Below, piece after piece: positions 1 through 53,040 of a stretch of DNA of 53,040 bases. The notes beneath the pieces are model-generated. The model had not been told where the DNA came from. It ran no database searches and was given only the letters and a program-made list of their open reading frames with translations. The first letter of the stretch is position 1. Each line of letters begins with the position of its first letter. The position numbers were made by a program, and so were the translations under genes. The stretch comes from a virus. Where the stretch lies: IMG/VR virus record IMGVR_UViG_3300046355_000151, positions 1 through 53,040 of that record, one strand, 5' to 3'.

Positions 1-1
1 C

Positions 2-883
2 GTCTTATACACAGGTGACGGCACAAGCCCTCGCGTTATTCCATCTGGTTTCCCGGTTGATTTCTCGTTTAGCGCAATCCGAAACGCTGTTCAAAACAAA
101 TTTTATTCAGCAAGTCGGCTCAGTGGAAATCCTTACACACTGACCAGCACAGATGCTGCGGAAGTTGCAAACACAGCCGTGTTTCCAACAGATGCTTTTG
201 CTCAGCAGTCAGGGGTAGCGATTAACAACAGCTTGAACTACGGAGGAAACTGGATTGACTATTTTCTTCGCCGCGCTCCCGGCTACTTTGATGAGGTTTG
301 CTATACGGGAACTGGTGCTGCAAGGACTGTGGCGCATAATTTAGCAGCAGTGCCTGAGATGATGATTGTTAAGTCACGCTCTTTGGCGCGAGATTGGTTT
401 GTTTACGTGCAGCCCGTGGGTGCAACCAATCAGCTTAGATTGAACGATAACGGGCAAACAGCCTCGACTACTGCGTGGAATAGCACAGCACCAACAGCTT
501 CAGTTTTTTCTCTTGGAACGCCAACTGAAGTAAATGGAAGCGGGACAACATACATTGCTCGTTTGTTTGCAACATGCCCCGGCGTCTCCAAGGTGGGAAG
601 CTATACGGGGACAGGCGCAACCCAAGTCATTAACTGTGGGTTCACAACAGGCGCAAGGTTTATTCTCATCAAAAGCACTAGCGGTACAGGCGATTGGTAT
701 GTGTGGGACAGCGCAAGGGGAATTGTGGCTGGAAATGATCCATACTTATTGCTAAACCTCACAGACGCTGAAGTTACCAACACCGATTGGGTAGACACTG
801 CCGCAACAGGCTTTGAACTCAGTGGCGCTGGTGGTTTTGTAAACACTAACGGTGTCAGCTACATCTTTTTAGCTATCGCATAA
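2..883 (+). CDS. Tail fibre or tail-tip protein, C-terminal part (5' end outside window)
   Basis: The reading frame is open from base 2, so the start codon lies upstream and the visible part is about 293 residues. It contains three related segments that each open with YTGxG (YTGDG near residue 3, YTGTG near residues 98 and 200), followed by valine/isoleucine-rich beta strands. This tandem beta-domain layout is typical of phage tail fibres built from DUF7483-like modules; that assignment is from memory. The gene is followed after 11 nt by a tail-assembly-chaperone-like gene, the usual neighbour of a fibre. Its codon use is more GC-rich than the genes downstream, which suggests it came from another phage. 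It probably contacts the host surface. Confidence 0.75.
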   Translation, partial: VLYTGDGTSPRVIPSGFPVDFSFSAIRNAVQNKFYSASRLSGNPYTLTSTDAAEVANTAVFPTDAFAQQSGVAINNSLNYGGNWIDYFLRRAPGYFDEVCYTGTGAARTVAHNLAAVPEMMIVKSRSLARDWFVYVQPVGATNQLRLNDNGQTASTTAWNSTAPTASVFSLGTPTEVNGSGTTYIARLFATCPGVSKVGSYTGTGATQVINCGFTTGARFILIKSTSGTGDWYVWDSARGIVAGNDPYLLLNLTDAEVTNTDWVDTAATGFELSGAGGFVNTNGVSYIFLAIA

Positions 884-894
884 GGAAAATAATC

Positions 895-1377
895 ATGCAA
901 ATTAGAATTAAATCAACAGGTGATGTTGTATCAGAACAAAGTTTTCGTACTTTAAATTCCAATACTTCATTACCTGAGCGACTTACTGAAGAAATCATCA
1001 ATGCTCTTGGTGGTGATATAATCTTTGAAGGTCCACAAGCAACGGCAGGTACTGTATACCAATATAGTCAATACGCTGGTTTAGAAGAAGTTAATGGTAA
1101 GTGGTACACAAAATATGTACTCGGTCCAATCTTTAATGATAATGATGAAGCTACTGCTGCTGAACAAGAAGAAGCTTATAAATTACTAAAAGATAATGAA
1201 CAAGCTAATTCTGTGCGTAGTACTCGTGGTCAAAAACTCAAGGATTGTGACTGGACTCAAGTAATTGATGCACCAGTAGATCAAGTATCTTGGGCTAAGT
1301 ATCGTCAAGAACTTCGGGATTTGACAAGTCAGAAAGGTTTTCCTTGGAATATCGAATGGCCTGTACAACCGGAATAA
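895..1377 (+). CDS. Tail fibre assembly chaperone-like protein
   Basis: 160 residues. The C-terminal third (about residues 113-157) has the pattern KLKDCDWTQ..DAPVD..SWA.YRQELRDL..Q.GFPWNI.WP, the signature of the Phage_tail_APC family that follows fibre genes in many phages. The N-terminal half is not recognisable. Its position right after the fibre gene fits a role in folding or trimerising the fibre. Its codon use is AT-rich like the rest of the genome, unlike the fibre end. Confidence 0.8.
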   Translation: MQIRIKSTGDVVSEQSFRTLNSNTSLPERLTEEIINALGGDIIFEGPQATAGTVYQYSQYAGLEEVNGKWYTKYVLGPIFNDNDEATAAEQEEAYKLLKDNEQANSVRSTRGQKLKDCDWTQVIDAPVDQVSWAKYRQELRDLTSQKGFPWNIEWPVQPE

Positions 1378-1390
1378 TCAATATTAAACC

Positions 1391-1419
1391 TTGATTATTA
1401 TCAATATCAATGATATAAT
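1391..1419 (+). promoter_or_regulatory. Sigma-70 promoter before the lysis cassette
   Basis: TTGATT at 1391-1396 and TATAAT at 1414-1419 with a 17-nt spacer. The predicted start is near 1426, only a few bases before the hairpin terminator at 1431. Confidence 0.7.
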
Positions 1420-1430
1420 AGTATCATTAC

Positions 1431-1462
1431 TTAGGCTACCTTCGGGTGGCCTATTTTATTTT
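1431..1462 (+). terminator. Rho-independent terminator
   Basis: TAGGCTACC and GGTGGCCTA pair around a TTCG loop and are followed by TTTTATTTT. It ends the tail transcript but also lies just downstream of the promoter at 1391, so readthrough would be needed to express the lysis genes from that promoter. Confidence 0.85.
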
Positions 1463-1497
1463 GTGCTAATTATTAATCTGAAGTTGAAAGTATTGAA

Positions 1498-1725
1498 ATG
1501 TCTGAGCAAATTGAACACCGAATAATTAAATTAGAGTTAAAAGTAGAAGATCATGCTGAAGAGTTAAGAAAACTTCAGGATATCTCTACTAGATTAAGCA
1601 ACTCATTAACTGGTATAGAAAACACATTAAATCAAATCAAGTATTTGGCTATTGGTGCTATACTAGTAGTATTATCTCAAGCAATCGGGATTACCAATGT
1701 TATAAAACTGATGTTGGGTGTTTAA
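1498..1725 (+). CDS. XhlA-like coiled-coil membrane protein, possible holin partner
   Basis: 75 residues: a charged coiled-coil N-terminal half (about residues 1-47) and one transmembrane helix (about 48-70, YLAIGAILVVLSQAIGI). This layout and size match the haemolysin XhlA family found in phage lysis cassettes. It overlaps the next gene by one base (TAATG), which suggests translational coupling. It could be a holin, an antiholin or an accessory membrane protein. Confidence 0.6.
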   Translation: MSEQIEHRIIKLELKVEDHAEELRKLQDISTRLSNSLTGIENTLNQIKYLAIGAILVVLSQAIGITNVIKLMLGV

Positions 1726-2207
1726 TGATTGATCCAGTAAGTGCCTTTGCATTAGCTACCGCTGCTTATAATGCAGTAAAGCAAGGTATTGAAGTTGGTA
1801 GAGAAATGCACGAAGTCTCCAAAGCATTGGGTACATTCTTTAAAGCTTCTACTGATATAAAAGAAGCCGCTGAACAGCAATCGAAACCTTCTATATTTAA
1901 GAAACTATTAAACAAAGGTTCTGTTGAACAAGAAGCTTTAGATAATTTAGTCAGACGTAGAACAATCATTAAGCAAGAATATGAACTAATGATGATGGTG
2001 AAGATGCAATACGGTGATTATGCATATAATGAAATGCTGGAAGAACGTAGAAAGATTGCTGCAGATAGAATAAAAGCAGAAAGATTGCAAAAAGAATATA
2101 ATAAAAAAGTAGTTGAAAACATATTCATGTATTCGTTATTGGCAATATTATTATATATATTTTATTTATTAATTACTGCAGGATATACATTAATACAAGG
2201 TGTTTGA
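1725..2207 (+). CDS. Lysis-region protein with C-terminal membrane anchor, function unknown
   Basis: 160 residues. An N-terminal MIDPVSAFALATAAYNAVK segment is followed by a long charged helical region (about 30-130) and one transmembrane helix at about 132-155. I have seen similar MIDPVTAF...AYN proteins next to phage lysis genes, but no function is known to me. It starts inside the stop codon of the upstream gene and ends just before the EF-hand gene, so it belongs to the lysis operon. Confidence 0.65.
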   Translation: MIDPVSAFALATAAYNAVKQGIEVGREMHEVSKALGTFFKASTDIKEAAEQQSKPSIFKKLLNKGSVEQEALDNLVRRRTIIKQEYELMMMVKMQYGDYAYNEMLEERRKIAADRIKAERLQKEYNKKVVENIFMYSLLAILLYIFYLLITAGYTLIQGV

Positions 2208-2208
2208 T

Positions 2209-2625
2209 ATGTCAAAGAAATTAGAAGCAAATTCTATTTATGATCAGTTTGATACTAATCATGACGGTGTTGTAACTGACGAAGAATTAAATCGTAGTGA
2301 AAGAATGCTGCAAATAGACAACATGGATAAACTCGCAGATCAACAAAGATTGATGGCTTGGATGGCGATGTTTCTACCTATGATTATAATTTTAATAATG
2401 CTAACACCCTTCGTTAGTTCAGATAAGATTAACATGGTAATGGGTTTAGCTACTACTTTTACTGCAGCTATGGGAAGTATTGTAGTTGCATTCATGGCTG
2501 CTACTGCTTATATTCGTGGAACTATGAGTACAAATACACCTAACAATATTGTAACTCAAAATCCAGTTATACGACCACCAGCACCTGTTGTTAGACCTCC
2601 ACCACCATCACAAGGAACTCTATGA
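2209..2625 (+). CDS. EF-hand membrane protein, holin candidate
   Basis: 138 residues from the ATG at 2209, chosen over an upstream GTG because AAGG lies 8 nt before it. Residues about 14-25 read DTNHDGVVTDEE, a clean single EF-hand calcium loop with Asp/Asn at positions 1, 3 and 5 and Glu at 12. Two transmembrane helices follow (about 46-65 and 74-95), then a proline-rich C-terminal tail. Between the XhlA-like gene and the spanins, a two-helix membrane protein of this size is the best holin candidate. The calcium-binding loop would be unusual for a holin. It overlaps the i-spanin start (ATGA). Confidence 0.65.
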   Translation: MSKKLEANSIYDQFDTNHDGVVTDEELNRSERMLQIDNMDKLADQQRLMAWMAMFLPMIIILIMLTPFVSSDKINMVMGLATTFTAAMGSIVVAFMAATAYIRGTMSTNTPNNIVTQNPVIRPPAPVVRPPPPSQGTL

Positions 2626-3074
2626 ATTATTTAACCATAGGTCTTACTACTGTAGCTTTTGTATCTGGTTTTTACTTACAAGGTTTACGCTCAGATGCTG
2701 AAATTAGTGCAATTAAATTACAGCATTCAAATGCTCTAACAGTAGCTACTCAAAAAGCTTCTGAAGATACTAATACTCTACAAAGGAAAAAAGATGAAGC
2801 TCTCAAACAAGCCCAAATTTCTGCTGCTAAAAATGCTGCCGCTAATGCTGCTCTTAATAGTCAGCTTGAATGGATGCGGGACTACAACGCCCGTAATAGC
2901 GCCGCCATTAGTAACTCTACCTGTAGCTCCGTTAGAGACTACGCCGCAACCGCTACAACCGTATTCTCAGAGTGTACAACTGCTCTTACAGGAATGGCAG
3001 AAAAAGCTCAAGGCCACGCCCTTGATTCCAGAACGCTAAGAGAATCTTGGCCTGTTTTAAAGGATAACAAATGA
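2622..3074 (+). CDS. Rz-like i-spanin
   Basis: 150 residues: one N-terminal signal-anchor helix (about 4-22), then a long alanine/lysine-rich periplasmic coiled coil, the layout of Rz-type inner-membrane spanins. The second half of the gene carries the embedded o-spanin in the +1 frame, as in lambda Rz/Rz1. After endolysin has degraded the wall, the pair would fuse inner and outer membranes. Two cysteines (about 103 and 118) could form intermolecular disulfides. It overlaps the upstream and downstream genes by 4 nt. Confidence 0.85.
   Translation: MNYLTIGLTTVAFVSGFYLQGLRSDAEISAIKLQHSNALTVATQKASEDTNTLQRKKDEALKQAQISAAKNAAANAALNSQLEWMRDYNARNSAAISNSTCSSVRDYAATATTVFSECTTALTGMAEKAQGHALDSRTLRESWPVLKDNK
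2794..3039 (+). CDS. Rz1-like o-spanin lipoprotein, embedded in the Rz gene
   Basis: 81 residues in the +1 frame, entirely inside the i-spanin gene. It has a lysine-rich N-terminus, a hydrophobic stretch (KFLLLKMLPLMLLLIVSL) and a lipobox-like LNGC, so cleavage would leave an acylated cysteine near residue 28. The mature part is proline-rich (TPVIAPPLVTLPVAPLETTP), as is usual in o-spanins. The embedded architecture makes the call strong even though primary sequence is poorly conserved in this class. Confidence 0.85.
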   Translation: MKLSNKPKFLLLKMLPLMLLLIVSLNGCGTTTPVIAPPLVTLPVAPLETTPQPLQPYSQSVQLLLQEWQKKLKATPLIPER

Positions 3075-3535
3075 AACTTACTGAGAATTTTTCATTAGCA
3101 GAAATGACTAAAAGTGAAATCGCAATTCGTAGAGATATGGATAACACACCGGATGAAACTGTAATAGCCAACCTGCAGTTACTTTGCGAACAGGTCTTGC
3201 AGCCGCTTAGAGATGCCTACAAGCTCGGAATTAAAGTTAACAGTGCCTATCGTAGTCCTGATGTAAATGCAGCCGTAGGAGGCGTTAGAACGTCTGATCA
3301 TTGCAAAGGGCAAGCTGCTGATATTGAAATTCCCGGTGTACCCAATGCTGAAATTGCTCAATACTTAGCAGATAACTTTGATTATACACAAATTATTTTA
3401 GAGTTTTATACAGCAGGTATTCCTGATAGTGGTTGGGTGCATGTATCGTATGATCCTAACAATCTAAAACGACAGGTATTAACTGCAGTAAAACAAAATG
3501 GTAAGACTGTTTATTTAAATGGTATTCACGCATAA
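3071..3535 (+). CDS. Endolysin, M15-family peptidase (L,D- or D,D-carboxypeptidase fold)
   Basis: 154 residues forming one Peptidase_M15_3 domain. Zinc and catalytic residues are visible: His and Asp in SDHCKGQAADIEI (about residues 76-88) and the second His in GWVHVSY (about 123-129), with SAYRSP before them. There is no signal peptide, so export through the holin lesion is expected. It would cut peptide stems in murein. It overlaps the i-spanin by 4 nt (ATGA) and ends the lysis operon at a strong terminator. Confidence 0.9.
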   Translation: MKLTENFSLAEMTKSEIAIRRDMDNTPDETVIANLQLLCEQVLQPLRDAYKLGIKVNSAYRSPDVNAAVGGVRTSDHCKGQAADIEIPGVPNAEIAQYLADNFDYTQIILEFYTAGIPDSGWVHVSYDPNNLKRQVLTAVKQNGKTVYLNGIHA

Positions 3536-3542
3536 AAGAAAA

Positions 3543-3576
3543 CCCCGATATCCTTTACAGGACTCGGGGATTTTTT
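3543..3576. terminator. Bidirectional terminator between convergent operons
   Basis: CCCCGA and TCGGGG arms with additional TATCC/GGA pairing form a stable hairpin, followed on the + strand by TTTTTT. The thioredoxin gene ends on the other strand 16 nt further on, so it probably serves both operons. Confidence 0.85.
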
Positions 3577-3591
3577 ACGTCTGTAAGAAGC

Positions 3592-3834
3592 TTATCCTAC
3601 AAACTGTTTTAATTGTTCAACATTCATGTAACCTGATCTACGTTTCATGACTTGATTTTCACTCATTAGAAGTACAGTGGGTACTCCACGAATATCAAAT
3701 TCAGTTGTAGCTGTAGGGTCAGCATCAATATCTACTGTTTCTACCGGAATACCAAGATCAACACCCTCAAGTGTCTTTGATAGTTGTTTACACGGTTGAC
3801 ACCAGTGTGCTTTAAATACTACTAGTTTTTTCAT
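3592..3834 (-). CDS. Thioredoxin / glutaredoxin-like protein
   Basis: 80 residues with active site WCQPC (about residues 11-15) and a cis-proline in RGVPT (about 49-53), the two hallmarks of the thioredoxin fold. It is shorter than E. coli Trx, similar to phage and NrdH-type redoxins. The RNR subunits lie upstream on the same strand, so it probably reduces the C-terminal cysteines of the large subunit. Its start overlaps the end of the homing endonuclease by 23 nt, with its own GAAAGGA ribosome site, suggesting the endonuclease was inserted between nrdB and this gene. Confidence 0.9.
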   Translation of the reverse strand: MKKLVVFKAHWCQPCKQLSKTLEGVDLGIPVETVDIDADPTATTEFDIRGVPTVLLMSENQVMKRRSGYMNVEQLKQFVG

Positions 3835-4819
3835 TTTCTATCCTTTCAATTAATTTTTTAAATAGCTTTTTATGTCTAATTCTCGATACTGTACTAATTT
3901 CAATACCTGTAGCAGCAGCGACATCTTTGTTGGTTAACCCTAACGTGATCAAATACCAAGCTTCTTCAATTTGAGAATAAGTTGTTGTTGTTGTCTCTGT
4001 AAAAGACTCTGGAAATATCTTCCCATATTCTTTATAAAGTTTCTTCCAGCGTTTACCGTGTCTAATCAGTGAGATATATCTTTCATGTAAATTAAATACC
4101 TTTGAAATTTCTGCATTTGTTCTAAACTGTTCAAACATTGCGTATATTTCAAGTACCTGAGCATTCGTAACTTTTGATGTTGCTACATCCTCCCCACTAG
4201 GCATGATTTTATAAATATTTCCTCTACTGGAGTTCTCACTACGAGTGAGCAACCTAAGATTTTCAATTGAATTATTATCTTTGTTACAATCCATGTGATC
4301 AATAGTCAAATCTGATGGGCATTCTCCGTGAACAATCGCATAAACAATTCTATGGGACGCTTTGTTTTTATAGTACCAATATCCGGTTGTTTTCTTTTTA
4401 GAGCAAGCTATAGAGTCCTTATTTGCAAGAATATAACCATCTTTAATGTTTCTTCGATCTTCTTTCCAACGCAAGCCACTAGGACTTGTTGAATCAACAT
4501 AGAATAAATTTTCAAATTCTTCTCTTGTGTAGGTTGTGGATGTGGTAGCTTTACTATTTACATTGGTTATAGGTGTACCTGCTTCCTTGAGACTCTTAAT
4601 TAAATATTGTTCTAACTGTTCTGCTTCAGGTTTTGTTAGATTATCTTTATAAACTTCATAATAAACACCTACTGTTTTAACTATTTCTTGGTGCTTTGCG
4701 TTTTTACCTTTATCAAGTCTAACTAGTTTTGCTCTGGCTTTTCTTCCTTCACCTACATATATAATTTCAGCAGTATCTTTACGCCTGTGAAAATATACAC
4801 AGTAATTTTTATCTTGCAT
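3812..4819 (-). CDS. Homing endonuclease with fused GIY-YIG and HNH domains and HTH repeats
   Basis: 335 residues from the ATG at 4819, chosen because AAGGAGA lies just before it. The N-terminus has a GIY-YIG-like core (CVYFH...IIYVGEG, about residues 3-26). The middle has an HNH_3 motif (SHRIVYAI...LTIDHMDCNKDNNSIENLRLLT, about 150-195). The C-terminus has two similar helix-turn-helix segments (about 215-250 and 290-325) that would recognise DNA. It sits between nrdB and thioredoxin, a common place for mobile endonucleases. Whether both nuclease domains are active cannot be told from sequence. Confidence 0.85.
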   Translation of the reverse strand: MQDKNYCVYFHRRKDTAEIIYVGEGRKARAKLVRLDKGKNAKHQEIVKTVGVYYEVYKDNLTKPEAEQLEQYLIKSLKEAGTPITNVNSKATTSTTYTREEFENLFYVDSTSPSGLRWKEDRRNIKDGYILANKDSIACSKKKTTGYWYYKNKASHRIVYAIVHGECPSDLTIDHMDCNKDNNSIENLRLLTRSENSSRGNIYKIMPSGEDVATSKVTNAQVLEIYAMFEQFRTNAEISKVFNLHERYISLIRHGKRWKKLYKEYGKIFPESFTETTTTTYSQIEEAWYLITLGLTNKDVAAATGIEISTVSRIRHKKLFKKLIERIENEKTSSI

Positions 4820-4840
4820 TATTTCTCCTTGCACCGTATG

Positions 4841-4923
4841 AATAAAATATATACAAAAATATTACGGAGAAAATATTTTGTCATTTTAGTTAATTACTCT
4901 AAAACTATTGTATATATTTTATT
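4841..4923. repeat. Perfect 16-bp inverted repeat over the endonuclease promoter
   Basis: AATAAAATATATACAA at 4841-4856 is the exact reverse complement of 4908-4923. The right arm covers the -10 box and predicted start of the promoter at 4921-4949. A second imperfect pair (CAAAAATATT / AAATATTTTG) is nested inside. It may be an operator. Confidence 0.8.
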
Positions 4924-4949
4924 ATAACACATCCTCGTCAATAAATCAA
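4921..4949 (-). promoter_or_regulatory. Sigma-70 promoter for the endonuclease-thioredoxin pair
   Basis: On the minus strand TTGATT (4949-4944) and TATAAT (4926-4921) are 17 nt apart, with a TG extended -10. It lies directly after the nrdB stop codon. Confidence 0.75.
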
Positions 4950-4985
4950 GATAAATATGAAATAATTCATCTTATCGTTGTACTA

Positions 4986-5957
4986 TTAACTAGCCCATAC
5001 GTCTTGCCAATCTCCTGTTAACGCTCCTTTAGCGTAATCCGTTACCCTCTGTTCAAAGAAATTGGTGTGAGTTGTACCTAACATTCCTTCAACCCAAGGC
5101 AGTGGATTTTTCTTAATTTTAAAGATACCTTTTAAACCTAAAGAGATGAGTCTTCGATCTGCAATGTATCGAATGTAGTTTTTAACTTCTTCCTTAGTTA
5201 GACCTTGCATTTCATTTACACCAAAAGCTAAATCAATGAATTTGTCTTCTAATTTAACCATAGTTTCTGCAATAGTGTATAGCTGTGATTTCAATTCATC
5301 TGTCCAGATATGTTTATTTTCTTTAATAAATTCTCGGAATAGCTTAATCATGCTATCTGTGTGATGCGATTCATCAGCAATTGAATAAACAATAATCTGA
5401 CCCATACCTTTCATCTTACCAAATCTGGCAAAATTAAGCAACATGATAAAAGAACTGAACAGTTGCATTCCTTCAGTAAAAGCACTAAATACTGCAATCT
5501 GTTGTGCTTTTGATTTTTCATCTTGCACTACAAAAGATTCAATATAGTCGTGTTTAGCTTTCATCTCTTCGTATTGCAAGAACTCATTATAAGTAGTTTC
5601 GGGCATACCAAGGGTTTCGATCAAGTGTGAATAAGACGCAACGTGAATAGCTTCTCGTGCTGCAAAGCTTGATAACATCATTCGTACTTCAGGTGCAGGG
5701 AAATTTGGTAGATAGTTTGTTACATACGCACCAGCTACATCAATATCACCTTGCGTAAAGAATCGAAAGATGTGTGTAAGAAACTGCTTTTCACTTTCTG
5801 TAAGTTTATTCTTCCAATCGTTAACATCTTCGATCATTGGTACTTCAGTATGCAACCAATGCATCTTTTCTGACATTAAGAAAGCATCATATGCCCAAGG
5901 GTAGCTAAACGGTTTAAAGTAACTGCGTTTATCTGTAAGTTTCAATTTTGTTTTCAT
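4986..5957 (-). CDS. nrdB: Ribonucleotide reductase class I beta subunit
   Basis: 323 residues, full length for NrdB. Di-iron ligands are visible in order: Asp in FTQGDIDVAGAYV, Glu and His in AAREAIHVASY, Glu in FSAFTEGMQLF, and Glu and His in ADESHHTDS. The Tyr in EAIHVASY is in the place of the radical tyrosine, so this looks like a tyrosyl-radical class Ia enzyme. With the large subunit just upstream it makes deoxyribonucleotides in the cytoplasm. AAGGAT precedes the ATG. Confidence 0.97.
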   Translation of the reverse strand: MKTKLKLTDKRSYFKPFSYPWAYDAFLMSEKMHWLHTEVPMIEDVNDWKNKLTESEKQFLTHIFRFFTQGDIDVAGAYVTNYLPNFPAPEVRMMLSSFAAREAIHVASYSHLIETLGMPETTYNEFLQYEEMKAKHDYIESFVVQDEKSKAQQIAVFSAFTEGMQLFSSFIMLLNFARFGKMKGMGQIIVYSIADESHHTDSMIKLFREFIKENKHIWTDELKSQLYTIAETMVKLEDKFIDLAFGVNEMQGLTKEEVKNYIRYIADRRLISLGLKGIFKIKKNPLPWVEGMLGTTHTNFFEQRVTDYAKGALTGDWQDVWAS

Positions 5958-5977
5958 TTATATCCTTAAAATAGAAA

Positions 5978-5996
5978 GAGACTGCCGAAGCAGCCC
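5978..5996 (-). promoter_or_regulatory. Intercistronic TTCG hairpin between nrdA and nrdB
   Basis: On the minus strand GGCTGC and GCAGTC pair around a TTCG loop, followed by TCTTTCTATTTT. The T content is modest, so it may be a leaky attenuator or processing site that sets the nrdA:nrdB ratio. Confidence 0.5.
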
Positions 5997-6006
5997 CTAT
6001 TATACA

Positions 6007-7797
6007 TCAACCTTCACAAGCTAAACAAGTTTCGTTGTTTACTAATGATGTCATGTCGATTTCATCTTCAATTCTTCTTCGTTCAACCTTTTGACCAACC
6101 TTATCTGCTTTACGTAATTTAGAACTACGCACATAATATAAAGATTTCAATCCTTGCTTCCAAGCTTGAAAGTGAACAGCATGTAAGTATTTTACACTAA
6201 CATCAGGTCTAAAGAACAGATTTGTACTGATTGCTTGATCTACAAATTGTTGCCTATCAGATGTTTGTTCAATAATCCATCGCTGATCAATTTCAGCAGC
6301 AGTTTTAAACACATCTCTGGTATACTGATCCATCCATTCTAGATTTTGTACTGAACCATCATCTGCAATAATACTTGCCCACGTATCATCATACCAAGAG
6401 TCTTCATGTTTCAAAGCTTCTTCTTTAATAATCTTATCTAAAAACCTATTCTTATTTAAGAATGCGCCAGAAGTAGTATCTTGACGATATGCGTTTGCTG
6501 AGTAAGGTTCAATACTTGGTGAAGTGTTACCCATGATAATTGAACTAGATGCATTTGGTGCAATAGCCATCACGTGACTACAACGCTTCATTACATTCAT
6601 AGTTGCTGCATCTGGACAAGGACCACGCAAGATTGCTAACTTTTCATTTGCAGTATCAAGTTGTGTTCTAATGTGTTTAAACATTCGCATATTAGTACTC
6701 TTAGCTAACGCACCTTCAAAGACAATATTGTTCTTTTGCAAATAAGCATGATAACCTAACGCACCAACACCTACGCTTCTTTCTTGAATTGCACTAAATC
6801 TTGCTCTTGCGATTTCATCAGGAGCATTCTGGATAAAGTACTCAATAACATTGTCAAGCATTTCCAATATATCAGGAATGAACTGAGGATCATTTTTCCA
6901 AGTATCAAAGTATTCCAAATTTACTGAACTCAAGCAACAAACGGCAGTACGCTCTGCTGATGTAGCTAATGAAATTTCACTACACAAGTTAGAACCGTGA
7001 TTTTTCAATCCTAGTTTCTTTTGATATTCAGGTAAACCTTCATTTGCACGATCAATAAACCAAAGATATGGTTCACCAGTTTGCATACGCAATTCTAGCA
7101 GTTTCATCCAAAGAGCCTTAGCAGAAACAACTTCAGTTACTTTACCGCTATGTGGTTGTACTAATTCCCATGAATCATCTGCTGTTGGATCAATCATGCA
7201 TTTTTCAATAATCTGCATGAATTTATCACTGATGTTTACACCGTGGTTTAAATTCAGTGTACGCATATTTTGATCACCAGTTGGTTTACGCATTTCTAAA
7301 AATTGAGTAATATCTGGGTGACTGATATCTAAGTAAGCAGCATAAGAACCCCTGCGAGTTGTACCTTGTTTGTATGCCAAACTAGATGCATCATACACTT
7401 TTAAGTGCGGCATTACACCTGCAGATTTTTCATCACAACCACGAATACCTACATGCACTCCTACACCGCCACCCATCATGGATAACCAGTTTGTTTCAGA
7501 TAGATTGTTAACCAAACCTTCAGATGTATCATCCAAGAAATTCAAGTAACAACTAATTGGCAACCCACGCTTGTTTCTACCAAAAGATAGAATAGGTGTA
7601 GAGTATGATAACCAATGTTTTGATGCATAATCATAAAGACGTTGAGCATGTGCTTCATCTGTTGCGAAAGATTGTGATACAAAAGCAAATCTATCTTGAG
7701 GTGATTCCTCGTCCTCTCGCATGTACGATTCTTTTAATCGTTTCAAACCAAGTTCATCGAACAATGAATCTCGGGTGTAATCTTTCTTAATTTGCAT
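6007..7797 (-). CDS. nrdA: Ribonucleotide reductase class I alpha subunit
   Basis: 596 residues. Catalytic features are present: Cys in LPISCYLNF, the Asn-x-Cys-x-Glu set in GSNLCSEIS, the partner Cys in AVCCLSS, the tyrosine pair in SLYYVRSS, and C-terminal CLACEG, which is reduced by thioredoxin. It is about 150 residues shorter than E. coli NrdA because it begins near the core, without an N-terminal ATP cone, so it should escape dATP shut-off. It starts 1 nt after the stop of the upstream gene and is followed by nrdB. Confidence 0.97.
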   Translation of the reverse strand: MQIKKDYTRDSLFDELGLKRLKESYMREDEESPQDRFAFVSQSFATDEAHAQRLYDYASKHWLSYSTPILSFGRNKRGLPISCYLNFLDDTSEGLVNNLSETNWLSMMGGGVGVHVGIRGCDEKSAGVMPHLKVYDASSLAYKQGTTRRGSYAAYLDISHPDITQFLEMRKPTGDQNMRTLNLNHGVNISDKFMQIIEKCMIDPTADDSWELVQPHSGKVTEVVSAKALWMKLLELRMQTGEPYLWFIDRANEGLPEYQKKLGLKNHGSNLCSEISLATSAERTAVCCLSSVNLEYFDTWKNDPQFIPDILEMLDNVIEYFIQNAPDEIARARFSAIQERSVGVGALGYHAYLQKNNIVFEGALAKSTNMRMFKHIRTQLDTANEKLAILRGPCPDAATMNVMKRCSHVMAIAPNASSSIIMGNTSPSIEPYSANAYRQDTTSGAFLNKNRFLDKIIKEEALKHEDSWYDDTWASIIADDGSVQNLEWMDQYTRDVFKTAAEIDQRWIIEQTSDRQQFVDQAISTNLFFRPDVSVKYLHAVHFQAWKQGLKSLYYVRSSKLRKADKVGQKVERRRIEDEIDMTSLVNNETCLACEG

Positions 7798-8208
7798 TTA
7801 GTCTTCCTCTGTTGTTGTCGCGTATTTATCTCTAGATTCTAACAATGCCTGTGCATCTTCAGTTTCGTATCTAGCACGATAAATGTCTTCTGTTAATTTA
7901 CTTCCACTTGCTTTGTCAATAGCAGGTCTACTTGCGTAACCACTAGTGATCCAAGCTTTATCTAATCGTTCTTCTCCAACCCACCGACTGCACACAACAA
8001 TTTCATTGAAACGATTTCTATGCTGCAAACTATCTTGCCTTTGGTATGGTCGATCTACGTTCATTCCTAGCGAATAAAGAAAGTCTTTAAATTCTTCATC
8101 CCTGTATTCAAACTCACTTGAGTAATTTGGCATTACTTTAACAATCTCTGATTCAGAAATAATACATAATGCTACAATTGCATTGGGTCGAGTTGTGTTT
8201 TTATTCAT
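7798..8208 (-). CDS. Unknown protein upstream of nrdA
   Basis: 136 residues, soluble and charged, with no motif I recognise. Its stop codon abuts the nrdA start, and a promoter at 8241-8269 lies just upstream, so it is the first gene of the RNR transcript. A link to RNR is inferred only from position. Confidence 0.6.
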   Translation of the reverse strand: MNKNTTRPNAIVALCIISESEIVKVMPNYSSEFEYRDEEFKDFLYSLGMNVDRPYQRQDSLQHRNRFNEIVVCSRWVGEERLDKAWITSGYASRPAIDKASGSKLTEDIYRARYETEDAQALLESRDKYATTTEED

Positions 8209-8240
8209 TGTTACTACCTTTCAGAACAAACGAGAGTCCT

Positions 8241-8269
8241 ATTATATCACTGCTTATTGGTTAAATCAA
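8241..8269 (-). promoter_or_regulatory. Sigma-70 promoter for the RNR operon
   Basis: Minus-strand TTGATT (8269-8264), 17-nt spacer, TATAAT (8246-8241). It overlaps the end of the small membrane-protein gene upstream. Confidence 0.75.
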
Positions 8270-8405
8270 GGTTATCTTGATCTTCTGATTCATCTTTAAT
8301 ACTGTGTAGTTCACGGTGTTCTTTTACTAATTTAATAGCAACCGCATACATGATTACAATTATACATATTAAAACTAATGCACTAATTACTTGTAGAATA
8401 ATCAT
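8247..8405 (-). CDS. Small single-pass membrane protein
   Basis: 52 residues: MIILQVISALVLICIIVIMY forms one transmembrane helix, followed by a charged cytoplasmic-type tail. Its ATG overlaps the stop of the upstream gene (ATGA), supporting a real coupled gene. AAGGATAAC precedes the start. Function unknown. Confidence 0.7.
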   Translation of the reverse strand: MIILQVISALVLICIIVIMYAVAIKLVKEHRELHSIKDESEDQDNLDLTNKQ

Positions 8406-8968
8406 TTGTTATCCTTTTCCTTAAGTTTAGGGTCTAGCATAAATTCAAGCAAGAACATTGCGTTAACGGCTACAGCAGCCATGTGAAGCATATCTGGTAC
8501 ACTGCTATCAGTATCGTACAGTTCGCCTCTTCTGTGGGCTTCTAAGTGCCTGTATAAAGCATCTAGATATCTCTGTTCAGCACCTTGTACTTTCTTCCAG
8601 TTATCACGCTCTTTATACTTCTTAAGACCAACTGTAAGATTCTTAGCAATCTGTTCTAAAGCATAGGATGGAATCAAACTGTATTGCAACTTGTCATGAT
8701 CGTATTTAGTACCGGGAGTTTGTTGTTGCACAACATCGGCATTGTTCCAGTCTTTCATCTGTTGTGTATCTGATCGAAAATCTACTTTTGATGTTGGTAC
8801 AAAATGCAAAGGTTTAGGATCATCACATTTCATAATTAGATTGGCATTATAACAATGAACCGCTTTATTTCTAAAAGCACAATCTGTGCATACAACTGCT
8901 TTATCATCATCTTCTACAGGTGTATATTCTTTACCATCAATTTTAATGTTACTCAAAATCATTTTCAA
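8402..8968 (-). CDS. DUF5664-like nucleotide hydrolase (dATP/dGTP diphosphohydrolase family)
   Basis: 188 residues. The C-terminal half has TKYDHDKLQYSLIPSYALEQI, then VGLKKYKERDNWKKV and HLEAHRRGE, the pattern I know from DUF5664 proteins, an all-alpha NTP-pyrophosphatase-like group implicated in phage purine deoxynucleotide turnover. The N-terminal part has four cysteines (CTDCAFRNKAVHC, then MKC) that could bind zinc. It is coupled by ATGA overlaps to a MazG-like gene upstream and a membrane protein downstream, so it fits dNTP pool control. Confidence 0.75.
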   Translation of the reverse strand: MKMILSNIKIDGKEYTPVEDDDKAVVCTDCAFRNKAVHCYNANLIMKCDDPKPLHFVPTSKVDFRSDTQQMKDWNNADVVQQQTPGTKYDHDKLQYSLIPSYALEQIAKNLTVGLKKYKERDNWKKVQGAEQRYLDALYRHLEAHRRGELYDTDSSVPDMLHMAAVAVNAMFLLEFMLDPKLKEKDNK

Positions 8969-9468
8969 TCCTCCTTAAAACCATTCAAGAGTAAATCTGC
9001 AGGAATGCAGTTACTTAGATCATTACTTTCAAATCCAATAGGTTTCATAACCTTATCTTTTAGATTCTTAATTACAAATAACTCATACTCAGAATTATAC
9101 TCAACAACAACCTGTACACCATCTTGCTCATACATCTGTGCAGTTTGAATTGCAGTTAGTTCTTTTGAAGGGTATTTAGTTAAGTTATTGTAAGCAGTAT
9201 CTCGCATTGCTTTATTCATGTCTACACCAAGGTATTCTAGCTTTTGTGCAAGACCTAATGCTGTAACTAAAACATCCACTACACCATCTACTACTTCTTT
9301 AGCGTTGTTCTTATCAATACCTTTTTCTTTAATCTCTTTAGTTTCTTCTAAGATTAAGTTATATTGAAACTCAATATCATTTAAAGTAGTTAGTTTGTGC
9401 TTACCTGCGATTTCATTGAACGCATTACAGTCCATTTGAAAATCTGAAATATTGTAATCGTTATTCAT
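8965..9468 (-). CDS. MazG-like nucleotide pyrophosphohydrolase
   Basis: 167 residues. The metal-binding helices of the all-alpha NTP pyrophosphohydrolase fold are visible as EETKEI (about 41-46) and EVVDGVVDVLV (about 58-68), matching ExxE...ExxD. The remaining C-terminal 80 residues are specific to this protein. It would hydrolyse dNTP or alarmone substrates. Genes on both sides overlap it by 4 nt. Confidence 0.8.
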   Translation of the reverse strand: MNNDYNISDFQMDCNAFNEIAGKHKLTTLNDIEFQYNLILEETKEIKEKGIDKNNAKEVVDGVVDVLVTALGLAQKLEYLGVDMNKAMRDTAYNNLTKYPSKELTAIQTAQMYEQDGVQVVVEYNSEYELFVIKNLKDKVMKPIGFESNDLSNCIPADLLLNGFKED

Positions 9469-9635
9469 AGATCACCTTTCTTTGTGTTCTTAATTCGTTC
9501 TAAATCGTAAATCGCATCTTCCATAGCTCCTTTGATATAGTTTAACCAGTACAGCGGAAGAATAATAAACCAAATAATAACTGCGATAAATTTTAAGTCA
9601 TTTTTAATAAGCCATTTAAACCAAGGTAACAGCAT
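9465..9635 (-). CDS. Small membrane protein
   Basis: 56 residues with one strong hydrophobic helix (FIAVIIWFIILPLYWL, about 16-31) and a charged C-terminus. GAAAGGA precedes the ATG and the stop overlaps the MazG-like start (ATGA), so it is likely translated and coupled. It opens the 9635-8247 gene string. Function unknown. Confidence 0.7.
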   Translation of the reverse strand: MLLPWFKWLIKNDLKFIAVIIWFIILPLYWLNYIKGAMEDAIYDLERIKNTKKGDL

Positions 9636-9652
9636 GTAAATCCTTTCAAGAT

Positions 9653-9679
9653 GTAAAAATCCCCGGCTGTTAACCGGGG
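9653..9679 (-). terminator. Rho-independent terminator
   Basis: Minus strand CCCCGG and CCGGGG arms with a 7-nt loop, followed by ATTTTTA. It ends the exonuclease transcript and lies immediately downstream of the promoter at 9704-9732. Confidence 0.85.
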
Positions 9680-9703
9680 TGTGAACTCAAATTGTCAAGT
9701 GCC

Positions 9704-9732
9704 AGTATAGCACAAGTTCTTTACATCAACAA
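9704..9732 (-). promoter_or_regulatory. Extended -10 promoter facing a terminator
   Basis: Minus strand TTGTTG (9732-9727), 17-nt spacer, TGC-TATACT (9709-9704). Its predicted start is about 15-20 nt before the hairpin at 9679. Confidence 0.5.
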
Positions 9733-10680
9733 GCTTTTACGCTTTTCTTTTGATGTTTTAGATTGTCTATGTCGATGTACAGCACCGCATTCATTACAAC
9801 GAACTTCGTCAAATACATTGAGCGATGTTTCGATTGTACGACCTGTAGCTTCAACTTCTGAACTACCACATACACGGCAACGAATTAAATCATCATCGTA
9901 GTACAAAGCTGCATTGAAGTCTGAACCTGCACGACCTAGTTGACGAGTACGCAAATAAACATCATACAATAAATCTACGTCTTGTTCGCAGTAAGTTACC
10001 ATATCTTTCATAGCTTGTACATCACCTTCTTGGACTTTGCGCCACAATGAAATACCACCTGTGCTTACTTTGCGACCTAATCCAAAGAACTCACCAATTG
10101 CATCTAAACGATTACTTGGTAGCTTCAAGTACTTCTTAACCAGTTGTAAAGTATCTAATACTTTAACTTGTGGCAATGGAGGAAAACCATTGTAGATTGC
10201 TCTGGCCTGTACTACCTTATGATCAAAACCTAAACTATTGTGTGCAAGTACAGCATCTGCTTCTTCGTATAGTTCAAATAGTTTTGCAATAATTCGTGAG
10301 TCATCTTTAGCAATCACTTCTTCTGGTGTGAGGTAAATACTTTGTGTGTTGTTACTACCTAACCAGCGCCAGCAAGCACACAAAATCCAACCACCGTTAT
10401 CTAAGATATTATCTTGTGATAAATTTACTTTGAATCGACCAAAGGTAAGTGCAGTAGCTGCTGCGGTTTCAGTATCGAATACTAAAATCTTTGGACCTTC
10501 TGTTTTCTTAAATGCTACTTCTTCTGGATCATAGAAAGGTTTAGGATCAGTAATCCAACGATTCCAAATATCATTAACAGTAGATTTACCAATACCTAGT
10601 TGTTCTGCAACATATCTGCTACTCATACCAGCGCCTGTCATTCTCACGACTTGTTCCACGATCTTATCTGAATGTTTCAT
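9721..10680 (-). CDS. DEDD-type 3'-5' exonuclease with N-terminal HTH and C-terminal zinc ribbon
   Basis: 319 residues in three parts. About 1-50 is a resolvase/transposase-like helix-turn-helix (MSSRYVAEQLGIGKSTVNDIW). About 62-260 is an RNase H-like exonuclease: VFDTETA (exo I), VLAHNSLGFDHKVV (exo II), TYCEQDVDLLYDVY (exo III). About 268-305 is a four-cysteine ribbon (CRVCGSSE...VRCNECG). The polymerase has its own exonuclease domain, so this is a separate nuclease, perhaps in host DNA breakdown, recombination or RNA processing. The HTH and ribbon suggest it is directed to particular sites or partners. Confidence 0.85.
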   Translation of the reverse strand: MKHSDKIVEQVVRMTGAGMSSRYVAEQLGIGKSTVNDIWNRWITDPKPFYDPEEVAFKKTEGPKILVFDTETAAATALTFGRFKVNLSQDNILDNGGWILCACWRWLGSNNTQSIYLTPEEVIAKDDSRIIAKLFELYEEADAVLAHNSLGFDHKVVQARAIYNGFPPLPQVKVLDTLQLVKKYLKLPSNRLDAIGEFFGLGRKVSTGGISLWRKVQEGDVQAMKDMVTYCEQDVDLLYDVYLRTRQLGRAGSDFNAALYYDDDLIRCRVCGSSEVEATGRTIETSLNVFDEVRCNECGAVHRHRQSKTSKEKRKSLLM

Positions 10681-10859
10681 TCTACGTTTCCTTCCGTTAC
10701 GGTTGCATCATGTTTATAAACCCAATTTAGAGCATTGAATTGCCCACCTTCTCTTGTCCAGTAAGCTTTATCTTCAATAAAAGTTACTTCGAATTCTTCA
10801 CCGATACGTTTATTGTACCAAAGAAGAGCATCATTGCAGTCAATTATTTTGATCTTCAT
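10677..10859 (-). CDS. Small conserved phage protein, function unknown
   Basis: 60 residues, probably a small beta-barrel (IKIIDCNDALLWYNKRIGEEFEV...YWTREGGQFNALNWVYKHD). I have seen this IG-EFEV/NWV pattern in many phages without an assigned function. It is coupled to the exonuclease by a 4-nt overlap and starts inside the end of the endonuclease VII-like gene. The promoter at 10892-10920 would drive it. Confidence 0.7.
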   Translation of the reverse strand: MKIKIIDCNDALLWYNKRIGEEFEVTFIEDKAYWTREGGQFNALNWVYKHDATVTEGNVE

Positions 10860-11361
10860 GTGAATCCTTTATCTCTTGTATTAAAGTGCGAATTGTATCA
10901 TAACTGAATTGCTTTGTCAATACAGCTTTTTGAAATAACTTCTTTCGTTCTGCACCGTTCTTACCTCTACTTTGATTCAAAGCTACCAAAAGGTTATCTT
11001 TTTGTGATTCTTTTAGCTTGTTAAATTCTGTATTGATCTTTTTAATCCACATGTCATGTCGCCACCGTGAATCATGTTCTTTTTCAAGATAATCTGCACA
11101 CTGTCGTAAAAAATTACTAAGAGTACCATTGTACCACCACTTCATATATCTGGTCCACATCTTTTCAATTACACCTAAAGCACTGTTCGCTTGTCTACTG
11201 GTTACACCTCTTATGAACATTTGATCATCATGTGAATGTTCCAGAATATGCTGCTTTGGTTCAATTGGTAACAACGTTATTGCACACAGATTAGACTGCT
11301 CTAATGTGAGTAATTCCCTAACTCTTTTCTTATCTAATGCGTTATATAAATCTTCAGTCAA
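10840..11361 (-). CDS. Recombination endonuclease VII-like protein
   Basis: 173 residues. The N-terminal domain has LTLEQSNLCAITLLPI, then HILEHSHDDQMFIRGVTSRQANSALG (about 38-63), the His-Me finger layout of T4 endonuclease VII with an HxHD core and the downstream RG...N..LG. The usual zinc cysteines are incomplete (one Cys where a pair is expected). The C-terminal half is helical and charged. It would resolve branched DNA before packaging. Neighbours are an HNH gene and a T7-like exonuclease. Confidence 0.65.
   Translation of the reverse strand: MTEDLYNALDKKRVRELLTLEQSNLCAITLLPIEPKQHILEHSHDDQMFIRGVTSRQANSALGVIEKMWTRYMKWWYNGTLSNFLRQCADYLEKEHDSRWRHDMWIKKINTEFNKLKESQKDNLLVALNQSRGKNGAERKKLFQKAVLTKQFSYDTIRTLIQEIKDSHEDQNN
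10892..10920 (-). promoter_or_regulatory. Strong sigma-70 promoter inside the endonuclease VII-like gene
   Basis: Minus strand TTGACA (10920-10915), 17-nt spacer, TACAAT (10897-10892). It lies in the 3' end of the upstream gene and would drive 10859-9721. Confidence 0.8.
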
Positions 11362-11800
11362 GATAATTCTCCAAAATCCAGTATGAAAATATAATCAATT
11401 CTTCTCTGGTTGCATTTGATTTTATTGTGTTTGCTTTAAAACTTATTATTTGGATATTATTTTTTACATAGCCGAGTTTAGGATCAATTCTGTCTAAGCT
11501 TGGAGAATTTGCAGTTGGCTTGCCAACACCTTTAAATAAAGGTATACCAAGTATTTTACAATGACTCGGTATTACTACATCTGATACATCTATATCAAAT
11601 GGCAAGTCAAATTTAATTGCTCTATCTCTTGCACTCTGCCATAAAATTCTCTCGGGATTCGAATGTTTTTTCTTAAGGTTTACTTCAAGTATTCTATCTT
11701 TATTTTTCAGATAATACTGTTGAGCATATTCCTTGAATTTTAGTTTATGCTTTTTCCTATATAACCTTTGATATTCTTTTTCATCAATCGTCATTACCAT
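11354..11800 (-). CDS. HNH-type endonuclease
   Basis: 148 residues. The N-terminal 50 residues are a basic, tyrosine/lysine-rich helical segment (EYQRLYRKKHKLKFKEYAQ). The nuclease core is PSHCKILGIPL...NSPSLDRIDPKLGYVKNNIQIIS (about 78-118), the SLDRID-GY-NN pattern of phage HNH enzymes, followed by KANTIKSNAT. It overlaps both neighbours, so it is either a domesticated replication nuclease or a free-standing homing endonuclease wedged into the operon. Confidence 0.75.
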   Translation of the reverse strand: MVMTIDEKEYQRLYRKKHKLKFKEYAQQYYLKNKDRILEVNLKKKHSNPERILWQSARDRAIKFDLPFDIDVSDVVIPSHCKILGIPLFKGVGKPTANSPSLDRIDPKLGYVKNNIQIISFKANTIKSNATREELIIFSYWILENYLD

Positions 11801-11999
11801 TCAACCTTCGCTCTAAACGGTCAATAATATCCTCCATTTCACCAACAACAGATTCTAAGTTGTAGATTTCATCAGCAGCTTCTTCAAGTAAATCTGCAAT
11901 ACGATCTGGTTTACCTTCTTGTACAGATTTTCTAGAATTAATATTTCTACGAATCTCTGCACGTTTTCTTAATCGGTAAAGTAAAGATTCTTCACTCAT
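11784..11999 (-). CDS. Small coiled-coil protein
   Basis: 71 residues, strongly charged, with a C-terminal heptad region (LLEEAADEIYNLESVVGEME...RLERRL). No enzyme motif. It overlaps the exonuclease stop (ATGA) and the HNH start, so it is part of the replication operon. An adaptor role is possible but unsupported. Confidence 0.65.
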   Translation of the reverse strand: MSEESLLYRLRKRAEIRRNINSRKSVQEGKPDRIADLLEEAADEIYNLESVVGEMEDIIDRLERRLNGNDD

Positions 12000-12970
12000 A
12001 GCATAATACCTCTTTCATCCATAAAGTCATATACATCACTAGGATCATTCCAGCTTCTTTTCATGTAGGCGCACTTCCAATACATCTTTAGCATCATCTG
12101 CCAATCTGCAATGTGTTCCTTACCATGACAATCTGTGTATTCAAATTTATCAGGATACAGTCGTTTAAATTCAGCAAACATAATCCGCATAATCTCTTGT
12201 TCTGTAGTAGCATTCTCTAAAGCTTTCATTGCTTTGGCAGGTCCATACTTTACTTGAGATAACTGATAACCTTGGTAAGTATCTGCAGTATCTCCAGCTA
12301 GTACTTGAAATGCTAAGAACTTTAGACCATCACCTTTGATTGTAGTTTTAACTTTACGCAAGTGTCCAACAGTTGGAATAAGGTGAATCTTAGGCTCTTC
12401 ATCTGTCCAGTTAAAAAGATGAATTCCTTGAGACTGATAGCTATCCTTGTCTACACTCGCTAATACCGCTTCCTGATCGTTATGGAGGGCTTCATAGGCA
12501 CGTATCGTTACTACGTCATCAACCTCTAGACCGTTATCAATAAGTTTTGCTTTGTACTTTCGCTTAAGATGGTTTCTCACTGCAACTAAATGCACAGGTT
12601 TGATCGTGTCTTGTCTGTTGTCTTTATATGGTGTAGGTAAAGCTAAGTCATGTCTGAACGTTTTACCGCTACCAATATAAATTTCAACTTCATCAGTCCA
12701 AGTAGATTCCTGTAATCTTTCAATTGATTTGTTTACAGTAGATATAGCAAATGAAATATCTAAAGGATGTTGTTGATCTTCAATGCTGTAATCTTCAGCT
12801 TTAAATTCCATACCTTTATCAGTTAGAAACTTCTTTAGTTCCGTTCTGGTTTTAAACTCTTTTTCTCTATTTGACTTCAAATGCTTTGCAATAATCGTGC
12901 GACTTTCGGCTGCAGCAGCATGTTTATACGCCACTAAGTCACCGTCTACGATTAAGAGTCTTTTACTCAT
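11996..12970 (-). CDS. T7 gp6-like 5'-3' exonuclease (FEN/PIN-like)
   Basis: 324 residues. Acidic metal-binding motifs occur in order: LLIVDGDLVAYK (about 5-16), LIDNGLEVDDVV (about 148-159), LASVDKDSYQ (about 174-183) and VLAGDTADTYQGY (about 232-244), matching the flap-endonuclease core of T7 gp6 relatives. It would remove RNA primers and resect ends. It follows the SSB operon and is separated from it by a terminator at 12984. GGAG lies before the ATG. Confidence 0.9.
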   Translation of the reverse strand: MSKRLLIVDGDLVAYKHAAAAESRTIIAKHLKSNREKEFKTRTELKKFLTDKGMEFKAEDYSIEDQQHPLDISFAISTVNKSIERLQESTWTDEVEIYIGSGKTFRHDLALPTPYKDNRQDTIKPVHLVAVRNHLKRKYKAKLIDNGLEVDDVVTIRAYEALHNDQEAVLASVDKDSYQSQGIHLFNWTDEEPKIHLIPTVGHLRKVKTTIKGDGLKFLAFQVLAGDTADTYQGYQLSQVKYGPAKAMKALENATTEQEIMRIMFAEFKRLYPDKFEYTDCHGKEHIADWQMMLKMYWKCAYMKRSWNDPSDVYDFMDERGIML

Positions 12971-12983
12971 AGGCTCTCCTTAA

Positions 12984-13012
12984 AGAAAAACCCGAGGGTA
13001 TTAGCCTCGGGT
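12984..13012 (-). terminator. Rho-independent terminator
   Basis: Minus strand ACCCGAGG and CCCTCGGGT arms followed by TTTTTC. It closes the SSB transcript before the exonuclease gene. Confidence 0.85.
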
Positions 13013-13017
13013 GAATA

Positions 13018-13236
13018 TTAGCTACGGCTAATGTCAATAGCTTTTAGAATTTCATCTGATTTAGCTTTTAGTTCATCAACCTTGTTCTTAACGATTGCTT
13101 TTGCTACTGCACTAACAATTGCTGGATCAAGACCTGATTCCTTAGCTTCATCTTTAATTTCTTTAGCTTCTTCAGCAAGTGATTGCTCTTCAGTATAAAT
13201 ACGAACTAACTTGGCGATTGCTTCTTTTTGATTCAT
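13018..13236 (-). CDS. Small helical protein, possibly DNA-binding
   Basis: 72 residues, entirely helical and lysine/glutamate/alanine-rich (EEQSLAEEAKEIKDEAKESGLDPAIVSAVAKAIV). The pattern of a coiled coil ending in ESGLD...A resembles small nucleoid proteins of the GapR/DUF2312 group or T4 DsbA in outline only. It is last in the SSB transcript. Confidence 0.55.
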   Translation of the reverse strand: MNQKEAIAKLVRIYTEEQSLAEEAKEIKDEAKESGLDPAIVSAVAKAIVKNKVDELKAKSDEILKAIDISRS

Positions 13237-13281
13237 ATTAATCCTTCTTAGTAAAAACTGCTTTGCTGAAAATTGTCAAGT

Positions 13282-13440
13282 TCAATAGAACTCCCACTGA
13301 TAAAAACCAAATGGAATTGCTAGAACTGGAAACAATGTGTTTAGTGACCAGATAATAGCAAGGGGTCCAAAGATGATCAGTAACACAGCAAAAGTAAGCA
13401 TGAAAACGATTGTCATAATATCCTTAGTTTGTTTTGTCAT
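13282..13440 (-). CDS. Small two-helix membrane protein
   Basis: 52 residues with two hydrophobic helices (MTIVFMLTFAVLLIIFGPLA and NTLFPVLAIPFGFY). The GPLAIIWSLNTLFPVLAIP core is a pattern I recall from small membrane proteins of many phages, function unknown. GGATTAAC precedes the ATG, and it lies between SSB and the helical protein on the same transcript. Confidence 0.7.
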   Translation of the reverse strand: MTKQTKDIMTIVFMLTFAVLLIIFGPLAIIWSLNTLFPVLAIPFGFYQWEFY

Positions 13441-13453
13441 GTTAATCCTTTAA

Positions 13454-14107
13454 TTAAAATGGAATGTCATCGTCATCATCAGGGGTTGCTGCAGGTTTTG
13501 CAGTAGGTTTAGCTTTAGCTGCAGCTTTAGCTTTTGGTGCTGGCGCTGGCGCTGGCGCTGGTTCTTCAGCTTCATCATCAAATTCGCTACCAGCTTCGTA
13601 TGCTGTACCCTCTTCGGCTACATATTCAATCATTGACGTAACTAGTACATTCTTTAGATAGAAAGATGTAGTGCCATTGGTGCGCTCAAACTTATCAATG
13701 CTGATTGAACCGTAAGAACCATTTGCGGGTAGCTTACTGTTAGTAACATCGACTAGTGCTTTACCGACTTTCTCAAAGACTTTTGGCTTGTATAAGTCAG
13801 GTACAGGTTTACCAGTTTTACCTAGCTCTGTAGACTTACGTAATGTTACAACCCAAATATTCTTACCTGCATCTTCTGGAGGTGCTACTTTATAGATACC
13901 TTCAAATTCACTGGTTTTAACCTTCTTGATTGAAGTCTTGGCATCTACTTGTTTAGCGAATGCTTCGTATTCATCTAGTACATCTTCATCAGTAATGGCT
14001 ACCGAAGCTTTCCATTCATCTGGCTTTGGTGCATCACCTGCTTTAACATAACCTTTGACTGGTTTGTGTAGTTGTACATAGAGAAGCATACCTGTTAGTT
14101 TTTGCAT
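13454..14107 (-). CDS. T7 gp2.5-like single-stranded DNA-binding protein
   Basis: 217 residues. An OB-fold-like body (about 1-165) is followed by a low-complexity linker of Ala-Pro and Ala-Lys repeats and an acidic tip DDDDDIPF, the partner-binding tail of phage and bacterial SSBs. The DNA for the linker contains four tandem GCTGGC units (13539-13561). A perfect consensus promoter lies 90 nt upstream, as expected for an abundant protein. It would coat ssDNA and recruit polymerase and primase-helicase. Confidence 0.85.
   Translation of the reverse strand: MQKLTGMLLYVQLHKPVKGYVKAGDAPKPDEWKASVAITDEDVLDEYEAFAKQVDAKTSIKKVKTSEFEGIYKVAPPEDAGKNIWVVTLRKSTELGKTGKPVPDLYKPKVFEKVGKALVDVTNSKLPANGSYGSISIDKFERTNGTTSFYLKNVLVTSMIEYVAEEGTAYEAGSEFDDEAEEPAPAPAPAPKAKAAAKAKPTAKPAATPDDDDDIPF
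13539..13561. repeat. Tandem GCTGGC repeat in the SSB linker
   Basis: Nearly four perfect 6-bp units encode the Ala-Pro linker. Slippage here would change linker length without a frameshift. Confidence 0.8.
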
Positions 14108-14197
14108 AATATTTCCTTTCGACTATTAATAAAAGACTCTACTTGTAACGGAAGTAGTAACCGAAGTGCAGTTACATCAGAAGTATCTGCTGTAGCA

Positions 14198-14226
14198 ATT
14201 ATAGCAAACTGCAAATGCTTTGTCAA
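14198..14226 (-). promoter_or_regulatory. Perfect consensus sigma-70 promoter for SSB
   Basis: Minus strand TTGACA (14226-14221), 17-nt spacer, TATAAT (14203-14198), with TGC extending the -10. The leader of about 85 nt contains a GTAAC/GTTAC inverted repeat. Confidence 0.9.
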
Positions 14227-14244
14227 TAGTTAATTGACTTTATT

Positions 14245-14319
14245 TGGTGGGTCAGACTGGACTTGAACCAGCACTATCTCGATTATGAGTCGAGGGCTTC
14301 ACCTTTAAGCTACTGACCC
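14245..14319 (-). tRNA. tRNA with CAT anticodon (Met or Ile2)
   Basis: 75 nt with encoded CCA. Acceptor GGGTCAG/CTGACCC, T-arm CTGG-TTCAAGT-CCAG, anticodon stem CTCGA/TCGAG and loop CTCATAA, so the anticodon is CAT. Whether it is elongator Met or lysidine-modified Ile cannot be decided by eye. Confidence 0.92.
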
Positions 14320-14371
14320 TTATGTATCATAAACAATACCTAAGATAACATTAGATATCATTTATGATGCT

Positions 14372-14716
14372 TTATTTCTTTTCAAAGACAGTAATCATTT
14401 TCTCTACAGGTTGTACTTCAAAGAAACTATCATAAGTTGACCCATCGTAAGATGCATACCAACCATCGAATTTAATGAATACAACTTGCATTCCATCGGT
14501 AAATGAATACACACTCCAGTATTCAGAACCTTGGTCCTCACCACCGTAGCGATCTACAAATTCAAAAGTAATACCCGAATCTGAAATTACTTTACGAAAT
14601 TCTGTGATTTCTTCTGAATCCCAACGTGTACTTTCGTTGATTTCTCCGCAAAAGAATTCATTAATTATATCGCTATCAACTTCTGAAAATAAACCTACAA
14701 TTTTATCTTTTAACAT
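14372..14716 (-). CDS. Unknown phage protein, paralogue of the next gene
   Basis: 114 residues from the ATG at 14716, which follows AAAGGAAATGAT. Residues about 85-114 (WYASYDGSTYDSFFEVQP...ITVFE) match the C-terminus of the neighbour at 14728-15225 (LYSSYNGNEYSGFSFVQP...CTVFT), so the two share a domain. I recall this Y.SY.G.....VQP...TV pattern from other phages with no function. The pair sits between a tRNA and a nucleotidyltransferase-like gene. Confidence 0.65.
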   Translation of the reverse strand: MLKDKIVGLFSEVDSDIINEFFCGEINESTRWDSEEITEFRKVISDSGITFEFVDRYGGEDQGSEYWSVYSFTDGMQVVFIKFDGWYASYDGSTYDSFFEVQPVEKMITVFEKK

Positions 14717-14727
14717 ATCATTTCCTT

Positions 14728-15225
14728 TCAAGGGTTATAAGCGGTAAATACTGTGCATGTGATTTCTTTTGGTTGTACAAAAGAAAAACCACTATACTCA
14801 TTACCATTGTACGATGAATACAGACAGTTAATTTTAACATGACCAACAACTTGTTTATTTTCAAGAATAGCAAACACAGTATATACAGGATATTCACTTA
14901 GGTCATTATCATCAATACTAGATGAGATACTATTATTATATAGGTCATTATCAAATGTAGCAGAATTGTACTTAATACTTAGATTGACTTCATTGAGATA
15001 AGTATTAATATCATATTCAATATTATTATCATCTGTGTTATAACCAGTTAAGTATCTTGTAATTTCAGGTCGATTACCAATGAGATACTTATCAAATGCA
15101 GTCTTAAATCGTTTATTCCAAGGTAATGCATTCTGAAGTTGCTTAATTTTTTCTGCAGCTTCTTTTTGAATCTGAGCAATTTGCTGCTCTACTGTAGGTT
15201 CAGCTACAGCTTTAGTTCGTGCCAT
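14728..15225 (-). CDS. Unknown phage protein with coiled-coil N-terminus
   Basis: 165 residues: about 1-35 forms a short coiled coil (VEQQIAQIQKEAAEKIKQLQ), the middle is asparagine/aspartate-rich, and the last 45 residues are the domain shared with the gene at 14372. Its start overlaps the end of the nucleotidyltransferase-like gene by 14 nt. Function unknown. Confidence 0.65.
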   Translation of the reverse strand: MARTKAVAEPTVEQQIAQIQKEAAEKIKQLQNALPWNKRFKTAFDKYLIGNRPEITRYLTGYNTDDNNIEYDINTYLNEVNLSIKYNSATFDNDLYNNSISSSIDDNDLSEYPVYTVFAILENKQVVGHVKINCLYSSYNGNEYSGFSFVQPKEITCTVFTAYNP

Positions 15226-16030
15226 GTTCTAGTTCCTTTCTAATGTTGTCAAACTTTATTGTATCACACAAATTAAAGATTTCAGGATAATTATCTATCG
15301 CAAAATCTCTAAACCAACCACTACACAATGTAGTACATACTTTATCAAGTGCTTTGAGATAAGCATGTCTTGGTGCATAATTCCAGTTACTTGGTACAAG
15401 AAAGCGTTCAATTGCAATGACTTGTGTTTCTTCAGCTACGCATTTGATTTTATCATCATTTGATAGCTTGTCCCACAAATCTTTGTCACACCATGCACTG
15501 CTTGCATCACGTTGAAGCTGAGTATACAATGGTTTATCGTGATATGCAACAAGTTCATGCAAATAATCATGATTGTATTTCTTCTCAACATAATCATCAA
15601 AGAAGTCTTCTACAGATTTCTTCAAACTCGGATGACCTTGTGGATAAGCTGCCATAGTCAACTTTGTTCTATTCTCAAGGATAAGTTCATCAACTTTTGT
15701 AAACTCTGCACGATATCTTGCAAGATGCTTATGATAGTGCGTAATGTGCTTTTGAAAGCTTAGATCACGCCACAGGTGACTGCGTTTGATGATTGCTAGT
15801 CCAATCGGATTAACGATGTATACACGTTGACCTGCAATCTCAAAGTAATCATCAGATGCATACTTTTGTAGATCAGAGCTACCTAGTGCATTAAAAGCAT
15901 GATGTTCAATGCGTTTAGTATCATCTTCAATTTTATGCAAGCTAATAATGTCCCAATCAGCATTGGGTTTGCACTGGAAGTTTGAAGTCCAATGTTCCAA
16001 TGCACGAGAACCAATCAGTAGGTTTTTCAT
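15212..16030 (-). CDS. Nucleotidyltransferase-like protein (DUF7275-like)
   Basis: 272 residues. It opens with LLIGSRALEHW...NADWDII (about 4-29), the GS...D.D arrangement of the polymerase-beta nucleotidyltransferase core, and is followed by a helical, histidine-rich body. Related phage proteins are often annotated as DUF7275; the match is from memory. It follows a tRNA cluster and has a structured leader at 16042-16135 ending next to its AAGGAG site, so its translation may be controlled by RNA. A role in tRNA end metabolism is a guess from context. Confidence 0.6.
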   Translation of the reverse strand: MKNLLIGSRALEHWTSNFQCKPNADWDIISLHKIEDDTKRIEHHAFNALGSSDLQKYASDDYFEIAGQRVYIVNPIGLAIIKRSHLWRDLSFQKHITHYHKHLARYRAEFTKVDELILENRTKLTMAAYPQGHPSLKKSVEDFFDDYVEKKYNHDYLHELVAYHDKPLYTQLQRDASSAWCDKDLWDKLSNDDKIKCVAEETQVIAIERFLVPSNWNYAPRHAYLKALDKVCTTLCSGWFRDFAIDNYPEIFNLCDTIKFDNIRKELEHGTN

Positions 16031-16041
16031 ATTACTCCTTA

Positions 16042-16135
16042 GTTATAGTAAGAGATATTAACACAACTCCTGCATGTGGGAAGCACTTGTTTGTTAATCT
16101 GACACACCACCATCACTTTTATCTCTTACTATAAC
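16042..16135 (-). promoter_or_regulatory. Structured RNA leader of the nucleotidyltransferase-like gene
   Basis: GTTATAGTAAGAGATA (16135-16120, minus) pairs perfectly over 16 bp with 16057-16042. Inside, TTAACA/TGTTAA, CAA/TTG and CT-CC/GGAG form a second long hairpin directly stacked on the first. The ribosome site AAGGAG (16041-16036) is adjacent to the closing stem. A 22-nt single-stranded segment (16119-16098) lies between the stems. Confidence 0.7.
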
Positions 16136-16358
16136 CTCTAGTCCCTAAACCAGTATTATAGTGTCTTTCGCTCCCGTAAAAGATTTTGTCTCCTATTATT
16201 CGTTACGCTTTTGGACGACAATCCTCATGCTGGAAATCCTGCAGTACAGCGCAACTTGTACTTGCATTTTTAATGATAGGGTTTTCACCTACCTCGACCG
16301 AAGTATGCTGCTAACTCTAGGGATTTGAGCAACAAGCATGGCGGGACTAATTTTAGGG
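16136..16358 (-). other. Non-coding stretch with dense hairpins after the tRNA cluster
   Basis: No gene. On the minus strand I see local hairpins (GTACA/TGTAC with loop AGTTGCGC, ATGCT/AGCAT, TAGG/CCTA with loop TGAAAA). A TATAAT at 16160-16155 with a weak TTTTAC 15 nt upstream may be a promoter for the structured leader. Confidence 0.45.
16155..16181 (-). promoter_or_regulatory. Possible promoter for the structured leader
   Basis: Minus strand TTTTAC (16181-16176), 15-nt spacer, TATAAT (16160-16155). The start would be about 12 nt before the 16-bp stem. The -35 is weak. Confidence 0.4.
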
Positions 16359-16470
16359 TGAAGCTGGAAGGATTTGAACCTCCGACCCGCCTAGTGCATA
16401 TTTATCTAGAAAACGTAAACACTATCGACAGTAACCTGCCCAATGACTCTACCAACTGAGTTACAGCCTC
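16359..16470 (-). tRNA. tRNA-like element of 112 nt without a canonical anticodon arm
   Basis: The acceptor GAGGCTG/CAGCTTC, D-arm (ACTC...GAGT with GTTGGTA loop), and T-arm GGAGG-TTCAAAT-CCTTC are good. Between the D- and T-arms are 62 nt instead of about 22. They contain GGCAG-GTTA-CTGTC and TAGTG...CACTA hairpins but no 5-bp stem with a 7-nt loop. CCA is not encoded (ACCC follows). It starts 5 nt after tRNA-Arg. It may be a tRNA interrupted by an insertion, a class II variant I cannot fold, or a degenerate tRNA. Confidence 0.55.
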
Positions 16471-16475
16471 TATTC

Positions 16476-16550
16476 TGGTACGGCGTAGTGGAATCGAACC
16501 ACTATTGAATGCTTAGAAGGCACTTGCACTATCCATTGTACTAACGCCGT
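16476..16550 (-). tRNA. tRNA-Arg (TCT)
   Basis: 75 nt with encoded CCA. Acceptor ACGGCGT/ACGCCGT, T-arm AGTGG-TTCGATT-CCACT, anticodon stem AGTGC/GCATT with one G-T pair and loop CTTCTAA, giving anticodon TCT for AGA codons. Confidence 0.92.
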
Positions 16551-16562
16551 TTGTTATCTCAA

Positions 16563-16739
16563 TTATACATCAGTTTTTAACTTTGTGTCAACACTGCGTA
16601 AAATATTTTCTTTTATGTTTAACCTAGCTAGTTCGTTAAGATCAGACTGAGGCATCGACATGCTAGATCGTAGTGTACCATTTGCATCAAACTGTTGCAA
16701 TGTCTGATACTCTTTATTGTACTCATACATGTAACTCAT
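16563..16739 (-). CDS. Small unknown protein
   Basis: 58 residues from the ATG at 16739, chosen because GGAGG lies 10 nt upstream. Soluble, with no recognised motif. It overlaps the next gene by 17 nt and is the last of three small genes between the polymerase and the tRNA cluster. Confidence 0.6.
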   Translation of the reverse strand: MSYMYEYNKEYQTLQQFDANGTLRSSMSMPQSDLNELARLNIKENILRSVDTKLKTDV

Positions 16740-16917
16740 GATTCCAACCTCCAACATCGTGTGTTTTAAAAGTAGCTTTTGATATGCTGATTACATGCTC
16801 AGGTAGCTGCTTATGAGTACCAGCAAACCACTCGTCTTCAAAGCAGCATTGCATCTTAGCAAGATCATGTTCGTATGCTACTTCCCACACCCAAAACGGT
16901 AAAGCACCCCAACTCAT
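16723..16917 (-). CDS. Small unknown protein
   Basis: 64 residues beginning MSWGALPFWVWEVAYEHDL, aromatic-rich, from the ATG at 16917 preceded by GAAGGAGA. Two cysteines (CC) sit in the middle. It overlaps the upstream gene by 4 nt (ATGA). Function unknown. Confidence 0.6.
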   Translation of the reverse strand: MSWGALPFWVWEVAYEHDLAKMQCCFEDEWFAGTHKQLPEHVISISKATFKTHDVGGWNHELHV

Positions 16918-17180
16918 GTATTCTCCTTCAACCATTGTTCACGATTACGCTCATGTTCTAAATCAATATGTGCTGAGTCCAGTAGTAATTGATATGCCAA
17001 CTTCTCTAGGTTTGATGGATACTCACCCAAATGCGCTCGTAATGGAATTTTTTCCAGATCATCAATGCATTTTGAAACAAAATCACTATTGAACATTCCA
17101 TAACCTGCCAATCTTAGTCGTACTACAGGAGCAGTACCTCTTGGTTGTAAATTATTTCTCAATCGCTCGATGATATCCAT
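16914..17180 (-). CDS. Unknown helical protein downstream of DNA polymerase
   Basis: 88 residues from the ATG at 17180, preceded by AAAGGA. Mostly helical and charged (MDIIERLRNNL...CIDDLEKIPLRAHLGEYPSNLEKLAYQLL). It begins 13 nt after the polymerase stop, so it is in the polymerase transcript. No motif recognised. Confidence 0.6.
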   Translation of the reverse strand: MDIIERLRNNLQPRGTAPVVRLRLAGYGMFNSDFVSKCIDDLEKIPLRAHLGEYPSNLEKLAYQLLLDSAHIDLEHERNREQWLKENT

Positions 17181-17193
17181 GTTCAATCCTTTC

Positions 17194-19308
17194 TTAGTGA
17201 ACTTCTTTCCAGTTCTTACCAACCTTACCTTCGCCAACTAATGGCACTTTAATCTTCAAAAGTGTACCAGCCTTAGAGATAGCCTTTTCAATCATGTGTG
17301 ACACCTCTACAGCTACCTCTTCTTGGCACTCATACTCAAGCTCGTCATGGAAATATCCAATTCTCCGAACAATACAATCTTTGTACAGGTAGTACGGTCT
17401 GCGCTTTTCATCGAATTTTAAACCACCTAGCCAAACATCCATAAAACAACCTGCATAGTCCATCGAGATACCACCGCAGCTTTGAAAGATGGTATTGAGT
17501 AGTGCAGACTTCTTCCGAGTAAGTAGGACTCTACCATCAATAGCTGGTAAATACTTCTTCTTACCTACAGACTCCCAATACTTTTCTAGGCTTTTCTTCA
17601 GCTCAGCAGTGCCGGGATTAGCTGCCCAAAACGCTTCTAGAGCCTCTTTACCGTACTGTTCAGGAATTCCAAGGGTAGAGGCTACCTTTGGTGCTGCAGC
17701 GCCGTACAGAATCGCATAGAATCCGTTCTTTGACTTATTACGGTAGGGTTTCCACTTTGGATTCTCCTTATCAAAATCGGGTGAATTATAAATAGCTGCA
17801 ACCTCTTCATAAATACTACCATAAAATGCGTTGGCATTCTTGGAGTGTACATCGCCCTTGAGCAATTCGTCAGCAGTCGCACCGTCATCATACTTATATG
17901 TGTAATGTCCTTGCACCCGACCTTCCAGTGCAGCGGCATCACCAGCGGCAATTAGATACCCATCTTCTGCAATCCACAGTTCACGGAACTCATACCCAAG
18001 CAAGACTTTCGGATCAGCTTTAGGTACATTCACCACAACTTTGTGCTTTTGACGGTGTGTTGAAGCAATACCAGTACGACCTGCACCGATACGACCATCG
18101 TATACAATGCGCTCGTTCTGAAGCCAACCCGTAAGTACCGACAGTCTATTACGCAGTGACAACCACTTGACTACATCTTTTACTAAGTCACCATCAAGCT
18201 TTTCTAAATTTGGGCATAACTTTCCAGTCTCTTGAATCTTAGGTGAAGTCGGGATTAGCTGTCTTGTAACAGGGTCACGCACAGGTTTACCGTCTGGACC
18301 TTTCTTATAATTAAATAGTGTAGGTTTCCACCCCTGTTCCAAAAACCAATCTTTCATCTGATCCTGATTTGCCATCTCCATTGGCAGTTTAACATCTAGG
18401 ATTTTATCAGACTCTACCTTAACTTCTTTGTTGTAGAATATCCACAGATCATCCCCAACGTGGATAGCTTTGTGCTTCTTTGCAAACTTCTCCCATGTAG
18501 TGGAGTATTCTCCATCTTTACGGTAGGGTTTAGCTGGCATTTTATATTCTTTCTCTTCAGTCTTCTTTAAACCTCGTGGTGGCAACTGTGGCTCTACTCG
18601 CTGACGAATATCTTCCATCATGCCTTCAATTCTAGTTTTTAGTTTACCTGCAGCGTCAATATCAAACTTCCAACCTGAAAGCTCTTGACAACTCATAAGG
18701 TAAAAGCTCTTTTGACCGGACTTAAAGTGTCGAGGCCACTCAGAGTTATCCCAAGTTCCGTACACATCAATCCACTCAGTAATAAGTGATTTAAACACCA
18801 TCTTACCAATCAGGGTATCACGTTCGCAGTACTTATCCATGATTCCGTTGTATTGCATGAATTCTGCGCCTTCAGGAGAGTCTGCAGTAATAACCCCCGC
18901 AGTGATCAATTCTTTTCTGAAGTCAATCTTAGGCATATCAAATTTATTGCCCCAATACTCAATCGAGTGACGCTCGCGGTCAGGGTTAAGGTACATAGAC
19001 ATGTAGTATGTATCTGCAAAGTTAACAGGCATACCTTCCAATGTGTCTGGACCTACAGAGTATTCAATACCCATTACGAACATCATCACAAAGATATCAT
19101 AGCCAAGACCATTGTGAAAGCACACATTAGGTGTATCGTACTTTTCAACCCATGCAGCAAACTTAGCCCTAGCATCTACATCTCTGAACGGGTGCAGCTT
19201 CAGCTTTTCATTACTGTCGAGGTCTTCAAGGCACATAACCCATACATTGCTAGCCTGAAGGATAAAACCATCTGCTTCAATGTCAATAGAAAAACCGTTA
19301 TATTTCAT
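17194..19308 (-). CDS. DNA polymerase, family A, T7-type with 3'-5' exonuclease
   Basis: 704 residues, T7 gp5 size. Exonuclease motifs: FSIDIEADGF (about 6-15), FHNGLGYDIFV (about 63-73), YCERDTLI (about 155-162). Polymerase motifs: A, IAAGDAAALEGRV; B, KSKNGFYAILYG; C, YFHDELEYE near the C-terminus. It is the replicative polymerase. A consensus promoter lies 24-52 nt upstream. The gene order polymerase, primase-helicase, ligase is T7-like, but there is no phage RNA polymerase nearby. Confidence 0.97.
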   Translation of the reverse strand: MKYNGFSIDIEADGFILQASNVWVMCLEDLDSNEKLKLHPFRDVDARAKFAAWVEKYDTPNVCFHNGLGYDIFVMMFVMGIEYSVGPDTLEGMPVNFADTYYMSMYLNPDRERHSIEYWGNKFDMPKIDFRKELITAGVITADSPEGAEFMQYNGIMDKYCERDTLIGKMVFKSLITEWIDVYGTWDNSEWPRHFKSGQKSFYLMSCQELSGWKFDIDAAGKLKTRIEGMMEDIRQRVEPQLPPRGLKKTEEKEYKMPAKPYRKDGEYSTTWEKFAKKHKAIHVGDDLWIFYNKEVKVESDKILDVKLPMEMANQDQMKDWFLEQGWKPTLFNYKKGPDGKPVRDPVTRQLIPTSPKIQETGKLCPNLEKLDGDLVKDVVKWLSLRNRLSVLTGWLQNERIVYDGRIGAGRTGIASTHRQKHKVVVNVPKADPKVLLGYEFRELWIAEDGYLIAAGDAAALEGRVQGHYTYKYDDGATADELLKGDVHSKNANAFYGSIYEEVAAIYNSPDFDKENPKWKPYRNKSKNGFYAILYGAAAPKVASTLGIPEQYGKEALEAFWAANPGTAELKKSLEKYWESVGKKKYLPAIDGRVLLTRKKSALLNTIFQSCGGISMDYAGCFMDVWLGGLKFDEKRRPYYLYKDCIVRRIGYFHDELEYECQEEVAVEVSHMIEKAISKAGTLLKIKVPLVGEGKVGKNWKEVH

Positions 19309-19331
19309 AGTACTCCTTTTACAGTTGACGC

Positions 19332-19360
19332 ATTATAGCATCTTTTCTTCGCTTTTCCAA
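19332..19360 (-). promoter_or_regulatory. Sigma-70 promoter for DNA polymerase
   Basis: Minus strand TTGGAA (19360-19355), 17-nt spacer, TGC-TATAAT (19337-19332). Confidence 0.85.
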
Positions 19361-19402
19361 ATAAATCCACGATAAGATTGGTTGTACCCAAATGTCAAGA
19401 GT

Positions 19403-19423
19403 AAAAAGAGGGCCGAAGCCCCC
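19403..19423 (-). terminator. Rho-independent terminator after primase-helicase
   Basis: Minus strand GGGGGC-TTCG-GCCCTC followed by TTTTTA. It separates the primase-helicase transcript from the polymerase promoter. Confidence 0.9.
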
Positions 19424-19426
19424 TTG

Positions 19427-21166
19427 TTAAAATCCCGAATTATTCTCTGCAAGCCACCCATCTAAGTTGTGCAAAGTATGAGTGTCGTTGTCATAGTAGA
19501 CGTTACCAGCAGGACCAGTTAATCCACAGATACGATTCTTACTGAGTACAACCTTGGTTGTATTACGTTCAACAGGGTCTTCTGCGTACTTATTCCGACT
19601 TAGCAAAATGTTAGCTGAAGCTGATTTAATGATAGTAGAACTACCTTGAATTTCCTCTTCAGTGAATGCACCACCCTGTGAAGAATTCTGTACACCAGAA
19701 GCTGACTTACGAACGTGATTAATAAAGATCAGCGTTACGTTGTGACTCTTGATGATACCTTTGGACCACTTCATGAACAATGCTTGGTCTTCATTGGATA
19801 ACCCATCAAGAATATCCTGCAAAGGGTCTAGCACAATAATTCTACAACCACATGATACCACAAGCTCTTCTACAGTATCTTGAATCTCTTCAATTGTACC
19901 ATCACGGTTATCTAGCAGATAGAAACGATGTTGACCATCTTCATTGTAGAAAAGCTCATTTGCTTTGTCACGTACTTTATCAGACTCTAGTAAATCTTTC
20001 TTGGCTGTATCATCTTGAATCAAAGACAGTTTACGACTCAGGTGTCTACCTAACAGTGTTTCACCATATTGACCAGAATCTAATTCCATTGAAACAATTC
20101 CGATTTTGTGCGGCGAGTTAAAAATCCAGTGATAAATCATTTCGTTAACAAAGGATGTTTTACCAAGACCAGTACCTGCAGCAATATTGATGATATGACC
20201 TAGCGGTAAACCACCTACAAGCATTTCATTCAATGTGTTCATAAATGGCGGAAACGGTACTTTTGGTACTGTAGCTTGCGCTAAGATTTTATCATAAAGT
20301 TCACCACTACCTAACACACCAACAGGAGTATAACGTTTAGCTTCATAGAAGTTACGAATAAATTCATCCTGTTTACCTTCTTCAAGATAAGTATTGGGGT
20401 CTTTATATCGCATGTGCATAATCTTGACCTTACCCTTTGGTAAAGCTTTGACTACATCTTCTGTTGCTTCTTTACCAGCTTTATCATTATCGTAGCAAAC
20501 GATGATGTTATCAAAGGTGTCAAAGAAACGATATTGCGCTGCAATTTGTTTATGTGAGTTAGCACCTGTAGTTGGAGATACAACTGCAGTTTCAAAATCA
20601 TGACCTTTACTCTTATTGTACTCAGCAAGCATTTGGTATGCAGATAATGCATCAAGTTCACCTTCAGTGATCAGCACATACTTACCACCACGGTTAAACT
20701 TAAATTGCATAAACAATTCGCAGTCAGCACCAGTGCGACCTTTGGAATAAAAGTTCTTTGGTACTTCACGGATTTTATATCCTACGATTTGACCCTCTTG
20801 TGTAGTTGGATAGTATTGCTCTTCAACTTCACCATCGTCATCATAAGCATAACGTACACCGAAAGGTTTTGTAGTTTCATCCTTCAGTCCACGAAAGCCT
20901 TTACCAGCTACACCAGTTACAGATTTAATCTCTGCATTTTCATCTGGTGTCATTGCGGGTTTTGCACTTGGTTTAACTTCCATACTCTTTTCTTCCTTTA
21001 CTATTGTTCGTACTTTGCTTGTCTTCTTAGGATTTAATTCCTTGAATTCACTTGATGGTACTGTATATTCACATGCGAAACAGTGCGACGATCCACCTTC
21101 GTAGACTGCTTTTGCATCTGAACTACCGCATTTTTCACAATTGGTGTGCTTGATGAATGCTGCCAT
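19427..21166 (-). CDS. T7 gp4-like primase-helicase
   Basis: 579 residues from the ATG at 21166, preceded by AAGGAG. An N-terminal zinc finger (CEKCGSSD...SHCFACEY, about 10-33) recognises primer templates. A TOPRIM domain follows (VLITEGELDALSAYQ and IVCYDNDKAGKEA). The C-terminal half is a RecA-like DnaB/gp4 helicase with Walker A GTGLGKTSF, Walker B RIIVLDPLQDI, and later FINHVRKSA and RNKYAEDP. It unwinds the fork and primes lagging-strand synthesis with the polymerase and SSB encoded nearby. Confidence 0.97.
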   Translation of the reverse strand: MAAFIKHTNCEKCGSSDAKAVYEGGSSHCFACEYTVPSSEFKELNPKKTSKVRTIVKEEKSMEVKPSAKPAMTPDENAEIKSVTGVAGKGFRGLKDETTKPFGVRYAYDDDGEVEEQYYPTTQEGQIVGYKIREVPKNFYSKGRTGADCELFMQFKFNRGGKYVLITEGELDALSAYQMLAEYNKSKGHDFETAVVSPTTGANSHKQIAAQYRFFDTFDNIIVCYDNDKAGKEATEDVVKALPKGKVKIMHMRYKDPNTYLEEGKQDEFIRNFYEAKRYTPVGVLGSGELYDKILAQATVPKVPFPPFMNTLNEMLVGGLPLGHIINIAAGTGLGKTSFVNEMIYHWIFNSPHKIGIVSMELDSGQYGETLLGRHLSRKLSLIQDDTAKKDLLESDKVRDKANELFYNEDGQHRFYLLDNRDGTIEEIQDTVEELVVSCGCRIIVLDPLQDILDGLSNEDQALFMKWSKGIIKSHNVTLIFINHVRKSASGVQNSSQGGAFTEEEIQGSSTIIKSASANILLSRNKYAEDPVERNTTKVVLSKNRICGLTGPAGNVYYDNDTHTLHNLDGWLAENNSGF

Positions 21167-21167
21167 T

Positions 21168-21335
21168 TTACTCCTTATTTCCATGTCTTGATGTGTAGTC
21201 GCCTAAAATATTTAACTGCCGTTGTCTATATTCAATCGCCAATTTCTTTGCGTCTAATCCTAATTTTAAACAAGAAATCACATCAGAATCGTAATAAACA
21301 AAATCACTCCAAGGTATCTCCAAATCATTCTCCAT
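21168..21335 (-). CDS. Small unknown protein between RNA ligase and primase
   Basis: 55 residues from the ATG at 21335, which overlaps the end of the RNA ligase by 11 nt and follows AGGCGG. Helical, with LGLDAKKLAIEYRQRQLNILG. Its stop codon is next to the primase-helicase ribosome site. Function unknown. Confidence 0.55.
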   Translation of the reverse strand: MENDLEIPWSDFVYYDSDVISCLKLGLDAKKLAIEYRQRQLNILGDYTSRHGNKE

Positions 21336-22347
21336 TTTTGTATAACCGCCTGTTTGAAATAGCTTTCCACGATAAGTCATGTACTGTATTACTTCGAAAA
21401 ACGACACCCTCTCTTTCACTACCGTTTAGCAAAGATTTACCTTCTGCAAAATCCAAGATAGACTGAATACTTTGTTCTTTAATCTCAGTAGCTTCTACAA
21501 TGATAGGTACATGCTTTAGTCCTAAACGCTCACATGCTGCTTTAAGCTGTACAGGTAAAATGTATTGACCTGTATGCGTATTGTACATGTCGTAGACGTA
21601 GAAGTCAAGCTGTGTTTTGTACTGGTTACCTTGAATACCTTCACCGATCATTTCACCCTGAATTGCCATACCTAGCATAAAATTCCTACGCATGATATCT
21701 TCGATTTGAAACTTACGTGCTACTTTCCAGAATGAGTTTGCTTCGTCTTCTTCCAGATCAAGATTGCGTGAGCATACGTGAAATACGCCTTCATCATCTA
21801 GGTAGAATGTGCAAGATGAACCATCAAGTTTTTCTGTAATAGACCAGCTATCAAGTTGATACTGCTCAAAAGAACGAGTAAGGTTTTGAATACGCTCTTG
21901 ATCAGTCTTTGGAACCAGAGTTGGAAAATTACCTCGTGCCATACCAGCAAGTTGAGCATTCATTGGGCATTCCCACTTTAGGATGCCAAGATGTTCTGTC
22001 AGGTCCAATCCTTCAGCAACAAGATGACCAGCACCTTTAATGGTATCTTCTGGAATAGGCAGCAATAAACCCTGCGAGAGTTGACCACGCAGTTTTACTG
22101 TACGTAGACGCTCGCCCTTTACACCTTCAAATTCACGAGGTTCTTTACCTTTAGATAGAAACGGTGCTAGTTCATGAGGTACGAAAGAATCCACCTCTAG
22201 GTACACCACCAAATCATTTACTTGGTACTTACCTACAGAATCAACAAGCCACCAACCATCTACACGATAAGCACAAATCTTATCTGCATCTGGAATAGCT
22301 TTTACTTCTGCAATTTTACGAATTGTTGCTAACTTTCGTTCAGTCAT
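21325..22347 (-). CDS. RNA ligase, DRB0094 (Rnl5-like) family
   Basis: 340 residues. An N-terminal OB-like domain (about 1-110, KLATIRKIAEVKAIPDADKI...VYLEVDSFVPH) precedes the nucleotidyltransferase domain, as in Deinococcus DraRnl. Motif I is WSITEKLDGSS (about 168-178, Lys adenylated), then GEMIGEGIQGN, FYVYDMYN, REGVVFRS (motif IV) and LSWKAISNR (motif V). It would seal nicked RNA, probably in tRNA or mRNA repair. It lies next to the DNA ligase; a second, different RNA ligase is at 28943. Confidence 0.88.
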   Translation of the reverse strand: MTERKLATIRKIAEVKAIPDADKICAYRVDGWWLVDSVGKYQVNDLVVYLEVDSFVPHELAPFLSKGKEPREFEGVKGERLRTVKLRGQLSQGLLLPIPEDTIKGAGHLVAEGLDLTEHLGILKWECPMNAQLAGMARGNFPTLVPKTDQERIQNLTRSFEQYQLDSWSITEKLDGSSCTFYLDDEGVFHVCSRNLDLEEDEANSFWKVARKFQIEDIMRRNFMLGMAIQGEMIGEGIQGNQYKTQLDFYVYDMYNTHTGQYILPVQLKAACERLGLKHVPIIVEATEIKEQSIQSILDFAEGKSLLNGSEREGVVFRSNTVHDLSWKAISNRRLYKNGE

Positions 22348-22378
22348 GGTTTACTCCTTTTCTGTTTCCGTCAAAACA

Positions 22379-23281
22379 TCACAAATCATCTTTATGCCGG
22401 ATACCGACTAGTACCGGAAATCTCGGTACATTATACCCGTTTCCAACGTCAAAATACTTAACCTTTGCAAGTTGACCCATCAATGTTTCCCTGCGTTCCC
22501 ACAAGTCTTCACGGATTGCGTCAGTCATACCGCTACCACAACTGAATGTATCGCCTTTAGAGGTACGTAGAATCAACGATCCCATTGTATCTAGGGCTAC
22601 CATACCATCCTTAGCTGTAGAACGTGCTGTACGCCCTAATTCATTGGTCTTTGCTTCATTGGTGTTAGTGTACTTAGGCTCCCAACCAATGATTTCAAAT
22701 TCGTTATCAACAAAGCGTTTTACTTTTTGTAGCTCTGGATTTTTAGTACCAGATCGACCGCATTTGTATTTAGCGTCAGCATCACGCAGCATGATACCTT
22801 CAGCACCTTGCGCCAGCATGTCACGTTCAAACTCATCAATATTAAACATTTCTTCCACTGGAAAATGCTGCAAAATTTTTACACGATCAGGAAATAACGT
22901 CATTTTATTAACAAGAAAAGCATAACGCTCCAACCATGTAGCCTTTGGACTCCAACGGTCAAATACCCAGAAAGTAAAGTCAGGTTCACCTTCGATACGC
23001 ATTACTCCAGAAGTGCTTTGGTTAAACACATCAGGTGCATTCTTATCGCCAATAATCAATTCACCATCCATACCTTCTAAGATGTGTGCCCAATAGTTAA
23101 CGTAAGATTGAATGCTTTTATTTGGAATCGGTTTAAGACTACGTGAGTAAGCTACACCACCAAATACAATGCAGCGAATACCGTCAAGTTTCTCTGACAT
23201 ATACATATTTGCAGGTTGTGTCTTAACCTTGGTTTGCTCAATAGCTAATTGTGGCTTAAAGCCTTCTGGAATTGTCATCAT
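22379..23281 (-). CDS. ATP-dependent DNA ligase
   Basis: 300 residues. Motif I is YMSEKLDGIRC (about 27-37), then GMDGELIIG (III), FWVFDRW (IIIa), QGAEGIMLRD (IV) and LQKVKRF (V). The C-terminal 100 residues form a short OB domain. This is the small T7-like class of ligase, sufficient for Okazaki fragment joining. TAGGAG precedes the start, and a 36-residue gene overlaps it by 4 nt. Confidence 0.92.
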   Translation of the reverse strand: MMTIPEGFKPQLAIEQTKVKTQPANMYMSEKLDGIRCIVFGGVAYSRSLKPIPNKSIQSYVNYWAHILEGMDGELIIGDKNAPDVFNQSTSGVMRIEGEPDFTFWVFDRWSPKATWLERYAFLVNKMTLFPDRVKILQHFPVEEMFNIDEFERDMLAQGAEGIMLRDADAKYKCGRSGTKNPELQKVKRFVDNEFEIIGWEPKYTNTNEAKTNELGRTARSTAKDGMVALDTMGSLILRTSKGDTFSCGSGMTDAIREDLWERRETLMGQLAKVKYFDVGNGYNVPRFPVLVGIRHKDDL

Positions 23282-23388
23282 CGTGCTCCTACTTTAAAAA
23301 TGCGATATCGTTTGTTGCCGATCTTCAAGTATACACCAGCATGATAGAAAAATTTAGGCGATTGCCAAATAATTTTAGGAAAGTTCAT
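23278..23388 (-). CDS. Small basic protein
   Basis: 36 residues, aromatic and basic (MNFPKIIWQSPKFFYHAG). ATGA overlaps on both sides, with the ligase downstream and an unknown gene upstream, argue it is translated. Function unknown. Confidence 0.6.
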   Translation of the reverse strand: MNFPKIIWQSPKFFYHAGVYLKIGNKRYRIFKVGAR

Positions 23389-23612
23389 ACTTCGATCTCC
23401 TTGATTACTTTACGTGATCTCTTAAAACCTTTATTCGCAAGATACTTTTGTGATAGATGCAGCATGGCGCACTCAGCATTATACTTGCTCTCATAACTTC
23501 CGTGTGTTTCCCAAAAGAAAACATAAGGAATTCTTGATTGTACAAAATATCTGGTTTCCCACATATCGTACCAACTGTTATAAATAGATTTTTCAAGTAC
23601 ACGGAATTTCAT
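23385..23612 (-). CDS. Small unknown protein
   Basis: 75 residues from the ATG at 23612, chosen because it overlaps the stop of the preceding small gene as ATGA. Aromatic-rich (WYDMWETRYFVQSRIPYVFFW) with a basic C-terminus. Function unknown. Confidence 0.6.
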   Translation of the reverse strand: MKFRVLEKSIYNSWYDMWETRYFVQSRIPYVFFWETHGSYESKYNAECAMLHLSQKYLANKGFKRSRKVIKEIEV

Positions 23613-23749
23613 TCTTGATTCCATTCTTGATAGATTTCTTGTGCTTCTTCCCAACCGTCCCAATTATCTACACCAGCTCGTTCCAGTGCATCTAACCACA
23701 TGATACGATCAAGCATTTCATTGTACTCTTCTTCAGAGATAGTAATCAT
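23609..23749 (-). CDS. Small acidic protein
   Basis: 46 residues, acidic and tryptophan-rich (MITISEEEYNEMLDRIMWLDALERAG...NWDGWEEA). ATGA overlaps with both neighbours. The helical N-terminus then NWDGW pattern recurs in small phage proteins I have seen; no function known. Confidence 0.6.
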   Translation of the reverse strand: MITISEEEYNEMLDRIMWLDALERAGVDNWDGWEEAQEIYQEWNQE

Positions 23750-23883
23750 CGTTGCACCACCTGTAAAATCATGTTAATACCTTGGATTACCATCTGTTGC
23801 TCTATTGGATTCAACTGATGCCATGTGCGTTTGTCACCGAACTTCTCAGCTACTCTGGCCCAAAACTGTTCAACTTCTGACAT
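23746..23883 (-). CDS. Small unknown protein
   Basis: 45 residues (MSEVEQFWARVAEKFGDKR...NPIEQQMVIQGINMIL), helical. It overlaps both neighbours by 4-14 nt. The pattern occurs in other phages as I recall, without function. Confidence 0.6.
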   Translation of the reverse strand: MSEVEQFWARVAEKFGDKRTWHQLNPIEQQMVIQGINMILQVVQR

Positions 23884-24280
23884 AATCTTCCTTTCGATAA
23901 GCTAACTCTTGTTTCATCAAGTCTTCTACGTAAGTACCCTTGATTTGTGTTTGAGTCTCAAGTATAGCACAAATATGTTCGGTATACATATTGCACAAGT
24001 AAATATAAACACCATATGGGACATGCTCACCATTCTTACCATAGGATTTCCAAACAAAGTGCCTACGGATAGTTTCAAAAGGATCACTCAGGTATACATC
24101 CAGAGCTTGAGCAGGTGTTGTATTCATACTACGGCGCAAGTATTCGTTACCACCGTCTACAATGTAGGTTTCACCAGATACTTTATCTAGGTGTTCTTTG
24201 TAGTCGTGTCTGTGGTAACTACGTAGGTAAGTACCATCGGGTGTCATAATAGCGTTACAAATAATAGTTTCAGTAGTCAT
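23870..24280 (-). CDS. Unknown conserved phage protein
   Basis: 136 residues from the ATG at 24280, 8 nt after GGAG. Residues about 9-48 (MTPDGTYLRSYHRHDYKEH...YIVDGGNEYLRRS) form a compact beta-rich segment common in phage proteins of unknown role. It starts inside the upstream small gene. Confidence 0.65.
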   Translation of the reverse strand: MTTETIICNAIMTPDGTYLRSYHRHDYKEHLDKVSGETYIVDGGNEYLRRSMNTTPAQALDVYLSDPFETIRRHFVWKSYGKNGEHVPYGVYIYLCNMYTEHICAILETQTQIKGTYVEDLMKQELAYRKEDYVRS

Positions 24281-24425
24281 CTTCGTCACTCCATGTGTCT
24301 ACAATTTCAGGGTCATGTGCTGTTGGATCAAAGAATTGTAATGCATATTTGATAGCTTCAGCTTCATTGCACACATCATCAATCACCAGTGTTTCTTCAA
24401 CTTTAATAGTTACAAAATATTTCAT
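24270..24425 (-). CDS. Small unknown protein
   Basis: 51 residues (MKYFVTIKVEETLVIDDVCNEAEAIKYALQFF), a beta-strand then helix resembling small single-domain phage proteins. It overlaps the downstream start by 11 nt and lies directly after a terminator, so it is the first gene of its run. Confidence 0.6.
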   Translation of the reverse strand: MKYFVTIKVEETLVIDDVCNEAEAIKYALQFFDPTAHDPEIVDTWSDEDDY

Positions 24426-24440
24426 ATTATCTCATAGCAA

Positions 24441-24463
24441 TAAAAGGAGAGCCGAAGCCCTCC
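24441..24463 (-). terminator. Rho-independent terminator
   Basis: Minus strand GGAGGGC-TTCG-GCTCTCC followed by TTTTATT. It ends the transcript of the Band 7 lipoprotein gene. Confidence 0.9.
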
Positions 24464-24468
24464 CTTTG

Positions 24469-25266
24469 TTACTTAACGTTAACCATTCCCTTGAAGTCCA
24501 TCGGTACAACAATCGTATTTACACGACCTGCTGCAATACCTTCTGCAATTTTCATTTGTGCTTGTGCTTGCATATAAGCAATTGACTGACCAGAGTTAGA
24601 ACTTAGTGCAGCCATGCGCTCAGATTCTTTCTTAGCGATATCAACTTCAGTTTGCTTAATCTTTAGTTCATTTTGAGCACGAACATAGTTTGTAGCAGAC
24701 TGCAAAATTTCAGCGTTAGGTAGAATGTTACGCACTTGCACTACCGTCAATGATACAGAATTGTCCAGCTTTTCAGCTTTGAGTTGTTCGTGTACTGTAT
24801 CACGAATTTGCTCTTCAATCTTAGCACGATTGTCTGCAATTTCAAGTGATTTGTACTGACGAATAACTTTGTAACTTGCATTATTAACCAATGTTGACAT
24901 GTACGAATACATTAAGAAGATATCACCTTTTTCTTCAGCGTGAAAGCTACGACTCTTAGTTGAGTACAGTTCAGCAACTGAAGTAGGATTCAAACCGTAG
25001 ACAACTGTAATATCGAAGTCTGCAAGAGCACTATTGTCTGCAGTCATTGGTGTTTTATTGTCAAGAGTAACAGAGATATCTTTTGTAGGAAATGTAAGTA
25101 CAGAACCAATCATTGTCTGATTCCATGAACCGGGAGGTAGCTCAGAACCTTCGATTTGCTTTGATGCGTTAACACGTACACCAACTTCACCAGTCTCAAT
25201 ACGAGTACAACCTACAGAAGCCAAAGCAACTGCAACAGCAAGAACAACACTTTTAATAAATTTCAT
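24469..25266 (-). CDS. Band 7 / prohibitin-like lipoprotein
   Basis: 265 residues from the ATG at 25266, preceded by AAAGGAG. It has a lipoprotein-type signal (MKFIKSVVLAVAVALASVGC, Cys 20), then a Band 7/SPFH domain (IETGEVGVRVN...LPPGSWNQ..., and the helical ELKIKQTEVDIAKKESERMAAL at about 200-222). SPFH proteins form membrane-associated rings. Some phages carry them, with suspected roles in membrane protection or superinfection control. Two small membrane-protein genes are upstream on the same transcript. Confidence 0.8.
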   Translation of the reverse strand: MKFIKSVVLAVAVALASVGCTRIETGEVGVRVNASKQIEGSELPPGSWNQTMIGSVLTFPTKDISVTLDNKTPMTADNSALADFDITVVYGLNPTSVAELYSTKSRSFHAEEKGDIFLMYSYMSTLVNNASYKVIRQYKSLEIADNRAKIEEQIRDTVHEQLKAEKLDNSVSLTVVQVRNILPNAEILQSATNYVRAQNELKIKQTEVDIAKKESERMAALSSNSGQSIAYMQAQAQMKIAEGIAAGRVNTIVVPMDFKGMVNVK

Positions 25267-25280
25267 AAATACTCCTTTGA

Positions 25281-25457
25281 TTAAAACAAAATAACAATTG
25301 CAGTCAGAATTGACAATGCAATGAACCCGAAGAACAGCAAGTATAGCACAGTTTTTATCGCTTTCCACTTTGCAGATGCATCTGACTCTTTAAAAAAGAA
25401 AAATACTCCTGCTACAATCAGTGTTACTAATGATAGCACAAAAATTAGTTTGATCAT
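25281..25457 (-). CDS. Small two-helix membrane protein
   Basis: 58 residues from the ATG at 25457 (AAAGGAGA upstream), with hydrophobic helices at about 3-21 and 34-57. It is adjacent to the Band 7 lipoprotein and may work with it. It overlaps the gene upstream by 4 nt. Confidence 0.65.
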   Translation of the reverse strand: MIKLIFVLSLVTLIVAGVFFFFKESDASAKWKAIKTVLYLLFFGFIALSILTAIVILF

Positions 25458-26257
25458 GTGTTCTTCTCCTTTAACCAACTTTCAATAAGTTCTGCCAACA
25501 TAACATCGGATTTTCCACCTTGAATTTCAAGTGATAGTTTTTGTTCATCTGTTAAACCAACCCATTGCCGCTGTGCTGCGGGTGGGGTACAAAGGCAAAG
25601 AGGCAATGTGTGTAACGGGCCGCCGTTTGTCCTCACCTTCATATCAAAGTTCTTTAGGTCGTTTGGATTGGCCCACGCCACAGGCTCCTGCACAGGTGCT
25701 GGTCGTACTGCGGTAGGAGTGTTTGCCGCCAGCCACTCAGCCATCATTTTTGCAACATCTGACCAGCCATCGGCATGGCGATCAATCAAATGCCAAGCCG
25801 TAGCGCCGTCCATACCAGCCCAATCTTGGCTGTTGTCTTCAATGGTCGGCTCCTGCGGTCGTGCTGACTGGTCTTTAAGCGCAGCCAGTTCTTTGCCCAT
25901 CGCTTCGCAGTTCTGGCAATAGCAAGACTGCACAGGTGCTGGCTGTGCTGCGGGTGGGGCGGTGTAGAGGCAGTGTTGCGCGTCACAGCACGCTTGTCTG
26001 TTTGGGCATTTTTCTTCGCCGTCCCAGCAAACAGGCTTACGCTCCTGCACAGGTACTGTATGTTTTGCAATCGCTGCAACAAGTTCAGCTTTATCTTCTG
26101 CACTCCAATTTGCCATTTCCGATGTAATTGGTCCTGCACTGAGAACTGGTACTGCTTTTAACTCAGCTTCCAACCGATCATTACGCGCACGTAACAAACG
26201 ATTCTCTTGCTCTAGTTCATCAATTTCATTTTGCATACGTTCTTCTGCTGCACTCAT
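25454..26257 (-). CDS. Mosaic unknown protein of foreign composition
   Basis: 267 residues. About 1-36 is a coiled coil (EERMQNEIDELEQENRLLRARN). The middle and end contain repeats of PAAQPAPVQ/RPAPVQEPVAW and cysteine clusters (CPNRQACCDAQHC, CYCQNCEAMG). The tail has TPPAAQRQWVGLTDEQ. The DNA from about 25560 to 26050 is clearly GC-richer than its neighbours and contains direct repeats such as CTCCTGCACAGGTGCTGG. I associate this style with Burkholderiales phages. Function unknown; probably acquired by transfer. Confidence 0.65.
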   Translation of the reverse strand: MSAAEERMQNEIDELEQENRLLRARNDRLEAELKAVPVLSAGPITSEMANWSAEDKAELVAAIAKHTVPVQERKPVCWDGEEKCPNRQACCDAQHCLYTAPPAAQPAPVQSCYCQNCEAMGKELAALKDQSARPQEPTIEDNSQDWAGMDGATAWHLIDRHADGWSDVAKMMAEWLAANTPTAVRPAPVQEPVAWANPNDLKNFDMKVRTNGGPLHTLPLCLCTPPAAQRQWVGLTDEQKLSLEIQGGKSDVMLAELIESWLKEKNT

Positions 26258-26427
26258 AGCTTCTCCATTTTAATGTTACGAAGTGAAGGACTCTTACGCA
26301 TTTGCATCAGATGCCAGTTTGCACTTTTATCATCACAAGCGTAAGAACGATTTGAAATTGTACCATCGTTTTTAACTTCTTGCCATGTTAGACGAATATT
26401 TTTAATGTCTTTTACTTTTAGCTTCAT
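26254..26427 (-). CDS. Small basic protein
   Basis: 57 residues (MKLKVKDIKNIRLTWQEVKNDGTISNRSYACDD), basic, no known motif. ATGA overlaps on both sides indicate coupled translation. Confidence 0.6.
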   Translation of the reverse strand: MKLKVKDIKNIRLTWQEVKNDGTISNRSYACDDKSANWHLMQMRKSPSLRNIKMEKL

Positions 26428-26672
26428 GATCCCATTTCCTCTACTGATATCGGTTTATAGATTGTGTTGCGAGTAATGATTGTACCATCATCTAGCACCT
26501 TTTGAACAACAGATGTTTGCACATCATAGCAGTTACCTAATCTTGGATGACCCATGATGTATTGCAAACCAGCTACAGGATAACGCACATCATCATTCCA
26601 GTTATAGAACTGCGGTACACCGATATAGTATACTGTAGCTTTATCATTGATTGTTGTATTCATTTCATTCAT
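26424..26672 (-). CDS. First gene of the leftward block, unknown
   Basis: 82 residues, beta-rich (TVYYIGVPQFYNWNDDVRYPVAGLQYIMGHPRLGNCYDVQTS). AAAGGAG precedes the ATG. It is first after the strong leftward promoter at 26828, so it should be among the earliest made proteins. No motif recognised. Confidence 0.6.
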   Translation of the reverse strand: MNEMNTTINDKATVYYIGVPQFYNWNDDVRYPVAGLQYIMGHPRLGNCYDVQTSVVQKVLDDGTIITRNTIYKPISVEEMGS

Positions 26673-26730
26673 TTGATTACTCCTTTACCTTGTTATATAC
26701 CTGTCACTCATATCTGCATTGTATAGCAGA

Positions 26731-26783
26731 TTTACCTAATGTTAACCTAAGATCAACCTGAGTTCAACCTTGAGACGAACCCT
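26731..26783. repeat. Phased AACCT repeat between divergent promoters
   Basis: ACCT cores recur with CCT at 26735, 26746, 26757 and 26768, exactly 11 bp apart, then AACCC variants at 26780, 26793, 26804 and 26812. They lie in the leader of the leftward transcript. Confidence 0.75.
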
Positions 26784-26827
26784 TCGACTATACCCTTCGC
26801 TAACCCCGTAACCCCTTTGTGACCTGA

Positions 26828-26856
26828 ATTGTACCAACATCTGCAACTCTTGTCAA
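26828..26856 (-). promoter_or_regulatory. Strong leftward sigma-70 promoter
   Basis: Minus strand TTGACA (26856-26851), 17-nt spacer, TGG-TACAAT (26833-26828). It drives the leftward gene block through the phased repeat leader. Confidence 0.88.
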
Positions 26857-26889
26857 TACCCTAGATGCAAAATAATTTTAAAATATTTG

Positions 26890-26918
26890 TTGCATTGTGC
26901 AAAAAGTTGTGCTAAAGT
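26890..26918 (+). promoter_or_regulatory. Rightward early promoter
   Basis: TTGCAT (26890-26895), 17-nt spacer, TGC-TAAAGT (26913-26918), preceded by AT-rich DNA that could be an UP element. The leader CCTTCACTCAACAACCGAAAGG is of the recurring early type. Confidence 0.75.
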
Positions 26919-26951
26919 CAAACCTTCACTCAACAACCGAAAGGAAACAAC

Positions 26952-27377
26952 ATGCTACTCAAAACTGAATTTCATCACATGGTCAACCATCTAGGTCTAG
27001 AAGACGGTGAACTGGCACTAGCTGAAATCGTGTGGGAGAAAGCGGAGCGAGCAATGCAAGGTAAACCTGTGCAAGAAGCTAAGTTGCTAAAGAGCGATGC
27101 TTTTACTCGTAGCACTGATAAGTATGCATTGACTCAAGCTGAACTGCAGTCTCTTACCGTAGGTCTAGCATCTGTGCTTACACACGAGCAAGAAGTATTG
27201 CAGAACTTGAAGCATCGAATTGATAACTGCTGGCGCAAAAGTGAACCTGACAATGCAGATACAGAAGTGCATTTCACACGAATGAATGAACTGCGGAATC
27301 ATCAGCGTAAGATCAAGAAAGATCATGCAAAGCTTTCAGTCATCCAATATAAACTCAAACGCCAACAAGGTAAATAA
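26952..27377 (+). CDS. First gene of the rightward early block, unknown
   Basis: 141 residues, helical and charged, with a basic C-terminus (HQRKIKKDHAKLSVIQYKLKRQQGK). GAAAGG lies before the ATG. The position next to the strongest early promoter suggests a host-takeover or regulatory role, but no motif supports this. It overlaps the next gene by 1 nt. Confidence 0.6.
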   Translation: MLLKTEFHHMVNHLGLEDGELALAEIVWEKAERAMQGKPVQEAKLLKSDAFTRSTDKYALTQAELQSLTVGLASVLTHEQEVLQNLKHRIDNCWRKSEPDNADTEVHFTRMNELRNHQRKIKKDHAKLSVIQYKLKRQQGK

Positions 27378-27724
27378 TGACACGAAAGCGCTATGAAATC
27401 ATCGCTACAGCCTTCGATAAGAAAGGCAAGGTGCTAGGTACAGGAGTTAATGATTACAACCGCAGTCATCCACTTGCAAAATTCTTTAGTGTACAAGCCG
27501 GAGAGTCTGAACAAAAGGATAAGGTCCACGCTGAACTATCTGCTGTACTGGCATCTGGTCGTAAAAATATTCATAGCGTTTTCGTTCAGCGGTTTCACAA
27601 CGATGGTTCAATGGCTACTGCTAAACCATGCATGACTTGCCAAGCTATGCTCAAAGGCTTTGGTGTTAAACTTGTTCGTTATACATCTGAAGATGGTGTA
27701 AAGGAGTATGAGATAAATGGCTAA
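27377..27724 (+). CDS. Cytidine deaminase-fold protein
   Basis: 115 residues with the zinc signature of the deaminase fold: VHAELSAVLA (about 50-59, His-Ala-Glu) and KPCMTCQAML (about 84-93, PCxxC). It is smaller than and different from the dCMP deaminase that follows, and overlaps it by 8 nt. The substrate could be a nucleotide, a nucleoside or an RNA/DNA base. Confidence 0.75.
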   Translation: MTRKRYEIIATAFDKKGKVLGTGVNDYNRSHPLAKFFSVQAGESEQKDKVHAELSAVLASGRKNIHSVFVQRFHNDGSMATAKPCMTCQAMLKGFGVKLVRYTSEDGVKEYEING

Positions 27725-28223
27725 TCAAAAAGACCTTGATGCAACATACATGGGTACTGCCATATTGCACAGCAAGTTATCTAAGGCACGTAGAGCGCAG
27801 GTAGGAGCCATTCTAGTGACTAGGCAAGGTGTTACCCTTACTGGCTATAATGGGACTGCTGTAGATCGTCCTAATGAATGCGAGGATCGTATTTATCCAA
27901 ACGAGTACGCTGGTGATTTTCAACAGCACTATGATGAATTTGATGCTGTATTTCCATTTGTGGATTCTCGTGGTTATCGCTGTAAGTTAGTTACAAAACC
28001 AGAAGTAATCCATGCAGAACTTAACTGCATTATGAAAGCTGCTCGTGAAGGTGTAAGTTGCGTAGACGCTACAGTTTATGTTACACTAGCACCTTGTGTA
28101 CAGTGCGCTGCTATGATGCTGCAAGCTGGAGTTAAGCGAGTGGTGTATTTGCAACAGTACAGAGATGATTCTGGTGTTAAACTGCTGCAGGAATCAAATG
28201 TAATGGTAGAATGCTATGCTTAG
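27717..28223 (+). CDS. Deoxycytidylate (dCMP) deaminase
   Basis: 168 residues. Zinc site residues are VIHAELNCIM (about 99-108) and TLAPCVQCAAMM (about 122-133). The N-terminal VGAILVTRQGVTLTGYNGT and the insertion with CEDRIYP are typical of dCMP deaminases. It makes dUMP, the substrate of the ThyX encoded downstream, so together they provide dTTP. Confidence 0.9.
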   Translation: MANQKDLDATYMGTAILHSKLSKARRAQVGAILVTRQGVTLTGYNGTAVDRPNECEDRIYPNEYAGDFQQHYDEFDAVFPFVDSRGYRCKLVTKPEVIHAELNCIMKAAREGVSCVDATVYVTLAPCVQCAAMMLQAGVKRVVYLQQYRDDSGVKLLQESNVMVECYA

Positions 28224-28428
28224 ATGGTCTGGTACTGCATTTTATATGATCAGCATGATCTTAACAACATTAAACATTTTCCCTCTGAATCTTTTGTTTG
28301 GTTTCATTGGTGGATTTCTATGGTGTTTAGCTGGTTGGTTTAGCTATAAAGATAAAGCACTTGTAATTGTAGAGGCAGCTTCTGCAGCTATTTACCTATT
28401 CGGTTTAATTAATTGGAGTTTAAAATGA
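28216..28428 (+). CDS. Small membrane protein
   Basis: 70 residues, three hydrophobic stretches (about 8-24, 27-42, 47-66: TAFYMISMILTTLNIFPL, LLFGFIGGFLWCLAGWF, ALVIVEAASAAIYLFGLI). The pattern recurs in small phage and bacterial integral membrane proteins. It overlaps both neighbours. Function unknown. Confidence 0.65.
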   Translation: MLRWSGTAFYMISMILTTLNIFPLNLLFGFIGGFLWCLAGWFSYKDKALVIVEAASAAIYLFGLINWSLK

Positions 28429-28931
28429 ACAACATTAAAGCTGGCGCTGATATCAATGCTGGTGACGGTGGTTACAGCGAAGGTACATTAGAAGGTTATG
28501 AACAATTTTCTAAAGCTCGAAACAAATCCAGAGGTAAACCTACTTTATATTTAATCCGTGGAGTTCCCGGAAGTGGAAAATCAACTTTTGCACAAGTACT
28601 TCTTGATGAATTTGTAGTACAACGTATTTATGAAGCTGATCAATACTTTGTACAAAACGGTGAATACCAATTTGATCCTACGCACCTTGAACAAGCGCAT
28701 AATGATTGCAAGCGTAAAACTTGGCTGGCACTGTATGAAGGTATGTCAGTTGCAGTATCAAATACATCTTGCACTGAGTGGGAAGTCGAAACTTATGCTA
28801 TAATTGCACGAGAGACTGAAGCTAACTTTGTGAGTATCATTGTTGAGAACAGGCACGAAGGTAAAAATATTCACGGTTGCCCTGATGCTAAAGTCGAACA
28901 AATGAAACGAAAGTTTAGTGTAAAATTATAA
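28425..28931 (+). CDS. Polynucleotide kinase-like P-loop protein (N4BP2/AAA_33 type)
   Basis: 168 residues from the ATG at 28425 (GGAG upstream). A P-loop RGVPGSGKST (about 43-52) is followed by YEADQYFVQNGEYQFDPTHLEQAH (about 67-90), SVAVSNTSCTEWEVETY and KNIHGCPDAKVEQM, the signature of NEDD4BP2-type 5'-OH polynucleotide kinases. It lacks the HAD 3'-phosphatase half of T4 Pnkp. The Rnl1-like ligase follows after 11 nt, so the pair probably heals and seals broken RNA. Confidence 0.85.
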   Translation: MNNIKAGADINAGDGGYSEGTLEGYEQFSKARNKSRGKPTLYLIRGVPGSGKSTFAQVLLDEFVVQRIYEADQYFVQNGEYQFDPTHLEQAHNDCKRKTWLALYEGMSVAVSNTSCTEWEVETYAIIARETEANFVSIIVENRHEGKNIHGCPDAKVEQMKRKFSVKL

Positions 28932-28942
28932 AGGAATTAAAG

Positions 28943-29821
28943 ATGCTATTAACATATGATGAACAGATGAATTTAGTTAATCGTGGATTAGCTACATTTA
29001 GAAACGATGGTAAATACACTACGTTTAAATACGCTCGTAAGGCAATGTATGAGTATCTTTGGAATAAAGTACCTGCGTTGTGTGAATCTCGTGGTCACGT
29101 ATACTGTAATAGCACAAAAGAACTAGTGCAAGCTGCACCACGTAAAAGCTTTAATTATCTTGAGCGCAATTACTGGAGTGATGTGCCATTGGATACTCCA
29201 GTTGAAATGCACAAGAAGGTCAATGGGTTTATGGCTTGTGCTACACTACACAATGACGAACTTCTGGTTAGTACTACAGGTACAACTACAAGTGAATATG
29301 CCCAGTGGGCCAAAGAATTAATTGTTCGTGATTACAATCTATATGACTTGGTGATTGAATCAGAGGTTACTACGTTATTTGAAGTTGTAGTAACTCAAGA
29401 CCCACACATTGTGCAAGAGCGTAAAGGTTTGCATCTGCTTGGTGTACGTGAGAAAGATACAGGAGATTTTCATCCTATGGGTGTTAATATTCGTTGTACA
29501 CTAGAACAAGCATTGGAAATTGCAAAATATGATCGTGGTGAAGGTTTTATGATGTATCCTATGTTACCAAATGGTTTGTATGATTACAACAACTGCTGTA
29601 AACTAAAGACTCCATACTACGTTGGTAAAAAGAAATTGATGCGTATGACAGCAAAGAATGTTGAGTTGATGTATAATAATCCAACAGCAATTGCTGTAAG
29701 TCTACCGGAAATGTGGTATGATGCACCTGAGTATATTGCACGTAAGATCACCAAAGAAGCTTGGTTAGAAGCTACTGATCAACAACGTAGGATAATTCTT
29801 GAATATTTAAATGGAGTTTAA
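28943..29821 (+). CDS. T4 Rnl1-like RNA ligase
   Basis: 292 residues. Motif I is MHKKVNGFMA (about 92-101, KxNG with the adenylated Lys), then LVIESEVTTLFEVV (III), RGEGFMMYP (IV, about 199-207) and KLKTPYYVGKKK (V, about 218-229). It is shorter than T4 Rnl1, with a small C-terminal helical domain. It joins RNA ends healed by the upstream kinase, for example tRNA anticodon loops cut by host defence nucleases. Confidence 0.88.
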   Translation: MLLTYDEQMNLVNRGLATFRNDGKYTTFKYARKAMYEYLWNKVPALCESRGHVYCNSTKELVQAAPRKSFNYLERNYWSDVPLDTPVEMHKKVNGFMACATLHNDELLVSTTGTTTSEYAQWAKELIVRDYNLYDLVIESEVTTLFEVVVTQDPHIVQERKGLHLLGVREKDTGDFHPMGVNIRCTLEQALEIAKYDRGEGFMMYPMLPNGLYDYNNCCKLKTPYYVGKKKLMRMTAKNVELMYNNPTAIAVSLPEMWYDAPEYIARKITKEAWLEATDQQRRIILEYLNGV

Positions 29822-29823
29822 TT

Positions 29824-30156
29824 ATGACTAAGAAACTTGTAAAAAATCATCTTTATGAACTAAATGTGTATGATACGTTTGATGGTCAAACCATTGATCA
29901 AGTAGTTACCAACTTAAGTGCAATAAAACAAAATTATCCAGAATCTAAACTTATTTTAGATGTATCCTATGGTGGATATGATGATGGATATTCAATTAAT
30001 TTACTTGAAGAACGTCTAGAGACTGATAAAGAATACAAAGAACGTCTAGCCTTTGAAGAAAAAGAAAAACAATCTAAAGCTAAGGCTAAGGCTAAAACCG
30101 AAGAAAAAGATCGTCAAGAGTATGAACGTCTAAAGAAGAAATTCGAAGGAGTTTAA
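29824..30156 (+). CDS. Unknown protein with charged C-terminal helix
   Basis: 110 residues: a small alpha/beta N-terminal domain (LYELNVYDTFDGQTIDQVV...SKLILDVSYGGYDDGYSI) and a long lysine/glutamate helix at about 62-108. It follows the RNA ligase after 2 nt. No function recognised. Confidence 0.6.
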   Translation: MTKKLVKNHLYELNVYDTFDGQTIDQVVTNLSAIKQNYPESKLILDVSYGGYDDGYSINLLEERLETDKEYKERLAFEEKEKQSKAKAKAKTEEKDRQEYERLKKKFEGV

Positions 30157-30158
30157 TT

Positions 30159-30347
30159 ATGAAAGGTCACAATTTTAACCGTACATTACATGCCAAAGGT
30201 ATGTTTGTGTATTGCAACAACTGTGGCCTTATTCGTTTGAATAATCGTGCTACTGAAAAGCAGGTTAATAAGCCTTGCGTTGGATTACGAGAGCTAGAAG
30301 ACGAAGAGTATTTGAAACTCAAAGGACAAATGAAAGGTAGAAAATGA
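30159..30347 (+). CDS. Small putative zinc-binding protein
   Basis: 62 residues with YCNNCGLIRLNN (about 18-29) and a later lone Cys (KPCVG), resembling a partial zinc ribbon. Basic. It overlaps the phosphoesterase start by 4 nt. Function unknown. Confidence 0.6.
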   Translation: MKGHNFNRTLHAKGMFVYCNNCGLIRLNNRATEKQVNKPCVGLRELEDEEYLKLKGQMKGRK

Positions 30348-30913
30348 AAATATTTACAAGTGATCTGCACCATATGCACAATCGCATTGTTGAATTTACA
30401 AATAGAGGTGCTGATATAACTCAAGAAAATCACACCGATTGGTTAACTGAAGTATGGAACAACAATGTAACTTCTGGTGATCTTGTATATCATCTAGGAG
30501 ATTTCTCTTTTGCTAAAAAGTACGATGATATTGCAAAGTTTACCTTTCACTTGAACGGTCAAAAGATTTTCATCAAAGGTAATCATGATAAGCGTGAAAA
30601 CTTAGATCAACTCGTGAAAGACAATCTAATTCAAGCATGGTATGACTACAAGGAAATCAAACTACAAGAGATTCCTACTGTGCTATTTCACTTTCCTATC
30701 TCAAGTTGGCATCGTCAAGGTCATGGTGCATTTCATCTACATGGTCATTGTCATGGAAATCACAAAGATAATAAAGGTAAAATGCTTGACATTGGCTTAG
30801 ATTCCGCATACAATGTATTTGGAGAGCACAGATTCTTTACAGAAGATGATATTGTGCAGCTACTAAAAGACAAGGAAACTTATATTTCAGATCACCACAA
30901 AGAAAGGTTATAA
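30344..30913 (+). CDS. Calcineurin-like metallophosphoesterase
   Basis: 189 residues with all metal motifs: TSDLHHMH (about 4-11), VYHLGDFSF (about 48-56), IKGNHDKR (about 78-85), FHFPISSWH (about 115-123) and HLHGHCHG (about 130-137). This family includes 2',3'-cyclic phosphodiesterases and 3'-phosphatases. In this operon with a kinase that lacks a phosphatase domain and an RNA ligase, RNA end healing is plausible, but other phosphoesters are possible. Confidence 0.85.
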   Translation: MKIFTSDLHHMHNRIVEFTNRGADITQENHTDWLTEVWNNNVTSGDLVYHLGDFSFAKKYDDIAKFTFHLNGQKIFIKGNHDKRENLDQLVKDNLIQAWYDYKEIKLQEIPTVLFHFPISSWHRQGHGAFHLHGHCHGNHKDNKGKMLDIGLDSAYNVFGEHRFFTEDDIVQLLKDKETYISDHHKERL

Positions 30914-31582
30914 ATGCAAAAGATTGAAGATTACACCACTGCAAAGCTGATTGCTTACTCACAGGCTACCGAAGAGTTTAAAGGGCAGTTTAAGACCATT
31001 AAAGACCTTGTAGCATACTGCGCTAGGGTAAGTAACCCGAGCAACCAACTCAACATGGAAACCTCTGATAAGCTCATTAGTTATCTACTGAAGCACAAGC
31101 ATTTTAGTCCCTTTGAAATGGCTAGTGCTACAATTGAAGTTGAAACAACTCGTGACATTGCTCGACAGCTATTACGTCACCGTAGTTTTACATTTCAGGA
31201 GTTTAGCCAGCGTTATGCAGACCCCACAAAAGATTTGACATTTGTAACTCGTGAAGCACGACTACAAGACCCTAAGAATCGTCAGAACTCTGTAGTAACT
31301 GAGAATCTTGCATTGCAATCGCTATGGGAGAACTACCAGAATAAAGTTATTGAAACTGCAAAGAATGCATATGCGTTCGCTATTGCTAATGGTATCGCTA
31401 AAGAGCAAGCTCGTGCTGTGCTACCAGAGGGTAATACAATGTCTCGTTTGTATGTTCAAGGAACTATCCGTAGTTTTATTCATTATATTGAAGTGCGTAA
31501 GACTAATGGTACACAACTAGAACACGTTGTATTGGCACAAAAAGCTGCAGAAGCTATCTCAAAGGTTTTCAATGTTGAATGA
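30914..31582 (+). CDS. thyX: Flavin-dependent thymidylate synthase
   Basis: 222 residues. The ThyX motif appears as RHRSFTFQEFSQRYA (about 92-106; usual form RHRxxSxNExSxRY, here with Thr and Phe/Gln changes). The second site ARAVLPEGNTMSRLYVQGTIRSFIHY (about 166-191) is present. It methylates dUMP using FAD and NADPH, working with the dCMP deaminase upstream. Confidence 0.95.
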   Translation: MQKIEDYTTAKLIAYSQATEEFKGQFKTIKDLVAYCARVSNPSNQLNMETSDKLISYLLKHKHFSPFEMASATIEVETTRDIARQLLRHRSFTFQEFSQRYADPTKDLTFVTREARLQDPKNRQNSVVTENLALQSLWENYQNKVIETAKNAYAFAIANGIAKEQARAVLPEGNTMSRLYVQGTIRSFIHYIEVRKTNGTQLEHVVLAQKAAEAISKVFNVE

Positions 31583-31796
31583 ACACGACATAAACGATTG
31601 GGAAATGATCACTACACCTTTGAAATTAGAACAACTAAAAGAAGGTGATGTGTTTAGTGTCTTAGGTGATAATAAGATGTACAAACTTTATTGCGTCCTT
31701 ACTGATATTGCACTCGCCGGAACAGAAGAAATTTGGGATAGTTTGGTGTTTCCTAGAACTATGAATGTATTTAAATGGGTTAAAAATAATGCTTGA
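31572..31796 (+). CDS. Small unknown protein after thyX
   Basis: 74 residues from the ATG at 31572 inside the end of thyX, preceded by AAAGG. A small beta-rich domain (LKEGDVFSVLGDNKMYKLYCVL...TMNVFKWV). The pattern of a ligand-like barrel is suggestive only. It ends at the promoter/terminator unit at 31793. Confidence 0.6.
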   Translation: MLNEHDINDWEMITTPLKLEQLKEGDVFSVLGDNKMYKLYCVLTDIALAGTEEIWDSLVFPRTMNVFKWVKNNA

Positions 31797-31820
31797 TTTA
31801 TTCTAAATATCTGCTATAAT
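31793..31820 (+). promoter_or_regulatory. Promoter of a short two-hairpin transcript
   Basis: TTGATT (31793-31798), 16-nt spacer, TGC-TATAAT (31815-31820). A perfect GTTGAAA/TTTCAAC hairpin lies at 31833-31855, directly after the predicted start. Confidence 0.75.
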
Positions 31821-31861
31821 TATAAAGCAATAGTTGAAAATTAATTACTTTCAACGATAAG

Positions 31862-31885
31862 AGCAGCTTCCCGTGGCTGCTTTTT
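31862..31885 (+). terminator. Rho-independent terminator
   Basis: AGCAGC/GCTGCT arms with loop TTCCCGTG, followed by TTTTT. With the promoter at 31793 it would release an RNA of about 55-60 nt. Confidence 0.85.
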
Positions 31886-31922
31886 GCTTTATATTTTACG
31901 GGTGTTTGACGGGAAATTATTT

Positions 31923-32498
31923 ATGTATAAAAAATGCAGTACATGTAAAGATGAAAAACTAATATGTGAGTTTGGTAAGAATAAATCAACCAAGGATGGT
32001 TATCATAATCAATGTAAGATGTGTAGAAAAGATTACACTTCTAAAAACATAGAGAATATATTAAAGAAAAGTAAAGAATACTATCATCTTAATAGGGAAA
32101 AATGTTTAAATAAATCTAATAGTTATAATAAACTTAATAAAGTAAATACCGTCAAAAGAACTAAAAAGTATAGAGAAAATAACAAAAATAAGTTAAATCT
32201 TCTACGCAGAGAATATACCATAACTAACAGAAGTAAACTTTATGCCTTGAATGCCAAGAGAAGAGCTTCTAAACTGAAGGCAACACCAAAATGGTTAACA
32301 ATTGAAGAGTTGCGACAAATTGAAGAACTCTATGAAATATCACAAGCTTTCAAACTTTACACTGGTCAAGATTACCATGTAGATCACATTATACCGTTGC
32401 AAGGTGAAAATGTGTGTGGTTTACATGTCCCGTGGAATCTACAAGTTCTTGAAGCTTCGGAAAACTTGAGTAAATCTAACAAACTTTTAGAACAATAA
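31923..32498 (+). CDS. Free-standing HNH homing endonuclease with zinc finger
   Basis: 191 residues from the ATG at 31923. The N-terminal zinc finger is CSTCKDEKL...GYHNQCKMC (about 5-31). A long lysine/asparagine-rich linker follows. The C-terminal HNH core is YHVDHIIPLQGENVCGLHVPWNLQVL (about 152-177). It is a paralogue of the gene at 50547; a third copy survives as a relic at 40374. Its own terminator follows. Confidence 0.88.
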   Translation: MYKKCSTCKDEKLICEFGKNKSTKDGYHNQCKMCRKDYTSKNIENILKKSKEYYHLNREKCLNKSNSYNKLNKVNTVKRTKKYRENNKNKLNLLRREYTITNRSKLYALNAKRRASKLKATPKWLTIEELRQIEELYEISQAFKLYTGQDYHVDHIIPLQGENVCGLHVPWNLQVLEASENLSKSNKLLEQ

Positions 32499-32504
32499 GC
32501 ACAA

Positions 32505-32540
32505 ACCCTAAGTTAATCTTAGGGTATTTTTTTTTTTTTT
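32505..32540 (+). terminator. Rho-independent terminator
   Basis: ACCCTAAG/CTTAGGGT arms, 5-nt loop, then a long T-run at 32527-32540. Confidence 0.92.
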
Positions 32541-32551
32541 GCTAACTTGTA

Positions 32552-32578
32552 TTGCAATAAGAATGTTTGTGGTATAAT
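32552..32578 (+). promoter_or_regulatory. Promoter for the HU-like gene
   Basis: TTGCAA (32552-32557), 15-nt spacer, TGG-TATAAT (32573-32578). The leader ends in GAAAGGAA before the ATG at 32609. Confidence 0.65.
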
Positions 32579-32608
32579 TATAAACTTAACTTAAACAGAA
32601 AGGAATTT

Positions 32609-32938
32609 ATGGGTGATAAACAAAAACGTAAATCAAAAAGCTACAGACAACTGATTCAGATGGTAGCTAAGTCTTCAGGTTATCATGTGTATGAAGTAGA
32701 AGATGTACTTCAGCACTTGGTGGGTAATATTCAAGTAGTACTTGCTGCTGATATGCCTGTAAAAATTAGTGGTCTTGGTACAATGCGTGTAAAAAAGATG
32801 AAAATTAAAGGTATTCCCGGTAAACATGCAGAGAATACATGCTATACTGCGTTCAGGTTGTCAGTCACTTCTGACACAGGATTGCAAAATCACTTAAAGG
32901 AGCATCATGTCGAATCAACAGACCCCTTCAACTACTAA
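32609..32938 (+). CDS. HU/IHF-like DNA-binding protein
   Basis: 109 residues from the ATG at 32609. The basic N-terminus and helical body (YRQLIQMVAKSSGYHVYEVEDVLQHLVGNIQVVL, about 11-44) followed by ADMPVKISGLGTMRVKKMK match the HU fold (usual form A..v.i.gfG.F.v). The DNA-binding arm region is short (KGIPGKHAENTCYTAFRLSV). It may compact or bend phage DNA. Its end overlaps the next small gene. Confidence 0.75.
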   Translation: MGDKQKRKSKSYRQLIQMVAKSSGYHVYEVEDVLQHLVGNIQVVLAADMPVKISGLGTMRVKKMKIKGIPGKHAENTCYTAFRLSVTSDTGLQNHLKEHHVESTDPFNY

Positions 32939-33059
32939 TTGGCCTTTTGCGTTTATCAATGGTAAGCGTACTAAGGAATCACAGCAGTTGCTAGATTCCA
33001 AGCATTATAAAACCAAAGAAGTACTTGATACCAATGATTATGAAGAGGCTCTATTTTGA
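32907..33059 (+). CDS. Small unknown protein
   Basis: 50 residues (MSNQQTPSTTNWPFAFINGKR...EVLDTNDYEEALF) with AAAGGAG just before the ATG. Polar, probably flexible. It overlaps the HU-like gene by 32 nt and the next gene by 4 nt. Confidence 0.6.
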   Translation: MSNQQTPSTTNWPFAFINGKRTKESQQLLDSKHYKTKEVLDTNDYEEALF

Positions 33060-33505
33060 ACGAAGCAGTTAAAAACTTTAGATTGATCAGTATTGAGAAA
33101 ATCTTAAATGATAAGAAGTTACCTAATTGGGCACTCAAGGCTGCTTTTGAAGTTAAGCATTCTGGTTTTCTACCAGCAGGTGAGTACTTTGAAAAACTAG
33201 ACGATGTTGAAATCTATGAAATGGCAAGTGCATTGGAATATATTCACACTGCTAACTTTCAGCAGTTCAATGTACTTTCTGAACAAGCAGAGAAAGACTT
33301 AAGTAGTCTAAGCTTACTTTGCTTTATCTTGGCATTAGGTGAAGGTGAAATAGAAGTTAATCCTGATAGTCTATCTTCTATGCTACAATATCTATTCCTA
33401 CTTGTGAATATTGAAAGTATGCACAGAGAAGGTAAAGTAGAAGTTATTCGTGAGCATTATTCGTTATTCGGTGGTGATAAACCTGTAGTTAAAGCAAAGG
33501 AGTAA
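33056..33505 (+). CDS. Unknown protein with TTG start
   Basis: 149 residues, helical. The start is a TTG at 33056 that overlaps the preceding stop as TTGA, with GAAGAGG upstream; no ATG serves the whole frame. Residues about 88-125 are hydrophobic and acidic (SLLCFILALGEGEIEVNPDSLSSMLQYLF). Function unknown. Confidence 0.6.
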   Translation: MNEAVKNFRLISIEKILNDKKLPNWALKAAFEVKHSGFLPAGEYFEKLDDVEIYEMASALEYIHTANFQQFNVLSEQAEKDLSSLSLLCFILALGEGEIEVNPDSLSSMLQYLFLLVNIESMHREGKVEVIREHYSLFGGDKPVVKAKE

Positions 33506-33507
33506 TC

Positions 33508-33984
33508 ATGAAAGTAAACATTGGTCGATATCCAAAAGGTGAAACTGAACGTAAAATTAGCGTTAAGATTGACAAATGGGATACATGGAGTGCAGATCAT
33601 ACGCTGGCGCTGATTATTGCACCTTTGTTGCATCAAATGAAAGAACAAAAGCAAGGTGCGCCAAATATAGATGATGCTGATGTACCTGAGCATTTACGTA
33701 GCACTGCTGTAGCACCTAAAGAGTGGGATTGGGACACAGATGATAACTGGCACTTACGTTGGGATTATGTGCTAGATGAAATGATTTTTGCAATGCAAGA
33801 AATTGCTTCATGTAAAGAAGGTGAAAATGCTTTTTATGATCATTCGCAAGTTGATGAAGGTGCAGAAATAAACGATCAAATCAATGCTATCAAAGTCGAT
33901 TGGGAAGGTTTACGAGAACATCAAGCTCGCGTACAAAAAGGTTGTGAACTATTTGGTAAATATTTTCAAGCATTGTGGAGTTAA
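33508..33984 (+). CDS. Conserved phage protein of unknown function
   Basis: 158 residues. KISVKIDKWDTWSADHTLALIIAPLLHQMKEQKQGAP...DVPEHLRSTAVAP...HLRWDYVLDEMIFAM is a pattern I recall from many T4-like and other myovirus genomes, always without function. The Asp/Glu/His/Trp-rich core is well conserved. It follows the previous gene after 2 nt. Confidence 0.75.
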   Translation: MKVNIGRYPKGETERKISVKIDKWDTWSADHTLALIIAPLLHQMKEQKQGAPNIDDADVPEHLRSTAVAPKEWDWDTDDNWHLRWDYVLDEMIFAMQEIASCKEGENAFYDHSQVDEGAEINDQINAIKVDWEGLREHQARVQKGCELFGKYFQALWS

Positions 33985-33986
33985 GG

Positions 33987-34232
33987 ATGAACAGAACATT
34001 TAAAGAATTAGAACAGTTGGCATACATGAGTAATCTACCTAAGATTGCTGTTCTTTATGCACAGCTAGATGACAACGAACAAGATGAATATGAAATCGAA
34101 ATACTAAATGCTAAAATTATTGATTTAGAATTTGACTATGAATATTCTCAACGGAAAGTATATCACTTAGAAGATAAAATCGAGTCACTTGAAGATAAAC
34201 TTAATAAAATCGAAGATCTCATCAATGAGTGA
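33987..34232 (+). CDS. Small coiled-coil protein
   Basis: 81 residues from the ATG at 33987 (GGAG upstream). The second half is a leucine-zipper-like coil (IDLEFDYEYSQRKVYHLEDKIESLEDKLNKIEDL). It overlaps the next gene by 8 nt. Function unknown. Confidence 0.6.
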   Translation: MNRTFKELEQLAYMSNLPKIAVLYAQLDDNEQDEYEIEILNAKIIDLEFDYEYSQRKVYHLEDKIESLEDKLNKIEDLINE

Positions 34233-34359
34233 AAAAATTGATGTACAATCAAGGTTCTCTGAGGGTGATCTAGAGTATGTGAGCGAAGAAGACAGTTATC
34301 AGGTTTTGCAATCATTTGATAGCTGGCACGAATACAAACATGAAAGGAATGAAGAATGA
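34225..34359 (+). CDS. Small acidic protein
   Basis: 44 residues (MSEKIDVQSRFSEGDLEYVSEEDSYQVLQSFD). Overlaps both neighbours (ATGA downstream), so coupled translation is likely. Function unknown. Confidence 0.55.
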   Translation: MSEKIDVQSRFSEGDLEYVSEEDSYQVLQSFDSWHEYKHERNEE

Positions 34360-34487
34360 AATACGTAGTAAAATGGAATAACGGTTATTGGAAACTATTT
34401 GATATGCACGAATACCGTGATGTATCAATGCATGGTTTAAAGACTGATGCAGATAAAGCTTGTGCAAGGATGAACGCACAGAGTTAA
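34356..34487 (+). CDS. Small unknown protein
   Basis: 43 residues (MKYVVKWNNGYWKLFDMHEYRDVSMH...DADKACARMN), a beta hairpin then helix, typical of tiny phage domains with substrate-like folds. It ends just before a terminator. Confidence 0.6.
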   Translation: MKYVVKWNNGYWKLFDMHEYRDVSMHGLKTDADKACARMNAQS

Positions 34488-34495
34488 GCTTTAAT

Positions 34496-34519
34496 ACCCT
34501 AGTTACCGCTAGGGTTTTT
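34496..34519 (+). terminator. Rho-independent terminator
   Basis: ACCCTAG/CTAGGGT arms with loop TTACCG followed by TTTTTCTTT. Confidence 0.88.
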
Positions 34520-34545
34520 CTTTCGTTATATCTAGGAGAATTAAT

Positions 34546-34707
34546 ATGCATAGTGATAAAGAAGTTCTAATTGTTCGTAATACTACAGTACAACGTTTGT
34601 ATGATGTAGTGCTTGTAAATTATTTTTCGGAAGATGTAGAATTCATCGTAAAAGGTGTACAATTCGAAGATGCTGTAGCGATGATGCTAGAGCTGGAAAG
34701 CAACTAA
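34546..34707 (+). CDS. Small unknown protein
   Basis: 53 residues (MHSDKEVLIVRNTTVQRLYDVVLVNYFSEDVEFIVKGVQFEDAVAMM truncated here by length rule at several points: opening MHSDKEVLIVRN, middle VEFIVKGVQF, end MMLELESN). AGGAG precedes the ATG. A small beta-beta-helix layout. No function recognised. Confidence 0.6.
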   Translation: MHSDKEVLIVRNTTVQRLYDVVLVNYFSEDVEFIVKGVQFEDAVAMMLELESN

Positions 34708-34726
34708 ACTTACACAAGGAAAGATC

Positions 34727-34873
34727 ATGTCACAAGGTTCATTTTTGCAGAACAACAAGCGTAACAAAAAACGTTTTGATGATGGTGGTTATGAAGAGAA
34801 TGTCAAACCTACCAAAAAACCTAAGAAGGACTTTAGTAAACAACGTGAGCAAAAGCGTGGAGAGTTTGTATGA
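34727..34873 (+). CDS. Small highly basic protein
   Basis: 48 residues, rich in Lys, Arg and Asn (QNNKRNKKRFDDGG...KKPKKDFSKQREQKRG), likely disordered and nucleic-acid binding. AAGGAAAG precedes the ATG, and the stop overlaps the next start (ATGA). Confidence 0.6.
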   Translation: MSQGSFLQNNKRNKKRFDDGGYEENVKPTKKPKKDFSKQREQKRGEFV

Positions 34874-35046
34874 AACAAGAAATATGCCTAATGTGCGATA
34901 AACCTGCGGATTGGATTCGTGGTACTCAGTTTGCAGGTGATCATCCGTTTTGTGAAGAACACGCAAGACAAGAGAGAGGATTTGACATCAACGATTCATA
35001 TGAATATTGGTATAAAGTTAAGAAAGAAAATGATGCAACTTGTTAA
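34870..35046 (+). CDS. Small zinc-binding-like protein
   Basis: 58 residues with ICLMCDKPADWI (CxxC) and HPFCEEHARQ (C..H), a plausible Cys3His zinc site. It overlaps the cell wall hydrolase start. Function unknown. Confidence 0.6.
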   Translation: MKQEICLMCDKPADWIRGTQFAGDHPFCEEHARQERGFDINDSYEYWYKVKKENDATC

Positions 35047-35575
35047 ACGCTGGTCAATGTACATCGCAATCTTTATTGTTGCTATGTTTCTTACAGATCA
35101 ATATCGAGAGTATCGTCAGCTACAGGAGCTTGAAGCTGTACGTCAAGATTTGATTAGGCAAGAGAAGGAAGCCGAAAAGAACTGCCTTAAGAACGCTTTG
35201 TGGTATGAAGCAGGTAATCAATCGCTATACGGTATTGAAGCTGTAGCTGCAGTGATTCACAACCGTAAGATGCACCCTGATTATCCTAGCACATACTGTG
35301 GTGTGATCAATCAACGCAGTCAATTTAGCTATACATTGCTAGGAAAACCTGATGTTGAAATCATCAAGGCTAACTTTAGACCAATGGAAGTAAAAGCTTA
35401 TGCTAAAGTTGAAGAAGTAGCTGAAAAAGTCATGTCGGAAGAATTCAAACCTGTGTTAGAATCTTCAGTGCGTTTCTATGCAACTAAGGCTATTAAGAAC
35501 TATTGGACCAAGACTAAGGAAGTAGCTGCTAGAATCGGTGATCATGTGTTCTATAAAGATAAAGAAAAGAAATAA
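35030..35575 (+). CDS. Membrane-anchored cell wall hydrolase, SleB/CwlJ-like
   Basis: 181 residues from the ATG at 35030 (a second ATG follows at once). An N-terminal signal anchor (MYIAIFIVAMFLTDQY, about 9-24) is followed by a short coiled coil and a Hydrolase_2 domain: NALWYEAGNQSLYGIEAVAAVIHNR, then YCGVINQRSQFSY. The Glu of WYEA is in the place of the catalytic residue. It would face the periplasm. Being in the early block, away from the lysis operon, it may act in wall remodelling or late lysis control. Confidence 0.8.
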   Translation: MMQLVKRWSMYIAIFIVAMFLTDQYREYRQLQELEAVRQDLIRQEKEAEKNCLKNALWYEAGNQSLYGIEAVAAVIHNRKMHPDYPSTYCGVINQRSQFSYTLLGKPDVEIIKANFRPMEVKAYAKVEEVAEKVMSEEFKPVLESSVRFYATKAIKNYWTKTKEVAARIGDHVFYKDKEKK

Positions 35576-35583
35576 CCTTTATT

Positions 35584-35618
35584 TCCCTGTGGGTTTACAC
35601 CTGCAGGGATTTTTTTTT
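35584..35618 (+). terminator. Rho-independent terminator
   Basis: CCCTGTGGG / CCTGCAGGG arms around TTTACA, then nine Ts. A TATAAT (35622-35627) follows immediately and may start the next cassette. Confidence 0.88.
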
Positions 35619-35664
35619 GTTGTATAATTCACTCCAGACGTTAACTACTCAAAGGATTTCAAAC

Positions 35665-35982
35665 ATGAAGACATACAAATTCTACGCAGACCCCGGACAC
35701 GGTTGGCTTGCGGTTAAAATTACCGAGTTGATGGAACTTGGTATTATTACCCAAATTAGTAACTATAGTTATATGCGAGGTGGCACTGCCTATATTGAGG
35801 AAGATATGGATGCTTCTTTGTTCTTTGAAGCTTACAAAGATAAGACTGGTTGTTATCCTGAACACACCTACAAGCATACAAATAATCGTAGTCCTATTCG
35901 TAATTATGATGGTTACAACCGCAATAAAGCTGTAGATTACGCTTTGGTCAAACTTGGAGAAAAGAAATGCAAAAAGATATGA
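35665..35982 (+). CDS. Conserved unknown protein
   Basis: 105 residues from the ATG at 35665 (AAAGGA upstream). FYADPGHGWLAVKITELMELGI...ISNYSYMRGGTAYIEEDMDASLF is a pattern I recall in phage and bacterial proteins with no assigned role. It overlaps the next gene by 16 nt. Confidence 0.65.
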   Translation: MKTYKFYADPGHGWLAVKITELMELGIITQISNYSYMRGGTAYIEEDMDASLFFEAYKDKTGCYPEHTYKHTNNRSPIRNYDGYNRNKAVDYALVKLGEKKCKKI

Positions 35983-36236
35983 GTTTAGTTGATCTTTCAA
36001 ATTTGTTAAACTACATTTTCATGTACAATTCTCCATTTGGTGAAGCCACTCGTTCTAGTCGCAGGATTGTAAAGTACGTAGACCCACATGTTGACATGCG
36101 TACTGGTGTATGCTTTGCTATTACTTTCCGTACCTACAGTGGTGAATTCAAATTTTATACAACAAATGAAGAGCGAGATAATCCAAAAAGTCTTTTCGAA
36201 CGTTGTATGGATTGGTTAAATTCTGATATAATCTAA
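35967..36236 (+). CDS. Unknown protein
   Basis: 89 residues, mixed alpha/beta (MSLVDLSNLLNYIFMYN...VDPHVDMRTGVCFAITFRTYSGEFKFYT). GGAG lies upstream inside the previous gene. A promoter-like TGA-TATAAT overlaps its end and would serve the next gene. Confidence 0.55.
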   Translation: MQKDMSLVDLSNLLNYIFMYNSPFGEATRSSRRIVKYVDPHVDMRTGVCFAITFRTYSGEFKFYTTNEERDNPKSLFERCMDWLNSDII

Positions 36237-36258
36237 GCTTCAATAACAGGAGTATTCT

Positions 36259-36516
36259 ATGATGACAATGAAAGAGTTTAACTTGGGTGAGTTCCAAGAG
36301 GAATCCTACGGTAACTATTTTACTTACCGTAAGACTACTAATGTATGGGCTATTGAACATGGTTTCATGCATGAAGTTGATGTAGGAGATTGTCAGGTGC
36401 GCTTTGCACGAGTGCTAAAAACTGTAGCTTATATCTGTACAGATGAAGATGCAAATTGCAAACCTGTGTATGAAATTTGGAAGATTAAGAAACACAACTT
36501 GTACAATAAGGATTAA
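36259..36516 (+). CDS. Unknown protein
   Basis: 85 residues, beta-rich (MKEFNLGEFQEESYGNYFTYRKTTNVWAIEH...VRFARVLKTVAYI). CAGGAG precedes the ATG. It heads a short cassette behind the TATAAT at about 36227. No function known. Confidence 0.6.
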   Translation: MMTMKEFNLGEFQEESYGNYFTYRKTTNVWAIEHGFMHEVDVGDCQVRFARVLKTVAYICTDEDANCKPVYEIWKIKKHNLYNKD

Positions 36517-36518
36517 TC

Positions 36519-36614
36519 ATGCTTACTGCAATATTTGGATTGTTTGTTTGTGCAGCATATGATGCACCTTGGTGGGTATTTCTGATTGGATTTCTTTGTG
36601 TATGCTGTGACTGA
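36519..36614 (+). CDS. Very small membrane protein
   Basis: 31 residues, almost wholly hydrophobic (AIFGLFVCAA...WWVFLIGFLCVCC), one or two helices, four cysteines. It starts 2 nt after the upstream stop. Real only if coupled translation holds. Confidence 0.45.
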   Translation: MLTAIFGLFVCAAYDAPWWVFLIGFLCVCCD

Positions 36615-36700
36615 TAAACCTGAGCAAATTGTAGGGTTATTCTGAAAGCTTAAAAATCCGTGATACAATTCATACATCAACACAACTACTGGAGTTTTAT

Positions 36701-37159
36701 ATGCTGACTTCTCGCTATATTCAACCTGCATTGCCTACACCTACTCGCACTGGTGAATCCAAGGATTGTGCAGTAAGAGCACTTGCTGTAGCTGCTGTAA
36801 TGGACTATGATGATGCTCATGAAATGCTTGCATACTATGGTCGCACTGATGGCAAAGGTACAAGGGATGATGTGCTGTTTACATCATATCAAGCTGCAGG
36901 TTTTCGCAACATTGAAGTCTTCGGTACAACTAAAGCAGCATGTTTCTATGCTCGTAAGTACGGAAATATTGTACAAAATATCAATAAAGGTATCACGCTG
37001 AAGAATTTCTGTAAGAAGTATAACAAGGGTCGTTACATTGTAGTATATGCAGGTCATGCACTTGCTGTAGTCAATGGTGAAGTGATTGACAACGGTTTGA
37101 ATCCTGCAAATAAACGCATAGTGCTGGCATTCAAAAAAGTTGAAAAGTTCGGTGAATAA
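36701..37159 (+). CDS. Cysteine peptidase-like protein
   Basis: 152 residues. ESKDCAVRALAVAAVMDYDDAHEMLA (about 15-40) puts a Cys at the head of a helix, and RYIVVYAGHALAVVNGEVIDNG (about 114-135) puts a His and an Asp/Asn in strands, the order Cys-His-Asn/Asp of papain-like peptidases. The GRTDGKGT motif is shared with phage proteins I recall as cysteine-protease-like. It has its own promoter-like TGATACAAT and GGAG leader. Protease activity is inferred, not shown. Confidence 0.55.
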   Translation: MLTSRYIQPALPTPTRTGESKDCAVRALAVAAVMDYDDAHEMLAYYGRTDGKGTRDDVLFTSYQAAGFRNIEVFGTTKAACFYARKYGNIVQNINKGITLKNFCKKYNKGRYIVVYAGHALAVVNGEVIDNGLNPANKRIVLAFKKVEKFGE

Positions 37160-37210
37160 TCAAAAATCTCTGCTATAATTTAATCTTCAACAAACGTAAA
37201 GGAAATCATA

Positions 37211-37474
37211 ATGTCAAGCTCTAAAGTTTTCGCCAACATGATCGACCAATCCAACGGTAAGATGGTTACTGTTACTTTCATCAAACAAGATGGCAGCACA
37301 CGAATTATCAATGGTCGCCTTGGTGTAAAGAAGCATCTCAAAGGTGGTAAACTCAATGTAGATACCAATGAATACATCAGTATTTATGATGTGCAAAACA
37401 AAGGTTATCGCAGTGTGAACCGCAATACAATTGTTGCTTTGCGTATGCAAGGTATTGAAGCTGTAGCTGTTTGA
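37211..37474 (+). CDS. SH3-like small barrel protein, conserved in phages
   Basis: 87 residues. MVTVTFIKQDGSTRIINGRLGVKKHLKGGK...YISIYDVQNKGYRSVNRNTIVALRMQG is a well conserved phage family usually described as an SH3-fold protein of unknown role. AAAGGAA leader and a TGC-TATAAT at 37175-37180 upstream form one of the early cassettes. Confidence 0.7.
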   Translation: MSSSKVFANMIDQSNGKMVTVTFIKQDGSTRIINGRLGVKKHLKGGKLNVDTNEYISIYDVQNKGYRSVNRNTIVALRMQGIEAVAV

Positions 37475-37487
37475 TTGGAGTAACACA

Positions 37488-37817
37488 ATGAAATATACAA
37501 TCGCTGAAATCTTGCACTACGCTGCAGATAACAAACTTGCAAATAAAGAAACTAAGTATTGGGCCCGTGGTGGAAACAAAGAAAAATTCTCATGCTGTGC
37601 TATGGAAGAAGCTGTATATGATTTGCATAGAACTTTCAGTGCTGATGAAATAGACGAAATGATTAGTCGTATCAGGTATGGTCTAAAAGAGATGGGTTGC
37701 CCTGTTGATTCAATAGATGCTTTTGATGATTGTGGTAAGTTTAATGCAGAAAATCAACAAGCACGATATGCATGGTTGAAATTTGCTGCTACAATGGCAG
37801 AAGAGCAAGGTGTATGA
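37488..37817 (+). CDS. Conserved unknown protein
   Basis: 109 residues, helical (MKYTIAEILHYAADNKLA...SCCAMEEAVYDL...MISRIRYGLKEMG...CGKFNAENQQARYAWLKFAA). I recall this family from phages with no function. TTGGAG precedes it, and it overlaps the next gene (ATGA). Confidence 0.65.
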   Translation: MKYTIAEILHYAADNKLANKETKYWARGGNKEKFSCCAMEEAVYDLHRTFSADEIDEMISRIRYGLKEMGCPVDSIDAFDDCGKFNAENQQARYAWLKFAATMAEEQGV

Positions 37818-37951
37818 GCAAGAAGAATAAAAAGCTTAAGCTCAAACAAAGGAACTATCTCGTGGCTATTGTGATGCGTAAGTCTGTACAAAAGCACAAA
37901 GATCGTAAACGTGAAGCTAAAAACAAAGGATATGATGATGAAAAAAGTTAA
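37814..37951 (+). CDS. Small highly basic protein
   Basis: 45 residues (MSKKNKKLKLKQRNYLVAIVMRK...KHKDRKREAKNKG). The NYLVAIVMRKS core recurs in tiny basic phage proteins I have seen. Possibly nucleic-acid binding. It overlaps both neighbours. Confidence 0.6.
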   Translation: MSKKNKKLKLKQRNYLVAIVMRKSVQKHKDRKREAKNKGYDDEKS

Positions 37952-38075
37952 TCTATTTTTGATGGTATTGTTTGGTATCAATATTGGTATTGGTATTATG
38001 TCGGGTAATCTTGCAGCTATCTGTGGGTGGACTGCTGCATTGATTGCACAGATTCAACTTTGCAATTTAGAGTGA
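37938..38075 (+). CDS. Small membrane protein
   Basis: 45 residues with two hydrophobic helices (NLFLMVLFGINIGIGIM and LAAICGWTAALIAQI). Three in-frame ATGs occur at 37932, 37935 and 37938; the last is best spaced from AAAGGA. Function unknown. Confidence 0.6.
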   Translation: MKKVNLFLMVLFGINIGIGIMSGNLAAICGWTAALIAQIQLCNLE

Positions 38076-38080
38076 ATAAT

Positions 38081-38290
38081 ATGAAAAAATATGAAGCAAA
38101 AGACGAACTAGACTATCTGCAATTGATTGAAGAAGTTGCATTAATCGACAAAGCTGCAGCAGACTACATGCAAGGTCCAATGCGTAAAATTACTGGTTTT
38201 GCTGCATCAGATGATCTTTGGGATGTAGTTGTTTGGGAAGATACTGCACAAGGTCATGATTACTGGTATAATATTGCGATTCAACTATGA
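38081..38290 (+). CDS. Small unknown protein
   Basis: 69 residues, acidic and helical (KDELDYLQLIEEVALIDKAAADYM) with a tryptophan-rich end. The ribosome site is weak. It overlaps the next gene by 4 nt. Confidence 0.55.
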   Translation: MKKYEAKDELDYLQLIEEVALIDKAAADYMQGPMRKITGFAASDDLWDVVVWEDTAQGHDYWYNIAIQL

Positions 38291-38496
38291 ACAGAATTAC
38301 ATACAACAGTTTCAATGGTAAGCTCTTCTATGAAATGACAAAATCTGAGTTAGAATATTGCATGAAGGTTATCAAAGATCAAATTGATGCGTATTCTCCA
38401 AGTATCTCGGGTATTTGTATTTCAGATCAAGAAGATCAGCAGTATCGTTGGAATGCTTGGCAAAATGCAAACTTTAATTTAAATAAATTACTTTAA
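38287..38496 (+). CDS. Small unknown protein
   Basis: 69 residues (MNRITYNSFNGKLFYEMTKSEL...YCMKVIKDQIDAYSPSISG). No motif. ATGA overlap with the upstream gene supports translation. Confidence 0.55.
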   Translation: MNRITYNSFNGKLFYEMTKSELEYCMKVIKDQIDAYSPSISGICISDQEDQQYRWNAWQNANFNLNKLL

Positions 38497-38505
38497 GGAT
38501 AAATC

Positions 38506-38694
38506 ATGCAACTAATTTTAGCTAAAGAAAATGCAGATGGTAGTGCAGTATTTACTGTTGAAATGACAGCAGAAGAGAATCGTGCATTTGTATTACTAGG
38601 CATCAAAACAGCGATTCTAGCAGGTATTGAGAGTGCAAAGGATTGGGACGGTGAAAGTGATCTTATTGATGTGGAAGATGCAAATAACCTTTGA
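38506..38694 (+). CDS. Small acidic protein
   Basis: 62 residues (QLILAKENADGSAVFTVEMT...ENRAFVLLGIKTAILAGIESA), a beta hairpin and helix. AAGGAT precedes the ATG. Function unknown. Confidence 0.55.
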   Translation: MQLILAKENADGSAVFTVEMTAEENRAFVLLGIKTAILAGIESAKDWDGESDLIDVEDANNL

Positions 38695-38761
38695 TTTTAC
38701 TCAGATATGTTTTGAAGTAAAAACTGTGCTATAATAGAGTCATTGCAACAAGGAGTAAATC

Positions 38762-39079
38762 ATGAAAGCTTATCGTCACTTGGTTATTTATGCACTTGCT
38801 AAAGACTGTACAGTTAGTGTTTGGGATGGTGAAGAATGGCAAATCAAACGTAGTGCTAACTTTGATGCAATTGTAGATGCTATTGAATCAGTAGAAGAAG
38901 CTGAACTTAACATTCGCAGTCTAGATGATGCTGTCACTTGGGTTAGAGTTTCAGCGTTCGGTCTTGCAGATGATGAAACCGTAGTGGATTGCCACGATAA
39001 TAAATTCATGCAAGAGTGGGAGAATTCATATGAAAAGTATGTTACAATCCAATCTTCAACAACTGAAAGAATAGCATGA
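38762..39079 (+). CDS. Unknown protein
   Basis: 105 residues, acidic alpha/beta (YRHLVIYALAKDCTVSVWDGEEWQIKRS...WVRVSAFGLADDETVV). The TGC-TATAAT at 38735-38740 and an AAGGAG leader precede it. It overlaps the next gene (ATGA). Confidence 0.6.
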   Translation: MKAYRHLVIYALAKDCTVSVWDGEEWQIKRSANFDAIVDAIESVEEAELNIRSLDDAVTWVRVSAFGLADDETVVDCHDNKFMQEWENSYEKYVTIQSSTTERIA

Positions 39080-39327
39080 AATGCAAATTTAACGAAGGTT
39101 CTAACTTTGATCGTCAAGGTCAGTGGGTAATCGCAAAATACCTTGATCAAGCTTGGGTTACTGGCACTGTAATGGAAACTCGTGTAAAATACGGTGGTAA
39201 AGTGCAGCATAGTATCGTAAGTGATTCACCTACGTATATCGGTGAAGAACTGCGAGAAGTCGGTAGTACTTTCTTGGTTGAAGAAGGTGATGTATCTGAA
39301 GCTCAACAAATGGAGATTGTATTGTGA
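39076..39327 (+). CDS. Small beta-rich protein
   Basis: 83 residues (GQWVIAKYLDQAWVTGTVMETRVKYGGKVQHSIV is a barrel-like run; shown in parts: WVIAKYLDQAWVTGTVMETR, then VKYGGKVQHSIV). The layout resembles small SH3-type phage proteins. A GTTACAAT promoter-like site and GAAAG leader lie just upstream. It overlaps the next start (GTGA). Confidence 0.55.
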   Translation: MKCKFNEGSNFDRQGQWVIAKYLDQAWVTGTVMETRVKYGGKVQHSIVSDSPTYIGEELREVGSTFLVEEGDVSEAQQMEIVL

Positions 39328-39494
39328 ATTTATACCGTAAAATGCACAAAGAGTTCTTTCTTAATTGTGCTGGACATAGAATGGAGCATTTTCTTATGGT
39401 ACTATCTGAACAACACATTCTATCTGGTAAGTGGGCAACAGAAGCTGAAATTGAAGATTTTACAATGGCATACATGCAAGGAGGTGAACTATGA
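39324..39494 (+). CDS. Small unknown protein with GTG start
   Basis: 56 residues from the GTG at 39324, which overlaps the previous stop as GTGA; the end overlaps the next ATG. Helical (FFLNCAGHRMEHFLMVLSEQ). Function unknown. Confidence 0.55.
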   Translation: MNLYRKMHKEFFLNCAGHRMEHFLMVLSEQHILSGKWATEAEIEDFTMAYMQGGEL

Positions 39495-39715
39495 ACATCA
39501 GAAAGCAACGAAAGTTAAAGCTAAAGCATGTACCTAGATATAATCAAGGTGGTGAGGGTTTGTATGCTGGACACTGTTGTAAATCTTGCTACTTTGGTTA
39601 TGGCAGATTCTTTTCTTTAAAGCATCTTTATAAGCATGAAGCTGCAGAAAATAACTATGATGGTATACTAAAGAAGTACTGGAAAGACTATGACATATAC
39701 GGAGAAATATTATGA
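39491..39715 (+). CDS. Small Cys/His protein
   Basis: 74 residues, basic N-terminus then GHCCKSCYFGYGRFFSLKHLYKH, a possible zinc-binding group. GGAGGTG precedes the ATG. It overlaps both neighbours by 4 nt. Confidence 0.55.
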   Translation: MNIRKQRKLKLKHVPRYNQGGEGLYAGHCCKSCYFGYGRFFSLKHLYKHEAAENNYDGILKKYWKDYDIYGEIL

Positions 39716-39897
39716 TGGACAACTTTAACGATTATGTGAAGCTTGAAGCTATTTGTACGTACTTTAAAAGCTTTGGTTATAAGGCTATAGTACACAACAT
39801 GAGTATGTCTGTGCATGTAATGGATGAAGAAGTAATCCTTGTGTTTACTACATGGGAAGCTGCAAGAGAATTTATCAAAGAGCGTTCACAAGCTTGA
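39712..39897 (+). CDS. Small unknown protein
   Basis: 61 residues, alpha/beta (LEAICTYFKSFGYKAIVHNMSMSVHVMDEEVIL...WEAAREFIKE, given in parts by length). The fold looks like a tiny ferredoxin-like domain. Overlaps the upstream gene by 4 nt. Confidence 0.55.
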   Translation: MMDNFNDYVKLEAICTYFKSFGYKAIVHNMSMSVHVMDEEVILVFTTWEAAREFIKERSQA

Positions 39898-39941
39898 TTC
39901 TGTGCTATAATTCAATCATTGTAAACAAACTGGAGTTCTAA

Positions 39942-40364
39942 ATGGCATATGTATCTCAAGAAGTTATTACCAAGGCTCGTGCTGCACTGAAAGCACTCAA
40001 TAAAGAATATGGTGTAAAAGCTACGTTCAGTGGTAAAGGTGATAGTACATTGTATTTGACTATTGCAGAAGGTAAGATTGATTTTGTGAATAACTACTGC
40101 GAGAATGTAACTGCTAAACGCAGACAGCATGATACTGCACAAGTTATTGCTTGGGTTACAAAAGAGCAAAACATCAGTGTAAATCAGTATTATCTTGATA
40201 GTTCATTCTCAGGTATTGCATTGGAGTATTTGGAGAAAGCTAAAGCTATTATGCACGTTGATCATTATGATCACAGTGATATTCAATCTGACTATTTCAA
40301 TTGTGCGTATTATGTAAATATTAGTGTTGGACGTTGGAATAAACCGTATAAGTTCGTAAAGTAA
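39942..40364 (+). CDS. Conserved MAYVSQE-type protein
   Basis: 140 residues. [19 protein letters not shown], then [20 protein letters not shown] and [20 protein letters not shown] match a family I recall as widespread in phages and conjugative plasmids, function unknown. TGC-TATAAT at 39902-39907 and TGGAG form its promoter-leader cassette. It is the last gene before the origin-like region. Confidence 0.65.
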
Positions 40365-40373
40365 ACTGACTGT

Positions 40374-40456
40374 ATGCGGTTTACATTTACCTTGGAATCT
40401 TCAGATAATTACTGCAGAAGAAAATCTAAGTAAATCAAACAGATTTGAAAATTAAA
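40374..40456 (+). pseudogene. Relic of an HNH homing endonuclease
   Basis: In the frame starting at 40376 the DNA reads [22 protein letters not shown] then RFEN and a stop, nearly identical to the C-termini of the endonucleases at 31923 and 50547 (CGLHVPWNLQ...AEENL.KSN). No zinc finger, linker or catalytic HVDH part remains upstream. It lies between the last early gene and the origin-like repeats. Confidence 0.88.
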
Positions 40457-40470
40457 TAAAAATCCTCGCA

Positions 40471-40505
40471 CCCCTTTCGGAACTAAAAATCCGTTAGGGG
40501 TTTTT
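40471..40505 (+). terminator. Rho-independent terminator ending the early block
   Basis: CCCCT/AGGGG outer and CGGA/TCCG inner stems around ACTAAAAA, followed by TTTTTC. Confidence 0.9.
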
Positions 40506-40623
40506 CTTTTGGAAAAATCCGTGGTGGGTATTTTAAGGGAAAAAGCCGCTTGCCTAAAATTTTTCTAAAAACCCGCCTTGGGTATTAGTTGCATAAAAAC
40601 CTAAACTTTATCAGGTGCGACTC
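40506..40623. other. Intergenic DNA between terminator and iterons
   Basis: No gene. It contains two similar pieces (CCGTGGTGGGTATT and CCGCCTTGGGTATTAG) but nothing else I can name. Confidence 0.5.
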
Positions 40624-40830
40624 AGCAGTTAGCGACCAGACCGTTCAGTCAGAAACCATACTGTTTAGTCACAAAATATACCGTTTAGTAATAAAATGAA
40701 CAGTACAGTCATAGACTAGACCGTTTAGTATAATTATGACAAGATGGTCAGAAAAATACCGCACAGTCACAAAATAAACTTCACGGTCATAAATATACTA
40801 CATAGTCACAATTTAAACGCAATAGTTGCA
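40624..40830 (+). repeat. Iteron array, about ten 20-bp units
   Basis: A core AGTCA(n)AAAAT recurs with AGT (or GGT) at 40647, 40667, 40687, 40707, 40727, 40746, 40765, 40785, 40804 and 40824, so the period is 19-20 bp; a weaker unit is at 40627. The best units read ATACCGTTTAGTCACAAAAT. This looks like an origin-binding array of plasmid or phage type. Confidence 0.85.
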
Positions 40831-40836
40831 AATAAG

Positions 40837-40943
40837 TTATCCACAGGATTTTCACAGGTTATACATTATCCACAGGTCAGCAAGTTTTATGCCAGAGTTA
40901 TCCACAGGTTGTCAGTCTTATATAAGACTAAAATTGTGCATAA
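40837..40943. promoter_or_regulatory. DnaA-box cluster, probable replication origin
   Basis: TTATCCACA occurs perfectly at 40837-40845, 40866-40874 and 40898-40906, each followed by GG. TTATGCACA occurs in reverse at 40935-40943. All match TTATNCACA. The cluster directly follows the iterons. Confidence 0.85.
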
Positions 40944-41321
40944 GTGGCACTACTGGTATGGATAACTATTTTGCAGGGGATAGTACCAACGACAAGAAAA
41001 ACGCCTCAAAACGCGTTTAAATGCTTGGCATGCATCTTGATTGGCACGTTTTTTGCTCTTCGCGTGTGTGCGTGCGCGTTACATGTAATGAGTACAAATG
41101 AGAAACAAAAGTTTACATAGGGTAAACACCTGTAAAAATAGTTGCATTGTTGCAGAAAAACAACGGAAGTATCTATATAATTGATAGCAAGGGGGCAGTA
41201 ATCGTACTAACCCGGTAAACGAGAAACAAAAGTTTACAGTTCTTTAACAATTGAGAGTTTTCCATTATTAGTGCAAATAAAAAGTACTAATAACCCCAAA
41301 ACTCACAAATGAAAGTATTGA
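40944..41321. other. Origin-adjacent non-coding region with 18-bp direct repeat
   Basis: No convincing gene. GAGAAACAAAAGTTTACA occurs at 41100-41117 and 41221-41238. The first copy continues into a GTTTAC/GTAAAC palindrome. A possible promoter (TTGCAG at 41150, TATATA at 41174) and a boxA-like GTTCTTTAACAATT (41239-41252) precede the small genes. A GC-alternating run (CGCGTGTGTGCGTGCGCG) is at 41061-41078. Confidence 0.6.
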
Positions 41322-41459
41322 ATGAATATCAAATTACAATCAGAGAACGCACTTATTGAAGCTATTCAAAAACGATTTGAATTTTCATGCTTGGGTTTCT
41401 CAGATAATGGCAAGATTTCCCGATTTTGCCGCATTAGAAACGAATGGATTATTTATTAA
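41322..41459 (+). CDS. Small unknown protein
   Basis: 45 residues (MNIKLQSENALIEAIQKRF, then FSDNGKISRFCRIRNEWIIY). The ribosome site is weak. It may be real as the first gene after the origin region. Confidence 0.45.
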   Translation: MNIKLQSENALIEAIQKRFEFSCLGFSDNGKISRFCRIRNEWIIY

Positions 41460-41474
41460 ACTGAAGTTTATATT

Positions 41475-41636
41475 ATGACAAAATCAAATCTTTTAAATGT
41501 TTTAACGATTATCTTTTTATTTATTGTATCATTATCTTGTATTTTCTCAGCGTTAATTTTTAATATCTGGCCATTATGTTTTTTCAGTATATTGTGCTCA
41601 TTATGTGCATTTGTTTTAATGTTTAACGGTGAATAA
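41475..41636 (+). CDS. Small membrane protein
   Basis: 53 residues with two long hydrophobic helices (about 7-31 and 33-49). The leader GAAGTTTATATTATG is shared with 42285 and 42944. Function unknown. Confidence 0.6.
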   Translation: MTKSNLLNVLTIIFLFIVSLSCIFSALIFNIWPLCFFSILCSLCAFVLMFNGE

Positions 41637-41642
41637 TGTTAT

Positions 41643-41692
41643 CTGATAATATATTGGTTTAAACAGTATATTATCGGGCTAATATTGGCCGA
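41643..41692. repeat. Double-palindrome element A
   Basis: CTGATAATATA pairs with TATATTATCGG around TTGGTTTAAACAG, followed by TCGGGCTAATATTGGCCGA (41674-41692). Same plan as elements B and C. Confidence 0.8.
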
Positions 41693-41713
41693 TTCTCAAA
41701 ATGAGATAATCAA

Positions 41714-41971
41714 ATGAAATATACAAAGACTGTATTTATTCGCTCAGATAATCAATATAATCAATTTAAAGCCCTTAAAATCGGACAATGGGTTACTGGG
41801 TTATTCTTAGATAACAAATCGGTATTATATCGGGGTCAATTTATGGGTTTCGACAATAATGAAAAACCGATTATTAATTTTCGCATTGATAATGCAAAGC
41901 ATAATCTAGATTGGAAAAACCAATTCATATCTAATAAATATCTGAGACAGTTCGCTAAAGTGAAATCCTGA
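41714..41971 (+). CDS. Small unknown protein, paralogue of 42640
   Basis: 85 residues. KIGQWVTGLFLDNKSVLYRGQFMG and YLRQFAKV correspond to PGQYIYAG...GIYQG and YIKTLRDYAK in the gene at 42640, suggesting duplication. It follows element A after 21 nt. Function unknown. Confidence 0.6.
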   Translation: MKYTKTVFIRSDNQYNQFKALKIGQWVTGLFLDNKSVLYRGQFMGFDNNEKPIINFRIDNAKHNLDWKNQFISNKYLRQFAKVKS

Positions 41972-41979
41972 TAATGTCA

Positions 41980-42029
41980 GATATAATACCTTAATAATAT
42001 AGGGTATTATGTCGGATAATATTGTCCGA
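41980..42029. repeat. Double-palindrome element B
   Basis: GATATAATACC pairs with GGTATTATGTC around TTAATAATATAG, followed by TCGGATAATATTGTCCGA (42012-42029). Confidence 0.8.
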
Positions 42030-42046
42030 AAATGAAAGTTAATATC

Positions 42047-42262
42047 ATGAAATTAATTTCCACCATTAATAAGTCAATCGGGTTTCAAGCTAAGGTATAT
42101 TATAATACAGATTATAATGAATATGTCGTAAAGTATTATGATGAAAATAAACGGATTATGTCAGATAATACTTGGTATTATACTGATGATAAAGAGGATG
42201 CAATTAATACCGCATATAAAGAGATTGAATTTATGTCAAATAATAAAGTATTGTGCGATTAA
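42047..42262 (+). CDS. Small unknown protein
   Basis: 71 residues from the ATG at 42047 (GAAAG upstream; an in-frame ATG at 42032 is the alternative). A beta-rich, Tyr/Asn-rich domain (GFQAKVYYNTDYNEYVVKYY) then a helix. Follows element B. Function unknown. Confidence 0.55.
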   Translation: MKLISTINKSIGFQAKVYYNTDYNEYVVKYYDENKRIMSDNTWYYTDDKEDAINTAYKEIEFMSNNKVLCD

Positions 42263-42284
42263 TTAATCAACTGGAGTTTATATT

Positions 42285-42638
42285 ATGTCCGCTTATATTC
42301 TTTCTGATTTGCATTTTTCTGTTATCGCTTATTATGTTGAGGGTTTAAATCCTAATATTAAAGCGCAAGAATTAGCCGACAAACTAAAATCAATCAATAT
42401 TGATTCGGTTAATTATCGGTATAATGAAAAGACAAGAAAAACAAAATGTAAATTAACCCGTGATAATGTTAATTATACAAACCCTGATATTATTAGACTA
42501 ATTCAATGTTGGGATTATCAGTCGTGTGAAAAAGGTGATAATCTGGATTATCTGATTATGAGTGCATTTTTATATTCTTCATTTTGTATGATTGAAATTG
42601 ATAATGCAAGATATAATTCCGACAAGTGGAGTATTTAA
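42285..42638 (+). CDS. Conserved SAYILSDLH-type protein
   Basis: 117 residues. MSAYILSDLHFSVIAYYVEG...SINIDSVNYRYNEKTRKTKC...IRLIQCWDYQSCE matches a family I recall from plasmids and phages of Proteobacteria, function unknown. Leader GGAGTTTATATTATG. Followed after 1 nt by the next gene. Confidence 0.65.
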   Translation: MSAYILSDLHFSVIAYYVEGLNPNIKAQELADKLKSINIDSVNYRYNEKTRKTKCKLTRDNVNYTNPDIIRLIQCWDYQSCEKGDNLDYLIMSAFLYSSFCMIEIDNARYNSDKWSI

Positions 42639-42639
42639 A

Positions 42640-42861
42640 ATGAAATATATTAAGGCGTTTAATATCTGGAGTATTCCTAATGAGTTTATTAAGTATATTC
42701 AACCCGGTCAATATATCTATGCTGGAGATAAAGATAATAAGGGAATTTATCAGGGGATTAAAAAATCCGGTATTATCGTTGTAGCATGGCAGGGAAATAT
42801 TAATAATCAAAAGGATAAAAAACAATACATTAAAACATTAAGGGATTATGCAAAATCATAA
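42640..42861 (+). CDS. Small unknown protein, paralogue of 41714
   Basis: 73 residues from the ATG at 42640 with GGAG upstream. KYIQPGQYIYAGDKDNKGIYQG...VVAWQG...YIKTLRDYAK is a small barrel-plus-helix layout shared with 41714-41971. Function unknown. Confidence 0.6.
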   Translation: MKYIKAFNIWSIPNEFIKYIQPGQYIYAGDKDNKGIYQGIKKSGIIVVAWQGNINNQKDKKQYIKTLRDYAKS

Positions 42862-42871
42862 ATAGTATTTT

Positions 42872-42924
42872 CTGATAATATATCGGTTTAATTGTCGGTA
42901 TATTATCGGGATAATATTATCCGA
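42872..42924. repeat. Double-palindrome element C
   Basis: CTGATAATATATCG pairs with CGGTATATTATCGG, followed by TCGGGATAATATTATCCGA (42906-42924), a nearly perfect palindrome. Confidence 0.8.
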
Positions 42925-42943
42925 ATCAAAATGAGTTTATATT

Positions 42944-43699
42944 ATGACATGCACAAAATCAAATGAATATCAGGGTTTTAAATCAGATAATCTATTGAGT
43001 ATCTCAGCAGATGCAAAAACATCAAAAGGGGAAAAACTAGGGTTTCTCACTGGCATTCTATATCTGACCCCTTATAAAACAATATCAATATATAACACCT
43101 GTTCAATGGCTGAAAAAGCGGGTTGTGCTGAAGCTTGCTTATATAGTGCAGGGCGTGGGGCTTATTCTAGTGTTCAAAATGCCCGTATTAACAAAACAAA
43201 CTGGTTTTATCAGGATAAACAAGGGTTTATTTTGCAGTTAATCAAAAACATTAACTCCCTTATTTATAAGGCTAATAAATTACAGTTAATCCCATTGATT
43301 CGACTTAATGGTACTTCAGATATTAAATGGGAGAATATTGGGTTTGAGTATCAAGATAAACATTATAATAATATCATGGAATTATTCCCCGATATTCAAT
43401 TTTATGATTATACTAAAATAGTAAATCGAGATAATATCCCGCATAATTATGATTTAACATTTTCATATTCCGGTAAACCGGAGTTTATTAAATATGTTAA
43501 TCAAGCGATTAATAAGAATATGAGAATCGCCGTTGTATTTAAAGACAAGCATAATCTACCTAATGAATTTCTGGGTTTATCTGTAGTAAATGGCGATAAT
43601 TCGGATATCAGGCACTTAGATAATCATGGGGTTATTGTCGCCCTATATGCTAAGGGTAAAGCGAAGAAAGATAATACTGGCTTTGTTGTGCATAACTGA
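42944..43699 (+). CDS. GP88-family protein
   Basis: 251 residues. KTSKGEKLGFLTGILYLTP, NTCSMAEKAGCAEACLYSAGRG (four cysteines), QNARINKTNWFYQD, LIRLNGTSDIKWE and FYDYTKI match the mycobacteriophage Gene product 88 family, widespread in phages and plasmids; biochemical function is unknown to me. The conserved cysteines hint at metal binding. It follows element C and uses the AGTTTATATTATG leader. Confidence 0.8.
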   Translation: MTCTKSNEYQGFKSDNLLSISADAKTSKGEKLGFLTGILYLTPYKTISIYNTCSMAEKAGCAEACLYSAGRGAYSSVQNARINKTNWFYQDKQGFILQLIKNINSLIYKANKLQLIPLIRLNGTSDIKWENIGFEYQDKHYNNIMELFPDIQFYDYTKIVNRDNIPHNYDLTFSYSGKPEFIKYVNQAINKNMRIAVVFKDKHNLPNEFLGLSVVNGDNSDIRHLDNHGVIVALYAKGKAKKDNTGFVVHN

Positions 43700-43713
43700 T
43701 AAAGGATAATATA

Positions 43714-43833
43714 ATGATTAAAACGTTCTTTTATCTCATCGGACTATCTTATATTGTCATCTGGTGCATTATCGGTTCAATCTTAATTTGTGCAGTAATT
43801 AAGCATAAGCTAAAGAGTTTTGCAGGGGTTTAA
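43714..43833 (+). CDS. Small membrane protein
   Basis: 39 residues with one transmembrane helix (YLIGLSYIVIWCIIGSILIC) and a basic tail. AAAGGAT precedes the ATG, and a terminator follows after 25 nt. Confidence 0.6.
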   Translation: MIKTFFYLIGLSYIVIWCIIGSILICAVIKHKLKSFAGV

Positions 43834-43858
43834 ACAGGGGTTTAAGCGCATAGAATCG

Positions 43859-43894
43859 CCGGGTTATATCTTAGGGTGTAATCCGGTTTTTTTT
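43859..43894 (+). terminator. Rho-independent terminator
   Basis: CCGGGTTA/TAATCCGG arms followed by TTTTTTTT. It ends the 41.3-43.8 kb gene block. Confidence 0.88.
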
Positions 43895-44504
43895 ACGTTG
43901 TAGCGCGTTTAAATGATTATAGGTTTATTTAATGAATTGTATCCTAAAGTTATGCCAAAGGTTATGCCAAAGGTTTAAACCGATAGCCGCTGACGGTATG
44001 CAACAAAAGGAGATTGTCGTTATAACGCATAAAAAGCGACAATGTAACTACTGTATGAATCTACAGTAATACTACAGAAAAAATTTTCGTCCCTGCCCAA
44101 TATTATATTATCAGTTATTTAAACATCATTTAATACCATAAATACATAATACAATGAAACCGAAATACAATCATATAATGCTTCGCATAGTATAAACAAA
44201 AGATTATCAGATATTTTAAAATCCTAGTATTATCACACCGTAAGGAACGTTGTCCCATCAAGCACCCAAGACTTACAGCAAATAATAATCCGTATATCTA
44301 TCCCGTAGGTTTTACCCTAAACAATCACCTAACAATTGCTTCCAAAGCTGTTATCAGCGTATTTACACCCTCAACAAGCTGATTAAAACCGCTGTAGACA
44401 GCCTTAAATTACACTCTACATAGCATCTATGCAGTTAAACCTTATAGTGCCTTCTAGAGCGTTTAAACCCTTGTACGTGCTCGACACTTGCTTTGATATT
44501 TACC
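43895..44504. other. Non-coding region between convergent blocks, with repeats
   Basis: No supported gene. It holds three tandem 12-bp units of AAAG(G)TTATGCC / AAAGGTTTAAAC (43946-43980), ATTGTCG/CGACAAT arms (44013-44043) enclosing CGTTATAACG, an ACTGTA/TACAGT hairpin (44050-44068), and GCGTTTAAA motifs at 43903 and 44459. Confidence 0.55.
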
Positions 44505-44540
44505 CAAAGAAAAACCCCAAGGCTGTTAAACCAAGGGGTT
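44505..44540 (-). terminator. Rho-independent terminator after the ClpP-like gene
   Basis: Minus strand AACCCC and GGGGTT arms with inner GG/CC pairs around TTTAACAG, followed by TTTTTCTTT. Confidence 0.85.
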
Positions 44541-44558
44541 GTAAATTTTAATTTTTAT

Positions 44559-45269
44559 TTATTTAGAATTATCTTCTTTGAGCAGTTGCTTTAGACTTTT
44601 AGCTTCAGCTTTAGCTCTTTTCTCTTGCATTTGACTTCTGATCTCTAATCTGCGAACAATCTCTTCAGCGTCAAACCACATCTCTTTACCCATAATGACT
44701 TCTTCAAGTTCTTTATCGGTTAGAAAGTCACGATAGACACTATGCATCAATACTCTAACTTGCTTATCTACGAATGAAGCATGAGAGATAACATCCGACT
44801 GCTTACCGAAAGCTCCAAACGTAGCAGAGTGAACCATCATTGTAGCGTAAGGCGATACACTAATACTTGGAGATGCTAGTGCAATAAGCGAAGCCGCTGA
44901 TGCAGCTACACCGTCAATCTCAGCATGTACGTCAGCATCTGTATTATCAATAGCGTTAATAATTGCAATTGCACCATCAAGTTGACCACCGTAGCTATTA
45001 ATCTTCATAAGCACAACATCACCTTCACCTAAAGATTCAATACCTTGTAGGACTGTGCGATAATATTTAGCTTCTCTGATATTTTCATCCAAAGGAATCT
45101 TGATGCAGCGATTAGTCTTAGTGCTTTCAAAATAAGGTAAATACTGCGGGTTACTTCTGATATTTACTTCACCCTCTTCATCCTCGTCATCATTACGGGC
45201 TACTCTTGTAAAATTTTTATATTTACTTGTGTTTTGCTGAAAAATCTTTTTATGATTTTGATTTTGCAT
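44559..45269 (-). CDS. ClpP-like serine protease
   Basis: 236 residues. The ClpP/crotonase-fold core is clear: VVLMKINSYGGQLDGAIAI (oxyanion region, about 85-103), DGVAASAASLIAL with the nucleophile Ser (about 118-130), and ATMMVHSATFGAFGK with the catalytic His (about 140-154). The first 40 residues are basic then acidic (NDDEDEEGE), the last 30 basic coiled coil. It could be a head maturation protease or act on host proteins. It is translationally linked to PhoH, whose end it overlaps by 20 nt; AAGGAG precedes its ATG. Confidence 0.85.
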   Translation of the reverse strand: MQNQNHKKIFQQNTSKYKNFTRVARNDDEDEEGEVNIRSNPQYLPYFESTKTNRCIKIPLDENIREAKYYRTVLQGIESLGEGDVVLMKINSYGGQLDGAIAIINAIDNTDADVHAEIDGVAASAASLIALASPSISVSPYATMMVHSATFGAFGKQSDVISHASFVDKQVRVLMHSVYRDFLTDKELEEVIMGKEMWFDAEEIVRRLEIRSQMQEKRAKAEAKSLKQLLKEDNSK

Positions 45270-46032
45270 TGGTTACTCCTTTAGTATTAAATTGATCAAC
45301 TACACTAGACTTAGTAAATTCAGCTTCAATCTCGTCTTCAAAAGCAATTACGAACTCTTTAGTCAAGCCACTACGAACTACGTGCTCTCTACTGAAGGTA
45401 GTAAAGCTGCAATCATTGATGTTGTACTTCTGGCAAATCTTCTCTAAGTACGTCAGTCCATCCATACCTTTTTTAACATCAGTTTGTGGACCTGTGTTAT
45501 CACCGCAAAAGATAATCTGAGAGTCATTACCTACACGAGTAGTTAAAGCTTGAATTTCTGGTACAAACAAGTTTTGACTTTCATCTACAATAATAATGCT
45601 GTCATTCCAGCTTCTACCTCGGATAGTCTCTAAGCTACAAATCTCAATTGTTTTATTCTTAAGATGAATCTCTGTAGTTGCTTTACCTAGATAATCCTCA
45701 AAGTAGTCAATCATTTGCTGATAAAACGGAAGTAACTTCTCTTCTGCAGTACCCGGAAGAAAACCAATGCTTCTACCAGCTAACGGTTGATAAGCACGAA
45801 TCAATACTACTTTCTTGATGTCACCATAATGCAATTTCTTAGCTGCATGATGAATAGCTAACAAAGTTTTACCAGTACCTGCACTACCACGAGCTACAAC
45901 TAAAGTATTATACTTTAAAGCTTCCAGTAATTCACTCTGTTTGTCATTCATTGCATGTAATACAGGAAACTGCGAACGCTGGAACTTCTCTTTTTGTACA
46001 CGTTGTGATTGCACTTTTTGATTTCTTTTCAT
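45250..46032 (-). CDS. phoH: PhoH-like ATPase
   Basis: 260 residues. Walker A ARGSAGTGKT (about 48-57), AYQPLAGRSIGFLPGTAEEK, LETIRGRSW, Walker B SIIIVDESQN (about 145-154) and IFCGDNTGPQTD are the PhoH family signature. A basic glutamine-rich N-terminus (MKRNQKVQSQRVQKEK) precedes the domain. PhoH is common in phages; an RNA helicase or nucleic-acid role is suspected. It follows an AT-hook protein gene. Confidence 0.93.
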   Translation of the reverse strand: MKRNQKVQSQRVQKEKFQRSQFPVLHAMNDKQSELLEALKYNTLVVARGSAGTGKTLLAIHHAAKKLHYGDIKKVVLIRAYQPLAGRSIGFLPGTAEEKLLPFYQQMIDYFEDYLGKATTEIHLKNKTIEICSLETIRGRSWNDSIIIVDESQNLFVPEIQALTTRVGNDSQIIFCGDNTGPQTDVKKGMDGLTYLEKICQKYNINDCSFTTFSREHVVRSGLTKEFVIAFEDEIEAEFTKSSVVDQFNTKGVTNAKSKS

Positions 46033-46065
46033 AAATCCCCTTTACTACTTAGGATAAATTAATAA

Positions 46066-46117
46066 TATACCTTAATTATTATCTTAAGGTATTATGACGA
46101 TAATATCAAATATTATC
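46066..46117. repeat. Double-palindrome element D
   Basis: TACCTTAA (46068-46075) pairs with TTAAGGTA (46084-46091), followed by GATAATAT/ATATTATC (46099-46117). The same two-hairpin plan as A-C, here in the leader of phoH. Confidence 0.65.
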
Positions 46118-46360
46118 TTTTGGTTTACGACCACGTTTAACTTCAGTATTATCTTGCACAATAACTTCAGTAACTTCAGTAACTAATTCATTTGTGTCTT
46201 CAATTTCAGGTTTAACCATACCTGCAACTAGCATCGAACCAAATGCAATAGGTGCGTTTTCATTGGACTCAAAATCAAAACGCCAACCGTTTAAAATATT
46301 TTCTTGAATAACCTGACAAAATTCAAATAGACTGTAGGTTTCAATTCGCTTAATTTCCAT
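46106..46360 (-). CDS. Small protein with C-terminal AT-hook
   Basis: 84 residues. The end reads VKRGRKPKDNI, an AT-hook-like RGRKP core that binds AT-rich minor groove. The N-terminal 50 residues form a small domain (EIKRIETYSLFEFCQVIQEN). First gene of the phoH-clpP transcript; it may regulate or coat the AT-rich DNA around it. Confidence 0.65.
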   Translation of the reverse strand: MEIKRIETYSLFEFCQVIQENILNGWRFDFESNENAPIAFGSMLVAGMVKPEIEDTNELVTEVTEVIVQDNTEVKRGRKPKDNI

Positions 46361-46383
46361 AAATTCTCCTTAGATAAAATTAC

Positions 46384-46411
46384 ATTGTAACACAATAATT
46401 TAAGATTGCAA
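46384..46411 (-). promoter_or_regulatory. Sigma-70 promoter for the AT-hook/phoH/clpP transcript
   Basis: Minus strand TTGCAA (46411-46406), 16-nt spacer, TGT-TACAAT (46389-46384). It overlaps the end of the homing endonuclease gene. Confidence 0.75.
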
Positions 46412-47209
46412 CCTTAAATTTAAAATTTCTTCTTGTTTCTTTTCGTACCACTCTATAGCTAACCTCATTGCACCCTCTTTTGTGTACTTATTGTAAGAAA
46501 AATACTTAGAGATTCTTTTATACTTTTCAGAAGATATTCGTGCTAAGATACCATCACCAGTGGATACTTCACGTATGTTATTATAACCAGAAGTATTATT
46601 TGGACGTAATCCATTTTTATTAAGAGTTTTACTCTTTAAAGTATTGTGCTCTTTTGAAATACACTCAAGATTTGTAATATTATTATTTGATCTATTATTA
46701 TCAATATGATTAATAACTAAATTTTCATCTTGAACATCATTGAATAAAAACCAAACAATTCTATGAGCTAAATAAGTTGCATTATCAATTTGTATTCGAT
46801 AATAACCATCAGCAGATGAATACCAACCAGCAATATCTCCTTTTTTACTTTTACTAAAGGGTGCATCAATATTCCATCTTAAAAAACTAGGTGAAGTTTC
46901 ATCATATATTAATTTTAAACGAATATTGTTTAAATCTATGATCTTTGTTCTTGAATTCTTTAAAGTATTTATTAATTGCCAATCGTTAGGTGGATTATTA
47001 ATATACCTGTGTTCAATCTCAAGAGCAGTAACTTCTGTTAAATTTTCAGCTATTTTTTCTACAATTATACCTCCAGAGTTGTTTAAAATTTCGTCATACT
47101 TTGTACCTCTGTTATCAAAACGGTAAGCGCGGGGACCACTTCCTTTTCCAACATAAAACACAACATTATCTACCACTTTTTTGTGAACATAGACATAAAA
47201 ATTATTCAT
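46400..47209 (-). CDS. Homing endonuclease with fused GIY-YIG, HNH and AP2-like domains
   Basis: 269 residues from the ATG at 47209, preceded by AAAGG. Residues about 3-20 (FYVYVHKKVVDNVVFYVGKG) are a GIY-YIG core. About 140-180 is an HNH_3 motif (AHRIVWFLFN...LVINHIDNNRSNNNITNLECIS). The C-terminal 60 residues (SGYNNIREVSTGDGILARIS...EGAMRLAIEWYE) resemble an AP2 DNA-binding domain. It has its own promoter and lies upstream of the AT-hook gene, so it is probably a mobile insertion. Confidence 0.82.
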   Translation of the reverse strand: MNNFYVYVHKKVVDNVVFYVGKGSGPRAYRFDNRGTKYDEILNNSGGIIVEKIAENLTEVTALEIEHRYINNPPNDWQLINTLKNSRTKIIDLNNIRLKLIYDETSPSFLRWNIDAPFSKSKKGDIAGWYSSADGYYRIQIDNATYLAHRIVWFLFNDVQDENLVINHIDNNRSNNNITNLECISKEHNTLKSKTLNKNGLRPNNTSGYNNIREVSTGDGILARISSEKYKRISKYFSYNKYTKEGAMRLAIEWYEKKQEEILNLRLQS

Positions 47210-47239
47210 ACAACTACCTTTTAATTTGGATAAAGAACC

Positions 47240-47268
47240 ATTGTAACACGCTCTAGTTGGAAAGTCAA
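47240..47268 (-). promoter_or_regulatory. Sigma-70 promoter for the endonuclease
   Basis: Minus strand TTGACT (47268-47263), 17-nt spacer, TGT-TACAAT (47245-47240). The GTGTTACAATG core is identical to the promoter at 46384. Confidence 0.8.
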
Positions 47269-47284
47269 GGTTTATCGTCAACAC

Positions 47285-47517
47285 AAATATTTTAAATAAA
47301 GCTTGACAAACGATACTTCATGTGATACCCTAAGAAATACATAAGATATAATATAGGTTATAACATTAGTTAGTACATAGAATATTACATAGGTTATAAT
47401 ATAGATTAACCTTATATTTAGTACTTATATAAGTATATCTAATAGTAACATCTACTGTTAACATTAAATGTACTAATAGTTTAATTGATTTATAAATAAG
47501 ATATAAATAAACTAAAG
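47285..47517. other. AT-rich intergenic DNA with AGGTTATAA repeats
   Basis: No gene. ATAGGTTATAA recurs near 47352 and 47390 (direct) and in the inverted repeat that follows. A TTGACA at 47303 has only a weak TACCCT 17 nt further. Confidence 0.5.
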
Positions 47518-47581
47518 ATTAATATAGGTTATAACATAGGATAAACTTCAATTGATACTTTAAGTTATAACCTATATTAAT
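47518..47581. repeat. Perfect 18-bp inverted repeat
   Basis: ATTAATATAGGTTATAAC at 47518-47535 is the exact reverse complement of 47564-47581, with a 28-nt spacer. Confidence 0.85.
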
Positions 47582-47640
47582 ATTCTATAATAGTCGCAGT
47601 GCTATTTATTTTAAATTATTAATTTCTTATTTTTAGTTAT

Positions 47641-47690
47641 GCAGCATAGACGCTCAAGGCGCTTTGCCTGTCCTACGGACGGTTAGCTGC
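47641..47690 (+). ncRNA. Candidate three-way-junction RNA element
   Basis: GCAGC/GCTGC closes the element (47641-47645, 47686-47690). Inside are AGGC-GCTTT-GCCT (47657-47669) and GTCC-TAC-GGAC (47670-47680). It is a GC-rich island in AT-rich DNA, and a TATAAT at 47585-47590 lies upstream. No family recognised. Confidence 0.4.
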
Positions 47691-47868
47691 ACTAGGCACT
47701 GAAGCTGCTCAGTCAAAACCTTCAGCAAACCCCCTATAAGCCTCTACAAGCTGTCAATTTCAGTTAGTCTAGGGCTTGGTAGCCTGAAGGTACGAAACGA
47801 GCATATAGAGCGTTTAAACAAATTGATGATTGTGCAAAAGATTAGATGTCAACTTTAAGAAAGTAAGC

Positions 47869-48351
47869 ATGAAAATAAAAGAATTAATTGATTATGATTT
47901 GCTTGAAGGTAGTTTCTTTATTTTAAAGAATAATATCAGATACCGAAAGATATTTCCAAATGAAGATGGTTATTTAGTATTTTATAAACAAAGCAACAGA
48001 ATAAAACTAAAAGCTAATAAAGTAGCAATTGAGTTGGTGCAAAATATAATTGTGCAAAGAGATAAAGTAGTATTGCATAAAAACTTAAATGAAAAAGATT
48101 ATAGATATTGCAATTTAAAACTAATATCCAAGAAAACATACAATGCTATAAAAGAATCTTATAGAAATTTGAATGGATATTTAAAACTGCAGCCTCACCC
48201 TAAAGATATGTTTTCATATGTACTTATCTGGAAAGAAAATGGAAAAGATAAAATATTAGTTGTGCAAGATATAGTAGTTGCGAAACGAATGCTAAATAAG
48301 TTGCAGTTGAAGTATGCCAAGATTCTCAACAGACATTGTATATTTGACTAA
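47869..48351 (+). CDS. HNH-like endonuclease, possibly degenerate
   Basis: 160 residues from the ATG at 47869. The middle reads VVLHKNLNEKDYRYCNLKLISKKTYN (about 64-89), matching HNH_3 spacing (His...Asn...Asn/Leu) as seen in mobile phage nucleases, but the N-terminal His-Asp part is weak. The C-terminal half (YLKLQPHPKDMFSYVLIW...VVAKRMLNKLQ) resembles an AP2-type DNA-binding tail. It may be an inactive homing endonuclease. Confidence 0.55.
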   Translation: MKIKELIDYDLLEGSFFILKNNIRYRKIFPNEDGYLVFYKQSNRIKLKANKVAIELVQNIIVQRDKVVLHKNLNEKDYRYCNLKLISKKTYNAIKESYRNLNGYLKLQPHPKDMFSYVLIWKENGKDKILVVQDIVVAKRMLNKLQLKYAKILNRHCIFD

Positions 48352-48366
48352 TGATTGATATTACGC

Positions 48367-48395
48367 TTGAAATTACTGATTTTATATGATATAAT
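48367..48395 (+). promoter_or_regulatory. Sigma-70 promoter upstream of the tRNA array
   Basis: TTGAAA (48367-48372), 17-nt spacer, TATAAT (48390-48395), preceded by AT-rich DNA. Confidence 0.85.
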
Positions 48396-48586
48396 CAAGC
48401 ATCTATGTAAATTAAACTTTCAATCTTTAGTAAATCATGGTATTAAGCGCCTTGAACCTGCGTAAGATACAATTTGGTTTAACCCTGCTAGATATAAATC
48501 TTTGTATGTTCGCTTGATCGCCCGTTTCTCCTTTCAGCGCCAAGTACTTCAGTACAAGCTGGATAAGTAACCAGCAACTATTTTTT
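48396..48586 (+). ncRNA. Candidate 185-nt non-coding transcript
   Basis: Between the promoter at 48367 and the terminator at 48558 there is no good reading frame. It contains CAGC...GCTG and GTAC-TTCA-GTAC pairing (48537-48562) near its end. It could be a small RNA or the leader of the tRNA operon. Confidence 0.4.
48558..48586 (+). terminator. Possible rho-independent terminator
   Basis: GCTGG-ATAAGTAA-CCAGC followed by AACTA and TTTTTT. The five-base gap before the T-run makes it weaker than the others. Confidence 0.55.
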
Positions 48587-48645
48587 CATTGTAGACAATT
48601 TCTACAGTGTTTGTACATAATGGCTAACAAAAAGAATAATACAAT

Positions 48646-48858
48646 ATGAACTGCATTACATGTAATCGTTACTTTAAGCAAAACGCTTTCAACAAAACAG
48701 TAGAGTGTGAAGACTGCTTAGATAGTGCTTTTTTGAACTTGGATTCAGAAGTACAAGTAGACTTCGAATTGCTTAAGAATCCTTCTGGTAAAACAAGTCC
48801 TGTATTTTATGATGACGAGTACAACGATCCAGAAATTGACAGTAGAGATTCAATCTGA
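48646..48858 (+). CDS. Small zinc-finger protein
   Basis: 70 residues with CITCNRYF...VECEDC (about 3-24, two CxxC pairs) and an acidic tail including KNPSGKTSPVFYDDEY. I recall this finger plus NPSGK.-pvFYD tail from other phage genomes, function unknown. It is directly upstream of the tRNA array. Confidence 0.65.
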   Translation: MNCITCNRYFKQNAFNKTVECEDCLDSAFLNLDSEVQVDFELLKNPSGKTSPVFYDDEYNDPEIDSRDSI

Positions 48859-48901
48859 AGTATTGACAGAAGCTAAAACTGCTGTTACAATAACTTTATA
48901 A

Positions 48902-48976
48902 GCTGGAATAGCTCATCTGGTAGAGCAACGGTTTTGTACTCCGTAGAGGTGGGTTCGAGTCCTACTTCCAGCACCA
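48902..48976 (+). tRNA. tRNA-Thr (TGT)
   Basis: 75 nt with encoded CCA. Acceptor GCTGGAA/TTCCAGC, T-arm with GTTCGAGTCC, anticodon loop TTTGTAC in the ACGG/CCGT stem, anticodon TGT for ACA codons. The last anticodon-stem pair is T-T. Confidence 0.92.
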
Positions 48977-48990
48977 ATATTAGGATTAAA

Positions 48991-49293
48991 ATGGCAACAA
49001 AAGAATATCACAGAGAATGGGCAAGTCAGAACAGAGAAAAACGTAATGCTTTGAATAAAGCATGGAGAGATAAACGTCAACAAGAATATCTGGAATTCAA
49101 AGCAACATTAAAGTGTAATCGTTGTGGTTTTTCTCATCCTGCAGCTTTACAATTTCATCATAGTGATCCAACCACAAAAGAAGCAGCTATTGCTACTGTT
49201 GCCAGATCATGGTCATTATCTAGATTACAAGAAGAAATTTCAAAGTGTGAAGTTCTGTGTGCAAATTGTCATGCTATTGAACATTCAAAATAA
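48991..49293 (+). CDS. HNH endonuclease inserted in the tRNA array
   Basis: 100 residues from the ATG at 48991 with TTAGGA upstream. A basic helix (YHREWASQNREKRNALNKAWR) is followed by an HNH with a zinc knuckle: CNRCGFSHPAALQFHH (about 45-60) and CEVLCANCHAIEH (about 86-98). It lies 15 nt after tRNA-Thr and 3 nt before tRNA-Glu, so it probably inserted between tRNAs without breaking them. Confidence 0.82.
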   Translation: MATKEYHREWASQNREKRNALNKAWRDKRQQEYLEFKATLKCNRCGFSHPAALQFHHSDPTTKEAAIATVARSWSLSRLQEEISKCEVLCANCHAIEHSK

Positions 49294-49296
49294 CAT

Positions 49297-49371
49297 GCTA
49301 CTATCGTCTATCGGTTAGGACATCTGGTTTTCATCCAGACAAGCGGAGTTCGATTCTCCGTAGTAGCTCCA
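49297..49371 (+). tRNA. tRNA-Glu (TTC)
   Basis: 75 nt with encoded CCA. Acceptor GCTACTA/TAGTAGC, anticodon stem TCTGG/CCAGA with loop TTTTCAT, T-arm GGAG-TTCGATT-CTCC. Confidence 0.93.
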
Positions 49372-49442
49372 GTAAACGTGTATTCCGCAACTACGTTAAA
49401 AGTTCGGCTGCTCAATCGCCAACGGAAAGAGCATAAGTTTAC
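49372..49442 (+). ncRNA. Candidate tRNA-sized four-stem RNA in the tRNA array
   Basis: 71 nt closed by GTAAAC/GTTTAC (49372-49377, 49437-49442). Inside are TTCCG/CGGAA (49383-49387, 49423-49427), AACT/AGTT (49389-49404) and GGC/GCC (49406-49420). It has no T-loop or anticodon loop that I can identify. It may be a degenerate tRNA or a new RNA. Confidence 0.4.
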
Positions 49443-49456
49443 AGTTGGATAAATTT

Positions 49457-49531
49457 TGGCATATAGCTCAGAGGTAGAGCAAACGGCTGTTAACCGTTCG
49501 GTCCGTGGTTCGATCCCACGTTTGCCAGCCA
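49457..49531 (+). tRNA. tRNA-Asn (GTT)
   Basis: 75 nt with encoded CCA. Anticodon stem AACGG/CCGTT with loop CTGTTAA, T-arm GTGG-TTCGATC-CCAC. The acceptor TGGCATA/TTTGCCA has one T-T mismatch. Confidence 0.92.
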
Positions 49532-49556
49532 ATCAATCTATATAGACCATATATTT

Positions 49557-49632
49557 ATATCTCTAGCTCAACTGGCAGAGCAACGGATTCCAAATCCGTA
49601 GGTTGTAGGTTCGACTCCTACGGGGTATGCCA
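49557..49632 (+). tRNA. tRNA-Trp (CCA)
   Basis: 76 nt with encoded 3' CCA. Acceptor ATATCTC/GGGGTAT with two G-T pairs, anticodon stem ACGGA/TCCGT with loop TTCCAAA, T-arm GTAGG-TTCGACT-CCTAC. Confidence 0.92.
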
Positions 49633-49641
49633 CAGATTAAT

Positions 49642-49715
49642 AGCGGGTAAGGTGGTCACTACTGCAGTCTCATAAGCTCGCAGCATCGGCAGTTCGAATC
49701 TGTCACCCGCTTCCA
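49642..49715 (+). tRNA. tRNA with CAT anticodon and bulged anticodon stem
   Basis: 74 nt with encoded CCA. Acceptor AGCGGGT/ACCCGCT, T-arm GGCAG-TTCGAAT-CTGTC, loop CTCATAA. The stem pairs as GCAGT with G-C-T and then GC only if an extra C is bulged. Met or Ile2. Confidence 0.8.
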
Positions 49716-49720
49716 ATTTA

Positions 49721-49807
49721 GGATACGTATACCGTTAAGGAGACGGTCTGGTCTGTAAAACCAGCGCTACTACAGCTCGTATGGATCGTTACCATAAGTG
49801 TCCACCA
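49721..49807 (+). tRNA. tRNA-Tyr (GTA), class II
   Basis: 87 nt with encoded CCA and a long variable arm (CGCTACTACAGCTCG). Anticodon stem CTGGT/ACCAG with loop CTGTAAA. The T-loop is ATCGTTA instead of the usual TTCGA form. Acceptor GGATAC/GTGTCC with a T-G pair. Confidence 0.82.
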
Positions 49808-50111
49808 AGAACCGTTCGAGAGGTAGCTTCGGCTATTACGGGAAGTAGCAGGGGATGCGCCCTACGCTATAAGTTAAAACGCATACCTTTATTTTAATAA
49901 AGGGCATACTTTACATTAAAGAACTCTACCTTAGGGTCCGAAGTCACCTCGGTTTTAGGCGTCCCACGAATCTGTTGCGTGGTAACATGAAGTGTAGAAG
50001 CTTCAGGTGAGTATTGCCAAGTGCTCATGCAAAGGATACAGCGTTCCATCTGCGGTAGATACGAAAAGGCTACTCTGGAGTCGTAACCAGAACTAATTTA
50101 TAAGGAATAAT
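49808..50111 (+). other. Structured non-coding region between tRNA array and small terminase
   Basis: No gene. I see TAGC-A-GGG...CCC-TAC-GCTA (49849-49874), CCTTTATT/AATAAAGG (49887-49904), CCACG/CGTGG (49961-49983), TCACCT/AGGTGA long-range pairing and TCTGG/CCAGA (50075-50093). It could be one folded RNA, degenerate tRNAs, or a terminase leader. AAGGAA precedes the terminase ATG. Confidence 0.45.
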
Positions 50112-50456
50112 ATGTCATTCGTAAAAGGTAAATCCGGTAATCCAAACGGTCGCCCTAAAAGCGTAAACCTACTTGAAAAGCCAACTAACCGTGAACTAAA
50201 AGAGCGAGAGTTAGTGATGCTTCTACGTAAGATTAAACCTCACGTAGCTGAAGCAATTATGCAAGCTGCTGCAATCATGAAGAATGAAGAAGCTAGTCAT
50301 CAAAACCAACTAAAAGCTGCAACTATCCTTTTGGATAACTATCGCAGACTAACTTTAGATATGTATGATGGTGAAGAGCAAGCTGATGAAGCTGGTACAG
50401 AAGTACAACAACACAATGCTCCAATTTTCAGCTTGAAGGTTGTAAACGAAGAATAA
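50112..50456 (+). CDS. Terminase small subunit-like protein (DUF5681-like)
   Basis: 114 residues. The start FVKGKSGNPNGRPKSVN is the GKSGNPNGRP signature of DUF5681 proteins, which occur next to large terminases. A helical middle (ELVMLLRKIKPHVAEAIMQAAAIM) could oligomerise and bind DNA, and an acidic tail follows. Its position just before the HNH gene and TerL supports a small terminase role in packaging initiation. Confidence 0.75.
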   Translation: MSFVKGKSGNPNGRPKSVNLLEKPTNRELKERELVMLLRKIKPHVAEAIMQAAAIMKNEEASHQNQLKAATILLDNYRRLTLDMYDGEEQADEAGTEVQQHNAPIFSLKVVNEE

Positions 50457-50489
50457 TTTTTATACAGTGGCTAGGATCGCTCCCGAAAA

Positions 50490-50541
50490 GTAAGCTCCTC
50501 ACTTACCTGCCAATTGTTATTTCGAGGCTTATTCTGAGGAG
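50490..50541 (+). promoter_or_regulatory. Hairpin whose loop is complementary to the endonuclease ribosome site
   Basis: GTAAG (50490-50494) and CTTAC (50502-50506) form a 5-bp stem with the 7-nt loop CTCCTCA. TGAGGAG (50535-50541), the ribosome site of the HNH gene at 50547, is its exact complement. Pairing would hide the ribosome site. Confidence 0.65.
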
Positions 50542-50546
50542 AATAA

Positions 50547-51089
50547 ATGAAAACATGCAGTAGTTGTAAAATAGATAAATTATTTACAGCGTTCTATAAA
50601 AGTAAAAACACTAAAACAGGTTACCAAGCATATTGCAAAGATTGCTGTAAGCAACGATCAAATTATTTAGTAAATTATAGAGAACAAAACAGAGAAGAGC
50701 TTATACGAAAACAGCGAGAAGTTTGGTTAAAAAATAAAGACAATCATAATGCAAAACAGCGAGAATATTATTTAGAAAATAGAGAAATTCTCAGAGAAAA
50801 AGGTAAATTGCATTATGAAAAAAATAAATCAACTTACCTATATTATAGCAAAAAGAGAAAATTGCTGATTGCTAAAGCGATGCCAAAATGGTTAACTAGA
50901 GAAATGCAAAATAACATTAAATCTTTTTACATTGAAGCTAAGAAGTTAAGTTTATTAGAAGGTGTATCTTACCATGTAGATCACATTGTACCATTGCAAG
51001 GTGAAAATGTGTGTGGTTTACATGTACCTTGGAATTTACAAATTATAACAGCAGAAGAGAATCTGAAGAAAAGTAATAAACATGAGTAA
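50547..51089 (+). CDS. Free-standing HNH homing endonuclease with zinc finger
   Basis: 180 residues. N-terminal finger CSSCKIDKL...YCKDCC (about 4-30), a lysine/glutamate-rich linker, and C-terminal core YHVDHIVPLQGENVCGLHVPWNLQII (about 141-166). Paralogous to 31923-32498. It is wedged between small and large terminase and overlaps terL by 8 nt, so terL may depend on its translation. TGAGGAG precedes its ATG. Confidence 0.9.
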   Translation: MKTCSSCKIDKLFTAFYKSKNTKTGYQAYCKDCCKQRSNYLVNYREQNREELIRKQREVWLKNKDNHNAKQREYYLENREILREKGKLHYEKNKSTYLYYSKKRKLLIAKAMPKWLTREMQNNIKSFYIEAKKLSLLEGVSYHVDHIVPLQGENVCGLHVPWNLQIITAEENLKKSNKHE

Positions 51090-52551
51090 ACAAAACATTG
51101 TATTTGCACCAGCGTCTAAAGCACAAGAACAGTTCTTGACCAGTGATGCGGATATCACCTTTTATGGTGGAGCAGCCGGGGCAGGTAAGTCGCATTGTTT
51201 ACTCGGCTCTTTTCTTAAGTTCTGTCATCATCCAAGAACAAGGGGTGTAATTTTTCGCAGAACAACAAAGCAGATTTCAAATCCCGGTGGTTTATTTGAC
51301 TCTGCAATCAACCTATTTAAAAAGGTAGACCCTAAACTTAAAGTACGTGTTCGTGAACTTGAACTTGTGTTTAGTTCTGGTGCTACATTGAAGTTTGGAT
51401 ATTTAGATAATGCTTCTGATAAATACAACTTTCAGGGTGCTGAATTAACATATATTGGTTTTGATGAAGTGCAACAACTGAGTGAAGATAACGTTATGTA
51501 CATGTTATCTCGTTTGCGTTCCACTACTGTAGATTATAAAAAACAAGTTGTAGCTACAGGTAACCCTGACTATGATTCTTTCATTCGTCATTGGGTGGAA
51601 TTTGCACTTGACGAACGTGGTATTCCTGTTCGTAAAGATGTGTATCCCATGCGTTATATGATTCAAGTCGAAGGTGGTCGTATTCAGTGGTCAGATACTC
51701 GTGAAGAACTTGAAGATCAGTATGGTGAGGGCAATGAATCAGGTATTCTATCATTTAAATTCATTCCCGGAACGATTTATGATAATCCACCTCTGATGAA
51801 AGCCGATCCAACTTATGTTAGTAAATTAAAATCATTACCTCGTGTAGAAATGGAGAGGTTACTTCTTGGTTCATGGTTTGCTCGTCAAGAGTCTGCTGGT
51901 TTATGGAAACGAGAATGGTGCAACCTTGTAGACCATCCTAATCCAAAAGCAACAAGAAGGATTAGAGCTTGGGATTTTGCGTTTACAAAACCTTCTGAAC
52001 AATACCCAAATCCCGATTGGACTCGTGGAGTATTAATCTCAAAAGATAAGTTAAACATCTATACAGTAGAAGATGTCGTTTCAATGCGAGACAGGGTTCA
52101 TGAGGTTGAAAAACTTATTTTTGATACAGCAGTCCGTGATGGACAAGAAGTTACAATTTCAATTCCAATTGACCCCGCCGCCGCCGCTGGAGCGTATGCA
52201 AGAGATTTGCAGAGAAAACTCGCAGAGTCAGGTTTCAACGTAAGGTTGTCTAAACCAGTAAAATCTAAAGTAACAAGATTTGCACCATTTTCAAGTGTTA
52301 CACAAGCTGGTTTCGTCAATATTGTAAAAGGGCATTGGAATGTACCTTTCTTTGATGAATTAGAAGTCTTCGATGGTGATCCAAAGAAAAAAGACGATCA
52401 AGTTGACTGCTGCTCAGATGCAATGCTTTTATTAAATAAAGATACACAGTTGCCGCAATTTACTCTACCAGATTTTACAGGTACTAGTCCATTTGATGGA
52501 AGTGTATCAGGTTTTAATATCCCTACTTTTAATAGTTCATTAGTTTCATAA
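51082..52551 (+). CDS. terL: Terminase large subunit
   Basis: 489 residues. ATPase: Walker A FYGGAAGAGKSHCLLGS (about 29-45), Walker B LTYIGFDEVQQL (about 126-137), coupling motif VVATGNPDYD. Nuclease: acidic residues in RIRAWDFAFTKP (about 294), SIPIDPAAAAG (about 355) and KKDDQVDCCSDAMLLL near the end. It pumps DNA into heads and cuts it. The portal gene follows after 15 nt. Confidence 0.96.
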   Translation: MSKQNIVFAPASKAQEQFLTSDADITFYGGAAGAGKSHCLLGSFLKFCHHPRTRGVIFRRTTKQISNPGGLFDSAINLFKKVDPKLKVRVRELELVFSSGATLKFGYLDNASDKYNFQGAELTYIGFDEVQQLSEDNVMYMLSRLRSTTVDYKKQVVATGNPDYDSFIRHWVEFALDERGIPVRKDVYPMRYMIQVEGGRIQWSDTREELEDQYGEGNESGILSFKFIPGTIYDNPPLMKADPTYVSKLKSLPRVEMERLLLGSWFARQESAGLWKREWCNLVDHPNPKATRRIRAWDFAFTKPSEQYPNPDWTRGVLISKDKLNIYTVEDVVSMRDRVHEVEKLIFDTAVRDGQEVTISIPIDPAAAAGAYARDLQRKLAESGFNVRLSKPVKSKVTRFAPFSSVTQAGFVNIVKGHWNVPFFDELEVFDGDPKKKDDQVDCCSDAMLLLNKDTQLPQFTLPDFTGTSPFDGSVSGFNIPTFNSSLVS

Positions 52552-52566
52552 TCAAAGGAGCCGTTG

Positions 52567-53040
52567 ATGGCACGTAAATCACAAAATAACTCAGTACAAA
52601 AAGCAGTGGATGATACACCAGATCGCTTCAAATTAAGTGAATCAGGATATCTTGGTTTAAATGTCTTTAATGGTGTTTCTAGTGATGAATTAAAACGCGA
52701 ATTAAATTTCCCAAATAGTATTAATACTTATAAGCAAATGTCTTATCATGGTAGTATTAATTCTGCATTGACTTTATACGAAAACTTAATCGGAAAAGTA
52801 GATTGGGTATTTAAACCAATTAAAGATGCTTCTGCTGAAGAATTAAGACAAGCTCAAATCATCAATGAAATGATGCAAGACCTTACTGATCAAACTTGGT
52901 CTGAGTTTATTTCAGAAGCACTATCCTCTAATATGTATGGTTTCTCAGTACAAGAGAAAGTATATCGTAGACGTTTAAAATCAAATGGTTCGAAATATAA
53001 CGATGGTTTGGTTGGTTGGAAAAAGCTACCAATTCGTAAT
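52567..53040 (+). CDS. Portal protein, N-terminal part (3' end outside window)
   Basis: 158 residues are visible and the frame is open at the window edge. AAAGGAG precedes the ATG. YKQMSYHGSINSALTLYENLIGKVDWVF and WSEFISEALSSNMYGFSVQEKVYRRR match the start of DUF935/gp29-type portals in outline, and the place right after terL is the standard portal position. It forms the dodecameric ring that TerL docks on. Confidence 0.8.
   Translation, partial: MARKSQNNSVQKAVDDTPDRFKLSESGYLGLNVFNGVSSDELKRELNFPNSINTYKQMSYHGSINSALTLYENLIGKVDWVFKPIKDASAEELRQAQIINEMMQDLTDQTWSEFISEALSSNMYGFSVQEKVYRRRLKSNGSKYNDGLVGWKKLPIRN

Follow-up and report, generated by a model that had tools for sequence, protein, structure and literature searches.

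Here we describe a tRNA-like RNA encoded on the minus strand of the IMG/VR virus record IMGVR_UViG_3300046355_000151, the full 53,040-nt stretch of which was analysed and is referred to below as the window. The RNA, designated class A, lies third in a locus that runs on the minus strand from a promoter through tRNA-Arg(UCU), the class A RNA and a non-coding RNA (ncRNA) to a gene for a DUF7275 protein. These features, together with three protein genes elsewhere in the window, are as follows.

16562..16591 (-), perfect sigma-70-type promoter preceding tRNA-Arg, TTGACA-18-TATAAT (12/12 consensus match)
16476..16550 (-), tRNA-Arg(UCU), 5 nt upstream of the class A RNA (ARAGORN; cmscan 61.1 bits)
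16359..16470 (-), class A tRNA-like RNA, 112 nt (cmscan RF00005, 40.5 bits, anticodon arm skipped)
16131..16348 (-), conserved structured ncRNA downstream of the cassette slot, AGTCCCG...CTGGTTTAGGGACTAG, also given as AGTCCCG...GTTTAGGGAC (about 20 distinct versions)
15212..16030 (-), DUF7275 protein gene at the end of the locus (PF23940, E 1.3e-61)
21325-22347, RNA ligase (PF09414)
28413-28931, kinase (AAA_33)
28943-29821, RNA ligase (PF09511)

Sequence similar to the window promoter also stands ahead of tRNA-Arg in L066-L068. The ncRNA stretch at 16131-16348 has no Rfam match, and an alifold of 12 sequences gave 26 pairs, 12 of them with double (compensatory) changes; it is possibly a finding in its own right.

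A tRNA body without an anticodon arm

An earlier note, made from the DNA letters of the window, had placed here a 112-nt tRNA that lacks a normal anticodon arm and is otherwise well formed in its acceptor, D and T arms. Its coordinates were exact, and each detail of its description that was open to a test was borne out. The RF00005 match at 16359-16470 (-) reaches 40.5 bits (gathering threshold 29; E 3.3e-5 over the window), with the 7-bp acceptor, the D arm and the T arm all complete, and the gap of 5 nt to tRNA-Arg(TCT) at 16476-16550 is as the note had it. The Infernal alignment produced by cmscan bypasses the whole anticodon arm, setting 56 nt against 18 model positions. Between position 26 and the T stem there are 62 nt, as had been counted, where the anticodon arm and variable loop of a normal tRNA take up 23. 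Neither in the cmscan alignment nor in the excision search described below did the window RNA show the 5-bp anticodon stem, 7-nt loop and U33 of RF00005. ARAGORN, at default thresholds and with the intron option on or off, called tRNA-Arg alone at the window locus, so that this check, which the earlier note had proposed, brought up no standard tRNA fold in the interval; in intron mode at lowered thresholds it yielded many spurious tRNAs, and that output was disregarded. The elements of the RNA are listed here from 5' to 3', the acceptor strands being the outermost.

16464..16470 (-), acceptor stem 5' strand, GAGGCTG (7 pairs with 16360-16366; double changes at 3 pairs in homologues)
16446..16461 (-), D arm, ACTC-AGTTGGTA-GAGT (4 pairs present in 9/9 homologues, no variation)
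16441..16445 (-), linker CATTG at the expected start of the anticodon stem (3/5 columns invariant)
16427..16440 (-), insert hairpin 1, GGCAG-GTTA-CTGTC, with a loop length that varies among homologues (A-U to C-G compensation in L178/L199)
16392..16424 (-), insert hairpin 2, TAGTGT...GCACTA, with a variable distal part (G-C to C-G compensation in L088/L178/L199)
16384..16391 (-), 3' linker GGCGGGTC, C48 retained (7/8 columns invariant)
16367..16383 (-), T arm, GGAGG-TTCAAAT-CCTTC (2 pairs with double changes)
16359..16366 (-), acceptor 3' strand CAGCTTC and discriminator A (next comes CCC in the window, CCA in L067)

Both hairpins proposed in the note, GGCAG-GTTA-CTGTC and (A)TAGTG...CACTA(G), are contained in the minimum free energy fold of the window RNA. 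The folding energy is not significant (z -1.35; 19/200 shuffles equally good), so the window sequence by itself is insufficient to prove the structure; the two hairpins are backed by covariation among homologues. Hairpin 1 with a weak T run also scores as terminator-like, but such a score is expected 0.8 times per region and is therefore not evidence of a terminator.

The class A family and its covarying structure

A 21-nt piece of the insert, used as a probe against viral contigs, matched five of them, each time within the same kind of tRNA-like RNA. In a separate survey, viral contigs were screened for tRNA D and T arms spaced by 50-80 nt; L088 and L178 were among the matches listed, and these two share no insert probe with the window. 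The class A core pattern was found at 27 loci, which reduce to about ten distinct versions, or eleven including the window, one of them cut at a contig end (L049 and L067 are one contig). The insert also has a 20-nt match in L009, where the surrounding sequence is ordinary and contains nothing tRNA-like; this match was judged to be chance.

Among seven distinct homologues, each with 27 predicted pairs, all 189 of the 189 pair cells hold standard pairs. Fourteen cells are changed on both sides, against a shuffle mean of 3.9, and the covariation score is 0.325 against a shuffle mean of 0.126; none of 500 shuffles reached either value. The double changes are spread over the acceptor and T stems and both insert hairpins. 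With nine homologues the result was similar (no cell unpaired, both sides changed in 21, 0/500 shuffles), the count of doubly changed pairs, taken alone, being reached by 42/500 shuffles. Since the class A homologues form only two sequence clusters, most of these double changes may stem from few events. The top of hairpin 2, imperfect in the window, is a perfect TAGTGTAG/CTACACTA in L068, and in L047 the hairpin is shortened and re-paired as TAGTAC/GTACTA. The check on related phages named in the earlier note thus brought out compensatory change, not sequence decay.

The two parts of the RNA are conserved in different ways. When the window group is compared with the L088 group, identity is 0.56 in the acceptor and 0.58 in the T stem, 0.79-1.00 in the insert linkers and 0.87 in the hairpin-1 stem, and 0.28-0.36 in the distal loops. 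Because the acceptor and T stem drift and yet stay paired, while the linkers and hairpin-1 stem are nearly fixed, the tRNA body is conserved as a shape and the insert's junction core as a sequence. In L067 the insert is nearly identical to that of the window, though the DUF7275 proteins of the two are only 64% identical. The elbow positions U8, A14, G15, G18, G19, C48, U54, U55, C56 and A58 are retained in class A. The D stem gives no independent support, since it is invariant and the D arm was part of the survey probe that recovered L088 and L178, a bias that does not touch the insert, which lay outside that probe. Among class A members only L067 encodes CCA, the window reading CCC.

The window RNA carries the features that define class A, namely a tRNA body with two covarying insert hairpins and a conserved GUCGAU and UAGGCGNGUCG core, and it scores 134.8 bits with the R2 covariance model, the training set of which included it. 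It is a tRNA shape in which the decoding arm has been exchanged for a conserved two-hairpin domain, so that of the identities offered in the note it is the tRNA-like RNA that held, as a conserved covarying family. Because the decoding arm is replaced by a separate conserved domain, the RNA probably does a job other than codon translation.

A search of INPHARED returned no match to the window tRNA-like RNA, to the class B RNAs described below or to the L088-type class A RNAs. Also, class A was not found in 200 genomes of one betaproteobacterial order, a weak result from a search without a positive control. In the open-access literature, which leaves most subscription journals out of scope, we found no report of phage tRNAs without an anticodon arm.

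A cassette slot and other unusual tRNA-like RNAs

In 28 distinct versions of the locus, the slot between tRNA-Arg and the ncRNA holds class A in 6, class B in 6 and neither in 16. Its content in relatives is nothing, class A, class B or other RNAs, and in many of them tRNA-Arg directly abuts the ncRNA. L101 has flanks near-identical to those of the window, with class B in the slot. The slot is thus a cassette site for tRNA-like RNAs, as its content is exchanged among relatives. Class A is found in a second setting in the L088-type phages, where it lies immediately upstream of a terminase operon; ARAGORN found no tRNA on the seven L088-type contigs examined. The large terminases of the window and L088 types could not be aligned (E 0.03), and on this ground class A is an independent module, present in phages of two unrelated groups.

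Class B (CAGGAACC..TCATGGTGAAGGACCAAAT..GGGTAAACYAAGCCG) is an anticodon-less tRNA-like RNA as well formed as class A and different from it. Double changes occur in 12 of its 24 pairs, and its covariation score was reached by none of 500 shuffles. Its members (L054:3530-3628, L055, L058, L061, L063, L101, L116, L127, L138, L142, L147 and L162) are located in large phage tRNA arrays and, in relatives, at the window's locus, and CCA is often encoded. Related and analogous RNAs are present in many phages.

Several other elements were recorded in the course of the analysis. In L066 and L067 a second odd tRNA-like RNA follows class A, and L038 (3484-3666) holds two others; these slot elements end in CCA and have non-standard middles (GGACAAATTG...TTTGTCCACCA; GTACGTT...AACGTACACCA). 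Non-coding inserts between tRNA-Arg and the ncRNA are common to L050 and L051 (GAACCCATTCGGGATGGGAACGG...) and, with another sequence, to L042 and L142. L089:10282-10386 and L154:2908-3014(-) are alike, with an insert GGGCGATGAGC...AGTGTTTTCATGC replacing the anticodon arm. Upstream of the class A RNA in L088, L190, L197, L199 and L200 there are repeated hairpin-like units, ACGCATGGGGATTG...CAGTCCCCAGCCGTGTTGG, that have GTGTTGGTG in common with the class A acceptor. The variable arm of the tRNA-Arg(UCU) at L003:3799-3891 is extra long (TGCC-AACGAA-GGCA), an uncommon feature in a tRNA-Arg. In Limnohabitans phage DC31 (L002:9863-9938, minus strand) a tRNA-Arg without a D arm has, shortly upstream of it, an HNH-like ORF, with GCGAGTGTA in duplicate; the arrangement resembles the insertion of an endonuclease gene.

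A proposed natural tRNA scaffold and its alternatives

We propose, at a probability of about 0.5, that class A is a natural, non-decoding tRNA scaffold that presents a trans-acting insert domain. It would be co-transcribed with tRNA-Arg(UCU) from the strong promoter, RNase P and the 3'-end enzymes would trim it by way of its tRNA body, and that body would shield it from RNases; where CCA is not encoded, it could be added by a CCA-adding enzyme of the host. The surface that binds in trans would be the insert's junction core (CAU-GGGC, GUCGAU, UAGGCGRGUC). Since the distal loops are free to change, its partner is more likely to be a protein or ligand than an antisense target. The 12/12 promoter ahead of tRNA-Arg would be in keeping with such a scaffold, and the fact that CCA is not always encoded would count against it. 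By analogy, some support may come from the engineered tRNA scaffold of Ponchon and Dardel, which has an identical plan, acceptor, T and D arms with the insertion at the anticodon arm, and gives a processed RNA in E. coli (PMC3753655); that construct is man-made, whereas class A occurs in nature, with a conserved insert.

The main rival to the scaffold is a decoy, in which the tRNA body itself would be active and would soak up a host defence enzyme or toxin acting on the elbow or the acceptor/CCA end, the lack of an anticodon loop conferring immunity to anticodon nucleases. The elbow and acceptor of class A are indeed intact and the loop is missing, and the turnover of class A, class B and other tRNA-likes at one locus resembles an arms race. 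The two RNA ligases and the kinase, which the earlier note had recognised and the PF09414, PF09511 and AAA_33 matches bear out, would fit as well, and it is known that tRNAs of phages can defeat defences that cut tRNA (PMC11555353). However, among the paired parts sequence conservation is lowest in the acceptor and T stem, and the insert core is conserved as sequence, a pattern that fits less well because a plain decoy would have no need of such a core. A decoy aimed at enzymes that read the elbow or acceptor is thus possible, if on balance unlikely; the form suggested at the outset, a decoy for anticodon nucleases, is not favoured because class A offers no anticodon loop for cutting.

The position of class A between tRNA-Arg and the conserved ncRNA could also mean that it is processing punctuation, marking RNase P and RNase Z cuts that release its two neighbours. 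This is improbable because many relatives without the element keep both neighbours, with tRNA-Arg directly followed by the ncRNA; furthermore, the L088-type phages carry class A without that tRNA on the contigs examined, and the conserved insert core would be left unexplained.

Somewhat more remote is a non-decoding tRNA-like RNA that is aminoacylated by an enzyme of the AlaRS, SerRS or LeuRS type, which ignores the anticodon, and is used outside ribosomal elongation. The acceptor is complete, and the window copy combines G3:U70, the alanine identity pair, with A73. However, every class A relative has A-U or U-A at this pair, so that alanine identity is confined to the window, and neither the discriminator nor CCA is conserved.

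The note had also raised the idea of an interrupted tRNA, in which the insert would be an intron and the joined exons would decode. The RNA ligases of the window phage and the tRNA introns reported in Lak phages (PMC6784885) would be compatible with this. We therefore removed every single stretch in turn and required a 5-bp anticodon stem, U33 and R37. As a positive control, 67 of the 79 cellular matches listed were solved, mostly archaeal introns at 37/38, and in the viral survey a full solution was obtained for 29 of the 80 matches listed, against 1.5% in shuffles, these being phage tRNAs with intron-like inserts near position 28/29. In contrast, no single excision restored these features in any class A member: none exceeded 3/5 anticodon-stem pairs and the best solutions lacked U33. 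Class B had no solution either. As the test works elsewhere and fails here, an ordinary intron is unsupported for classes A and B, and we consider this reading very unlikely. Group I and group II introns gave no Rfam catalytic-core match at E<=5, and hairpin 1 was rejected as an anticodon arm, having loop lengths of 4 and 9, not 7. Last, a decaying tRNA or pseudogene, for which one could cite the 40.5 bits, low for a tRNA, and the CCA end that reads CCC, is contradicted by the covariation of class A, with 100% of pair cells kept, 14 of them compensatory, and by the nearly unchanged L067 insert at 64% DUF7275 identity, and has a negligible chance of being right.

The survey also brought up tRNA genes whose anticodon stem carries, in its 5' strand, an insert of roughly 40-55 nt, for the most part close to position 28/29. 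They occur in viral contigs (class C, Lak type: L072, L102, L113, L131, L135, L136, L149, L163, L176, L179, L183 and others) and in bacteria (L227, L232, L237 and L272 from Lachnospiraceae; L214 and L241 from Nostoc). The inserts often read GTAAAA-hairpin-(A/G)CAGCAA, and once they are removed the anticodon arm is perfect; they have the look of small tRNA introns of a non-archaeal class.

The closest precedents of class A are the T4 RNAs C and D and the Lak-phage tRNA introns. T4 RNAD and RNAC (species 2 and 1; 119 and 139 nt) are stable, Northern-checked late RNAs that do not decode and whose function is unknown (PMC9697503; PMC3014915). In the T4 record they lie, like class A, directly after a phage tRNA-Arg, and RNAC has a tRNA-like T arm; unlike class A, they have no intact acceptor-D-T cloverleaf and no RF00005 match. 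The class A model did not match them at E<=5, so there is no homology at the sensitivity tested. The Lak megaphage tRNAs with "enigmatic introns" (Devoto et al. 2019, PMC6784885) are likewise phage genes above normal tRNA length with a conserved inserted sequence. Their inserts, however, are read as introns in otherwise normal tRNAs, whereas no excision restores the anticodon arm of class A, and they resemble the class C group. Two further comparisons were discarded. Bacterial Y RNA (YrlA, RF02553), which also contains a tRNA-like module, scored 20.6 bits against a cut-off of 69, with a match covering parts of two genes. tmRNA (RF00023), which shares tRNA-like ends and a replaced middle, gave no match, and class A differs from it in its real D stem and its much shorter length.

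Genes of this kind are passed over by the standard tRNA finders, ARAGORN missing class A and Rfam filing it as a plain tRNA. Classes A and B provide tractable analogues for the T4 RNAC/RNAD puzzle, and the variable distal loop of hairpin 2 could hold an affinity tag, a handle on the host factor engaged. The usual interpretation of phage tRNA clusters is codon supply or the replacement of tRNAs that have been cut; that a tRNA body lacking the decoding arm is conserved points to some genes of these clusters doing something else. More tentatively, phages might make wide use of the tRNA body as a natural scaffold, exchanging the anticodon arm for varied structured payloads, classes A and B among them, that are swapped as cassettes at fixed loci and act in trans, perhaps against host defences that act on tRNA. 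If so, tRNA annotation would be concealing a new kind of viral ncRNA.
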